Below, piece after piece: positions 1-64,000 of a stretch of DNA of 64,000 nucleotides. Below the pieces are notes generated by a model. It was not told where the DNA came from, ran no database searches, and saw only the letters and a list, made by a program, of their open reading frames with translations. How positions within the stretch are numbered: the first letter of the stretch is position 1; the number at the start of each line of letters is the position of its first letter. A program made the translations under genes and the position numbers. Source of the DNA: Liolophura sinensis (Eukaryota; Mollusca; Polyplacophora; Chitonida; Chitonidae); NCBI RefSeq assembly GCF_032854445.1, contig NC_088304.1, positions 1,178,001 to 1,242,000 on the forward strand. Direction: 5' to 3'.

Positions 1-1069
1 AGCGTCTTGTTTTAGCAGTCCTCGTCGTGGATACGTGTAAGCATTTGGGCTAGCTGGCTGTACCGGCCTCAGGCGATTTACCGAACATAGTAGGCCCTTC
101 TGATTGATAACAGACTCTTTCACTCAGATTTTGGGAAGATACTTTCGTAATAAATCAGACATTGCTAAGGAAAATAATACAACGCCAATATTTTCTCCAA
201 GCACTGACTCTGCCGAGGCGATTTTCTTGCTGGCTCACCCTTAAAGCAGCATCCTTTCCAACACATACGCATTGTGACACGAACTGCTCCCTGCACATAA
301 ATGTGTTGTCCAAAATTAATCAGGTTAATACTTAAACTAACAGCTAAATCCAATGCATCGATATCTGTCTATCCGCAATAAGAAACCACAATGAAAATCG
401 AGAGCTAATAGGTTTTTTGACGTGACAGCCAATTTCAGCGCTAGTGATTGGCCAAGTTCATAAGGGCTTCTCCAACATGGCCACTCGGAGTGAATTGTCC
501 GTCAGTGCCGTATCCCCAGTGCTGAACTTCATCTTCTCGGCTTTCAAAACTGTATAGAATTTTTTACATATTTATTTGTGATAACTGCGTCCGATATTAT
601 ATTTTCTATGTATAAATAGTGGCAGACGTTCACTTTAATTTGTCACACCGTAATATTTCAAACGAATCACTACAAGCACTTGTTACATACTTATGGCACT
701 TCTGTCTGCATAGAACATCCGTTAAAGTAGATATCACATATGGTTCATCAGGACTGCGCATGTCTGTTTGATGTGCGATAGTCACTGTACATCGGGGTAG
801 GCTAAGCTCTGTGGAGCTTTGTTTCCACCAGCAAGTTATTATTAGTTATCGATTGTGTATTTGATGAATAAACAAATCAATCTATCAGATAGAATACACA
901 CATTTACATGTTTGTGTTATTGCATTGTAGGGGTTAATGGAGCACTATACAGTGAGTAGTATTGTGTAAAGGAACACCAAGAAAAGTATGGCATAAAATG
1001 ATAAAACAATTTTTTTTTTTTTGAAGAATAATGATCTGAAATATTCGGAAATGACGTCATCGATGAACA
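1..1069. other. Intergenic, no gene seen
   Basis: No exon, RNA gene or repeat array could be supported here. Open frames are short and show no family resemblance. A poly-T run sits near 1010-1022. The stretch around 1040-1062 resembles, in reverse orientation, one end of the dispersed repeat also seen near 33785 and 44262. Confidence 0.5.
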
Positions 1070-1135
1070 CAGTGTGGCCACCTGACTTCGAGGCAGACGC
1101 CCTAGCCATTAGGCCACCGAAGCGTTCGAATCACA
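1070..1135 (-). mobile_element. SINE family B, head fragment
   Basis: Read on the minus strand this is a tRNA-like head with an A-box-like stretch of the form CGGTGGCCTAATGGCTAG. It matches the heads of the copies at 15836-16172 and 20527. Only the 5' end of the element is visible. Confidence 0.55.
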
Positions 1136-1795
1136 TGTGTAGCCCATATAAAATACACTCTTAGGTGTATTTATACCTGATGTGTACATATTTCCTGTAA
1201 ATGCAAATACATAGTTACTCATTTCAATGAACAAATTTTAGAACGTGCATGTGGCGTCTACATAGCCAACTGCAGGGAATCTCAAGTACAGTATAGTAGA
1301 TGTGAAAAAAGGTGCTTTACTGTAGGGTAATAAAATTTGTTACTTTACACTTTTAAATGTGAGGCTGCTCAGGCTAAGAGTTTTCAGTGTCGCTCTCGTC
1401 ACATCAGTGCTTGACCACGCAGTAAGGGTGTTGAGTTCGCATCCTGTCCTCGCTCCAGTGTGACGCAGGAGATTTGCCAGGTATATATCCGGTCTGTCGA
1501 ATTAAGAGCAATTTTTTTTATAAGTTCGTTCACCTTTGCGTTTGGTGAAGACCCTTCATTAAATATATATATATAAATTAATTAATGTGAATTCTACGTC
1601 GCACGCCACGTCTAGCGTCTCCGGATGTGCAGGTGACATTTCTTGCCTGCAGGCTATGGACATACGTATACAGACTTAACTACATGTCGACAGACAAAGC
1701 GTATACATGGCGTTGTAAGGAGTAATCGTCATATAGTACATAACAATTTCTATACATCGGCGCTCAAATGCATTTTTTTTTTTTTAAAAATTAAT

Positions 1796-1974
1796 GATTT
1801 ATTGATTTATTTACTTATTTATTTATTGATTGATTTGATTTGTGTTTTACACTGTTCTCAGGATTATTTCACTAAAACAATGCGGACAGCATTATGATAG
1901 GAGGAAAGCTGACAGAGCCCAAGAGAAGCCCACGACAATTCGCAGGCTGCTGGGAGACCTTCCGACGTACGACC
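1796..1974 (-). mobile_element. SINE family A, 5'-truncated copy
   Basis: Reverse-oriented copy of the tRNA-derived SINE that is complete at 14990-15296. A TTTATT-rich tail at the left is followed by the conserved body (GTGTTTTACACTGTTCTCA, then the ACAGCATTATG and GGAGGAAA segments). The tRNA head is missing. Confidence 0.75.
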
Positions 1975-2056
1975 CTTATATTTAATGAAGACCGTTTTTC
2001 TTTACCCATGTGTCTATGAATGTCGACCGATAAAACATATTAATTAATTTACAGCC

Positions 2057-2209
2057 TTACGAGTATTCAAATGTAGTCCCTCCGGTGCAACTTAGAATGT
2101 CAGTACAATAATGCAGTCTCACTAAGAAAACTACTTAAAGCTAGAATTTTCGCTGACCAAACCGTACTGTTTCAATCAACCTTACGAGTATTCAAATGTA
2201 GTCCCTCCG
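2057..2209. repeat. Direct duplication about 125 bp apart
   Basis: The segment beginning CCTTACGAGTATTCAAATG occurs at about 2056 and again at about 2181, about 30 bp long each time with a single late mismatch. A poly-C tract (about 2217-2236) follows the second copy. Confidence 0.7.
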
Positions 2210-2239
2210 ATGTACCCCTCCCCCCCCCCCCCCTTCCCC

Positions 2240-3700
2240 AACACACACACACAGTCCCATCTATGGGCTTGAGCAGTTCAAGCGTGATATCTCTTAGAAT
2301 CCCGCACGCACCACTCCGGCAGGATGTAGGCTGACTTCAGGCAAAGTCAGTAATAAAAGCCACATACTGATTTTTTGACTCATGAACTTATTAAATTACC
2401 TTACCAATTAAAATCCACTACAGCCAAAGACAGAAAAACAAACAATGATTAATTTACTCTCTTATTTTCTCTATTTCTCTGTTTATGAACTAATTAATTT
2501 ACAGTACAAATTAAAAACCACTATATTTCCAAGCACATAAAACCAAGCAATACCTTTTTTCACTTTCATTTTCTCTCCATCTTAATATCAGTAAACTCAA
2601 TTACCCTAAAACTTAAATATGGTTATTTACTTAAGGCTGATTAAGTTATATTTATGTTTGATATTTGAAGTTTTTTTGTCAGTATAGCATTTTACACGTC
2701 CTATTAACTTCTCTCTAGTCGTGCAGAATGACAGTGCAGAATTAGACTAGTTCGATTTCAAACCTCATTTTACTGACAGACATAGTTGTCTCATGTCTTT
2801 ATGAAGGCTGAATTAAACCGAAATATCGATGGAAATGGCATCCTTATTTGGAGTGGTGTCCGCCGTAATTGTACTTGACAGAGTTCGTGGCGTGTTCGTG
2901 CATTTTGTGCCACACTCCGTAATGGAACGGAGCAATATGTTTGACACCACTGTAATACGATTCCATTACGGCAGACACAATTTGTGTACGAATGACAAAA
3001 TGGCAAAATATACGTATTTCTGTGGAGAATAGCAGAATGCGTCCTTCTCAAGAGTAGGGTTTACGATGGTCGCACGATCTGAGTACGTGCAGAACATGAA
3101 ATAGTTACGCCATCCCATGAGTTTAATACAATACTCACCTGTAGAACGTCAGATATTCGGGACAGCCCCAGCGTGATCATGTGGAAGCGTACAGGTGACG
3201 TAAGACCATCACGAGAATGAATCAGAAACGCTAGATCTCTTCTGTTTCCGATATTGTCACAGTGACATAGTAGCAAACTCACAGAAATCGTGTTAATATC
3301 GTAGTAAGTTTGTAAAGACATCCTACGCAACGCGAACGAAACTAATTTCATCATACCGACATGGAAATTACACTAACATCGTAGTTATCGCGTGTGATCT
3401 TCGCTGTAAGCTCGTGATGTGATCGCATGATATCGTACCAATTTTCTACCCGATTTAAAGCGACGGCAAAAAGCGAAGCCACGGTGACACGAAGCGATGG
3501 CACCATTTTACCAAGAGACAACATGACGACAACAAAGGGATGTTATGAAGGTGCGAAGCGATGGTCCTTTTTTGATTATCAGCAACTTACAAACTAACAT
3601 GGTAAACGATTTGGAATGATTTCATTCATATGCTTAGAACATTCCTTGCGCCTTTCCAACATCATTGAAAGCTACTGATTGCTTCTCTTTGCACGAGTAC
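2240..3700. other. Intergenic, no gene seen
   Basis: AT-rich sequence. Two overlapping short open frames near 2791-3051 on opposite strands have no recognisable features. I see no splice-consistent coding segment or array here. Confidence 0.45.
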
Positions 3701-3905
3701 TCTCACCAATGCGGTCGCTGTGAGCTCATGCTGGCTTCCTCTCCGGCCGTACGTGGGAAGACCTTCCAGCAACCTGCGGATGGTCGTGAGTTTCCCCCGG
3801 GCTCTGCCCGGTTTCCTCCCACCATAATGCTGACCGCCGTCGTATAAGTGAAATATTCTTCAGTACAGCGTAAAACACCAATCAAATAAAATAAATAAAT
3901 AAATA
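3701..3905 (+). mobile_element. SINE family A, near-complete body
   Basis: Plus-oriented copy running from the region after the tRNA head (CTCACCAATGCGGTCGCTG) through the body (CTTCCTCTCCGGCCGTA, CACCATAATGCTGACCGCC) to the tail (GTAAAACACCAATCAAATAA and AAAT repeats). Open frames across it are artefacts of the element. Confidence 0.85.
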
Positions 3906-4254
3906 TCTGCCCTGCAACAAGAATGTACCTGAAAGGATGGGACGTTATTAATGGCAAGCACAGCGCTAGCACTGCAACTATATCTATAGTGAAAAAAACA
4001 TCTGAAAGTATTGTTAAATATGATTCGTAACTTGTGGAACATAGATTCACAGTACACGGACCATAAGTGACAACAGTAGACATTACAGCAGTACGCCTTA
4101 AAAAGAAACTTTTTGACAGAGGTGGAACACATACATGTAGTTGGTCTCTTGGGTTGTCTGTTCTGTCGTAAACTGTTACCGCATGTGCAATACATGGTTA
4201 TTGGCTTACAAACTATGAGAGACAGAAACTGTTTGCCATCGGATAATCACTTTT

Positions 4255-4735
4255 CAGACAGTTAACCACCGGATATTCACGTTTCAGACGGTTAACCACT
4301 GGATATTCACCTTTCAGGCGGTTAACCATCAGATATTCATGTTACAGACTGTTAACCATCGGATATTCACGTTTCAGACTGTTAACCACAGGGTATTTAC
4401 GTGCAAGATTGCTAACCACTGAATATTCCCGTGTAAGACTGTTAACCACCGGGTATTTACGTTTCAAACAGCTAACCACTGGATATTCACGTTTCAGACT
4501 GTTAACCATCAGATATTCACATTTCAGACAGCTAACCACTGGATATTCACGTTTCAGAAAGCTAAACACCGGATATTCACGTGTAAGACAGCTAACCACT
4601 GGGTATTCACGTTTCAGACTGTCAATCATCAGATATTCACGTTTCAGACTGTTAACCACTGGATATTCACATTTCAGACAGTTAATCACTCTATATTCAC
4701 GTGTAAGACTGTTTATCACAGACATTCGCGTTCCA
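4255..4735. repeat. 30-bp minisatellite, about 16 copies
   Basis: Tandem units of the form TTAACCACTGGATATTCACG followed by TTTCAGACTG, total 30 bp. Because 30 is divisible by three, frames on both strands stay open and give 10-residue peptide repeats. Variation is scattered and I see no sign of coding selection. Confidence 0.9.
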
Positions 4736-4791
4736 AAGTGGACATACCAACAGATCTCGATCGAGTTGGTGCAAACAACACCTGTCACCTG

Positions 4792-5088
4792 TCGGTAGAG
4801 CCTCCGCTTCCTGAATCGGGAGGAAGTCGTAACTTCTTCTTTTAGCGTTCAGCATGAAGGGCATAGTGCAACGACTGGTTGACCCGTATCAGTATAATGG
4901 CTCGAGCGGGGCGGATTACTTGGCTTCGGTAAGTCGTCTCAGTGAGGCAGCAATAGATAAAAGAGCGTTGGAAAATTCGTCCTGCAACAAGGAGGCACAT
5001 TACATGCACTCTAAGGATTCCTTCGTCGTCATATGACTGAAAAATCGTGCGGTGTTAAACCCCAAGCACTCACTCACTCACTCACTCT
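4792..5088 (+). mobile_element. SINE family B, full-length-like copy
   Basis: tRNA-like head with GTCGGTAGAGCC, a body containing GACCCGTATCAGTATAATGG and CAACAAGGAGGCACATTACA, then the conserved 3' end GTTAAACCCCAAGCACTCAC with an (ACTC)n tail ending near 5088. The same element recurs at 10835 and 44464. Confidence 0.85.
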
Positions 5089-5307
5089 ATCTTTTCCTGA
5101 AACCCAAAAGACTTATGTAGCCTTCACGCTGTAAATGGCCGATGCGCCGTCGTGTACTTACACTGTGTGTCTAACAAGGCAGGTTAACATAATGTTTCGC
5201 CACAGAAATATTCCATATTCTTTTTTTGTACCATCAAAACCGCGACTAAAGCTTCCCTTTCCACCTTCCTCTCAATGCTTTATTATTTGTTCTCATCCTT
5301 TTGCGTC

Positions 5308-5592
5308 GTACTTAACAAATTTTCAGTCATACGACGACAAGGAAACATTAAGTGTGTGTACGTATAATGTATCTTCTTGTGACAGGTGGAGTCCATGCTT
5401 TCAACGAGCTGCCGTCACTGAAGTATCATGCCGATGACACCAGACGTGACACCCAAGCCAGTCACGTTATACTAACACCGTGCCAACCAGTCCTGTTTCC
5501 GCGCTCTCGGTGCTCTCTAGTCTCTCAGTGCTGAGCGCCAAGAGAAGCAGCAATTACCATTTATGAAGTCTTGGAAGCCGACGCCCCAACCC
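5308..5592 (-). mobile_element. SINE family B variant, reversed
   Basis: Reverse-oriented copy. The left edge is CGTACTTAACAAATTTTCAG, the complement of the element's 3' region. It continues through CATACGACGACAAGG and the CAACCAGTCCTGTTTCC segment. It is similar to 15836-16172. Confidence 0.75.
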
Positions 5593-6145
5593 GAATTGCT
5601 TGTTATTTTCGCCATTATCATATATACTGGCCTATAGGAGCCTTTATATACGAGGGAGGCTCTCCACTATAGAATTTATTTAAAAAATATATATGTCATT
5701 CAAGAACGTGTAGATCAAATCCAAACAAAACGACTGGAAACCTGCACGAGGCATGAAGAGCCTTGGCTGAGCTTTGCGGATTTCAACTTGGTCGACCCTA
5801 CCCATCTTTACCAGTCTCCTGTTTCGTTATAAGCAGACACTGCCTGTAGTTTCCCTGCTTCTATTCTACATGAATGGTTTTCATCTTCTGCCTTAGTCTG
5901 AGTACAGAGCAGTTTTCGACCTGACAACGTCTGTGACAATCGTTCAGCAATATAACGAAAAAAAATTCGCCATCTTGTTCATCAAGTTTTGATGGTAGCA
6001 AATACATGGCACATTTAATGGCACATTGAGCCAGAATTACCTGATGTACACACATCGAAAATTGCACTGGCGAGTCCCAAACCACGCCCATACACGTTTG
6101 GGCAACATTGGATTGGCAGCCTCCATACACCTGATGCATCTGACG
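5593..6145. other. No gene seen
   Basis: A 153-codon open frame on the minus strand (5861-6322) overlaps SINE-derived sequence and low-complexity Lys/Arg-rich codons. It shows no domain, signal peptide or exon structure. I treat the stretch as non-coding. Confidence 0.45.
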
Positions 6146-6193
6146 TTCGACTATAACGCCAACGACGTTAAACCCCAAGCACTCACTCACTCT
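6146..6193 (+). mobile_element. SINE family B, 3' end fragment
   Basis: Only the terminal AACGACGTTAAACCCCAAGC and a short (ACTC)n tail remain. Confidence 0.7.
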
Positions 6194-7178
6194 ATAACGC
6201 CAGTCGTTATAAACAAAGATTCCAGTCCCTCTGCTTTCGCCTCGCCCTTTCATAATCTTACTTTGTATTTTTTTTAAACGCACTTTCGCCTTTCCCTTTC
6301 GTCGTTTCGTCCTTTGTCGCATTTTTATTGTCTAAATAATCTGTAGAAAGCGCATGATATGGCCGCTAACCTAAACATATTAATCCTTTAATTTTAACAC
6401 GTAATCTCTTATCTGAGTGAGGCTAGAAAGCTGTCTGCTATCGCAGCAGATTGTGATGTTGAATACAACAAACATATTCTATTAATTAATTCAACATAAC
6501 GATTCTATTAGAAACAGAATATTATGTTGAATATGACAGACTATTGTGTTTAAATAACAGAATACATTCCAACATCACTTAGACAACAGACCATCTGCTA
6601 AAACCGGCTTCCATATTTATGTCTTCCACTAAATATAGCATCAGTAGCGTCATCGTACATGTAGATCGTATATATCCAATGTACACCGGGGACAGTATAC
6701 AACACAGGGCTTGAGCCGTGCTTGTCCTTACTCTTGCATCGTACACTTGTAGACATACGAGTTTTGTTGGACACAAAGCAGTGGGGGTTAACCCCTGACA
6801 TATGCATATACCAGTGTATACGTATAGACCTACCGTCCTAGATCGAGAGCCACGCTGTAGGTAGGTAGGCCGATAAATAGGCCGGCGCGGACTGAATTGT
6901 TAATTTCTTGACACAGACAGATTCAAACATACTGATTAAAATGACAAATTCGTAAAGAGCACTGGTATACGTACTCTACATATATACACACACATACATA
7001 TTGTACATACAGGTTAATCAGCAGCCACATCTTCGGGGCCTCATCTGTGACAAAGAGGAGTTATCTCCTCATGAGCTGTATCGCTGAACGTGCTCCAATA
7101 AGATCAGGACTGCCAACCGAAACAGGAAAGTTTACCTGAGGGGAACAGAATTCTCGTCCCTGCGGTGAACTAAGCTAC
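6194..7178. other. Upstream flank of the GGT gene
   Basis: No gene supported. AT-rich sequence around 6430-6580 contains repeated AACAGAATA-like words resembling those near 51530-51610, possibly old copies of one element. The part next to 7179 is the likely proximal promoter. Confidence 0.4.
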
Positions 7179-7190
7179 TTATATATTTAG
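7179..7190 (+). promoter_or_regulatory. Candidate TATA box of the GGT gene
   Basis: TTATATATTTAG lies about 65-75 bp before the proposed GGT start codon. That would place transcription initiation near 7205-7215 and leave a short 5' leader. This is inferred from position and sequence only. Confidence 0.4.
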
Positions 7191-7252
7191 CTGGACTTTG
7201 ATGCGGACAAGCCGTTTACGGTTAGTACACAGAGATTACCTGGACTGTCGAC

Positions 7253-7266
7253 ATGGGAAAAGGCGG
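7253..7266 (+). CDS. GGT1-like: GGT exon 1 (14-nt coding part, MGKG)
   Basis: ATGGGAAAAGGCGG is followed directly by a strong donor GTAAGT at 7267. The two leftover bases GG join the first base A of exon 2 to give Gly, then the exon 2 frame [11 protein letters not shown] short N-terminus of 5-8 residues before the membrane anchor fits a type II GGT. The link is inferred from phase; there is no transcript evidence. Confidence 0.7.
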
Positions 7267-10200
7267 GTAAGTCTTAATCTGGTTACCGTATTTGTAAACT
7301 TTCTTGTATAGGATGCGCTTTTATATGATTACGTTAAGTTGTGGGTAGGATTGTATCTGAAGCCCACTTGCGGCAGTGTACTAGACATGTATAACTGCCT
7401 GACCACAGTTCTCTTAAATCGTCCCAAATAGAACACAGTCAGTGAAATTAGAAATGCTCCAGTTCATGTATAGTCAGATATACACATTAGCTAAGCTGAC
7501 CACGCTTGAATAAGAGATCAGAAATATTCTTGAGTACACCAATCAAATAAATAAATAGATAAATGTGTGGAGATTACTCATATGTTTGCCACAAGTCACA
7601 AATGACAATGTCTTGTGATACTGATGTGATGTGCGATGTATACGTATTCATTTTTTATGTAACCCACATTAAAACAGTTCATGGGTTTTTGATTATTGAT
7701 GTGACTGGTGAGGGATATATAAACTCGTCCTTTGATACTGGGGTCTTTAATTAGGGATATAGAAAAATAACGATAATAATAATACAATTAAGCGAGGGAG
7801 GTACATTGGCAGACACCAATGAAGACTAATTCAGCCTAAGTATCTCATATTAGCACACCATGTTTAATGTGAGATATGGCATTAATTTATCGTGACCCGA
7901 AAAAGTTTATCCTGTTATAGTGATGGGCTAATTGTCATTAAGATATACACACAAAAACACTTATGTTGTACGGACACAAAAATACTTGTGTTGTATGAAC
8001 ACAAAAACACTTGTGTTGTATGGGCACAAAAACACTTGTGTTGTACGAACACAAAAACACTTGTGTTTTATGGACACAAAAGCACTTGTGTTGTACGGAC
8101 ACAAAAACACTTGTGTTGTACGAACACAAAAACACTTGTGTTTTATGGACACAAAAGCACTTGTGTTGTATGGGCACAAAAACACTTGTGTAGTATGGAC
8201 ACAGAAACACTTGTGTTGTATGGACACAAAGATTCCAACAGAAGTCATACTTAAACAACTCTGTATCTTGTATTGAATTAATACTTATGATGAAAAGAAC
8301 TGAACACCGGTGTGTTCTACACAATACTACGCAAGTTTTTGTTGCCCCAACACAAGTTAGGTGGATATGCATAAATTACCTCATTTTGGTTCAACACAAG
8401 TTTGTGTTTTATTGTTTTGTAACACAAATATGTGTACTTCATATTTATTTAACACGTTTGTATGGGGGTAACACATTTCTGTGTTGAATGAAAACTACAT
8501 AAGTTGTTTTGTTATATTTCAGTACAGATGTTTTTGTTTTAATGTGGGGAATGCGTATCTTACTGTATATAGCGTGAGGAAATCGTTATACGCTTGACGG
8601 GTGTACTGCTGCTGACCAATGAAATTGCAGAGCCGTATTCGTAAAATTGCGTAAAATTACGTATGCAAATTAGACAATTTCGACTTCACAATTTTTTTTT
8701 TACAGTCATACTGTCATTAGCTGTGAAATACAAATTCTAAACGAGGATATTCTCAGCGGTCACAGCACCATAGTGTACAATGAGTCGCCCTTTAGTGTAC
8801 AATGGGCCGCACTATAGTGTATAATGAGTCACTAATGGGAACACTATGTACTACTATAATACGCAAGTCACTGTGAGCGTGCATTTTTCAACAGTCGTTT
8901 TTAGAGAGTAAACCTGAAGGATATTCGCTGCGCATGCCATTGTGCGAACCACAAAAGTAGATCCACGTAGCACGTATCCAATGTTACACCTGTGTAAGAA
9001 TAACAAGGTGTAGGTATATAGGTACTTCCTTTACCAAACTACAGTTGTCTCATTTCAAGAGACAGCAAATAGACTGATCACCCCGAGTTGCGGGTCGGGG
9101 AAAAATTTGTGGTATGCATTTACCCATTCATACCACAGGGTGTGTCTATTTGTCACTCATTGCAAGTTAATGAATATATATCCCACATTAAGCCCATCAG
9201 TGTGCCCATTTGTCACTCATTGCAAGTTAATGAATATATATCCCACATTAAACCCATCAGTGTGCCCATTTGTCACTCATTGCAAGTTAATGAATATATA
9301 TCCCACATTAAACCCATCAGTGTGCCCATTTGCGACTCATAGGTAAAGGGTGTATGCTGGCGTTACAGAATGGGTGTGCATTTTTGCAACAGTACTACAC
9401 GTGTACCACTCACACACATCGATATTTAGAGAATATCTTGGCAAGTCTCGCCACTTAGGGAATTTTTCAGCACACTTTCAGCGTACATTAATTCTTTGTC
9501 CCAAGGCAAACCAAAGTATTCAGCGAAATGGCTTATTTCATAGTAAATCATATGGAAAATAATGGTATTAATAAATCGCTGCTGATTCAGCGTTTGTTAA
9601 TTACATCTATATGTTTACTTCAATTTTAAAGTTAAGGGTTTAAGTTTTTGTTTTGGACGCCTTGTGTAAATGAGCTCCTCCCAAGGAGCCTTCAAGTCCA
9701 CGAGCCACTTTAGCATTCAAGGGTCGAAGGGCACTGCCTTCATGCCTTACTGGATTATGACAGCTTTGGGCAAGCCGTATAACAAACCCGGCTAGTGGGC
9801 GGAGTTCATTTAAACAACGTATCAAACACAACATTCAACTATTAAAGGATCTGTGCCAAGAAGATGCATTTTCCAGGCTATAAAAGAAAGCAATGTTTTA
9901 ATTTTAAAAGAAAATCTTTTATGGCCCCCATACAGTGAAGACTGACAGCCGCACAGCGATGTGTGCTTACTAGGAAGGCAGGCAAACAGGGCATGTGTAT
10001 GTTTGTGATTTTAGAGTGCAGGCTATCGCTGCGTGAATGTATAAATGGAGATAAAGATAAGCCTGACATTAAATATATCACAGCTGTCGTAGATGGTTAC
10101 AGGTTTGTTTGTCTTGTCTGTTAGGTAACCGACCGACCCATGTACTGTGTAAAACGTGCTCTTACAGGCAGGAAGTCCATCCACACCAGTATGCACCTAA

Positions 10201-13200
10201 AGTTTAAAGCGAATGAAGTATTGTTTATTTTTTTAAAGAGAATTACTTAATATTCCGGATAAGTAATTTTCTAAACTACGAACAAGTAGTTCGCCAATAA
10301 CTGATTGATTTATTTATTTGATTTGTGTTTTACGCCGTACTCAAGAATATTTTACTTGTACAACGGCGGACAGCGATATGGTGGGAGGAAACTGGGCAGA
10401 TCCCGTTGGAAAGGCCAATACCATCCGAAGGTTGCTACGAAACCTTCCCACCTATGGCTGGAGAGAAAGCCAGCATGAGGTGGACTTGAACTCACAGTGA
10501 TTGTTTGGTGAGAGGCTCCTGGGTCATTACGCTGCGCTAGCGTGCTAATCAACTGAGCCACGAAGTCCCCGCCGATAATTGGGCATAGCCGTATAATACT
10601 GCACTATACGTCTCAAATTATCGATGGTATACCTGAAAGACTATTTGGTATATAGACGTGCTGTACTATTGCAGCCTGAACACTTATACAGCCGAAGGTT
10701 TCACCGTACAAACGCCTTGTCACATGCTGGCATGCAGTAGGCCTGGCAGTTTGCGTTGACAGCTGAGTGAATGTTTACTTTAACTAAGCACGTATAGGTC
10801 TATGTTTACTGAACGACCCATTTTAAAACCGCTTGTTAGCTTGAGACGCGCCTTAGTTGTAAGGTGGGCGAACCCAGGGTCAATCCTGAATCGGATCTCA
10901 CCTAGGGACTTAAACGAAGAAATTGTAACTTCCTGGCTTGGCGTTCAGCATGAAGGGGATAGTTCAACGACTGGTTGACCCGTATCAGTATAATGGCTCG
11001 GACGCGGCGCCTTGAAGCAGCACTAAATAAAAGAGCGGTGGAAATCCGTCCTGCAACAAGGAGGCACATTACATGCACTCTAAGGACTCCTTCGTCGCAA
11101 ATGACTGAAGAATGGTTAAGTACGACGTTAAACCCCAAGCACTCACTCACTCACTCGAAGAGAAGCCTAACTTTATCAGTGAAAAACTTGACAATTGTCT
11201 ATGGTGAACGTGACCCAGTATGAGATCTCTGTTTTTGAACTGTGTACTATACCTTAGGCAATTTATAGAAAAAAAATAAAAAAGAAAGGAAGTTAAAAAA
11301 CATTAAAGTATGACTAAAGGGAATTGTTTACTTGATTTATAGTTCATGCAGCGGCTTTATTTAATAGACGGGTAGCTATAGTCGGGAAATTTAAAGTCGC
11401 TGAAACACGATGTGGCCTACATAGATTTCACATTTCATAAACCTCAAGGTTTCCTAGCAATTCTACGTTTAGATCAAGCACGGTAACGATATCTATCAAA
11501 TGCACGATAGTTTATTATACCAAATGTGCCTTTTTTAATCATACGAGAATTTGCTAATAAATATGATGAGAAGATATTACGCTGTTCGAAGAACTCGAAT
11601 ACAACTGGGCATAGAAATGCTAGTAATACCCGAAAAAAAGTTTGGTCAGGAATATTTGGTGAAAAGCTGCGAGCATAAAAAGTTAGTCACCGTGCACCAA
11701 GCACACCTTTCACCACAACTGTTTTGATCAATAGTATTTGTCGACTAAAAAAATGTGAATATACGCTCATTTCTGCGACTAAAGTTGTCTTGATCAAAAT
11801 TGTCACTAAAAATAAAGAGTGAACGACATTGGTTTGGTCGAAAGTTGGGTAGGTTTTATGACAAAGATTTTCTTGTTTAGCGCTGCTTTTATAATCTTAA
11901 TGTGATGACCAAGATTCCTATATCCGCTAGAAAAAATCCAGGATTATCTTGGTATATTAGGAGATAGATGTTCATGGCGAATAGATGACATTAATTTTGC
12001 CACGTGTATGTACACCCATGCTCAACGTAGCGAACACAAATACCACGTCCATTGACCCTAATGCGAGTTTTTATATATTTGCCCTTTTACTGATAAAGTG
12101 GGCTAATTGATGCTTGTGTTGATATCTACTCAACCCTTTAGCTGTTGTATGAAGTACCATCCTTATTGAAAAGCTGGCTTGCAATTCACCGAGGCACTTC
12201 GAACGGCAAACATGTCTTTGTTTACCTAGAGATTACTTGACAAAACGCAGTCGTAATAAATATCATCTATCCAGAGAATGGCTTTAAAACTGTGCACGAG
12301 TTCATGAGAGGAATGGGTGGTTTAAGAAAAAACATTGGTTCACCATGACGAGAAACAGGGCTTGGGGAAACGTGGACCAGGGGACACCGCGTTTTTGATA
12401 TAGACAAAACAGTGTTAAAAATCTGTCCTGTCAAAGTACGAGGAAGCTGAGTTACCTCAGTTGAATTTTGAGCGTGGCATTCTCGACCAACCTTATTCAT
12501 AACCTTGTCAAACCCCCATAGTTAGCGGTATTTCCGCGGAGCACACTTAATAATCAGCTGAAAGACACAATATCTAACGACATGGAGGCGACATTGAAGT
12601 CACAGTGTAATCAGAGTGTGCTAGCATTGTCACCTTAGTGAGATTACACTGTGCTTACAATATCGTGACAGGGTTATAACAGCGTGCAAAATGATAAAAC
12701 CGTCGTGACAGTGTGAAAGAGTGTGCTAGGATTGTCACCTTAGTGAGATTACACTGTGCTTGCAATATCGTGACAAGGGATGACAGTGTGCAAAATGATA
12801 ACACCTTCGTGACAGTGTGAAAGAATGAGATAGCATTGCTACGCTTGTGACATTACACTGTGCTCAAAATATCGTGACAAGGTGATAACAGTGTGCAAAA
12901 TGATAACACCGTCGTGGACAGTGTGGAAGATTGTGTTAACATTTTCATGTTGGCGTTAAGCTGATTTCTCGTTTCAAGTGTGTTCATGGGTAACATCATT
13001 TCCGAATATTCCCGAGCATTGACGGAGAATATCCAGAAAATAAAAAGGGTTATAATCGAAGAAATATGAAATATAGTCTCAAAACTAAACCATTTTTTCT
13101 CATTGTTTTGGGCATCTCTGAATCCACTCTTCGTTTTATAATACCTTTTCATACATCTGTTAATTGTTTGTTCTCTCCTGCAGATATACCAGGATACGAC

Positions 13201-16200
13201 TGGCCGTTTTGGGCGTTGTGGGGATCGTTGCCATCGTAGCGCCATCGGGCTGGGTCTTGGATTGGGACTAGGGCCGCCCAGAGAGGCCCAACCTGCGGGA
13301 CAGTCCGGCAGAGGTTTCCCCCACGATGAAGGCTCCTCGATCTACTACCATCGATGGGGAGGTGGAAATCCCGCTGGATGGCAGCTACTCCGAGCAGGGG
13401 ACCTACCGCTACGCTAGCGTGGCGTCTGACGCTAAAGTCTGCTCAACTGTTGGGACGTAAGTAGGATTTGTACTTGTTCACTTTCATTTCGCTTGTAAAC
13501 TTACTGTATTCGCCGCACATTATATCTCTCGCAACGGGACCGCTGATTTTTAAAATTTTATGATTTCTAATGTTGAAATAAGCGGTGTTTAAAGAAGAGG
13601 GCGCCCAGGTGTTGTGGACATAATCATTAGTTTCTGCTTATAGCGAAACAAGTTTTTAATATTAAAGTTTATATTTTGTTACATGTTTCACATAGCTTAG
13701 ACTCTACTGCATGCACTATCTGTACTATTCGCCTACACCTTTGCTGTCTTTTTGACAATTTCTGTCTCATTCTGTGGCGTGGACGAGTGATAATTCCAAG
13801 ATATCTGGCTTCATTTCTGTCCTACTTAAAACTGCCACGACGTCAACATTTTGCACGTGAAGCTCTAGTTTTCGCGCACTGCGAGCGCACAGGCGTGTTT
13901 GACCTTTCACCTCACGGCACATCAACGCATCAATTCGTTGTCATTTTAAAAGCATCCGGGTCTTCCTACGTCTTCTTCACTCTAGAAGAAGCTTTCAAAA
14001 CAACATTGTTGTCCTCCTTTACATTCTGAGCTGTTCTATAGCCAGGTTGTGAGATGTTTTTAGATGGTGTCAGTTTTACAATTTTATAGTTTGACTGAGC
14101 TTTTCTGAAAACTTACCCTATCAGTGGTCGTTGCCAGTGGTTGGAAAAGGTACATAAATGTCTCCGCCTATGTCCCTAATGTCCCTCACTGCAGAACAAG
14201 GAAGAGTTTTTCATAATTATCCGGCTTTTATCTTAGCCTGGCATGTGGGATGGTGCGGAATGGCACCCTAAGTAGAGGTGTTGTATCCCACTGCATCAAT
14301 ACAAAGGGCATTTACTTATTACGTATTATGGGACAAACGGCACTCATTTCGATATAACACCTGTATCAGCCTTTCACACTTGAACAGTTTTAATTTACTC
14401 CAAATTTAGAGGGCATTCAACCCTTCATCCTCAGTGAGCCGTTACAGGAGGTTTTGAAAAACTTGAGGAGTAAAAGTCTTTAAAACATTTACCGTTTAAA
14501 TATGCACGGATGATAATATCCCAACACAAGCTTAACATAATTCAAAATTCAAATAGTAAAACAGTAAAATTATCATCTCATTATCTTGATTTTATTTAAT
14601 TATTTATATATTTATTTGTTCGTTGTTTACATCATACTCATGGATATTTCACTCATAATATGACGACTAGCATTTAAGGGTGGAATGAAACGGGGAAGAG
14701 CCCGGGAGAAACCCACAGACTAAGGCAGCTTTTGACATTAATGTGGAGAAACGTGCTTTGCAAGGTCGCTTATGATGTTTTAGTGCCAAATGAGTTACAG
14801 TTTCGTCAAACCACATTTTCCTGGAATTAATTTACTCATTTGGCGTCGTCAACAGATATTATGTATTCATAGATTAGGGCTTTATGTTTCGGCAAAAGTC
14901 AAAGACGTGTAAGGTTTTTACGTACCAGTAAGATGCCTTCTGACCACGCATGTGTGCCCCCTGTGGATAGATAAGTGTGTATGGGTTATTTATTTATTTA
15001 TTTGATTTGATTTGTGTTTCACGCTGTACTCAAGAACATTTCCCTTATACGACGGTGGCCAACATTATGGTGGAAAGAAACCGGACAGAGCCCAGGGGAA
15101 ACCCACGGCCATCCGCAGGTTGCTGGAAGACCTTCTCACTTACGGCCGGAGAGGAAGCCAGCATGAGCTAGACTTGAACTCACAGCAACCACATTGGTGA
15201 AAGGCTCCTGAATAATTGAATTGTGGTGGTTGTGAGAGACTCCTGGGTCATTACGCAGCGCTAGCGCGCTAACCAATTGAGCCACGAAGGCCCCCTGTAT
15301 GGGTTATAATGGCACTCATAAATAGCTACAGTAAGCACATCACGGAAGAGTGAGAAAAGTATTCTCAGCATATAAATAGGCTCTGGAGGCTAAAACGACA
15401 ATATTGTATGAAAATGTGTCCTACCCTACATGCGCTTTCCGCAGCTTGACCCACCTACTGCCGCTTTATTCTGTTGTGTTGACACGGTGCATAGTTTCAA
15501 AAGATTGTCCAGGACAGATCAGGTATAGCCAGTCAACTGGAACATGTCAGTGACCGTGCTCCACAGAGCATTGATATGCTTCATAATGGAAAAGAAGCAA
15601 ATCTAGGTCTTTATAAATAGATCAACCGCGTTTTTTTTTCTTTCAGCAAGTTGGAATACCTATATACATAAATAAGCGGTTTCCTCTCACCATAATGCAA
15701 GCCGCCGTTGTATAAGTGAAATATTCTTGAGTACGGCGTAAAACACCAATCAAATAAATAAATAAATAAATAAAATAAACAGTTGTAATTACGACTCAGC
15801 CACTAAGCTTCTGGATGAATGAATGCTTGAGGTTTATCGCAGTACTTAACAATTTTCAGTCATATGACGACGAGGAGTCATTATGTGTGTGGATATATAT
15901 TGTGTCTTCAAGTGGCAGGAAGTCCATGTCGCCAACGCGACGCCACCACTGAAATATCATGCCGATGACACCTCACCCAGTCGCATTATATACTGACACC
16001 ATGGCAACCAGTCCTGTTTTCCTTGCTCCAACGTCTCGGTGCTGTGCGCCAAGCGGGGCAGCAACGAGTAGCATTTTAAAGTCTTTGGTACGACCCGACC
16101 CGGGTTTGACCCGGGTCTCCGATTTCGAATTCGACGCTCTAACCATTAGGTCACCGAATCGGTCGACAAGTCTCTGAGTGGACACCAGTCAATCATGAGC

Positions 16201-19200
16201 GCCATATCAGGTAGAACAGTTTTTGGAGGGCATAAAAAGGTTATTTCGGACAAATCTCCAAGGCGTTCAATCTTAAAGCTGAAATGTCACCTACAACTAT
16301 ATAATGATGTTGAATCCAACATTTTAGCAGCAAAACATGTATAGTAACGAAAACATTCTAAGCTCGTCTGTACACAGAACATAGGACAAACACGGCTGTA
16401 TGCAGGAGTCTCTTCTACAGAGAACAAACAGACCTGCATGGTACAGCTGACCTGGAGGCCTACATATACGATCATCTGAAGACCTTTACACGCATTAACC
16501 TTGTTTTTCACTGATTAGTTCAAGGGAATACAGGAGTAGTGCAACTCCGAAAAACGGAAGACTCGTTTTGACTCCATAGTTCGGCACTTTATTTATCAGG
16601 AGAACATCAGTTTAAATGCATCAATTTAAATATTTTGAATGTTCCCATGTGGTGAGCTACGATGCTGAGGGTCATATCACCATGCCGAAAGTAGGGAGTA
16701 TGTAGGGAGAGCATAACTGCTTACATTTTACACGAGCGATGTTATACAATACACCATCATTAGTAATTCTAGATCATTCTAATAAACTACAAGGGTCCCT
16801 GTTGCCTAGTGGTTAGAGTGCCAGTGAAGCACAATGACACAGGAGCCTGCCTGCAGTCCTCGTCATCCGTATGTGAAAAGTTCTGCCAGCAACCTGCGAA
16901 TGGTCAGGACTTGTCCCACCCCCGGCTCTGCTCCGTTTCCTCTAGCCGCTGGCCTCGGTCGTACAAGTGAAATATTCTTGAGTACAGCGTAAAACACCAA
17001 TGAAATAAATAAATTGCAAGTAATATAGGCTTTTTTAAACCAAATTCCCCTTAAGCCGTGGTGCTAGAGGTTACTATGTAATGTAATTTGTTACTATTTA
17101 ACCATTTACAATAAAACTCTGAGGTAAACAGAGAAAAGGCCGTCTTTCACGGGTAACCTATGACACAGACGTTAATGGAAGTGTGTCAAATTTTTATGAC
17201 ATTCTGTATGCGTCAATCTCTAACTCTGTTCCAAATGTTCTAATTCGTGAGCGCAAATTTCCACCTTGGTTTGATCAAGATCTACTAGCCGTTCTTAAAG
17301 ATCAGTCTTATAACATCTAGAAAAAAAAGACAAAAATGACATTCATTTTTCTAATTTCGCTGCTCTGCGAAAAACATTCAAAAAGTTAAAACGGGAAAAA
17401 TATAAGGAATATATTTCAAATGTTGAGTCAGAAACGGAAAACAACCCGAAACGATTCTGGGGTTTCGTAAAAGCCAAGCAATCACACGGCTCAATTCCGG
17501 GCTCTGTCAAGTATGAAAATATTGAGGCTAATGGCATCAACTCAGTCACAGAGTTGTTTAACGATTTTTTCTGTAGTGTTTTTACCAGACCCCAAACAAC
17601 GGAAATGCCTCTGCTCTCTGTTCAGTGTAATGACAAATATCCACAAGGCCTGTGGATATGACAATATTTCAGGTCTACTATTGAAAGAGTTTGCAGAGGA
17701 ACTGGCCGTTCCCCTAAGCTTAATTTTCAATGCATCTCTTCAGAATGGGTGCTTCCCAACAGATTTTAAGAGAGCTAACGTGATTCCAATTTTCAAAAAA
17801 GGCGACCGGACTGTCGTTACTAATTACCGCCTATATCTTTGCTACTACTCTTCAGTAAAATTTTTTAAAAGGCTGTATATGAAACACTGTTTCAACATGT
17901 TCGAATCAAAATAGCCTTAAATCAACATGGATTTTTTCGTAACCGTGACACAGTTACCAACCTAGAGTGTTATGTTGATGGTATCACGAAGGCTTTTGAC
18001 GCAAAACTGCAGATCGATGCTGTGTACCTAGACCTATGTAAAGCTTTCGACAGTGTCTCTGATGATATGCTGATACATTAACTGAAGCAGTATGGCTTCC
18101 AACGCCCACTGTTCAAATGGGTGCCCTCCTATCTCAAAGGCCGGTCGCAACGAGTTGCCCTACCGGGCGCAGAATCTTCATGGAAGCCGGTGTTATCCGG
18201 CGTACCGCAAGGGTCTTTGATTGGTCCTCTACTGTTTAGTTTATATGCAAACGACATGTCTTCTTGTGTTCGGCACTCTAAATTGTCACTGTATGCAGAT
18301 GACAGTAGCTTTTCAAACAAGTGCGTTCCGCGCAAGAATGTGAGCTATTACAGGATGACCTTGCACGTTTAACAAACTGGTGTTCAGTTTGGCAGATTAA
18401 GTTAAACGTGGACAAGTGTTGTGTGATATCATTCACGAATAAGACCAACAAAATTATATCTAATTATAGCATAGGCGGACGTGCACTTGAAAGAGTTGAG
18501 ACTGTGAAAAATCTTGGGATAACATTGACCAGTAATTTGAATTTTCGAGTACATGTGACCAATACCGTTAAAAAAGGTTATAAAATGCTTGGTTTTCTCA
18601 AGCGATCGTGCATTTCTTTTACAAAAACCAAGTCACTTGTATCCCTGTACAGATCTTCAGTTCGCTCCAACTTGGAGTATGGGTCAATTATATGGTCCCC
18701 CACCCAAAAATATCTCTCAGACAAGTTAGAGTCCGTTCAAAAACAGTTTAACAAATATTTGTGTTTTAAAACTAATGACGCTTATTCCTCCGAAAAATAC
18801 AGTGGTTTGTGTAAACATTTTCAGCTGACCACACTAGCTGATCGCCGTTGAGCTGCAGATTTAAAGTTCTTACACAAATGTGTTCACTCTATCGTTGACT
18901 CGCCTTACCTAGTACAGCAGGTCAACTTTAGTTTTCCTGCCCGGGCCTTACGACAAACGGCAACTTTCCGGCCTGCGTCAACTAGAATTAACACTCGAAA
19001 ACATTCTTTTTTCATTCGAGCCATGAATTCCTATAATGACCTGAGTTCTAACCATTCCATAGAAATTTTTTCTTCACAACAATCTTTTAGACGGTCAGTT
19101 CACTCGTTTCTTTTTAACGGTTTTTCTGTGATTAACATATTTCGTGATCTTAACTTCTGATTATAACGGTTTACAATTCTTATTTCTTATGAAATTTCAA

Positions 19201-22200
19201 CAAGAATAGTTTTATATATTCACCTATGTTTACACGTTGGCTTATAACATTTCTGTATCAAGAATTACATCATATGTTTACCTGTGATTACACTATCTTT
19301 GTACAAAAATTGTTTTTTATATTTACCTGGCTCTACATATGCGTATTATACGCTTCTGTTACTCTGTATGTATCCCTGTTATCAGACCTGTAAGTGGGCT
19401 CCTGGCCTGTTGGCTCTGAGTATTAATAAACCATAAACCATAAACCATTTGCCAGCTATCACACTATCGTCGATGCTCTGGTTTTGCTCTATATGCTGTA
19501 CGTCTCACACTGTCGTTGCTGCTCTGGTTTTGCTCTCTGTGGTGTACGTCTGCCGCGCTGTCGTCACGACTCTGGTTTTGCGCTCTGGTTTTGCGTTAAG
19601 CAGTCAACATATCTCAACGCAGACGATAAAGTCACGTAGTAAAACAAAGTAGTTGGACGCGTATGTAGCTTTTCAGTGACTGATTTTTTTACCAGTGGAC
19701 TGCCATTAGCCTCAAGTGACGAAAAAGGGATACGAAATTTATCCCAGCCTTTTCTTCCATGTCCTGGTCTCCACTTATGGGATAAATGAAGAGTTGCCAT
19801 CAACACACAGCTGAGGAAGATGTTTTGTTATCGACTTACACACTAGCCTTTTTTCAGCATGATTGGAAACTGCTGAAAGATTCTCTTTGCATGACTCCGT
19901 GCTATTTTCCTACTTTACATACTGTCTTAGTTTGTGTTATACGTCATTTTGGGAGGTTACCTTATGATTATTGAACTGGAACGTCCTTACGAATGTCTGT
20001 TTCGAAGGATGGACAGATAGTGTGGCTTTTTGCCAGTGAAATGTGATGTGCTACTCAAATAGTGCTGTATATTGCAAGTGAAATATGATGTGCTACGCAA
20101 ATAGTGCTGTATATTGCAAGTGAAATATGATGTGCTACGCAAATAGTGCTGTATATTGCAAGTGAAATGTGATGTGCTACACAAATAGTGCTGTATATTG
20201 CGAGTGAAATATGATGTGCTACACAAATAGTGCTGTATATTGCGAGTGAAATATGATGTGCTACACAAATACTCACAAAAATCTTACTCACTACATAACT
20301 GATATCTACCATCAGTTTACCAGACGGATTAACTAGTATAGAACTAGGATGTTATAAATTCAGACTTTCTATAATATATATATATATATATATAATTCAG
20401 ATCTCCATAATGCGATTAAACTGTTCACCTTGGTCTCTTTGATAAACAGTATAGATTACCACGAAATTAAGGTAAAGAGTCTTGACGTGTATGCTCATCT
20501 CTTTGATAAACATGGTTAAGACTGTGTAGACCGCTTCGGTGGGCTAGTGGTTCGAACGTCTGCCTCTTAATCGGAAGATCCGAGAATAAACCCGGGTGGT
20601 GCATGGCATTCCAAAGACTTTAAAAATAGTACTTGTTGATGCCTCCCTCTGCGCTCAGCACTTGGTTGACCCAGTGTCAGTATAATGTGACTGGGTTGGG
20701 TGTCATGCCTGGTGCCCTCGGCGTGATATTTCAGTGACGGCAGCACTTTGGCGGCATGGAAGACACTATATATGCACACACACTCAGTGACTGCTCGTCG
20801 GCATATGACTGAGGAATCACACCCAATGATTGCTCGTCGGCATATGACTGAGGAATTACACCCAATGACTGCTCGTCGGCATATGGATGAGGAATTACAC
20901 CCAATGACTGCTCGTCGGCATATGGATGAGGAATTACACCCAATGACTGCTCGTCGGCATATGACTGAGGAATCACACCCAATGACTGCTCGTCGGTATA
21001 TGACTGAGGAATCACACCCAATGATTGCTCGTCGGCATATGACTGAGGAATTACACCCAATGACTGCTCGTCGGCATATGGATGAGGAATTACACCCAAT
21101 GACTGCTCGTCGGTATATGACTGAAGAATTGTTAAGTAGTACGTAAAAGCTCAGGCGTACATATTAAGACAGCATCCATTGTAACTTTATCAAACCTTGA
21201 CCAATACATTATAAAGGACATGCCACATAATCAAAGGATTTATGAATTAGATGAGTTAGTCATTAAATAATTTGACCATCTAGGTCGCGTGCTCGACTCC
21301 AGCGCTCGCTGTTTAGGCTGCAACATAAAGTAAATTGGCCTGTCATGTAGGCCTACTTTGCGACGGTTTAGCCTGAGCGAGCCATCTATACTTCTAACAA
21401 CAGTCAAAAGCACGGCTTTTACACATGAATCAAACAGTCATGCGAGATTCAGAGAATTACCGGGTCATCTGCTTTCACCACTTCGCCACCCAAGACATAC
21501 AGATATGATGCTCTTCTCAACCCTATGTTATACCTTGGTTCGAGAAGATGGGCCTTGCACAGATTTCATCAGTAATGTTTTCGCTTCAGATATCATTGAC
21601 ATTGTTTGTACATGTATTGTTTTCTCCGAAATTCACTGCTATCTCTCTGTTTCTGGATTCAGCAACATCATGGCCAGACAGGGTGGGTCGGCAGTAGACG
21701 CGGCTATCGCCACTCTCCTCTGTGTCGGGGTATGTAACATGCACAGCACCGGGATTGGCGGAGGACATTTCATGACCGTCTATATACGGTAAGTTCCGGA
21801 AGAGTTTAGGAGACCATTTCCACAAAAGATGTTAAATCACATTTCTCGTAATACTTTTTTCATAAATTATGTTGTGTGCAAGGCTCACTTGCACAAAGCA
21901 CAATTTCATAAATCACAATTTCACAATCATAAAATTGATTTTATCGTATATCACGCTATAACATTAAAGCCTGTTACAAAATAGGTTACAAGAACCAATA
22001 GAAGTTTAGTGAAATTGAACCCTACAGGTTATAGTGCTATATGGGGACGTAAATTACGATAGAACTTACAAAAACTTCATTAACGAGATTGAAAGTGGGC
22101 CGTCTTAATAAAAATGATAGTTAATAAACTGGGCGCTGTCTCATCTCATTGGTTGATCGTTGTACATCTTAACAGTCACAAAATATTACAGCCTGTCTAT

Positions 22201-25200
22201 TTTTGGGGTTTAGCAACACAAATTACGGTAGTGACCATGAACGATCCCACTGTCACCCTGTCTATTTGAGGTTTTTCAACATAAGTTACAGTAGTGACCA
22301 GGTATGGTCTTATTGTCACCCTGTCTATTTGGGGTTTAACGACACAAATTACGGTGGTGACCATGTATAGTTCCAGAGTCACCCTGTCTATGTGGGTTTA
22401 GCGACACAAATTACGGTAGTGACCATGAACGGTCCCTCTGTCACCCTGTCTATTTGGGTTTTTAGCGACACAATTTACGGTAGTGACCATGAACGGTTCC
22501 AGTGTCACCCTGTCTGTTGTGGGTTTTAGCGACACAATTTACGGTAGTGACCATGAACGGTTCCAGTGTCGCCCTGTCTGTTGTGGGTTTTAGCGACACA
22601 AATTACGGTCCCAGTGTCACTCTGTCTATTTGGGTTTTAGCGACGCAAATTACGGTAGTGACCATGAACGGTCCCTCTGTCACCCTGTCTATTTGGGTTT
22701 TAGCGACACAATTTACGGTAGTGACCATGAACGGTTCCAGTGTCACCCTATCTGTTGTGGGGTTTTTTGACACAATTTACGGTAGTGACCATGAACGGTT
22801 CCAGTGTCATCCTATCTGTTGTGGGTTTTAGCGACACAAATTACGGTCCCAGTGTCATCCTGTCTATTTGGGTTTTAGCGACACAGTTTACGGTAGTAAC
22901 CATGAACGGTTCCTCTGTCACCCTGTCTCTTGTGTGTTTAGCGACACAAATTACGGTCCCAGTGTCACCCTGTCTATTTGGGTTTTAGCGACGCAAATTA
23001 CGGTAGTGACCATGAACGGTTCCAGTGTCCCCCTATCTGTTGTGGGTTTTAGCGACACAAATTACGGTCCCAGTGTCACCCTGTCTATTTGGGTTTTAGC
23101 GACACAGTTTACGGTAGTGACCATGAACGGTTCCTCTGTCACCCTGTCTCTTGTGTGTTTAGCGACACAAATTACGGTCCCAGTGTCACCCTGTCTATTT
23201 GGGTTTTAGCGACGCAAATTACGGTAGTGACCATGAACGGTTCCAGTGTCACCCTATCTGTTGTGGCTTTTAGCGACACAAAGTACGGTCCCAGTGTCAC
23301 TCTGTCTATTTGGGTTTTAGCGACGCAAATTACGGTAGTGACCATGAACGGCCCCTCTGTCAACCTGTCTATTTGGGTTTTAGCGCCACAAATTACGGTA
23401 GTGACCATGAACGGTTCCAGTGTCACCCTGTCTGTTGTGGGTTTTAGCGACACAATTTACGGTAGTGACCATGAACGGTTCCAGTGTCACCCTATCTGTT
23501 GTGGGTTTTAGCGACACAAATTACGGTCCCAGTGTCACTCTGTCTATTTGGGTTTTAGCGACACAGTTTACGGTAGTAACCATGAACGGTTCCAGTGTCA
23601 CCCTGTCTCTTGTGTGTTTAGCGACACAAATTACGGTTCCAGTGTCACCCTGTCTATTTGGGTTTTAGCGACGCAAATTACGGTAGTGACCATGAACGGT
23701 TCCAGTGTCCCCCTATCTGTTGTGGGTTTTAGCGACACAAATTACGGTCCCAGTGTCACCCTGTCTATTTGGGTTTTAGCGACACAAATTACGGTAGTGA
23801 CCATGAACAGTCCCAACGTCACCCTTTCTTTTTGGGTTTTAGCGACACAAATTACGGTAGTGACCATGAACGGTCCCAGTGTCACCCTATCTATGTGGGG
23901 CTTAGCGACACAAATTACGGTAGTGACATTGAACGGTCTCAGTGGATTCTGTTTGTGTGGTGTTTTGCGACACAAATTACGGTAGTGACCATGAACGGTC
24001 TCAGTGTCACTCTGTCTATTTGAGGTTGAACGACACAAATTACCGTAGTAAACATGAACGGTCCAATGCCTTCCTGTCTGTTTTGTGTTTAGCGACAGAA
24101 ATCATATCGGTGTGACCATGAGCGGTCTCAGTGGCAGCTATGTTTAGTTTTCTCTTTGGGGTTTGTGGGTTTAACGTTCCAACTACCATGAACGGTAACA
24201 GTGCTGTAAGAACACGGAGCGGAGCCCTTACTGTCTGACTGATTGACTTATGGGTTGATTAATTGGTTCATTGATTCTATAATTGGATACTACGAATTCT
24301 ATTGTTCAACAGCATCTATAACATGGATTGTCCTCGGGCTCTGAATTTCTGAAGCTGAATTTCCGTAAAACGTTTAGGAACTGATGACAATATTTCACGT
24401 CTTCTCTAGGGAAAACAAGACAGCCTACAGTTTTTCTGCCCGCGAGGTGGCGCCACTAGCTGCTACGGAAGACATGTACGTGAACAAGTCTAAGGGCGCC
24501 TCCACCCTCGGTGAGTTGTAAACCATAATCTTCTTCAACGCCTGTACGTAAACACGTCGCCTAAGGGTGCCTCCACCTTCTGTATGTAGCCTAAAGCTAA
24601 GCTCACAATCATCCTCAACACATGTATGTGAACACGTCGTCTGTGAGACTCTCCATCCTCGACGAGTAGCCTAAACCAAGCCCACTATCATCCTCAACAC
24701 ATGTATGTGAACACGTCGTCTGTGGGTGTCTCCGTCCTCGACGAGTGGCCTAAAACCAAGCCCACAATCATCCTCAATATATGTATGTGAACACGTCGTC
24801 TGTGGGTGTCTCCATCCTTGACGAGTAGCCTAAAACCAAGCCCACAAGCATCCTCAATACATGTATGCGAACACGTCGTCTATGGGAGTCGCCATTCTCG
24901 GAGATGTGAACATGTCACGTATGTATGTGAACATGTCGCCTAAGGGTGTCTGTGCTCTCGATGAGCAGCCTAAAGCCAAGCCCACAATCATCCTCAATAC
25001 ATGTATTCGAACACGTCGCCTAAGGGTGTCTGTGCTCTCGGTGTGTAGCCTTGATCCAAGCCCACAATCATCCTTAATAGCCTACATGTTTGTGTTGACA
25101 AGGCCGTCACTAACTCCGGCGACACTCCCGTATCTTCCACACGCAGTCATCCTAAGTACATGTATGTGTTGACAAGGCCGTCACTAGCTCCGACGACACT

Positions 25201-28200
25201 CCCGTTTCTTCCACCCACAGTCATTCTAAGTACATGTATATGTTGACAAGGCCGTCACTAACTCCGACGACACTCCCTTATCTCCCACCCACAGTCATCC
25301 TAAGTACATGTATGTGTTGACAAGGCCGTCACTAACTCCGGCGACGTTCCCGTATCTTCCACCCACAGTCATTCTAAGTACATGTATATGTTGACAAGGC
25401 CGTCACTAACTCCGACGACACTCACGTATCTTCCACCCACAGTCATCCTAAGTATACGTATGTGTTGACAGGGCCGTCACTAACCCCGACGACACTCCCT
25501 TATCTCCCACCCACAGTCATCCTAAGTACATGTATGTGTTGACAAGGCCGTCACTAACTCCGGCGACACTCCCGTATCTTCCAGCCACAGTCATGCTAAG
25601 TACATGTATGTGTTGACAAGGCCGTCACTAACTCCGACGACACTCCCTTATCTTCCACCCACAGTCATCCTAAGTACACGTATGTGTTGACAAGGCCGCC
25701 ACTAACTCCGGCGACACTCCCGTATCTTCCACTCACAATAGCGACTGACGCAGTATAACTAACAAATCCTTGAGCACAGAGCGTGCATCAACCACAAATC
25801 AAGTACATAATTAAATAAGGATGTGATACTGTGGTTGCTAGCGGAATTCAGACCGTCTTCTTTGATGAAAGTTGCATGGTTTGCTTATTACTGCTCTGAT
25901 GTGGCATTTTCCCCTTACTTTTTTTGCGTTTATATCTTGGCTATTCTCTACATGCAGTGTTTTTTGTCCTCGCCGCTAGGTGGCCTGTCGATAGGCGTTC
26001 CTGGAGAGATTGGGGGGATGTTTGCTGCTCACCAGAAGTTTGGGAGAGTCAAGTGGAAGAAGCTGTTCGAACCCACGATCCGTTTGTGTGAGGAAGGTGT
26101 ACCAGTGTACAGGGCTCTGTACGCCGCCATAGAGGCCACCAAGGTCAGGGACTTCTGGAAAGATTTCCCCAAACTACGGTGAGTGCGAGTAAGTGGAGAG
26201 GGTGTAAAGGCGAATTCGCACCGGGAGGGGAAGGGGTCGTTTGTGGGTGGATCCAGAGGGTGGATATCTATGTGTGGATATGGATAGGCGGGTAGGTGTT
26301 AGTGTAGGGCCTGTTCGTATGAGTCGGTGAGTGTCTTCTGGTGAATTTATAATATTGTCTACTGATAAATACGAGTGGGTGGATACAATTTTGAGTGCTG
26401 TCGGATAGGTCCTTCGGCGGATTTATAATAGGGATGGGGTGTCTTCAGGTGGATACAGATGCTGGATGAGTGGATTTGTGGATATAAATGGGTGTGGGAA
26501 TGTCTGTGGGTGGAGACGGATGAGTGAAAGCGAACTAGTAGGTTATCTGGATGTATACGGGTGGATGGAAGTGAATGGGTAGGGGTGTTTGTTGATTGTG
26601 TCATATGGGTCACAATGGCTTATATCAAACAATGTACAGTTTACGGTATTATACATCGTCTGGGAGCATTGCTTTTGTCGATTGTCTTTCATCAGTGAGC
26701 TTCTGACGAACCCAGATACCAACGAAACATACAAAATCGGAGAAAAGATGAAGAGGCCGAAGTTAGCCGAAACGTTACGGATTATCTCGGAGGAAGGTCC
26801 AGATGCTTTCTATAATGGCTCTCTGACGAAGAATATAACTCTGGATATGCAAGAAGCGGGTAAGGTGAAGCCTTATGTCAACGTTATTATAGGTGATGTG
26901 AGCTGATTTGTTTGTATTTCTTGCAGTGAGAACATTTTATTTCTTTTTTTTTGTATTTAGCAATAGCCTTTCCACATTTTTCTTGGACGAATGAACGAAT
27001 GGATCCAACACAGCCGATGTCCCACCACCCCTTCTCGTGACAACCTTACTTTTCATTCCCTTCCCGGTGAAAGCAATTCCGACGTGATATCTACATATAC
27101 TACTTGATGGACCAATAATTTTCAAACGTATTTCATTGGAAATCGACCTGCGGATTGTCCTGGGTTTCCCCCGCTCTTCCCTGGTTTCTTCCCACCATAA
27201 TGCTACCCGCCGTCTTATAAGTGAAATATTCTTGAGTACAGTGTAAAACACCAAACAAATAAATAAAATAAAAAAATTGTACTGGGTGCAGTAATGACAT
27301 TCTCATATCTACATGCATTGTACTGGATGCAGTAATGACATTCTCATATCTACATGCATTGTACTGGGTGCAGTAATGACATTCTCATATCTACATGCAT
27401 TGTACTGGATGCAGTAATGACATTCTCAAATGTACATGCATTGTACTGGATGCAGTAATGACATTCTCATATGTACATGCATTGTACTGGGTGCAGTAAT
27501 GGCATTCTCATATCTACGTGCATTGTACTGGGTGCAGTAATGACATCCTCATATCTACGTGCATTGTACTGGGTGCAGTAATGACATTCTCATGTCTACG
27601 TGCATTGTACTGGGTGCAGTAATGACATTCTCTTATCTACGTGCATTGTACTGGGTGCAGTAATGGCATTCTCATATCTACATGCATTGTACTGGGTGCA
27701 GTAATGACATTCTCATATGTACATGCATTGTACTGGGTGCAGTAATGACATTCTCATATCTACGTGCATTGTACTGGGTGCAGTAATGACATTCTCATGT
27801 CTACGTGCATTGTACTGGGTGCAGTAATGACATTCTCTTATCTACGTGCATTGTACTGGGTGCAGTAATGACATTCTCATATGTACATGCATTGTACTGG
27901 GTGCAGTAATGACATTCTCATATCTACATGCATTGTACTGGGTGCAGTAATGACATTCTCATATTTACATTCATTGTACTGGGTGCAGTAATGACATCCT
28001 CATATCTACGTGCATTGTACTGGGTGCAGTAATGACATCCTCATATCTACGTGCATTGTACTGGGTGCAGTAATGGCATTCTCATATCTACGTGCATTGT
28101 ACTGGGTGCAGTAATGACATTCTCATATGTACATGCATTGTACTGGGTGCAGTAATGACATTCTCATATCTACGTGCATTGTACTGGGTGCAGTAATGAC

Positions 28201-31200
28201 ATTCTCATATCTACGTGCATTGTACTGGGTGCAGTAATGACATTCTCATATCTACGTGCATTGTACTGGGTGCAGTAATGACATTTTCATATCTAAGTGC
28301 ATTGTCCTGGGTGCAGTAATGACATTCTCATATCTACGTGCATTGTACTGGGTGCAGTAATGACATTCTCATATCTACATGCATTGTACTGGGTGCAGTA
28401 ATGACATTCTCATATGTACATGCATTGTACTGGGTGCAGTAATGACATTCTCATATGTACATGCATTGTACTGGGTGCAGTAATGACATTCTCATATCTA
28501 CGTGCATTGTACTGGGTGCAGTAATGACATTCTCATATGTACATGCATTGTACTGGGTGCAGTAATGACATCCTCATATCTACGTGCATTGTACTGGGTG
28601 CAGTAATGACATCCTCATATCTACGTGCATTGTACTGGGTGCAGTAATGGCATTCTCATATCTACGTGCATTGTACTGGGTGCAGTAATGACATTCTCAT
28701 ATGTACATGCATTGTACTGGGTGCAGTAATGACATTCTCATATCTACGTGCATTGTACTGGGTGCAGTAATGACATTCTCATATCTACGTGCATTGTACT
28801 GGGTGCAGTAATGACATTCTCATATCTACGTGCATTGTACTGGGTGCAGTAATGACATTTTCATATCTAAGTGCATTGTCCTGGGTGCAGTAATGACATT
28901 CTCATATCTACGTGCATTGTACTGGGTGCAGTAATGACATTCTCATATCTACATGCATTGTACTGGGTGCAGTAATGACATTCTCATATGTACATGCATT
29001 GTACTGGGTGCAGTAATGACATTCTCATATGTACATGCATTGTACTGGGTGCAGTAATGACATTCTCATATCTACGTGCATTGTACTGGGTGCAGTAATG
29101 ACATTCTCATATGTACATGCATTGTACTGGGTGCAGTAATGACATTCTCATATCTACGTGCATTGTACTGGGTGCAGTAATGACATTCTCATATCTACAT
29201 GCATTTTACTGGGTGCAGTAATGACATTCTCATATCTAAGTGCATTGTACTGGGTGCAGTAATGACATTCTCATATGTACATGCATTGTACTGGGTGCAG
29301 TAATGACATCCTCATAGCTACATGCATTGTACTGGGTGCAGTAATGACATTCTCATATGTACATGCATTGTACTGGGTGCAGTAGTGACATTCTCATATC
29401 TACATGCATTGTACTGGGTGCAGTAATGACATTCTCATATGTACATGCATTGTACTGGGTGCAGTAATGACATTCTCATATGTACATGCATTGTACTGGG
29501 TGCAGTAATGACATTCTCATATCTACGTGCATTGTACTGGGTGCAGTAATGACATTCTCATATGTACATGCATTGTACTGGGTGCAGTAATGACATTCTC
29601 ATATGTACATGCATTGTACTGGGTGCAGTAATGACATTCTCATATGTACATGCATTGTACTGGGTGCAGTAGTGACATTCTCATATCTACATGCATTGTA
29701 CTGGGTGCAGTAATGACATTCTCATATGTACATGCATTGTACTGGGTGCAGTAATGACATCTTCATATCTACGTGCATTGTACTGGGTGCAGTAATGACA
29801 TTCTCATATCTACGTGCATTGTACTGGGTGCAGTAATGACATTCTCATATGTACATGCATTGTACTGGGTGCAGTAATGACATTCTCATATCTACGTGCA
29901 TTGTACTGGGTGCAGTAATGACATTCTCATATGTACATGCATTGTACTGGGTGCAGTAATGGCATTCTCATATCTACGTGCATTGTACTGGGTGCAGTAA
30001 TGACATTCTCATATGTACATGCATTGTACTGGGTGCAGTAATGACATTCTCATATCTACGTGCATTGTACTGGGTGCAGTAATGACATTCTCATATCTAC
30101 ATGCATTGTACTGAGTGCAGTAATGACATTCTCATATGTACATGCATTGTACTGGGTGCAGTAATGACATTCTCATATCTAAGTGCATTGTACTGGGTGC
30201 AGTAATGACATCCTCATAGCTACATGCATTGTACTGGGTGCAGTAATGACATTCTCATATGTACATGCATTGTACTGGGTGCAGTAATGACATTCTCATA
30301 TCTACGTGCATTGTACTGGGTGCAGTAATGACATTCTCATATCTACGTGCATTGTACTGGGTGCAGTAATGACATTCTCATGTCTACGTGCATTGTACTG
30401 GGTGCAGTAATGACATCCTCTTATCTACGTGCATTGCACTGGGTGCAGTAATGACATTCTCATATCTACGTGCATTGTACTGGGTGCAGTAATGACATTC
30501 TCTTATCTACGTGCATTTTACTGAGTGCAGTAATGACATTCTCATATGTACATGCATTGTACTGGGTGCAGTAATGACATTCTCATATCTACATGCATTG
30601 CTTCCTGAATTATTCTAACATATCTCCAAAAACTGAAAAAATACGCTAAGCAATGGGGAGCGAAGTGTGCCCAAATTGATAATCTATACAGTTGTGGTTC
30701 TCTTCATGGACACTCGAACGGTTCCATTTCGCCGATAAAATAGGGTGGCTAGTTTGTTGCTGTCAGAACGTCTGTTTTCTTCAAAATTTGACAGCTCACA
30801 TTTTCAGAGGACAAAGGCAAAATGGATTTACATATAATAAGTCAGACAGTTAAGTTTAGAGGTGAAATATTTACCATTACCGACATCATATGGCCAATAG
30901 GCACTTGTTCTGTGTATGAGATATAAAAAAGTGACAAGCATTTAGGTGGTACATTTATATCTGGATATGCGCAACAGGGCATTCAGCTCCACAAGATCAT
31001 CAGACTCTCGGCAACTCTACCATCTCAGGAAGCACCAACTTCAACACGAATTTACAAGTTTCTCAAGAAATAAAACCTCTGTTCTGACATATTAACAAAA
31101 AGGAGCGAGCGGTTGTTTTCGGTGTTATCCCCCACCCCACCCCATTATTTTCATAATGGTATATCAGAAAAGAAATAGCAGGTAATATGCCATGTTCAAA

Positions 31201-34200
31201 TAACCTAGATAATGTACAGCAGACGGGAGTTGTTCACTGTTTGAGAACGAAGGGCCAGGGTCAGGCCTCCGGAGTTCTCTAGGAGTGTGAACAGCTCCCG
31301 TCTACTGTGCATTATCTAGGGGATTTGAACATGGCAAACTCCGATTTATTTCTTAAATGATATCTAGTGTCTTTCAGTGGAAATTATTAAATTATGCGTG
31401 TATGCTCTGACTTTCACATGTATTACCTCATGCAAATATGTTTCATGTTCATTAACTGGATGATTTAATAACTTTCTCGCATATTTCTCACACTAACCCA
31501 TCGCTGACCAGAACTACTTTTCGCCACCCACAGGAGGTATAATCACAGCTGAGGACCTAGGGAGGTACACAGTGCGCGAGGAATCTCCCGTCAGCTACAA
31601 GATGCGAAATGGACTCACCATCTTCTCCTCGCGTCCCCCATCAAGTGGACTCATCATCTCCTATATACTTAACATACTAGACGGTGAGATATACTATAAT
31701 TGCCTACACCTATCTTTTTGTGCGCAAATTTATGTGTTAATATTGGCCTATGAACCAAGATGGCGTGGCTAACGTCTGCATTTCCTTTGTGCAGGATATA
31801 ACATGACTCAACCTGACGTGGCTAACATCTATATTTCCTTTGTGCAAGATATAACATCACCCAGGCTGACGTCTATATTTCCTTTGTGCAAGATATAACA
31901 TCACTCAGGCTGACGTCTATATTTCTTTTGTGCAGGATATAACATCACCCAGGCTGACGTCTATATTTCCTTTGTGCAAGATATAGCATCACTCAGGCTG
32001 ACGTCTGTATTACCTTTGTGCAGGATATAAAATCACTCAGGCTGACGTCTATATTTCCTTTGTGCAGGATATAGCATCACTCAGGCTGACGTCTGTATTT
32101 CATTTGTGCAAGACATAGCATCACTCAAGCTGACATGCCTCACGTCTATATAAAGTAGCAGGATATAGCTTTACCCAAGCTGATTTGGCTGACGTCTTTG
32201 TTTCCCTTGTGCAGAATATAGCTTTACCCGGACTGATTTGGCTGACGTCTCTGTTTCCCTTGTGCAGAATATAGCTTTACCCGGACTGATTTGGCTGACG
32301 TCTCTGTTTGCCTTAAGCAGAATATAGCTTTACCCAGGCTGATGTGGCTGACGTCTCTGTTTCCCTTGAGCAGGATATATCTTTACACAGGCTGATTTGG
32401 CTGACGTCTCTGTTTCCCTTGAACAGGATATAGCTTTACCCAGGCTGATTTCGCTAACGTTTCTATTTCCGTTGTGCAGGATACAACCTTACACAAGCTG
32501 ACGTGGCTGACGTGAATAGCACGGTTCTGACCTATCACAGAATTGTTGAAGCGTTCAAATTTGGATACGCTAAGAGAACGAACCTTGGAGATGAGCTATT
32601 TTTAGGGCATGTGACAAAGGTAAGCATAGTCATACAGTAAGTCGAACAGACAACGGCGATCTATTTAAAACTAAAGAGTTTGATTTCTCCCAAAAGAAAT
32701 TAATAATTTTAAGAAAATTTCTGCACTGATTTAATTTTTTTTTAAATGATGACCCCCAAAAGCTAATGAATAATGAATACCTAAATAAATAAATATTGTG
32801 ACAAATATCTCACATTTTCAACACTGGCTGTCAAACTATAGGCTTGGAATATAATGAACCTTGGCAAGTGGGATATGGTGTAGTAGAATATTTAAGGCGT
32901 TCTTAATAATAATGAAGTGAATGCCGATAATTGCGGGATTCCCTTAGTCAATTCATTCTCAAATCCCACCATCCTTAAGCAGCTTTAAAGGCAAAGACAA
33001 CACTAATGTGAAATATATATATATATCAGACGAAAAACACTGTCCAGAAAAATAGTTCGATTTATTATTATATTTTTAATTACATTTATTTTATTCTAGT
33101 AAAATCGATACGAAACTATGGATTGTACGGTGTCAATTTCTGATCAAATTGGAACTAATGACGTTACATAAGGTTTTTGCTGCTGAACACACACTGCTAG
33201 ATTTCATCATTAAGTATGCATATATACATATAGATGTATGAATATATTCGCCGAATAGGCCTTAAACGAACTATTTCAAGCAGAAAATGTGACGTCACAG
33301 ATACATTCTGGTTTTAAAACCATTCTATTCTATTGGAAAAATTCTAAACTAATAACTTGAACTATTTTCCTGTACAGTGTTTAGTGGTCTTTCCTGTGAT
33401 ATATACTTCATTTCAGCGATTTCTTTGTCCTTAAGTTAAGTTTCGACAAATAGTACCGTTTAAACAATGTTTTTTTACATGATGTATATAGGATCATACG
33501 GCTGTTAATATACGGCTTTTGTTTATAGCTTCAAAGGATGCGTGAAACGCTGGGTTTTTATTGGGTTGTTATAATACAAGATATAGTTTGTGGTTTAACA
33601 TATAGGCCACATCATAGTTTTCTTGATGCGTAAAAAATGCTTTAAGCAACAATTTTCCTAAGGCCAGTCGAGAAAGTAGGTTGCTGTGGTTAGGTCAACA
33701 ATGATAGCGGTAAAAAACACCTTAGTGAGAGAACTCGAATTTGTAGCGCTTTGCTAGTCCTGCGCTCCCATTAAGCTCATTGATGACGTCATTTCTGAAT
33801 ATTTCCGAGCATTGACAGAAAATATGCGTAAATTAGAGGGGCTAGTAAGAAATATAAATCATGCCTCAAAAACGGAACAAAATGTCTCATGTTTTTATCA
33901 TATCTTCGGTCATGTTTCTTAAAACCGTACTCTTCGTTTTATAATACCTTTTACATATCCTTCAAGGTGATATTACAGAAAGCATTTTGTGCAAGAGCCC
34001 TCAGTTTGCCTTCTTCATTCCGCAGATGATCGAGAATTTGACCTCATCAGATGTGGGGGACAGCATAAGAGCCCGGATCACAGATGACAGGACGCACAAT
34101 TACACGTATTACGAACCGGTGTTTGCTGAAGAACCTGACCTAATGGGTACCGCCCACCTGTCAGTCATGGCTGCGAATGGAGATGCCGTGTCTGTCACCA

Positions 34201-37200
34201 GTACCATCAACTTATAGTAAGTTATAATTTGGGTACCGCCCACCTGTCAGTAATGGCTGCGAACGGACATGCCGTGTAGTTCACCAGTAAAATGAACTTG
34301 TAGTAAGTTATAATTTAGGTACCGCCCACCTGTCAGTAATGGCTGCGAGTGGACATGCCGTGTCGTTCACCAGTAAAATGAACTTATGGTAAGTTATAAT
34401 TTGGGTACCGCCCACCTGTCAGTAACGGCTGCGAGTGGACATGCCGTGTCGTTCACCAGTAAAATGAACTCATGGTAAGTTATAATTTGGGTACCGCCCA
34501 TCTGTCAGTAATGGCTGCGAGTGGACATGCCGTGTCGTTCACCAGTAAAATGAACTTATAGTAAGTTATAATTTGGGTACCGCCCACCTGTCAGTCATGG
34601 CTGCGAATGGAGATGCCGTGTCTTTCACCAGTACCATCAGCTTATAGTAAGTCATAATTTAGGTACCGCACATATGTCAGTTTTGGCTGCGAATGGAGAT
34701 GCTGTTTTGGCCACGAGTACCATCAGCTTGTTATAAGCCGTAATTTGGGAAGCGCCCACCTGTCAGTCATGGCTGCGAATGGACATGCAGTGTCTGTCAA
34801 CAGTACCATCAATTTACGGTAAGTTATAATTTGGGTACTGCCCACCTGTCAGTTTTGGCTGCGAATGGACATGCCGTGTCGATCACCAGTACCATCAGCT
34901 TGTTATAAGTCGTAGTTTGGAAGCGCCCACCTGTCAGTCATGGCTGCGAATGGACATGCCGTGTAGTTCACCAGTAAAATGAACTTGTAGTAAGTTATAA
35001 TTTGGGTACCGCCCACCTGTCAGTAATGGCTGCGAGTGGACATGCCGTGTCGTTCACCAGTAAAATGAACTTATGGTAAGTTATAATTTGGGTACCGCCC
35101 ACCTGTCAGTAACGGCTGCGAGTGGACATGCCGTGTCGTTCACCAGTAAAATGAACTCATGGTAAGTTATAATTTGGGTACCGCCCATCTGTCAGTAATG
35201 GCTGCGAGTGGACATGCCGTGTCGTTCACCAGTAAAATGAACTTATAGTAAGTTATAATTTGGGTACCGCCCACCTGTCAGTCATGGCTGCGAATGGAGA
35301 TGCCGTGTCTTTCACCAGTACCATCAGCTTATAGTAAGTCATAATTTAGGTACCGCACATATGTCAGTTTTGGCTGCGAATGGAGATGCTGTTTTGGCCA
35401 CGAGTACCATCAGCTTGTTATAAGCCGTAATTTGGGAAGCGCCCACCTGTCAGTCATGGCTGCGAATGGACATGCAGTGTCTGTCAACAGTACCATCAAT
35501 TTACGGTAAGTTATAATTTGGGTACTGCCCACCTGTCAGTTTTGGCTGCGAATGGACATGCCGTGTCGATCACCAGTACCATCAGCTTGTTATAAGTCGT
35601 AGTTTGGGAAGCGCCCACCTGTCAGTCATGGCTGCGAATGGACTTGCCGTGTCTGTCACCAGTACCATCAACTTACGGTAAGTTATAATTTGGGTACTGC
35701 CCACCTGTCAGTCATGGCTGCGAATGGAGATGCCGTGTCTATCAACAGTACCATCAACTTACGGTAAGTTATAATTTGGGTACCGCACATATGTGAGTTT
35801 TGGCTGCGAATGGAGATGCTGTTTTGGTCACGAGTACCATCAGCTTGATATAAGTCGTAATTTGGGAAGCGCCCATCTGTCAGTCATGGCTGCGAATGGA
35901 GATGCCGTGTCTGTCAACAGTACCATCGACTTATAATAAGTCATAATTCAGGTACCGCACATATGTGAATTTTGGCTGCGAATGGAGATGCTGTTTTGGT
36001 CACGAGTACCATCAGCTTGTTATAAGTCGTAATTTGGGAAGCGCCCACCTGTCAGTCATGGCTGCGAATGGACTTGCTGTGTCTGTCAACAGTACCATCA
36101 ATTTACGGTAAGTTATAATTTGGGTACCGCCCACCTGTCGGTCATGGCTGCGAATGGACATGCCGTGTCGTTCACCGGTAAAATGAACTTGTGATAAGTC
36201 ATAATTTAGGTACCGCCCACCTTTCAGTCTTGACTGTGAATGGAGATGCCGTGTCGATCACCAGAGCTATCAACTTATATTAAGTCATAATTTAGGTACC
36301 ACCCACCAGTAAGTTATGGCTGCAAATGGACATGCTGTTTTAGTCACCAGAACCATCAACGTATAGTCGTAACCTGGGTACCGCCCATCTGTCAATAATG
36401 GCTGCAAATGGGGATGTCGTGTCGGTCACCAGCACTAGTAGGTAGGTCGGCTTGTAGTAGGTTAAAGACCCTGAACGTTTTAAATTCGAATTCACGTTAG
36501 CGTTACAACAATGTGTGAATGACCATGGTTACGTATCACAATAACTCATATCAGTTTTATTAAATTTCCCATCGGTGTCATTATCACAATTTGAAAGTAG
36601 TTTTCGAAACGTTTATTCTGGACTTATTATTCTGCCTACAACACTGGACAGGTGCAATGACAAGCATGTAACTAACTCCATTGTAATTGTCTAAAATATT
36701 TAGAACTTATCATTAATGTTTGCTCTTTGCCAGTATAGAAGCGTTTTACTTTAAACATCGGTCACAAATGACTCTCCATGGAAATGCATTACCGTGGTTG
36801 AAAAAGCGTTGTATCTTTAAACGCCATATTGAAATGTCCCAATGGTAAGCAGTGAATCTAAATTTCGCCCTCTTCTGCTTATTCACAGTTTTGGTTCTAA
36901 AGTAGTGGGCTCTAGAACAGGTATTGTGTTTAATAACGAGATGGACGATTTCTCCACGCCCGGTCAGAACAACGCCTTCAACCTTCCGCCCTCTCCGGCC
37001 AATTTCATCCGGCCTGGAAAGCGCCCCCTATCCTCTATGTCACCCACTATCTTCGTGGACAAGGACGGGATAGTCCGGCTGGTGGCCGGGGCCTCCGGGG
37101 GGTCGCAGATTACCACAACCGTAGCCTGGGTAACACTTTTTGTTAATTCTTGTAAGGATAGAATGCTTCATGTCCCAGAGCCCGTATTTATCACGTAAAA

Positions 37201-40200
37201 TATCAAGCACAGCCACAATGGGTGATTTTCGAGGAATTCTTTTGTCGTCAAAAGTGAAACAGCCCTACTGTGTCATTTGACTTGTCAAAAATGTTAAACA
37301 ACCTTCGTTAACATTATTTTACCAATCACCTGTCTCGACCTTTTCCAGAAGCACAAATGACAAATCTCTCCTTTAGGAATTTGTCAAGTTCCCAATCGTT
37401 CAGTTTCTCGATTTTCTCAGTCTCAGTCATCATTTGTCTAGTCTAAATTACTTTTTAAGAACTTTCTTCCGACGCCTATGTTATAGTAAATGTGATCAAA
37501 AGTTGCCTAACATATTTGGCAGGTCATACAGTTGGACTTTTCCTACCTTTATCCATGAAAGAGTTCGAACTCGAATCTGCCCTATTAAAATGTTTTTAAA
37601 ATGTGGATACTTATTGTTTTCTGAACACATACTCCTCACAGCGTATGTGCCGCTCTCTACGCTCGCTGTACATTACTGCCGCCATTAAACAAACTTGACC
37701 TTTGGAGCCTTTGTAAGGCATGTAGGCTTGTTTAGGTTCAGCCTCACCACTTGTGTCCTCGCGCAGAACTACTTAATCAACGTTCATCGATAAGATCGTG
37801 TCAGGTGTTGGTTAGAATCATATTGTGCATACTTTAGATAAACCGAATGCGTGCGCGTAACGTGTTATTACGGACAGAGGGTGAGACAGAGTTTTTGTGT
37901 TTTCTGGAATCACTTCCTGCCTCATCACCGTGACTCCAGTGACCTCAGCGTTCAAGATATCTGTACAAAATTTGCTACTGTTGGCAGTGACGTAAAGCAA
38001 AAGTCGAGAGCGACGCTTGCGCTGTAAGGAGTATGTGTAGAACCATGAATATTTGAGTTCTTTCCTGCTTTGAGTTTGACCTGCAATTTATGACAGAAGT
38101 CTTGATAAATGCGGATGCGGCATCACGAAGCTGTCTTAGACTTAAGTCAGTCTTGACCTATCGCATAATGCCTGAGCTTTCAACACTACTATAACACTAA
38201 TTTCCAATTTTGTTGTAAAGGCTATGACATTTCTAAGTATCAAAAGAAAAAAAAGATAACTCTCAATTTTACCGCAGTAAAAAGTGTTGGACTTAAGATT
38301 AAATCTAACCTAAGTCTGAAACGGCTGCGTGATCCTGAAGCAATCATGTATTATTCTATTTTGTACGTTTATATTTATTCAAATGCAGCAGATTTCCCAA
38401 AGCCAAATTCAACAAAGCACTTTTCCACATTAAAACGCTTCCCCAGCGGCCACGCTAACAGCCTGAGCATGGTGTTTCCAGAAAATGCGATCACTCATTG
38501 GCTAATTCATATAGTCTGGAAGAGAGTACTTATAATTAGCTAGGTCTTAGTCTCAAAATTACTCGTAAGTAGTTAGCTCTTAGTCTGAAGAGTACTTGTA
38601 ATTAGCTAGTGCTTTGTTCTAAAATCCCTCCAAACTAGCTAGCTCTAATTCTCAATATTAATTCACTTCCAGGACATTTAAACACGCACCACCATTGGTC
38701 AGTGTGAAGTGATTTCAAATGAGTCGATTGAGGCCGCTTATTAAGCCAACGCGGTCATCTGTTGAGTTTTAATCAGCTGTATTTGTCATTATTATACTGG
38801 AATTGAAACATCTAAACATTTGATTCAGTCTGAAATCCCTTGTACCTCTCGCTCAGTTTGTTGATGGACGTTTGTAAATCTTCAACCTCCAGGGCTCGGT
38901 TGTTCAAAAGTGTTACATGGTTATTCAGTGATAGGATACGTAAAAATATGGTGTCAGTAATCCTCATATTGAGGAAGGCGTCAGTGATAGGATATGCAGA
39001 TATATGGTGTCAGTAATCCTCATATTGAGGAAGGCGTCAGTGATAGGATATGCAGATATATGGTGTCAGTAATCCTCATATTGGTCAAGGCGTCAGTGAT
39101 AGGATACACAGATATATGGTGTCAGTAATCCTCATATTGGTCAAGGCGTCAGTGATAGGATATGCAGATATATGGTGTCAGTAATCCTCATGCTGAGCAA
39201 GGTGTCAGTGATAGGATATGCAGATATATGGTGTCAGTAATCCTCATATTGGGCAAGGCGTCAGTGATAGGATATGCAGATATATGGTGTCAGTAGTCCT
39301 CATATTGGGCAAGGCATCAGTGATAGGATACACAAATATATGGTGTCAGTAATCCTCATACTGGGCAAGGCGTCAACAAGACCATCAAGTGAAGAAGGTG
39401 TATAGGTGAATCGCTTCAGCGATGTGACCATTGTAGGCATAACTCAATAAAGGGAGATAACATACTCAGCAGACACATAAATCTGGTTCCCTGACGTATT
39501 ATGCGTACCTTGAACATCTGCAGCGATTAGCGCCATCAGGGGGAGGGAACCAGCTAGCAGACACATTTGACGTCGTCTGCAGGATTCGAGAATATATCTG
39601 TACCCCATGTGACCGTTGATGTCCAATAAAAAGCGGAGTATTTTGTCTGATGCGGGATAATAGCTATTACCGGTGTCAAATCATATTATATATTTGTGAT
39701 TTTAACAAAACCCAGTAAAGTTTTATAGTGACTAAATGGAACAGCCGGAAATTTAGTTCATATTTAATACAGTGTTACGCAATTATTTTTGGGCCAAGTT
39801 CAAAACTGAAGACTTGATTTATTTATTTATTTGATTGGTATTTTACGCCGTACTCAAAAATATTTCACTTATAGTACGGCGACCAGCATTATGGTTGGAA
39901 GAAACCGGGCAGAGCCCGGAGGAAACCCACGACCATCCGCAGGTTGATGGCAGACTTTCCCACATGTGGCCTGAAAACTTGAAGTTAAATCTTTGTATTA
40001 AGTCTTAACACAAGTTTGAAAAACCAGGCCCTGTCTTCTGTTAGCCCAGTATACATGTATACAAGTACATAAAATGTGAACCACATTAAATGTGAACCAC
40101 CCAATCCAACCACACTCTGGCGTTACAGGTGGCGATGCAAGCCCTGTGGTTTGGTTTGGACATGCAGAAGGCCATCGACAAACCCCGGATGCACCATCAG

Positions 40201-41787
40201 CTGGTCCCCGACTTCGTCCGCTGTGACAAGGGCATACCACCGGTAAGTGGTCGGAATGGAGGAGACATGGATTCGATACAGAGCCAAACCATTCAATAAA
40301 TATTGTATTTACATCGCTTGTAGGTTTTTCCTTAACAGCTTATCAAAGAAGAAAAAAAGCTCAAGGATTAGGCGGTATTAGTACATATATCAGTATATAC
40401 TGGCTCTGGATGCCAGGTCACATACTAATGCAACAGATGCAGTCTTCCACCGCTTATACCAGCAGTAGCTAGTGGGAATTTCCCTTCGGCTCAGTTGGTA
40501 GAGCGCTGAGATCTGAGTTCAAATCCTGGTATGACCTAGGTAGTTGAACCCTTCCACCATCACACAAAAACTAAGTGGGCGTCATTCCCGATGTCAAAGT
40601 AGGCCTATACTAGCATTAAGTGTACATCAAGTCCAACGTCATTGTACATACTGGCATTAAGTCTTTGCTATGTCCGGTGTTAGTATAGGCCTACACTAGC
40701 ACTAAATGGGCGTCATGTCCGTTGTCAGTGTAGGCCTTTACTAGTACTAAGTCGGCATTAGTCCGACGTCAGTGTAGGCCTACACTACCTTTAGTGGGCA
40801 TCAAGTCTGACGTCATTGTACATCCTAGCATTAAATCGATGTCATGCCCGATTTTAGTACCGACCTATAGTAGCACTTAGTGGGCGCCATTCCCGATGTA
40901 AGTATAGGCCTTCACTAGCATTAAGTAGGCATCAAGTCCGACGTCACTGTAGGCCAATACTAGCATCAAGTGGGCATTAAAATCCGACGCCATGGTACAT
41001 ACTAACATTAAGTTGGTGCCATGTCCGATGTTAGCATAGGCTGACACTAGCACTTAGTTGGTGCCATGCCCGATGTCAGTGTAGGCATACACTGACACTA
41101 AGTGGGCGTCATTCCCGATGTCAGTGTAGGCCTACACTAACACTAAGTGAGCGTCATGCCCGATGTCAGTGTAGGCATACACTGCCACTAAGTGGGCGTC
41201 ATGCTCGATGTCAGTGTAGGCCTACACTGACAATAAGTGGGCGTCATGCCCTATGTCAGTGTAGGCCTTTACTAGCATTAAGGGGCAGCATGTGTGATGT
41301 CATTATATATTAGAATTAAGTGAGTATCATGTCAGATTTCACTATACATTGGTATTAAGGCAGATCAATACACATCAACAAAAAAAAATAGATAAATATG
41401 TAGATTACTGCATTTTTAGCTTTTTTCAAGTGATACGATTGGCTTGATTCTAATTGATTCATTCACCTTATAAGGCCATTTAAGAATTTTGTGTGAAGTT
41501 ATATTAATTCCTTATCAGAAAAACTTAAGTGTTGACATCAAAAGTATCATTTTTAGGCCTTTATGTGTTTCTGAAAGGGTATCTTTACTTCTTAAAAACT
41601 TGTGCCAATTGCAGATGCTGACAGGATATTTTTTTCTTTGCAGGAAGTGTTGAACGGGCTGAGAGCTAAAGGTCACGACGTTCAGGTACGTCAGGTGACG
41701 TCAGTATGTCAAGGTGTTCTGCACCGGAACGACAGCCTGGATGCATGCTCAGATCGGCGGAAAGGCGGTGTACCAGATGGTTACTAG
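7253..41787 (+). CDS. GGT1-like: Gamma-glutamyltranspeptidase, 12 coding exons
   Basis: Type II membrane ectoenzyme that starts extracellular glutathione breakdown by transferring or hydrolysing the gamma-glutamyl group. Coding exons, all phase-consistent with GT-AG introns: 7253-7266, 13184-13456, 21663-21788, 24410-24510, 25980-26178, 26696-26859, 31534-31683, 32480-32619, 34026-34216, 36889-37129, 40129-40242, 41644-41787. The joined length is 1857 nt (about 618 codons), slightly longer than typical animal GGTs. Visible family landmarks are a short cytoplasmic N-terminus and hydrophobic anchor, [28 protein letters not shown] with the nucleophilic Thr, NNEMDDF, PLSSM, GASGG and the C-terminal RKGGVPDGY. 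Exon 2 has an in-frame TAG at 13269-13271, so this haplotype or assembly is formally interrupted, though all later motifs are intact. Introns are enlarged by minisatellites. GGT1 versus GGT5 orthology cannot be decided by eye. Confidence 0.93.
7521..7564 (+). mobile_element. SINE family A, 3' end fragment
   Basis: GAAATATTCTTGAGTACACC followed by AATCAAATAAATAAAT. Only the tail end of the element remains, inside GGT intron 1. Confidence 0.7.
7955..8230. repeat. 25-bp minisatellite, about 11 copies
   Basis: Units of the form CACAAAAACACTTGTGTTGT plus about five variable bases. Each unit contains inverted ACAC/GTGT words, so it can pair with itself and with its neighbours. It lies in GGT intron 1. 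Open frames on both strands across it are by-products. Confidence 0.9.
8231..9135. other. GGT intron 1, no gene
   Basis: Dispersed AACACAAG and TTGTGTT words continue to about 8490 beyond the 25-bp array. Three imperfect copies of a 30-bp unit (AGTGTACAATGAGTCGC-like) lie at 8770-8835. No exon supported. Confidence 0.5.
9136..9345. repeat. 60-bp minisatellite, 3.5 copies
   Basis: TGTCACTCATTGCAAGTTAA occurs at 9151, 9211 and 9271 with near-identical 60-bp units, ending in a divergent partial copy. It lies in GGT intron 1. Confidence 0.9.
9346..10300. other. GGT intron 1, no gene
   Basis: A short open frame on the minus strand at 9640-9834 has no exon signals or recognisable domain. Nothing else supported. 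Confidence 0.4.
10301..10570 (-). mobile_element. SINE family A, full length with tRNA head
   Basis: Reverse-oriented. An AAAT-type tail lies at the left and a tRNA-like head at the right (reverse complement contains GGCTCAGTTGATTAGC as A box and GAGTTCAAGTCC as B box). Flanks CGCCAATAACTG (10292-10303) and CGCCGATAATTG (10570-10581) look like a target-site duplication with two differences. Confidence 0.88.
10835..11156 (+). mobile_element. SINE family B, near full length
   Basis: Head around 10835-10900, body with GACCCGTATCAGTATAATGG and CAACAAGGAGGCACATTACA, then GTTAAACCCCAAGCACTCAC and an (ACTC)n tail. It lies in GGT intron 1. Confidence 0.85.
11157..12599. other. GGT intron 1, no gene
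   Basis: AT-rich intronic sequence without arrays, SINE bodies or credible exons. Confidence 0.45.
12600..12930. repeat. About 105-bp tandem repeat, three copies
   Basis: ATTGTCACCTTAGTGAGATT recurs at 12626 and 12731 with a third diverged copy further right. Each unit also contains CAAAATGATAACACC and CGTGACAGTGTG. It lies just upstream of GGT exon 2. Confidence 0.8.
12985..13170 (+). repeat. Dispersed repeat family D, copy 1
   Basis: Begins near ATCATTTCCGAATATTCCC and ends near CTTCGTTTTATAATACCTTT. It is clearly related to 33780-33965 and more weakly to 44262-44390. It ends about 13 bp before the exon 2 acceptor, so it probably supplies that branch-point region. Confidence 0.65.
13184..13456 (+). 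CDS. GGT1-like: GGT exon 2: membrane anchor and stem, with in-frame TAG
   Basis: Acceptor CTCCTGCAG at 13175-13183 and donor GTAAGT at 13457. The frame begins [19 protein letters not shown] (hydrophobic anchor). It ends with the family segment [19 protein letters not shown], which precedes the mature enzyme core. Between them lies TAG at 13269-13271 in the same frame. Read from about 13240 in the next frame, the DNA gives a hydrophobic [11 protein letters not shown] run, so either two compensating one-base indels or a simple nonsense change could explain the break. Confidence 0.85.
13269..13271 (+). other. In-frame stop in GGT exon 2
   Basis: The codon TAG is in register both with TAT at 13185 upstream and GGC at 13380 downstream. 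Unless it is corrected by assembly polishing, allelic variation or alternative splicing, it would truncate the protein right after the membrane anchor. Confidence 0.85.
13457..14590. other. GGT intron 2, first part, no gene
   Basis: A 117-codon open frame at 13676-14029 has no recognisable domain or splice context. Non-coding by default. Confidence 0.4.
14591..14720 (-). mobile_element. SINE family A, diverged fragment
   Basis: Reverse-oriented tail (ATTTATTTGTTCG) plus body remnants (GGATATTTCACTCATAATAT, GAGCCCGGGAGAAACCCAC). It lacks the head. Confidence 0.65.
14990..15296 (-). mobile_element. SINE family A, complete, with 11-bp target duplication
   Basis: Best-preserved copy. From left to right: (TTTA)n tail, GTGTTTCACGCTGTACTCA, the GGCCAACATTATGGTGG and CCATCCGCAGGTTGCTGG segments, and the tRNA-like head. 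The reverse complement of the head has TGGCTCAATTGGTTAGCGC as A box and a GAGTTCAAGTC B box. GTATGGGTTAT flanks it at 14979-14989 and 15297-15307, a perfect target-site duplication. A short internal duplication near the head (CTCCTGAATAATT versus CTCCTGGGTCATT) makes it slightly longer than other copies. Confidence 0.93.
15676..15778 (+). mobile_element. SINE family A, 3' half
   Basis: GCGGTTTCCTCTCACCATAA through GTACGGCGTAAAACACCAAT and an AAAT-repeat tail. The head and first half are missing. Confidence 0.85.
15836..16172 (-). mobile_element. SINE family B variant, reversed, with head
   Basis: Left edge CAGTACTTAACAATTTTCAG, right edge a tRNA-like head (reverse complement contains GGTGACCTAATGGTTAG). 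It is intact enough to define the length of this subfamily at about 335 bp. Confidence 0.8.
16175..16792. other. GGT intron 2, no gene
   Basis: No array, SINE body or credible exon identified. Confidence 0.4.
16793..17014 (+). mobile_element. SINE family A, full length, diverged
   Basis: Starts with tRNA-like GTTGCCTAGTGGTTAGAGTG, passes through CAGCAACCTGCGAATGGTCA and ends with GTAAAACACCAATGAAATAA. Head and tail are both present. Confidence 0.85.
17150..19447 (+). pseudogene. Broken non-LTR retrotransposon, reverse transcriptase remnant
   Basis: Degraded LINE in GGT intron 2. Pieces in several frames include a region before the polymerase ending in PPWFDQDL-like residues (around 17260). 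Then come a polymerase N-terminal part with [11 protein letters not shown] (near 17778), an AFDSVSDDM block (near 18045), the GVPQGS motif (near 18199) and the catalytic YADD at about 18291. A thumb and C-terminal part (18321-18851) ends in [16 protein letters not shown]-like residues. Frame changes near 17600, 17910 and 18330 and stop codons break it. The 5' endonuclease end is missing. The 3' end carries tandem AACCATA copies (19428-19447), like the short repeat tails of Jockey/CR1-group elements. Clade assignment is not certain. Confidence 0.88.
20036..20275. repeat. 42-bp minisatellite, about 5.7 copies
   Basis: GTGAAATATGATGTGCTACG plus CAAATAGTGCTGTATATTGC units at 42-bp steps (for example 20036, 20078, 20120). 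It lies in GGT intron 2. Minus-strand open frames over it are by-products. Confidence 0.9.
20527..20815 (+). mobile_element. SINE family B variant, 5' and middle parts
   Basis: Head CGCTTCGGTGGGCTAGTGGT, B-box-like stretch and middle part GACCCAGTGTCAGTATAATG. Its 3' region is expanded into the 39-bp array described next. Confidence 0.85.
20786..21135. repeat. 39-bp array derived from the SINE 3' region, 9 copies
   Basis: Units TGACTGCTCGTCGGCATATG plus about 19 bases (GATGAGGAATTACACCCAA). The unit equals the element's own CGTCGGCATATGACTGAGGA segment. The array ends by returning to the normal element end (GAAGAATTGTTAAGTA). Open frames on both strands result from a 39-bp period. Confidence 0.9.
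21663..21788 (+). CDS. GGT1-like: GGT exon 3
   Basis: Acceptor TCTGGATTCAG and donor GGTAAGTTCC. Encodes [18 protein letters not shown] and the GIGGG segment of the GGT large subunit, in phase with exons 2 and 4. Confidence 0.96.
22195..24140. repeat. 63-bp minisatellite with short and long units, about 33 copies
   Basis: Long unit about 63 bp: CTGTCTATTTGGGTTTTAGC, GACACAAATTACGGTAGTGA, CCATGAACGGTCCCAGTGTC. Short unit lacks the TAGTGACCATGAACGG segment. Long and short forms alternate in blocks. Multiple frames on both strands remain open and give rise to many repetitive predicted peptides; none looks like a gene. It fills most of GGT intron 3. Confidence 0.93.
24410..24510 (+). CDS. GGT1-like: GGT exon 4
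   Basis: Acceptor CTTCTCTAG, donor CGGTGAGT. Encodes [19 protein letters not shown]; the Arg (codon 24441-24443) corresponds to the glutamate-binding arginine of GGTs. The 3' part and its donor are the seed of the adjacent array. Confidence 0.95.
24475..25060. repeat. 80-bp array copied from the exon 4 3' end and donor
   Basis: Exon 4 ends ATGTACGTGAACAAGTCTAA ... CTCGGTGAGT. Downstream copies at about 80-bp spacing read CATGTATGTGAACACGTCG, then a TCTCC...CTCG(A/G)(C/T)GAG stretch matching the exon-donor junction. About seven copies are visible. Most have lost a usable GT at the junction position (GACGAGT), and a few keep GTGTGT or GTATGT. Confidence 0.85.
25060..25740. repeat. 74-bp array, diverged sister of the exon 4-derived array
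   Basis: Units of 74 bp start ACATGTATGTGTTGACAAGG and end CCCACAGTCATCCTAAGT. The shared ACATGTATGTG start and CCCACA(A/G)TCATCCT end tie it to the preceding 80-bp array, while the centre differs (GCCGTCACTAACTCCGGCGA). About nine copies. Confidence 0.85.
25980..26178 (+). CDS. GGT1-like: GGT exon 5
   Basis: Acceptor CGCCGCTAG and donor CGGTGAGT. Encodes [20 protein letters not shown] and [15 protein letters not shown], the conserved VPGE block of the large subunit. Confidence 0.97.
26180..26694. other. GGT intron 5, degenerate GGATGGGTG-rich sequence
   Basis: A G/T-rich stretch with loosely repeated GTGGATA and GGGTGGAT words (about 26240-26590), probably an old decayed minisatellite. No exon. 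Confidence 0.5.
26696..26859 (+). CDS. GGT1-like: GGT exon 6
   Basis: Acceptor CTTTCATCAG, donor GGGTAAGG. Encodes [20 protein letters not shown] followed by YNGSLT, the EGP.AFYNGS block of GGTs. The open frame continues past the donor to 26906, but the phase-1 donor matches exon 7. Confidence 0.96.
27146..27277 (+). mobile_element. SINE family A, 3' half
   Basis: ACCTGCGGATTGTCCTGGGT through GTGTAAAACACCAAACAAAT and an AAAT tail. It abuts the left edge of the 41-bp array. Confidence 0.85.
27278..30600. repeat. 41-bp satellite array, about 81 copies
   Basis: Unit TGCATTGTACTGGGTGCAGT plus AATGACATTCTCATATCTACG, 41 bp, highly homogeneous. Unit variants (GACATCCTC, GACATTTTC...CTAAGTG, GGCATTC) recur in the same order 574 bp apart (for example 27991 and 28565, 28281 and 28855), showing a 14-unit higher-order duplication. 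It lies in GGT intron 6. No open frame persists because 41 is not a multiple of three. Confidence 0.97.
30601..31188. other. GGT intron 6, no gene
   Basis: Single-copy-looking intronic sequence between the 41-bp array and the foldback element. Confidence 0.45.
31189..31335. repeat. Foldback (long hairpin) element
   Basis: Arms 31189-31237 and 31287-31335, 49 nt each, are inverted copies with five mismatches; the spacer is 49 nt. The transcript would form a long stem. It could be a small foldback transposon or a hairpin RNA precursor, and the sequence alone does not separate these. Confidence 0.85.
31534..31683 (+). CDS. GGT1-like: GGT exon 7
   Basis: Acceptor CGCCACCCACAG, donor CGGTGAGA. 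Encodes [20 protein letters not shown] and [15 protein letters not shown], matching the G.(I/V)TAEDL and ...LILNIL blocks of the family. Confidence 0.96.
31762..32478. repeat. Array copied from the exon 8 acceptor and exon start
   Basis: Genuine junction: CCGTTGTGCAG then GATACAACCTTACACAAGCTGACG. Upstream, about twelve copies spaced 45-60 bp read CCTTTGTGCA(G/A)GATATAAC, CACTCAGGCTGACGTC, TATATTT. Several keep the pyrimidine tract plus CAG and so form decoy 3' splice sites. Later copies (32160-32460) are longer and include GGCTGACGTCTCTGTTTCCC. Confidence 0.9.
32480..32619 (+). CDS. GGT1-like: GGT exon 8
   Basis: Donor AAGGTAAGC. Encodes [20 protein letters not shown], the (H)R(I/V)VEAF.(F/Y)AYAKR block of GGTs. 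The first bases are the seed of the upstream array. Confidence 0.96.
32620..33779. other. GGT intron 8, no gene
   Basis: AT-rich intronic sequence; no array or credible exon. Confidence 0.45.
33780..33965 (+). repeat. Dispersed repeat family D, copy 2
   Basis: TGATGACGTCATTTCTGAAT through CTTCGTTTTATAATACCTTT, paralleling 12985-13170 over about 180 bp. It ends about 60 bp before the exon 9 acceptor. Confidence 0.65.
34026..34216 (+). CDS. GGT1-like: GGT exon 9: catalytic threonine
   Basis: Acceptor CATTCCGCAG. Encodes the end of the large subunit and the start of the small subunit, [20 protein letters not shown]. The Thr codon 34149-34151 is the expected autocleavage nucleophile. The donor GTAAGT starts at 34217, within the codon for the Tyr of the INLYFGS motif, so unspliced reading gives an immediate TAG. 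Confidence 0.97.
34146..36440. repeat. About 86-bp array copied from the exon 9 3' end and donor, about 26 copies
   Basis: Each unit repeats exon 9 from the catalytic-threonine codon (GGTACCGCCCACCTGTCAGT) to the end of coding sequence, plus the donor (TATAGTAAGTTATAATTT). Many units keep GTAAGT as a decoy donor. Coding frames have decayed: early stops, TAAAATGAAC variants. An eight-unit block of about 687 bp is duplicated (34274 onward and 34961 onward). Confidence 0.95.
36889..37129 (+). CDS. GGT1-like: GGT exon 10: substrate-binding core of small subunit
   Basis: Acceptor TTATTCACAG; the first T completes the Tyr codon of the INLYFGS motif. Encodes [32 protein letters not shown] (paired Ser codons 37031-37036) and [14 protein letters not shown]. 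These correspond to the Glu/Asp, Ser-Ser and Gly-Gly substrate contacts of GGTs. Donor GTAACA at 37130 is weak but phase-correct. Confidence 0.97.
37130..38929. other. GGT intron 10, no gene
   Basis: No exon or array supported up to the 56-bp repeat. Short tandem similarity around 38510-38660 (AGCTAG(C/G)TCTTAGTCT) suggests an old four-copy duplication. Confidence 0.45.
38925..39375. repeat. 56-bp minisatellite, about 8 copies
   Basis: TCAGTGATAGGATATGCAGA, TATATGGTGTCAGTAATCCT, CATATTGGGCAAGGCG units at 56-bp spacing (38981, 39037, and on). It lies in GGT intron 10. Confidence 0.92.
39813..39975 (-). mobile_element. SINE family A, 5'-truncated copy
   Basis: Reverse-oriented TTTATTTATTTGATTGG tail, GTATTTTACGCCGTACTC and CCATCCGCAGGTTGATGG segments. 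The head is missing. Confidence 0.85.
40129..40242 (+). CDS. GGT1-like: GGT exon 11
   Basis: Acceptor GGCGTTACAG, donor CCGGTAAGT. Encodes [20 protein letters not shown] and LVP, the (L)WFG.D...A...PR.H.QL.P block near the C-terminus of GGTs. Confidence 0.97.
40475..40580 (+). mobile_element. tRNA-derived remnant, probably a SINE head
   Basis: CTTCGGCTCAGTTGGTAGAG is a good pol III A box and GAGTTCAAATCC a B box, but they are too close together for a tRNA. No acceptor or anticodon arms can be drawn, so it is not called a tRNA gene. Confidence 0.5.
40560..41300. repeat. 45-60-bp tandem repeat in GGT intron 11
   Basis: AAGTGGGCGTCATGCCCGAT, GTCAGTGTAGGCCTACACTG units. The right half is a regular 45-bp array (CGATGTCAGT at 41071, 41116, 41161, 41206), while left copies are longer and diverged. 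Confidence 0.88.
41644..41787 (+). CDS. GGT1-like: GGT exon 12: C-terminus
   Basis: Acceptor TTTCTTTGCAG. Encodes [14 protein letters not shown] through [12 protein letters not shown] and stop TAG at 41785-41787. The ending matches the SD.RKGG.P.GY terminus of animal GGTs. The GTACGT at 41686 is an unused donor-like site: reading through it gives the conserved ending. Confidence 0.95.
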   Translation, partial: EVLNGLRAKGHDVQVRQVTSVCQGVLHRNDSLDACSDRRKGGVPDGY

Positions 41788-42525
41788 GGATTAGTTACGC
41801 TGGGCCACGACGCCATCTTGGCATCGACCGTTGATTGGAGGGATTTAAATGTCAGCTCGGCTTGATGGCATTCAGGGGGAGATCGAGGCATTCACGCCGC
41901 TGATATTTATCCCGTCCAAACCCAGAAATCACTATCTGTTTTTGTTTGACCTCGTCATATTTGTTTGGTATTGCTAATGGTGTTTCTCTGCCATGTCAGA
42001 ACAAATCTCACTTATCTCTGTTATGTTATAATCATTTTGTACCACGTGCACATGTAAGCTACCTCTCACTTTGCACACAGCGTAATCTATGTTACAGAAA
42101 GCGTGACGTAGTGGGCAGAAAGTCTGACATAATGCACACAGTGCAGAAAGTTGTACTGAAAATGGACATATTACATATCATTTTTAAACTTGCTCAGCAT
42201 TTTTTTGTTTCAAAGCATTATTCTTTTCAACGTTTCTTCTTTTACTACACACCATACCTGTTTATATAATCATCGGAAAATGGGTGAACATAAGACCAAC
42301 ATAGTTACTTGAGAAGATCTGATTAATTCAAAAGTGAATTTTCTTTTTTTCTTTATACATGCCAAATAACTGCTATACGGTGCTGTTTTCACTGTTACAT
42401 TTACATATGAAAATATTTGGCGTTGTTCTTTTAGACGGTATAATTTTGTATTTTCTGAAGCGAAACCGCAAAATACAATTCACATTGTTTGTATGGATGT
42501 ACATGGAAGTAAATGTTTTATATGA

Positions 42526-42537
42526 TCATTGATATAC

Positions 42538-42569
<32 letters not shown>

Positions 42570-42595
42570 TTTATATATATATAGTATATCAATGA
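42526..42595. repeat. AT-rich palindrome in GGT 3' UTR
   Basis: Perfect 15-nt arms TCATTGATATACTAT and ATAGTATATCAATGA flank a 40-bp alternating AT core, forming a cruciform or RNA hairpin. Confidence 0.85.
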
Positions 42596-42691
42596 TTCAT
42601 GCCCAATTAAATGATTTTAAACTCCGTGTATAAGAATTGAATGCGATAAAAATTCCATGATATTACATTCTCAACTGTCTGTTGTTCTTGC

Positions 42692-42697
42692 AATAAA
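42692..42697 (+). terminator. Candidate poly(A) signal of the GGT gene
   Basis: AATAAA about 905 bp after the stop codon. It implies a 3' UTR of about 925 nt that includes the AT palindrome. Inferred from motif only. Confidence 0.45.
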
Positions 42698-42965
42698 CAC
42701 TGGAACTCCTATAACACTTTTTCATTGAACAAGGTAAAAATGTATGGCAAAATTATTGATAAAACGCAATGGGGATACATGATTATCTCTTTATTGTATT
42801 TTAAGTACGTTTAAGATAACTTAAACGACAGCGTTAGGACAGCGTTTATGGTCGAGTATCACTCTTAAATAGCAGTATTACCACTGTTTATTTGAAAATC
42901 CCCGCGATTGCTAAAGCTTGTATATGATTTACATTGAGAGTAATGCGAATCCAAACATCGAATCA

Positions 42966-43204
42966 CCCAGGAGCTTCTCACAAGAACGGTCGCTGTGAAT
43001 TCAGTTCATATTGGCTTCCTCTCGTGTCGTAAGTGGGAAGGTCTGACAGCAACCTGCAGATGGTTGTGGATTCCCCCCCCCCCCCCCCCACACCACCATT
43101 TCTCTACCTGGCTTAATCCCACTATAATGCTGGCTGTCACAGACTAAGTGAAATGTTCTTGAGTATGGCGAAAAGCACTAACCAAATAAATAAATAAATA
43201 AATA
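42966..43204 (+). mobile_element. SINE family A, full-length-like, diverged
   Basis: CACAAGAACGGTCGCTGTGA through CAGCAACCTGCAGATGGTTG to an AAAT tail. A poly-C run (43073-43090) interrupts the body. Confidence 0.8.
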
Positions 43205-43579
43205 ATCGTTAAATCCGACATTCATAGACGTCTCGTAGACCATAAGGCGATAAGGCGATAATCGCAGACGTCTCGTAGACCATAAAACACTGTCCCAAGG
43301 CCATAATCGCAAGATCCATTTCCACAAAAACAGAAAAAAAACAGAGACACTAGTTCCCCAGTGAATGTCAAAAATGACATATATATATATATATATAGTA
43401 AATAAAGTTCATAACATGTAATTAAGAGAGAAGACATTTGATATTGCATGAGGACATACAAATCCTATTTCAAACCCGTAGTGCTTGAAAAATGTCCAAG
43501 TAGAATACAAATATAGGTATTTCAGTCATGCTCTCAAGTCGTATGTGGGACGATCTGCCATGCAGGAACCTGGGGCATG

Positions 43580-44200
43580 GGGCCTGGGGATTATCACAAT
43601 TCGAATGCGTCAGGTCAGACCTGGCCATTATGGTATTCACACGGATGATCACAATTCGAATGCGTCAGGTCAAACCTGGCCACCATGGTATTCACACGGA
43701 TGATCACAATTCGAATGCGTCAGACCAGACCTGGCCACCATGGTATTCACGCGGATGACCACAATTTGGATGCGTCAGGTCAGATGGTATTCACGAGGAA
43801 GATCACAATTTGAATGCGTCAGGTCAGACCTTGCCATCATGGTATTCACGAGGATGACCACAGTTCGGATGCGTCAGGTCAGACCTAGCCATTATGGTAT
43901 TCACGCGGATGATTGCAATTCGAATGCGTCAGGTCAGACCTGGCCACCATGGTATTCACGCGGATGATTGCAATTCGAATGCGTCAGGTCAGACCTGGCC
44001 ACCATGGTATTCACACGGATGATCACAATTCGAATGCGTCAGACCAGACCTGGCCACCATGGTATTCACGCGGATGACCACAATTCGGATGCGTCAGGTC
44101 AGATGGTATTCACGAGGATGATCACAATTCGAATACGTCAGATCAGACCTGGCCATTATGGTATTCACGCGGATGATTACAATTCGGATGCTGTCAAAAC
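43580..44200. repeat. 55-bp minisatellite with 37-bp short units, about 11 copies
   Basis: TGGTATTCACACGGATGATC, ACAATTCGAATGCGTCAGGT, CAGACCTGGCCACCA at 55-bp steps (43631, 43686, 43741). Some units lack the CAGACCTGGCCACC part. Serial open frames here are not genes. Confidence 0.92.
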
Positions 44201-44261
44201 AACTTTGTTGTGGAAGAGCCCAAATATGGGACGCAAAGTTGCTCCCACGTTCCCAATATGT

Positions 44262-44390
44262 TCATCGATGATGTCATTTCAAAATATTCCCTAGCAGTGA
44301 CGGGAAAAATGCATGAAATAGAAGTGTTATTAAGAAATATAAAATATGCCTCATGAGTGAACATTTTTTTCTCATTTTGGAGAGATATTT
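44262..44390 (+). repeat. Dispersed repeat family D, copy 3 (partial)
   Basis: ATCGATGATGTCATTTCAAA and AAGAAATATAAAATATGCCT match the other family D copies at 12985 and 33780. Confidence 0.55.
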
Positions 44391-44399
44391 TTCTTTATC

Positions 44400-44452
44400 G
44401 CCACGATTTGGCTGAAATATTGCCGATGTGGCGTTAAGCCATAATCATTCAT
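44400..44452 (+). mobile_element. SINE family C, 3' end fragment
   Basis: ATTTGGCTGAAATATTGCCG, ATGTGGCGTTAAGCCATAAT and an (ATTC)n tail. It differs from families A and B but shares the GGCGTTAA-type end. It is directly followed by SINE B copies. Confidence 0.55.
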
Positions 44453-44463
44453 TCGAAGTCGGG

Positions 44464-44782
44464 GACAGACCTTGATAGCACAGATAGAGGGTTGGCTTCG
44501 GGGCGGTAGATCCAGGCTCAATCCTAGTTTGTGTCACACCTAAGACCTTAAAAGAGGAAGTTGTTCCTCGCTTAGTTGACCCGTATCAGTATAATGGCTC
44601 GGGTGAAGCGGCTTACTTGCCTTTGGTAAGTCGTCTCAGTGAAGCAGCACTAGATAAAAGAGCGATGGAAATCCGTCCTGCTACACGGAAGCACATTACA
44701 TACACTCTAAGGATTCCTTCGTCATCATATGACTGAAAAATGGTTAAGTGCGACGTTAAACCCCAAGCACTCACTCACTCAC
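44464..44782 (+). mobile_element. SINE family B, complete, with 11-bp target duplication
   Basis: Head near GGGTTGGCTTCGGGGCGGTA, body GACCCGTATCAGTATAATGG, end GTTAAACCCCAAGCACTCAC and (ACTC)n. TCGAAGTCGGG occurs at 44453-44463 and 44783-44793 as direct flanking repeats, indicating insertion into the neighbouring SINE B. Confidence 0.85.
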
Positions 44783-45103
44783 TCGAAGTCGGGAGACCCC
44801 GGAATCAAACACGGGTCGGGCCATACCATACTTTTAAAATGGTACTTTCTGCTGCCTCGCTTGGCGCTCAGCAGTGAGTGGTTGCAGCAAGGAAACATGA
44901 CTGGTTGGCCCGGTGTCAGTATAATGTGATACGGTGGGGTGTCTTCGGCATGATGCTTCAGTGGTGGCAGAACTTTGGCAGCATGGATTCGCCCTGTCAT
45001 TAGAAGACATAATATATGTGCACACACATAATGACTCCTCGTCGTCATATGACTGAAAACTTCTTAAGCACGACGTTAAAACCCAAGCATACATACATAC
45101 ATT
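44783..45103 (+). mobile_element. SINE family B variant, older target element
   Basis: Continues from CGAAGTCGGGAGACCCCGGA through CCCGGTGTCAGTATAATGTG to ACGACGTTAAAACCCAAGC and a (CATA)n tail. Same subfamily as 15836 and 20527. Confidence 0.8.
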
Positions 45104-46701
45104 GGTAGAAATGGGAGAAGACCGATTCACGTTTGGACAGATTTTCCAGTAACACAATTTAATGCCAGCCCCAACTCCCCAAGTCAGAATACACTCTTGT
45201 GTTCTGACATCAATCTGATGTCAATCGACAACACATCACTTTTTCAGTGGTTATCAAGACTTTGGATGAAGGAAAAACCATTCTGTTCTAGGAGGGCCTC
45301 AATTAACCTCAACACACCAAGCTTATGAAAACATGTTTATTGGTGAAGGGATACAACGCACTTATTTATTTCAACGGAATAAAATTGACGACCCATACAT
45401 TGAAATGAAAATAATTAATATTTTGATCACCTATATGATTATTTGTAAATAATGAGGTGTAAGTGTTACAATGATGACTATGCAGAAATTAGCGGTTTCT
45501 TCCAGGTGAACTTTCTAAAACTTTTTTACCAGTGAATCGATGTAAAAGATTTTTTATTTCTTCGAGAACAAAAACTTGACGATCCATGCATTGCAATGAA
45601 AACAATTCAAATAGATGTTTATTGGTAAATAGTAAGCTGAAATGTTACAGCCATGGTTATGCAGAAATTCAGTGGTTTCTTTCAGACAATACCCGGTTTC
45701 CTCCTCAGTAAGACGTCCAGTGGTTGTCCAGGAAAATCACCACGGCAGACATAAAATAAAGAAAATCCGGAAACCCCAACATAGTGGTTCTGTAAGAGAT
45801 GGGAAATTTAAGTGGTATAGCAGTAACCAAATTATTACCAGATACGGCCCGCTGCATGATTATCTTCTGTGAGCAAAAGTTTGTATATACATGTATACAT
45901 GGAACAATGTCATTGTCTCATTTTGGTCAAAGGAGCATCTGTTTGTGACAGGAAGGAAGCGATCGAGTCCGTCCAGATGGGATTTTTCCACGGGACGGTC
46001 GCCACTGTTTTTTCTTTACGAAACTCCATGTCGGTTTCAGCTCCCCGCAGAAAGTCTATAACACAACACAAACTTCACAGCAAAGCTTTCCAGCTTTGTA
46101 AAAATCAGACTCATTTTGTGTGTAGCAGACTATTGTTTATTTACTCTTTTGACAGTCTGCTAATTCAATGTCATTTGGGATTCCAGGAATTCCGTGGTTT
46201 TTACGCGTTGCCATAGTAATCAATCCCCATTCCAGCTCACGCCATATCGTCGCCATCACAGGTAACACTTTGTCGCTCTCCTCCTACGGTCTTTCTTCCA
46301 GTGTGACTGAGAGTTCATTTCTCTTAAAAGCCTAAGGCGTTTCCACACAAAGCCAGATTTTACCTATTAGTCAATATTTAAAACTTTACTTTAACATTTA
46401 ATAAATGTTCTGTTAATTTGTCACAAATTGAATTTCACAATCAATCATGTAACCCAACTTTAAGTCTGTCGTTTTAACCTTAACTTAAAGGAATACAGAA
46501 TCACTTTCGATTGGTCGGTGTGAGAGATAGGTAAGTCCAGGATATACCCAATCTGTGTTGAACTTTAGGTAAGACAGATTTATAAACATGACTAAAGCTG
46601 TAGGGTTTAACGCTGGAAATCCTGCGTCCACAGGCAGCCAATCAACGTCGATTCTGTATCCCTTAGATTCTGACATCAAGGGAGATAATTGTCTTTCCTG
46701 T
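45104..46701. other. Intergenic between convergent genes, one tandem duplication
   Basis: About 125-bp segments at 45380-45507 and 45565-45688 are diverged copies (ATGCAGAAATT...GCGGTTTCTT versus ATGCAGAAATTCAGTGGTTTCTT). Short open frames at 45642 and 45869 have no gene-like features. Confidence 0.55.
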
Positions 46702-46707
46702 TTTATT
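46702..46707 (-). terminator. Candidate poly(A) signal of the secreted-protein gene
   Basis: Minus-strand AATAAA about 50 nt after the stop codon at 46756-46758. A second copy at 46735-46740 is very close to the stop. Confidence 0.35.
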
Positions 46708-46755
46708 ATGACAGCCGTCACGAATTTCGCCTCTTTATTTCTCGCTTAATGATGT

Positions 46756-49700
46756 TCAGGAGAGACGCATGACCAGGTCTGGCTGGGTCTGGTACAAGGC
46801 TGAAATGTCAATACTGGTCACCGAGTTGGCGCCTGCAATGGCCGCTAAATTACCCTCTGTCATGGCGGTTGAGACACGACTTGGAGTAGTGTCCGATTTG
46901 GCGCCAGAGTTTGTTTTGACTCCCCGGGTTGTTGTATCAGAGTTTGCATTCGGATTGGAGTCTATAATATTGTATGCTGCTTGCGTAGGGCCATTTTGGG
47001 GTGCATTGCTAGGTAACCCTGTGGTTTCTTCAAGCAGCGAAACCAATGGTTCTAACGATATGACTTGATGGTGTTTGGTTTCTTCCCGAATCCGCTTGTA
47101 GGTGGGGTCATTTTTGAGGACCACGATCGGAACTTCTGCACCCACAGTTTCATATAGACGTGGAATGGGCTGTGCGTCTCCCAACAAACCGCCAGGAGGC
47201 GCTCTTGGCAGATTGGACCCACGCAAACCGATGATGCCTGGCAGAATATTCCTCTCACCTAACCCGTCGTGCAAACCATTCAACACTCCAGCCATTGGGT
47301 CGTTTGGATTTGGGTGCGATGTCCCGTGAATATCTGCGGTCCCCATTTTCAGATCATAGACTCGTCGACCTGTTGCTCTGTCCACTGGGAACAACTGTTC
47401 AGGGAACAAGGACATCCCAGTGTGCATCTCTGTTGGATCGTCAGCCAATGCTCCCATCTCATTGGCCAGTGGCAAAGCTTCCGGTTCTACGCCGTCATCA
47501 ACTTCCGTTTCGCACAGTGACGATGTGTTATTGTTTTCCTCACTGCTGTCGTCGCATTCTGTGAACAATATAGAATGCGTTTGAAAACTAAAATTATCTA
47601 TTTCATGGTTCTTTAATGTCAGGTTGAAGAATTTTTCACTTTTAATGTTATGGGTCAAAGTTCATGGGTGGAAGAAATCGGAGTTCCTCAACTGCTCTCG
47701 GCTGGGTATCTCACAAACCTCCCTACTTTATCTATTTATTTATTTGATCGTTGTTGTTGTATAACCCAATGCTCAAGAATTTGTCATTTATACAATGGCG
47801 GTTCTCCAGATTTAAAGCCACACGGGAAGCAGCGAGAGCAGGAATCAAACACACAAACATTTGAAATTTATAGCTAATGATGTTTACTTCTGTAGAAATT
47901 GAATTGGCGGGCGCTTTTTTTTTTCCTTTTTGTTGTTGTTGTTTTTTTTTTGTTTCGTTTTTGAGTATGAAAATTAAAGTCATTATTTATTTTATTGTGT
48001 TTTTAAAGCTGTTCTCAAGAACATTTCATTTCAGACGACAGCTCCTTGTTTTTTATAGTGACAGATCCAGCTATGCAGGGGCACAGTGATTCATTATATT
48101 GGATGTCTAACTCTTGGATATCTATTAACCCTTGGCGATGCTGCTTAACTAAAGTAACATTTGGTAAAATTGGTTTTTATGGCTAATGAGGGGTTTAAGG
48201 CGGACTTAAAGGGGCAACGTAGGAACTTTGCCTGTATGTGGTGTTGCATTATGCAGGATGATTAGCAACAGTCAAGCCCACTTGAGGATAGATTTTATAT
48301 GGTTAACTTAACCAAGCTTAATAATGGTAAGCTTTGTCTGTATTTTTTTTATGGATAATTGCAATTGAAAAATTCGGGAAATTATATCTCTGCCCTGCAT
48401 TTGACTTATGTCTGTGTGAGAATAATAACTGAACAAAACTGGAAGGAACCGGGCTGGACTCATGGTTTTATTGTCATACACTAGGAGTCCGATTTATTTT
48501 ATTTATTTATTTATTTATTTATTTGATTGGTGTTTTACGCCGTTCTCAAGAATATTTCACTTATACGACGGCGGCCAGCATTATTGTGGGAGGAAACCGG
48601 GCAGAACCCGGGGGAAACCCACGACCATCCGCAGGTTGCTGGCAGACCTTCCCACTTACGGCCGGAGAGGAAGCCAGCATAAGCTGGAGGTCCGATTTAT
48701 AAAAGCCTGAAAAAGCTACGCCAGTCGCGCTTAACATGGTGACGCACCTCTTCACTACAAGTCGCCATGGAATTTACGACTGGCGCAATATGCGACAGAT
48801 TCGTAAGACCCGGGTCCTTAGGTGTATTGTAACATAAATGACAAACCTCTTTATATAAAACTTCAAATTCACGTTAGCTCCAAGATGAGAAGCTATAATG
48901 ATACAGGCTCCAGGGAAACGCGTATGACCACTCAGCCATGCAGAGAATACCATCTCTCATTAAATACTCATGTGACCAGGTGTTACGCTTCTCGTTTGTT
49001 ATGATAAGTTTACAGGTAATGAAGAGATAATTTGCATATGTACATGTCATTTTGGAAATCAGCGTCTACGGTGCTTGCAGTGGGCTTTTTACTTCACGCT
49101 TGAGTGATCTTACATACAGATGTACAGACATTATCAAGCGGGAAAGGTGTTAAATCAATAATTCATCACTATTTCATAATTGTAGTTGACTTCCACCTTT
49201 TATTCAAATAATTGTCTAGTATTAAGCGTCCACCCTCGAATTTTATTTACAAACGAGCTACATATGTACATGTATATATGGTTATAATTAATGTCTGGTA
49301 TTTATAGCATTAGATTACGGGAAAAATATGGCTTGTGGCTGGATTAAGAATTATATTAAATGACGTGTTCACTTGTAATACCACTGTGGTTTAACCAATG
49401 CCTCAGGTAAGAGTTCGAATCCAGCCGTTGTTCGCCAGCACCTGTACCGACTACCTGAAGTAGTTTGTAAGGCACTTCTCAACCAAATGTACAGTCCACT
49501 TGACTGTTGCAAATCATTTAAATAAAGTAACCCAGTTGTTTGGGGCAAAACGCCCTGTATGTACCAGAAAATAATAACAAAACCTCACATCTTAATAAAT
49601 GACAACATAAAAATGCATTGATTTTTTTCCTTTTCAAAAGTTAAACTTTAATTTATAGGAGTGGGATTTACATCTATCACATTTATGTGTTGAAAACGTT

Positions 49701-50261
49701 CGTGTAGTTTTCACATTTGGTGGTTCACAATAAACTGAAGAACTTTTCAGGCGAGGCAAATCATATTTTATCTTTGATAGATAAATTTTCAGCGTTAAAA
49801 TGTCCTTTGTTTTGGTAACAATGAAAACCATGTAAACTTTCTGTCGAAATTATGCGGATGATTTATGAATTGTTCTTCAAACGTTGAGTCACTCGAGCTC
49901 TAAGATTGTTCCGATCTCTCCCACTATAATTACTGGTCGTGAAATATTTTCAAGTAGGCGTAAAGGCGTAAAACACCAATGAAATAAATAAATCAAACTT
50001 TGGTACACGTGATCAATTATAAATACAAATGAATATAAACATATAAATAAATATTCAGGATTTCTTCCATACAGATCAACACATTCATAATTTTTTTCCC
50101 AAAGTTTACACAAGACTCGTTAAGGTATTTTTCTTCAATTTACCTGTGTTCACGGTGTTTTCGGCAGCCTCTACAACCGCTTCAGCCAGTGTATCCGACG
50201 CATACGTGAAGAGACAGCCACTCTGGCATAACACAATCAAGGCTGGCACCATAAACTTCAT
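46756..50261 (-). CDS. Unrecognised secreted protein, two exons, about 306 aa
   Basis: Exon 1 (50261-50144) encodes MKFMVPALIVLCQSGCLFTY and a likely signal-peptide cut after TYA. Its donor GTAAAT joins in phase 1 to exon 2 (47558-46756) at acceptor TTGTTCACAG. The mature protein has an acidic N-terminal part with NNNTSS sequons and only two cysteines. A Pro/Gly/Leu-rich middle follows (GVLNGLHDGLGERNILPGII, PRAPPGGLLGD), then a segment ending EVPIVVLKNDPTYKRIREET. The tail is Ser/Thr/Asn-rich (about 65 residues) and could be O-glycosylated. A single GRR site (DRATGRRVYD) could be a prohormone-type cleavage site, but there is no repeated peptide. No family recognised; a lineage-specific extracellular matrix or secretory product is possible. 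The long open exon, clean splice and signal peptide make it a convincing gene. Confidence 0.8.
47721..47860 (-). mobile_element. SINE family A, highly diverged
   Basis: TCTATTTATTTATTTGATCG tail and AATGCTCAAGAATTTGTCAT body remnants, in the intron of the secreted-protein gene. Confidence 0.5.
48498..48689 (-). mobile_element. SINE family A, young 5'-truncated insertion with target duplication
   Basis: Almost intact body (CCAGCATTATTGTGGGAGGA, CGACCATCCGCAGGTTGCTG) and a long (TTTA)n tail. GTCCGATTTAT is repeated exactly at 48487-48497 and 48690-48700. It inserted into the secreted-protein intron and lacks the tRNA head, as expected from incomplete reverse transcription. Confidence 0.92.
48701..49916. 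other. Intron of the secreted-protein gene, no array
   Basis: Short inverted words CGCCAGTCG and CGACTGGCG at about 48719 and 48777. A B-box-like GAGTTCGAATCC at about 49411 hints at another tRNA-derived SINE remnant. No exon. Confidence 0.4.
49917..49993 (+). mobile_element. SINE family A, 3' end
   Basis: CTCCCACTATAATTACTGGT and GTAAAACACCAATGAAATAA, with part of the body duplicated (GTAGGCGTAAAGGCGTAAAA). Confidence 0.75.
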
Positions 50262-50528
50262 CTTGGATGCCCAACTTTTGCTTCAACTTGTGCTCCGTTT
50301 TTCTTCACCAGTATTCCTGTTTGAAAAGTGGGGGAGTGACAATGCTTGTCGAAACCACTATGCAGCTTTATACATACAGATAAAAGTCAACGATATAAAG
50401 CAGCAGAAAAGCACACTTCTGTGACTTAACTGACCAGTACAACGAATACCGAAATAAATAGACGCTAGTCGCAGATGGTAGATTGTACAGTCCAGCGGTG
50501 TCGATTTCTTCTCGATGGCTAACGGAAG

Positions 50529-50540
50529 TATTTATATTAG
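50529..50540 (-). promoter_or_regulatory. Candidate TATA box of the secreted-protein gene
   Basis: Minus-strand CTAATATAAATA, about 270 bp before the ATG. It would start transcription near 50500. Inferred from motif and position. Confidence 0.4.
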
Positions 50541-50544
50541 CTAA

Positions 50545-52329
50545 CCGCTCGCTGACGCAGCCGATGTATTATCAAAGACAAACAAGAACCATATATCTTC
50601 CTCACACAAAGTCTTACTAACAAATCAGGTTTAATTTTGTTCAACAAAGACCACTCTGTTCGCCCATGTAAATGCGGAACTGTTAGTGTCAAGAACAAAG
50701 CGGGGTTGAAAACACATCCGTAGATTTCCACACCATTAGCATTAATATCTATGTCCATTATACATCGATTTACATACGTTAGCAATCACCATCTTTAATC
50801 CTCGCTAGATATGCGGCATTAGCGTTGTCTTTTTAAAATGAATATGTATTACTGCTAAGAATATATATAAACGTCGATATCTTATTCCAATAGACTTTGT
50901 GCACCTGTTAAAGCAACCCACCGTTCCAGTTAAGTTATACAGTCTACGTATATTATATACCGGCGCTTCTCCATAAACTAATCGCATATCAATTTAGTAT
51001 AGGCATGCAATTTATCAACTCAACTTTATTTATGGAACATTTAGAAAACAACATCATAGATGTATAGATAACCTTCAAAGTGGATGTTTAATAAATGAAT
51101 TTCTTCTGAAAGTTTTGAGCGCTTAATTAACTTTAATGTATGTCAATGTTTGATTAATGATTGGTGATGAAAATTGGCCAGTTAAATATAAGAAAGATGG
51201 AGACAGTCACATGTCAACAAATTTAAAATAGTCTGCAAAGTCCAAAGTTAACTAAAATTAAGGACATCGACCTTCCAGCATAGAATACAAGATCTTATTT
51301 GGCAGAAAAGATCCCTTAAAAGGCCTATTGATCATTCAAACACTTAATCATTAATTTATTTTTTATCAGAGAAATCTATCCCAGCTAATCAGGAAAGGCG
51401 CCAGGGACTGCCAAGGCCCAGAAAGCTTACACAACCGTACAAGCGTTTGAACACATTTTAAAAGAGTAACTGAAATATATCAATTACCGAAAACATACCC
51501 ATTCACCAACCAACCACCCACCCCACAATTAACAGAATATGTGTTATATTTAACAGAATAATCTGTTGCAATAGCAGAATACAGTCTAGCATCACTTTCT
51601 GTTAAATTTACAGATTTTCATTTTGAGAGTAACCAATTTATACCCATGGCAACCATTGACACTGGTCATATATGGGAGCTGGTCCTTGTCATGGAAGTAA
51701 AACCGTTTGCCTTACTGATGCTGTGGCCATGGAGCTACCACCAACCAGCAGGGATTACTGCAACTATACTGCAGGGATTACTGCAACTATAGCCAAGCGT
51801 GCCATTGATACTTACCATGAGAGCTACTTAATACTCACCTTGGCCATCAAAGTTGTTACAGACTCTTGAGATGGTACATTTTACTTGGATCTGTACTTGT
51901 ACAGATACCAAAACGGTTTCCTCTCTCGCAGACTTTACAAGACAGGTAGTTTCAGTTTTGGCACTGTAAATTATCCTTTCTTGGGTAGCAATATACTGAA
52001 GGGTTCTATACATGAGGTGCACATATCTCGCCTTAGCCTTTGTCAGATCTTATGTCTTGTGTGACGATTTCAATTAACGTCACTAGTTATAACTATAAAA
52101 ACTGTGTCAATGTTATTCCATCAAACGCCTTCACTCAAAGTTTTACGATGAATATGAGTATAGTTCTTTTGTAATTAAATATGGACAGAGCGTCCAGAAT
52201 CTCTGGCACTGCTTCATGATTGTGTTTATTTCCGCTTAACCCGGGGCTGGGGGCGGTATATTCATATCGTGTTGAAGTAGATTGCCACCCTGGATTTATG
52301 AATAGTTGCATTTACAGCACGACAGCGGG
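50545..52329. other. Intergenic, no gene
   Basis: No exon, SINE body or array of note, apart from a 26-bp direct duplication (GGGATTACTGCAACTATA) at 51752-51795. AACAGAATA words near 51530-51610 resemble those near 6430-6580. Confidence 0.45.
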
Positions 52330-52835
52330 AGAAGCTGTTGTCGTCCATGGAATGCAATGTCTCTGAGCTGTTGACACCATTGCCATTGTGCCGACATTAA
52401 CCATGGAAGCTGCTGACATTACTCGCGGGATCTAATATTTCCTTGGAGCTCTGGTTGCGTGTTCACACTACCTGTGGGAGCTGCTGACATTGCTCATGGG
52501 ATCTAATATCTCTCAGGGATGTGGACATCACTGTTATTGTGTTGACACTAGCCATGGAAACTGCCAACATTGCTCATGGTATCTAATGCCTCTCAGATCT
52601 CTACCATTTGTATTGTGTTGAAACTAACTATGGGAGCTACTGACATTGCTCATGGGATCTAATGCCTCTCACAGCTCTAGGCACCATTGGTACTGTGTTG
52701 AAACTAACCATCTGAGCCACTGACATTGCTAATGGGGTCTAATGTCTCACTGAGCAGTGCACATTGTTATTGTGTTGAGACTGACCATTGGATCTAATGT
52801 CTCTCGGCACTGTGGACACCACTGGTATTGTGTTA
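52330..52835. repeat. Diverged 75-85-bp tandem repeat, about 6 copies
   Basis: GGAGCTGCTGACATTGCTCA, TGGGATCTAATGTCTCTC, ATTGTGTTGACACTAACCAT recur with substitutions and indels, an old array between the secreted-protein and RNASEH2C genes. Confidence 0.8.
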
Positions 52836-53157
52836 GCACTAGAGGAAGTAGAGTGTTTTTCATGTCATTGTCACAGTTACCACCTGATGTGGGATCATTA
52901 CTTTCCCACGCCTTGACTGAGATGTTGAGTGACACATGCATCATGCATCCATGTGTCTATTTCATTCCTGCATCATCTGTATCACAAAACATACAGAGAC
53001 ACCATGACAAATTGCTCATGAACTGCCCATATAATTAAGGCTGGCTATAAGTAAAGGACCAGGCGCTGTCATTGACAACTATGGTTTTCAACATCAACAT
53101 CTGAGAAGAACTTAAAGTTATCTCTTTACAAGCCATTAAAACATCAGTGTGTGTGTG

Positions 53158-53211
<54 letters not shown>

Positions 53212-53817
53212 TGTGAAACACGTTTGGCAAAAGAATCAAACATTGGCAATAAATATTTAATAACCTTTGTTTCTACACAAAGGGTAAAAAGATGGGTATT
53301 GGAACAGAGCCTTATGCTGACTTGCTCGGTGGAAACAAAAACTTATGTCATGAATGGGCAAATGTCAAGTGAATTACATTAATTCTTCTGGACTGTGTGA
53401 TTGTAAACTGGTGTAGAAAATTTCTCAGAGAGAAAACAGACTTGTCTCTATGGATGTCGGCAGTACTGAATAACTCAAGTCATATAATGAATTCAGTTCA
53501 CTCACATACATGTATTAATGCTTCCAAGTATTACATTGCTAAAAGACAGAGGAGACAAAAATGGCTTTTGTTAACACTTTAAATTGTTCTGAGAGTGGTT
53601 GCATATTTTGTCCATAATATCACCAGTTTGTGTCAACCCTACATGCGAGTTTACAGTCATTTCCATGATCCATCATCACGCATGTCACGTCCGTAGTAAA
53701 ACTGACTGATAAATGATAGCAGGCGTTCTTTCTACAGTTTCCAACTGATAGAATATTGCACAACACCTTATTTTCACTTGTTTTTCTGTTGTTCCCTTCA
53801 GCAAGAACACTGGATGT
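52836..53817. other. Intergenic and RNASEH2C 3' flank
   Basis: Contains an (AT)n microsatellite at about 53161-53206. Short open frames only. The RNASEH2C 3' UTR should lie in 53600-53817, but no clear poly(A) signal was found. Confidence 0.45.
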
Positions 53818-54249
53818 TTATTTACCAGCCTGACTGGCTTGACTGTTCTCTTCATCTGCTGGACCATGCACAGCTTTGGCTATCGCCGCCCATTCTAACG
53901 CTCTCTGGAGAGTGTCGTTTACAGATGTAGTTTTGTCTAAATTCCAGTAAGTCATTTCCTTAAACTTGTGGCTAATGTTCACATTTCTGTCTTCTTCTTC
54001 CACGAACGGTCGTCTGCTTTCTTTCAACACGAACCCGGTGTATCCCGGAGGAAGACGAAGCGCTTGACCATTCAGTGGTCGTCCACGGAATGATGCGGTC
54101 AACTGCTCATTTTCATCGTCCCTAATGGATGTGTGGAAATAATTTGCGACCTCTGCATTACCATTGTATTCAACTTTACACGGTAACAAATGCAGCTGAT
54201 TGCATTCTTTCGCAGTTTCCTGAGAATTGTTCAAAATGTGGATCGACAT
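53818..54249 (-). CDS. RNASEH2C: Ribonuclease H2 subunit C, single exon, 143 aa
   Basis: Non-catalytic subunit of the nuclear RNase H2 heterotrimer, which removes ribonucleotides and RNA-DNA hybrids from the genome. With subunit B it forms an interlocked beta-barrel that supports catalytic subunit A. Recognised by the order of conserved blocks: LHLLPCKVEYNG near residue 20, NYFHTSIR, then ASFRGRPLNGQALRLPPGYT and GFVLKES in the centre. WNLDKTTSVNDTLQRALEWA and IAKAVHG follow near the C-terminus. It is about 20 residues shorter than the human protein, mainly in the acidic loop after GFVL. The start ATG at 54249 is the first in frame. It is divergent from PELO, with 281 bp between start codons. 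Confidence 0.93.
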   Translation of the reverse strand: MSIHILNNSQETAKECNQLHLLPCKVEYNGNAEVANYFHTSIRDDENEQLTASFRGRPLNGQALRLPPGYTGFVLKESRRPFVEEEDRNVNISHKFKEMTYWNLDKTTSVNDTLQRALEWAAIAKAVHGPADEENSQASQAGK

Positions 54250-54530
54250 GGTGAGAAATCACCCCGCTTTCCCGCCAGCTGCTCTGTGGTGCACTTGTAC
54301 CGGAAGAGAGTTATCTCCCATGAAAATATAGTAACTTATAACGAGCATATCCAGTGGCTGTATGGACGACACTAGCCAATCAAACACGAGCTAACAAAAG
54401 TTCCTCAGGTTGTCAACATTGCAGACATCTGGCAATGTCGTCGTGTTGTGAAACCGGCAAAATAAATTTTCTAGGAATGGCTTATCTTGGGCGATCATCG
54501 TGGCAGCTTTGAGTTGACCTGATCAGCAAG
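54250..54530. promoter_or_regulatory. Shared RNASEH2C-PELO promoter region
   Basis: The two start codons face away from each other across 281 bp, so both transcription starts must lie here or the leaders overlap. No clear TATA box on either side, typical of housekeeping bidirectional promoters. Inference from arrangement. Confidence 0.6.
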
Positions 54531-54571
54531 ATGAAGTTAGTCCAGAGAGATATCGATAAGACAGGTGCAGG
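54531..54571 (+). CDS. PELO: PELO exon 1
   Basis: ATG in [25 protein letters not shown] plus two bases of Gly; donor GTGAGT. Confidence 0.93.
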
Positions 54572-57500
54572 GTGAGTCTTGCGAATACTAAGTGAAACAC
54601 GTTGACTGCTCAACGAGCAACAACAACACCGGAAAATCTGGTCAGGGAAAACTGTACAACTTCTCAAACTCCAATGTTCTAAATCTAAGCCGTGTAACAA
54701 AATATTCAGTCATGCCAGAAAGACACAGTGTCTTACCTACAGCGCCCCACCCCCTCCCAAATCAAATCCAGTGCCTACTCTGTCGGCCCCTATGTCTTAA
54801 AAATATTTTAGGAAAGTAGGCCCAAAGTAAGTAAAAGTATTTTTTTAGGACATGTTCATGTTAAAAATACTACGAGGTAATAGTTATCTCATTTTGCCTT
54901 CAATTTGAATGGACAGGTCTGTTTCCCTGATTCCTGAAGAGGCTGAAGATATGTGGCATGCCTATAACCTGGTATCACATGGGGACACACTGAGATCTAC
55001 TACTATCAGGTAAATGTATAATTCAGCGAGCTTAATGATCTCCCTCCTTATTTAACATTCTGACATTTACCTTGTTGGTTGACATTTAGCTGGCCTCCAA
55101 TCCTCCTGTGTGGGCGCTACTCCCACCTCCAGCATGCTGACCTGGGAAGCGCATACATCAAAAGTCGGTCTTAGCCAGGAAGCGGGTGTATATTTGTTTT
55201 CTCCAGGGCAGGCACAGCATCAACTACTTTCTTGTCTCTGCTCAGCAGAATTTGAGTAATGATCAGTTCTGTTATACGTTGGATTTTCATACTACATGCA
55301 ACGTTGAACATCAAGGGGTAAAATCAAAGACATTCGCTTTGCTTTAATCACAACACTCGATGCATAGTCATTTCAAAGAAGGTGGGGTGGGGGTTGTCAC
55401 AAGTGTTCATCCCATTGGTCAATTATCCTTAACACAAACGATGATGAAGTTATGCAAATAAAGAAACACAACATGACCCCACTTACAGAGAGATTATTAC
55501 CTTATAAGAAATTCGGGAAAACATGTAAATAAAGTTGATTTGCAGCACACATTCTTCACTCCCTGCATTGAATTTGCGCATTTGTTGACAACTGAATGTA
55601 TAGCATGGAGTGGGGAAATTGTGTGCTTTCTTTGCTTAGTTTTCCTGCCCAATAAATATGTAAAAGTTTAAAGCAGGCAAAATAGAATAGAAACTCTTTA
55701 TCTAGTGATTGTTGTTTATTTTAGCCCGGTAAATATGGAAGAGAATTTTAGAAATGGGACATTTGCAGCCCCTTGTGCTAAAATTTTAATTTTTATATTT
55801 TTCCACTAATATGATAACTCCATATGTTTTAGCAAAATGTGCAGAATAACATTATCAAGCAAAGACAACAGCAATAATTGTCTAGTGTCATATCATTATA
55901 TATCTGCATGGATATCTGTGTGATGCACAAGATCTTCAATATTAGTTTACACCATTTTTATGTTACAGTAATGTAAAAGAGTAAACTTCAGATGGGAATT
56001 TGTTTTGTCATACAATAAATTTAAACATTTCTGAGAGAGGAATTTCTGGTGCACAAACCAAAATGAATTTACTAAAACAGGTTGAACAGAATTCTTTTGC
56101 CAAAAATCTGTTAGAACTGGGCGTAATGTTCTTGAATTTTATGGACTTCACTATTTCCAGATGAGAAATATAATTTGTTTTGAAAAAAATATAAGAACTG
56201 TAACTGGAAAAAAGTTTCAGTAGTACATCGTTCGTTTCTGAATGTCCACTGAGAAGAAAGGAAATTTCATTTTATGCAGAAAAGTACAGACGGAGTCAGC
56301 CACAGGCAGCGTGGCCAGCAGTAAAGTAAGAACCATGCTGACCATATGCGTGGAGAGTCTGGATTTTGACACCCAAGCCTGTGTACTGAGGGTGAAGGGG
56401 AGAAACATTGTGGAGAACCAGTATGTTAAGGTACATATGTACTTTCCAATCCTAAACTCAGGAAGGGCAGGATGGCTTTGTTCATTGCAGGGTTTGTACA
56501 GGGACTTGAAAACCTTGAAAAGTATGAAAACTTCCAAGCTTTACAAAGCTGATATAATCAGGAGATTTTGTGATTGGTCCTCCAAAAAACCTTTAAACTG
56601 ATATCACAGAACCACCTCAAGCTACTGTGTACAGGATGCTGGCCTTCTCTGGCAGAAATTTGGTTTTTTAGTATCTTTGAAATTGCTATAGTACACTGCT
56701 TTGTTTAAAATCAGAGACAGAGTTCAACTAATGAAGGGCATTTCATATTAGTTTAAGATTATTTATTGCATGTAGCCTGGTAAAGGTGAGTTTTGACGAG
56801 GAGAAAAATTTGAAATTTTAAAATGTATGAAGGTTACAAGGTTAGCCACCGGTTACATAGAATCTGCTTGATTTTCTTCATAAACCTGACTGTCATTGTA
56901 AAAGTGAAATATTTTTAGAATCCAATGGCATGAAACACTGTTGAAATAAATGATATTGTTTTTTACTGGAGGGATACTGTATTAACAGTGGAGAAATTTA
57001 TGCATGAAGCAGACAGTGTGCAATCAGTTAAAAAAATCTGATTTCACAAGGTAACTTACAAACTTCATTGTGACATCATTCATTCACTCCCTCACTATGT
57101 CAGTCAGTCAGTTAGTTTTTTGTTATGTTTGTTTCAGATGGGTGCATACCATACTCTTGACCTAGAGATGAACAGGAAGTTCACACTGGGCAAACACGAG
57201 TGGGACAGCATCTTTCTGGACAGAATAGGTCTCTCTGCTTACTGTCATAATTTTGAACATAATTCATGTACCTATAAATGTGTTCCTAAAGATAATTCCT
57301 CAACTGTTCACAAAAGATTCATTTATAACATTTCAGTTCAAACTACTAACGGTCTTCACCCGTTTGGTTTGTTTTTAATTCTTTTTTTCCTAGAGTATCT
57401 GACTTTTAAAGAACATGATGAAAAACATGTCATCTAGGCCAGTGTACTTTGTGTTTCACGGGTGAGCCAACACTAAAAAACAATGGATTAAAAATTTTTT

Positions 57501-58545
57501 TTTTTGTTTTTCAAGGCTTTCCAATCATTTAACTACATCATACATATATAATACAACAGGAAAAAATTGCTCGAGTGTCAAGTGACAGAAGATAATGTCT
57601 GTAAAACCTTTTGTATCTCAGAGCTAGCTTGTGACCCGATGCAGAGAGCAGACGTGGCTGCTGTGGTAATGCAGGAAGGCCTTGCACACATCTGTCTTGT
57701 CACCCCAAACATGACGCTGCTGCGTGCAAAGATAGAGACAAATATCCCACGAAAGCGACGGGGCCAGTGCAGCCAACACGACAAGGTATGGGACTAACAC
57801 TGAAACAGACTAATAAAGTTGGTTTATGGTATTCACAGATGGAAGATGGATCAAATTTAAAAGGGGATTACATGAAGATGTACAGATACATGTAAATATG
57901 AAAGTTTAAAATGTCAACCAGTGTGCTCTCACCTAAAGAAAAAGAAAGAAAAAGATCAGCAAATAAGATAAAAAGTTGAAACATAAAATGTTACGTATAG
58001 ATTACAGTATATATATTACCTACCAGTACTGTATTTATTTCTGCTCCTTATTCTGTACAGTGATGTGGTTTCATTCTTGTCCTTTTTATTTCAGGGTCTG
58101 ACTCGTTTTTATGACCAGATAATACAAGCCATTCTCAGGCACATCAACTTTGATGGTAAGGGTCACTGATTTTCCCATCCACACCCCCTCCCCGCCCCCC
58201 TCTCCTCTCCCTTTACCTAGCTCTCCCTTTTCCCTAACACCAATATCATCTTTCACTAGTGCCCATCTTTCTATTACACATTTTTAAAAGTTAATTCTTG
58301 TTCTACATTTTTCCAGTTGATACGTTTACAAAACCAGGCCTTTTGATAAATTACCCAGACAGTCGTTTTTCTGTTTACTATTTAAGAATCCCACCTTTAG
58401 GTGAAATACAGTGTATTAATTTTAATTAATGACACATTTGAACCCAAGGTGGGTGTGAAGCCACCTGTATCAATATACCTGTCACCGCTTGTTTTTTTAT
58501 TCAGTTGTCAAGTGTGTCCTCGTTGCAAGCCCTGGATTTGTTAAA
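54531..58545 (+). CDS. PELO: Pelota (Dom34), first seven exons; rest outside window
   Basis: Ribosome rescue factor that, with the GTPase HBS1L, enters stalled ribosomes and splits them, feeding no-go and non-stop mRNA decay. Exons, phase-consistent with GT-AG introns: 54531-54571, 54917-55009, 56280-56430, 57138-57228, 57622-57785, 58095-58155, 58505-58545; 642 nt, 214 residues of about 385. Visible blocks: [75 protein letters not shown] and [35 protein letters not shown] and [14 protein letters not shown] complete the visible part. This covers the N-terminal Sm-like domain and the first half of the eRF1-like central domain, which in this family lacks the GGQ motif. The last visible exon ends phase 0 with donor GTAAGT. 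The following intron is the 72-bp satellite, which runs past the window end. Confidence 0.96.
54917..55009 (+). CDS. PELO: PELO exon 2
   Basis: Acceptor AATGGACAG, donor AGGTAAAT; encodes [20 protein letters not shown] and GDTLRSTTI. Confidence 0.95.
55010..56279. other. PELO intron 2
   Basis: No repeat array, SINE or credible exon recognised. Confidence 0.5.
56280..56430 (+). CDS. PELO: PELO exon 3
   Basis: Acceptor TTTTATGCAG, donor AAGGTACAT; encodes [20 protein letters not shown] through VENQYVK. Confidence 0.96.
57138..57228 (+). CDS. PELO: PELO exon 4
   Basis: Acceptor TTTGTTTCAG; encodes [20 protein letters not shown] and [10 protein letters not shown]. The donor is the weak GTCTCT at 57229; phase and homology require it. 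Confidence 0.92.
57622..57785 (+). CDS. PELO: PELO exon 5
   Basis: Acceptor TGTATCTCAG, donor AAGGTATGG; encodes [20 protein letters not shown] and [14 protein letters not shown]. Confidence 0.96.
58095..58155 (+). CDS. PELO: PELO exon 6
   Basis: Acceptor TTTATTTCAG, donor TGGTAAGG; encodes [20 protein letters not shown]. Confidence 0.95.
58505..58545 (+). CDS. PELO: PELO exon 7
   Basis: Acceptor TTTTTATTCAG, donor AAAGTAAGT; encodes [13 protein letters not shown]. The next exon (expected to resume the FxxYMF-type helix) is not in the window. Confidence 0.93.
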
Positions 58546-58642
58546 GTAAGTGAAAGTTAAGAATAAACACTGATAACTTCTGATGCATCTGAAATTTTTA
58601 ATAAAATTTTGAATTAAGGGAATGAAATGTGCATTCCGTACT

Positions 58643-61600
58643 CATGCTATCTTTTACTGAGGAGATCAAGTCGCCTCTGCCTGCCAGAAAGTCATACAGA
58701 ATGGTTTACTGATTCATGCTATCTTTTACTAAGGAGATCAAGTGGTCTCTGCCTGCCAGAAAGTCATACAGAATGGTTTACTGATTCATGCTATCTTTTA
58801 CTGAGGAGATCAAGTGGTCTCTGCCTGCCAGAAAGTCGTACAGAACGGTTTACTGATTCATGCTATCTTTTACCGAGGAGATCAAGTGGTCTCTGCCTGC
58901 CAGAAAGTCGTACAGAATGGTTTACTGATTCATGCTATCTTTTACTGAGGAGATCAAGTGGTCTCTGCCTGCCAGAAAGTCGTACAGAATGGTTTACTGA
59001 TTCATGCTATCTTTTACTGAGGAGATCAAGTGGTCTCTGCCTGCCAGAAAGTCGTACAGAATGGTTTACTGATTCATGCTATCTTTTACTGAGGAGATCA
59101 AGTGGTCTCTGCCGGCCAGAAGGTCGTACAGAACGGTTTAGTGATTCATGCTATCTTTTACTGAGGAGATCAAGTGACCTCTGCCTGCCAGAAAGTCATA
59201 CAGAAGGGTTTAGTGATTCGTGCTATCTTTTACTGAGGAGATCAAGTGGTCTCTGCCTGCCAGAAAGTCGTACAGGATGGTTTACTGATTCATGCTATCT
59301 TTTACCGAGGAGATCCAGTGGTCTCTGCCTGCCAGAAAGTCGTACAGAATGGTTTAGTGATTCTTGGTATCTTTTACTGAGGAGATCAAGTGGTCTCTGC
59401 CTGCCAGAAAGTCGTACAGAATGGTTTAGTGATTCATGCTATCTTTTACTGAGGAGATCCAGTGGTCTCTGCCTGCCAGAAAGTCGTACAGAATGGTTTA
59501 GTGATTCATGCTATCTTTTACTGAGGAGATCCAGTGGTCTCTGCCTGCCAGAAAGTCGTACAGAATGGTTTAGTGATTCATGCTATCTTTTACTGAGGAG
59601 ATCAAGTGGTCTCTGCCTGCCAGAAAGTCATACAGAATGGTTTAGTGATTCATGCTATCTTTTACTGAGGAGATCAAGTGGTCTCTGCCTGCCAGAAAGT
59701 CGTACAGAATGGTTTAGTGATTCATGCTATCTTTTACTGAGGAGATCAAGTGGTCTCTGCCTGCCAGAAAGTCGTACAGAATGGTTTAGTGATTCATGCT
59801 ATCTTTTACTCAGGAGATCCAGTGGTCTCTGCCTGCCAGAAAGTCATACAGAATGGTTTAGTGATTCATGCTATCTTTTACTGAGGAGATCCAGTGGTCT
59901 CTGCCTGCCAGAAAGTCGTACAGAACGGTTTACTGATTCATGCTATCTTTTACTAAGGAGATCAAGTGGTCTCTGCCTGCCGGAAAGTCATACAGAACGG
60001 TTTAGTGATTCATGCTATCTTTTACTGAGGAGATCCAGTGGTGTCTGCCTGCCAGAAAGTCGTACAGAATGGTTTAGTGATTCTTGGTATCTTTTACTGA
60101 GGAGATCAAGTGGTCTCTGCCTGCCAGAAAGTCATACAGAATGGTTTAGTGATTCATGCTATCTTTTACTGAGGAGATCCAGTGGTCTCTGCCTGCCAGA
60201 AAGTCGTACAGAATGGTTTAGTGATTCATGCTATCTTTTACTGAGGAGATCCAGTGGTCTCTGCCTGCCAGAAAGTCGTACAGAATGGTTTAGTGATTCA
60301 TGCTATCTTTTACTGAGGAGATCAAGTGGTCTCTGCCTGCCAGAAAGTCATACAGAATGGTTTAGTGATTCATGCTATCTTTTACTGAGGAGATCAAGTG
60401 GTCTCTGCCTGCCAGAAAGTCGTACAGAATGGTTTAGTGATTCATGCTATCTTTTACTGAGGAGATCAAGTGGTCTCTGCCTGCCAGAAAGTCATACAGA
60501 ATGGTTTAGTGATTCATGCTATCTTTTACTCAGGAGATCCAGTGGTCTCTGCCTGCCAGAAGGTCGTACAGAACGGTTTAGTGATTCATGCTATCTTTTA
60601 CTGAGGAGATCAAGTGACCTCTGCCTGCCAGAAAGTCATACAGAAGGGTTTAGTGATTCGTGCTATCTTTTACTGAGGAGATCAAGTGGTCTCTGCCTGC
60701 CAGAAAGTCATACAGAATGGTTTACTGATTCATGCTATCTTTTACCGAGGAGATCCAGTGGTCTCTGCCTGCCAGAAAGTCGTACAGAATGGTTTAGTGA
60801 TTCTTGGTATCTTTTACTGAGGAGATCAAGTGGTCTCTGCCTGCCAGAAAGTCGTACAGAATGGTTTAGTGATTCATGCTATCTTTTACTGAGGAGATCC
60901 AGTGGTCTCTGCCTGCCAGAAAGTCGTACAGAATGGTTTAGTGATTCATGCTATCTTTTACTGAGGAGATCCAGTGGTCTCTGCCTGCCAGAAAGTCGTA
61001 CAGAATGGTTTAGTGATTCATGCTATCTTTTACTGAGGAGATCAAGTGGTCTCTGCCTGCCAGAAAGTCGTACAGAATGGTTTAGTGATTCATGCTATCT
61101 TTTACTGAGGAGATCAAGTGGTCTCTGCCTGCCAGAAAGTCGTACAGAATGGTTTAGTGATTCATGCTATCTTTTACTGAGGAGATCAAGTGGTCTCTGC
61201 CTGCCAGAAAGTCGTACAGAATGGTTTAGTGATTCATGCTATCTTTTACTCAGGAGATCCAGTGGTCTCTGCCTGCCAGAAAGTCATACAGAATGGTTTA
61301 GTGATTCATGCTATCTTTTACTGAGGAGATCCAGTGGTCTCTGCCTGCCAGAAAGTCGTACAGAACGGTTTACTGATTCATGCTATCTTTTACTAAGGAG
61401 ATCAAGTGGTCTCTGCCTGCCGGAAAGTCATACAGAACGGTTTAGTGATTCATGCTATCTTTTACTGAGGAGATCCAGTGGTGTCTGCCTGCCAGAAAGT
61501 TGTACAGAACGGTTTACTGATTCATGCTATCTTTTACTAAGGAGATCAAGTGGTCTCTGCCTGCCGGACAGTCATACAGAATGGTTTACTGATTCATGCT

Positions 61601-64000
61601 ATCTTTTACTGAGGAGATCCAGTGGTCTCTGCCTGCCAGAAAGTCGTACAGAATGGTTTACTGATTCATGCTATCTTTTACTGAGGAGATCAAGTGGTCT
61701 CTGCCTGCCGGAAAGTCATACAGTATGGTTTACTGATTCATGCTATCTTTTACTGAGGAGATCCAGTGGTCTCTGCCTGCCAGAAAGTCGTACAGAATGG
61801 TTTAGTGATTCATGCTATCTTTTACTGAGGAGATCAAGTGGTCTCTGCCTGCCAGAAAGTCGTACAGAATGGTTTAGTGATTCATGGTATCTTTGACTAA
61901 GGAGATCCAGTGGTCTCTGCCTGCCAGAAAGTCGTACAGAATGGTTTAGTGATTCATGCTATCTTTTACTGAGGAGATCCAGTGGTCTCTGCCTGCCATA
62001 AAGTCGTACAGAGTGGTTTACTGATTCATGCTATCTTTTACTGAGGAGATCCAGTGGTCTCTGCCTGCCAGAAAGTCGTACAGAACGGTTTACTGATTCA
62101 TGCTATCTTTTACTGAGGAGATCAAGTGGTCTCTGCCTGCCAGAAAGTCGTACAGAATGGTTTAGTGATTCATGCTATCTTTTACTGAGGAGATCAAGTG
62201 GTCTCTGCCTGCCAGAAAGTCATACAGAATGGTTTAGTGATTCATGCTATCTTTTACTGAGGAGATCAAGTGGTCTCTGCCTACCAGAAAGTCATACAGA
62301 ATGGTTTAGTGATTCATGCTATCTTTTACTGAGGAGATCCAGTGGTGTCTGCCTGCCAGAAAGTCGTACAGAATGGTTTAGTGATTCATGCTATCTTTTA
62401 CTAAGGAGATCAAGTGGTCTCTGCCTGCCAGAAAGTCGTACAGAATGGTTTAGTGATTCATGCTATCTTTTACTGAGGAGATCCACTGGTTTCTGCCTGC
62501 CAGAAAGTCATACAGAATGGTTTACTGATTCATGCTATCTTTTACTGAGGAGATCAAGTGGTCTCTGCCTGCCAGAAAGTCATACAGAATGGTTTAGTGA
62601 TTCATGCTATCTTTTACTGAGGAGATCAAGTGGTCTCTGCCTACCAGAAAGTCATACAGAATGGTTTAGTGATTCATGCTATCTTTTACTGAGGAGATCC
62701 AGTGGTGTCTGCCTGCCAGAAAGTCGTACAGAATGGTTTAGTGATTCATGCTATCTTTTACTAAGGAGATCAAGTGGTCTCTGCCTGCCAGAAAGTCGTA
62801 CAGAATGGTTTAGTGATTCATGCTATCTTTTACTGAGGAGATCAAGTGGTCTCTGCCTGCCAGAAAGTCATACAGAATGGTTTAGTGATTCATGCTATCT
62901 TTTACTAAGGAGATCAAGTGGTCTCTGCCTGCCAGAAAGTCATACAGAATGGTTTACTGATTCATGCTATCTTTTACTGAGGAGATCCACTGGTTTCTGC
63001 CTGCCAGAAAGTCATACAGAATGGTTTAGTGATTCATGCTATCTTTTACTGAGGAGATCAAGTGGTCTCTGCCTGCCAGAAAGTCATACAGAATGGTTTA
63101 GTGATTCATGCTATCTTTTACTAAGGAGATCAAGTGGTCTCTGCCTGCCAGAAAGTCATACAGAATGGTTTAGTGATTCATGCTATCTTTTACTGAGGAG
63201 ATCCAGTGGTCTCTGCCTACCAGAAAGTCGTACAGAATGGTTTAGTGATTCATGCTATCTTTTACTGAGGAGATCCAGTGGTCTCTGCCTGCCAGAAAGT
63301 CGTACAGAATGGTTTAGTGATTCATGCTATCTTTTACTGAGGAGCTCCAGTGGTCTCTGCCTGCCGGAAAGTCATACAGAATGGTTTAGTGATTCATGCT
63401 ATCTTTTACTGAGGAGATCCAGTGGTCTCTGCCTGCCAGAAAGTCGTGCAGAATGGTTTAGTGATTCATGCTATCTTTTACTGAGGAGATCCAGTGGTCT
63501 CTGCCTGCCAGAAAGTCGTGCAGAATGGTTTGGTGATTCATGGTATCTTTTACTGAGGAGATCCAGTGGTCTCTGCCTGCCAGAAAGTCATACAGAATGG
63601 TTTAGTGATTCATGGTATCTTTTACTGAGGAGATCCAGTGGTCTCTGCCTGCCAGAAAGTCGTACAGAATGGTTTAGTGATTCATGGTATCTTTTACTGA
63701 GGAGATCCAGTGGTCTCTGCCTGCCAGAAAGTCGTACAGAATGGTTTAGTGATTCATGGTATCTTTTACTGAGGAGATCCAGTGGTCTCTGCCTGCCAGA
63801 AAGTCATACAGAATGGTTTAGTGATTCATGGTATCTTTTACTGAGGAGATCCAGTGGTCTCTGCCTGCCAGAAAGTCGTACAGAATGGTTTAGTGATTCA
63901 TGCTATCTTTTACTGAGGAGATCCAGTGGTCTCTGCCTGCCAGAAAGTCGTACAGAATGGTTTAGTGATTCATGCTATCTTTTACTGAGGAGATCCAGTG
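58643..64000. repeat. 72-bp satellite in PELO intron 7, about 74 copies, runs off the end
   Basis: Unit: TCATGCTATCTTTTACTGAG, GAGATCAAGTGGTCTCTGCC, TGCCAGAAAGTCGTACAGAA, TGGTTTAGTGAT. Higher-order structure: rare variants recur at 720 bp (TTCTTGGTAT at about 59363, 60083, 60803) and 1440 bp (the AGTGACCTCTGCC unit at about 59173 and 60613). Another pair recurs at 360 bp (CTACCAGAAAG at 62281 and 62641). An open frame of 1089 codons (58627-61896) gives a 24-residue repeat. It ends when one unit mutates TTTTAC to TTTGAC, creating TGA. The frame is not in phase-supported continuity with PELO exon 7. Replacement changes (His/Arg, Ser/Thr) are as free as silent ones, so it is not read as a gene. 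Confidence 0.95.

Follow-up and report, generated by a model that had tools for sequence, protein, structure and literature searches.

Tandem copies of an exon end and its splice donor in an intron of a chiton gamma-glutamyltransferase gene

In a stretch of 64,000 nucleotides from contig C10 (1178001-1242000) of the chiton Liolophura sinensis (hereafter, the window), the end of a gamma-glutamyltransferase (GGT) exon and its 5' splice site are repeated in tandem through most of the following intron. We think it probable, at roughly 0.8, that this array is a boundary minisatellite of the kind described in lancelets as mirages, that it is tolerated, and that it is close to silent. Mirages are minisatellites of intron-exon boundaries, found in the lancelet globins BflGb6 and BflGb9; both boundaries may be affected, many but not all units retain splice signals, and RT-PCR suggests regular splicing (PMC3087553). 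PGBD5 is a further lancelet case, reported with citation of Adh and troponin C (PMC3902484), and splicing is reported to be undisturbed by mirages (PMC3087553, PMC3902484). What we describe is a known phenomenon now seen in another animal group; it recurs in the chiton genome, and nothing so far points to special seeding or to a function.

The features on which the argument rests are the following.

34026..34216, plus strand: GGT exon 5' of the array; its final 71 nt (34146-34216) make up the exonic portion of unit 1 (PF01019 and alignment to human GGT1)
34146..34231, plus strand: unit 1, with 71 nt of exon and 15 nt of intron
34217..34222, plus strand: genuine donor GTAAGT (ATA/GTAAGT, the slash marking the junction); the GGT paralogs L002 and L003 have their donor at the same position
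34232..36440, plus strand: 26 intronic copies of the unit, the final two decayed (TRF and hand-cut alignment)
34232..34918, plus strand: eight-unit block, units 2-9, source or copy of a later duplication (identical run at offset +687)
34919..35606, plus strand: second eight-unit block, units 10-17 (unit identity and identical run)
36889..37129, plus strand: next GGT exon (PF01019 positions 351-432; boundaries read from sequence)

The array-bearing exon, numbered 9 in a preliminary description of this DNA, is the sixth PF01019-coding exon that can be placed in the window, and is flanked by the acceptor ccgcag and the donor GTAAGT, both read from the sequence. Joined to the next exon, it matches PF01019 as gamma-glutamyltransferase (E=6e-51). 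The intron between them, 34217-36888, consists mostly of array. The second codon of the repeat unit aligns with the first residue of the human GGT1 light chain, the catalytic threonine. The preliminary description had the unit start at the threonine codon itself; it begins one codon earlier.

TRF reports a period of 86, 26.7 copies and a score of 2707 at 34144-36432. Cut by hand, the array comprises 27 units of ~86 bp at 34146-36440, the exon end being unit 1, in agreement with the preliminary description of about 26 copies built from the exon end and its donor in the following intron. Unit 1 joins the final 71 nt of the exon to 15 nt of intron, namely GTAAGT and the 9 bases that follow it. 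As in mirages, the repeat unit thus spans the exon-intron boundary together with its splice site, and the genuine boundary forms the terminal unit of the array. Identity to unit 1 is 79-95% for units 2-25 and falls to 77% and 72% in the terminal units 26 and 27. Chance similarity to the exon end can be dismissed: the array matches the 71-nt exon end at 69/71 positions, compared with 35/71 for the best match in the rest of the window on either strand and a maximum of 33/71 when the array was shuffled by mononucleotides 20 times. Searching the 609-Mb genome with the whole array gave a single match and no copies at further genomic places; this search passes over very common words. Within that limit, the repeat is not a general satellite, the other outcome against which the preliminary description had set its reading. 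Tandem repetition is common in the window (1-64000), where 27 merged arrays with a period >=12 cover 19,299 of 64,000 bases, so array formation is frequent there; other arrays include one of 41 bp x 81 at 27276-30600 and one of 72 bp x 74 at 58642-64000.

The array has also changed since it was formed. An identical run of 603 bp (34318-34920) recurs at offset +687, and units 11-16 are identical to units 3-8. This bears out the suggestion that an eight-unit block (~687 bp) was later duplicated, and indicates that the duplication is recent. Turnover among the units is therefore ongoing and, together with the decayed units at the edge, is a further property shared with mirages. In a tree of the units rooted at unit 1, changes at codon positions 1, 2 and 3 require 16, 23 and 29 steps (third-position permutation p=0.07); with the two terminal units included, the figures are 21, 29 and 41 (p=0.015). 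Some branch supports of the tree are low. A third-position bias among the units, if real, would not be expected from plain decay and would speak against near-neutrality.

The intron contains a ladder of near-identical donors, as had been proposed. GT is kept at the donor position in 18/27 units and lost in 9/27, and GTAAGT is kept in 16/27. The claim that many copies keep TATAGTAAGT holds for this core but not for the full string, which occurs exactly in 5/27 units (1, 5, 6, 13 and 14). Using splice-site weights and the U1 5' end, we found that 9 copies outscore the genuine donor and 4 tie with it (the two gapped terminal units being left out), and that the predicted U1 duplex is stronger than that of the genuine donor in 9/26 copies and equal in 6. 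If donor 1 is skipped, the frame runs after a Leu straight into an in-frame TAG TAA, so only donor 1 can yield an intact protein, in line with the preliminary description. Its further argument, that decay of the frame shows the copies to be unused as exons, is weak, because 20/26 copies have no stop ahead of their own donor (6/26 have one within the exon-derived part) and the changes lean to third codon positions.

Our model suggests that the 5' splice site of the GGT exon lay by chance within a short tandem duplication, which slippage or unequal exchange would then have expanded to 26 intronic copies. The splicing machinery would use the donor nearest the exon, that of unit 1, and all the copies would depart with the intron. 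Removed in this way from the transcript, the array would be tolerated, and may persist as a near-neutral consequence of DNA that readily forms repeats. That 9/26 copies are predicted to be stronger than the genuine donor makes its silence less obvious.

Comparison with other GGT genes bears on the age of the array. A PF01019 profile search of the genome listed 32 exon-level matches, among them paralogs on C12 and at C1:89.05 Mb (L002 and L003) that have an intron at the same place as the window gene. The 86-bp array was not found in the stretches fetched for these two paralogs, where similarity to it is confined to the exon end and the first bases of the intron. An array common to the GGT family at this junction is thus ruled out for L002 and L003, and the array either postdates the split from those genes or has disappeared from them. 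Since the intron position is shared, the intron is older than the array, and we did not find a new intron bounded by duplicated sites. In a more distant GGT-like gene (L004, C1:37016300-37019500, minus strand), a single tandem duplication of that gene's exon end and donor is present (86 bp x 2.0, 92%); the equality of its unit length with that of the window array may be a coincidence.

The preliminary description implied that the array is singular. This was not the case, as the same architecture, known as mirages in lancelets, is present at other exon ends of the genome. We sampled 160 exon loci from Pfam matches, 100 in a first set and 60 in a validation set from two further families. The first set (56 P450, 4 aldehyde dehydrogenase, 29 myosin and 11 GGT) was chosen by eye and is therefore non-random, intronless and various other matches being left out; the validation set (40 kinesin, 20 ABC) took the first stop-free matches in rank order. 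The 11 GGT exons include neither the window array nor L004. The sampled stretches partly overlap but the exons differ, and none of the 27 donor-side array edges is listed under two loci. Donors were called at 152/160 loci (uncalled: L008, L031, L033, L035, L038, L102, L106 and L130), and acceptors at 83/160 under a first rule (1 spanned) and at 153/160 under a relaxed rule (2 spanned). An array was counted as spanning if it held >=6 nt of exon plus >=20 nt of intron.

By this definition, 5/152 called donors are spanned by an array (95% interval 1.1-7.5%, for a non-random exon sample): L077, L090 and L095 in the first set (3/94), and L154 and L156 in the validation set (2/58). In L077 the exon end with GTAT occurs six times, the genuine one included, and L156 has seven occurrences of its exon end and donor if up to 2 mismatches in 16 are allowed. 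In 6/7 donor arrays examined, splicing at donor 2 would introduce a stop, the exception being L095. Acceptors are spanned at 2/153 loci, L098 and L110. The former is a 12.7-copy array at a myosin exon start with 9 nt of exon, and the latter an 8.2-copy array at a kinesin exon start with 23 nt of exon. Not counted as spanning were L083, L093, L100 and L082, with little or no exon in the TRF array, and L050, with 5 nt of exon against the threshold of 6. In the last exon of a P450 gene (L038, C11:21036112-21037211), a 31-bp array covers the stop codon and the sequence after it.

L095 (C1:89052541-89053505, minus strand) is an exon of a GGT paralog in which the site homologous to the donor of the window gene reads GC. 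In its 42-bp array, the next copy lies 42 nt downstream and has GT in frame and no stop; the automatic caller picked another GT, 23 nt downstream. Judged from its sequence, L095 is possibly an exon end in motion, moved by its array.

Array starts do not single out the junction. Of the array left edges around the 152 donors, 6 lie within the final 45 nt of exon and 21 within the intron between +10 and +210, giving 6/(152x45)=8.8e-4 versus 21/(152x200)=6.9e-4 per nt (p=0.62, from few events in a non-random sample). Enrichment of array starts at exon ends was therefore not found among the 152 donors (8.8 versus 6.9 per 10,000 nt), and the near equality of the two densities reveals no special seeding or purging. 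No left edges were seen at -100 to -50 from these donors. Array detection drops as a fetched flank runs out, and this would depress the intron density. One of the six exon-end edges comes from L014, where a short repeat (18 bp x 2.1) reaches little into the intron. At acceptors, the density is lower in the exon, 2/(153x45), than in the intron, 19/(153x200) (p=0.40), and some purging of arrays may occur there.

Across the genome, ladders defined as three AGGTAAGT words, 72-102 nt start to start, gave 956 matches compared with 511 for the reversed word, while single words number 26,582 and 29,090, respectively. The ladder matches are clumped, however, and counted per array by eye on C1, among the 100 matches listed for each word, there are 17 donor-word versus 11 reversed-word arrays; we consequently do not take the excess as a sign of seeding. 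We read the 5' flanks of the 17 donor-word arrays and left out those of the 11 reversed-word arrays, so what follows is a description and not a test. Six of the 17 ladders copy the end of an exon recognised by Pfam above the cut-off: Core-2/I-branching enzyme (L171), prominin (L174), POT transporter (L175), DNA-PKcs (L176), GH31 (L179) and EGF (L180). The TRF array begins within the exon in five of these six and, in L171, just beyond the exon's own donor. L166 is similar to an annexin exon, though below the cut-off (E=9e-4), and L167, L177, L181 and L182 lie at the ends of open frames to which Pfam gave no match. L178 adjoins the 5' side of a cryptochrome exon that runs on the other strand. 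In L168 and L170 the fetched stretch is wholly or almost wholly array, and in L169, L172 and L173 no exon was seen in the 5' flank.

These observations allow other explanations of the window array to be weighed. The ladder could be functional, the extra U1-binding sites strengthening exon definition or the alternative donors cutting output via premature stops, and the retention of GTAAGT in 16/27 units and the 9/26 copies predicted to outdo the genuine donor would suit such a role. We nevertheless consider it unlikely: a third of the units (9/27) no longer have GT where the donor should be, exon ends hold array starts at no higher density than introns do, and the paralogs manage without an array, although these points bear on function only indirectly. 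We give slightly less credit still to the idea that tandem duplication starts preferentially at splice junctions, owing for instance to the AG/GT motif or to breaks linked to transcription. The twofold appearance of the AGGTAAGT ladder counts, obtained although single words are scarcer than reversed ones, and the at least 6 of 17 ladders read that copy a recognised exon end both speak for it. Against this, the excess shrinks to 17 versus 11 arrays on C1 (by eye, among the matches listed) once clumping is considered, starts are equally dense in exon ends and introns, and real donors alone should raise the count of exon-seeded ladders.

That the units are alternative exon ends or pseudo-exons under coding constraint appears very improbable. 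The 20/26 copies open up to their own donor and the third-position excess (p=0.07 or 0.015) are what such constraint would leave, but skipping donor 1 leads immediately to TAG TAA, 6/26 copies have stops in the exon-derived part, and the bias is weak and hinges on the two terminal units. Least credible of all, to the point of being negligible, is a general satellite or mobile repeat lying at the locus by chance; the genome is rich in tandem arrays, but this one has a single genomic match (very common words passed over) and its unit contains conserved GGT coding sequence. A tolerated boundary minisatellite of the mirage kind thus remains our preferred reading. We would only tentatively extend it, and think the extension rather unlikely, to a picture in which boundary minisatellites drive splice-site turnover widely in the chiton: donor or acceptor ladders might be present at thousands of junctions, position would beat strength in donor choice, and some exon ends would already be moving, L095 being a candidate.

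Compared with the lancelet cases, the host here is a mollusc, and the chiton array has 27 units of 86 bp, whereas BflGb6 has 3 or 6 units of 150-160 bp (PMC3087553). Splicing and length polymorphism were assayed in lancelets, while the chiton array is known from the sequence of one assembly. The array also recalls intron gain by tandem duplication, as in the Rogers model with AG/GT sites (cited in PMC3087553) and a potato case (PMC4974935). The likeness is that the duplicated segment carries splice signals; in the chiton, the evidence is of an existing intron that has been enlarged, not of a new one. Internal tandem repeats of human genes in segmental duplications, which are tied to exon or intron elongation and to novel introns in recent paralogs (PMC2812944), are similar in being minisatellites that modify gene structure, some at the exon-intron boundary; they concern recent paralogs, while the chiton array is a single-copy array in one gene. 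In the one open library searched, we found no earlier boundary arrays in molluscs, and the excerpts of three papers that mention molluscs (PMC3862624, PMC3296744 and PMC7931591) describe none; the last reports that large repetitive intron sections resisted assembly.

If the sampled rate holds, a few percent of chiton 5' splice sites carry natural ladders of near-identical donors, some predicted to be stronger than the real donor, and RNA reads over these ladders could test whether position or strength decides donor choice. Mirages, described in lancelets, would extend to a mollusc at a per-junction rate that fits neutral seeding.

Finally, mitochondrial COX1, which is open under the invertebrate code, gave seven matches ~15.5 kb apart on C99 and one more on C632. 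From this spacing, C99 is probably a head-to-tail concatenated mitochondrial contig.
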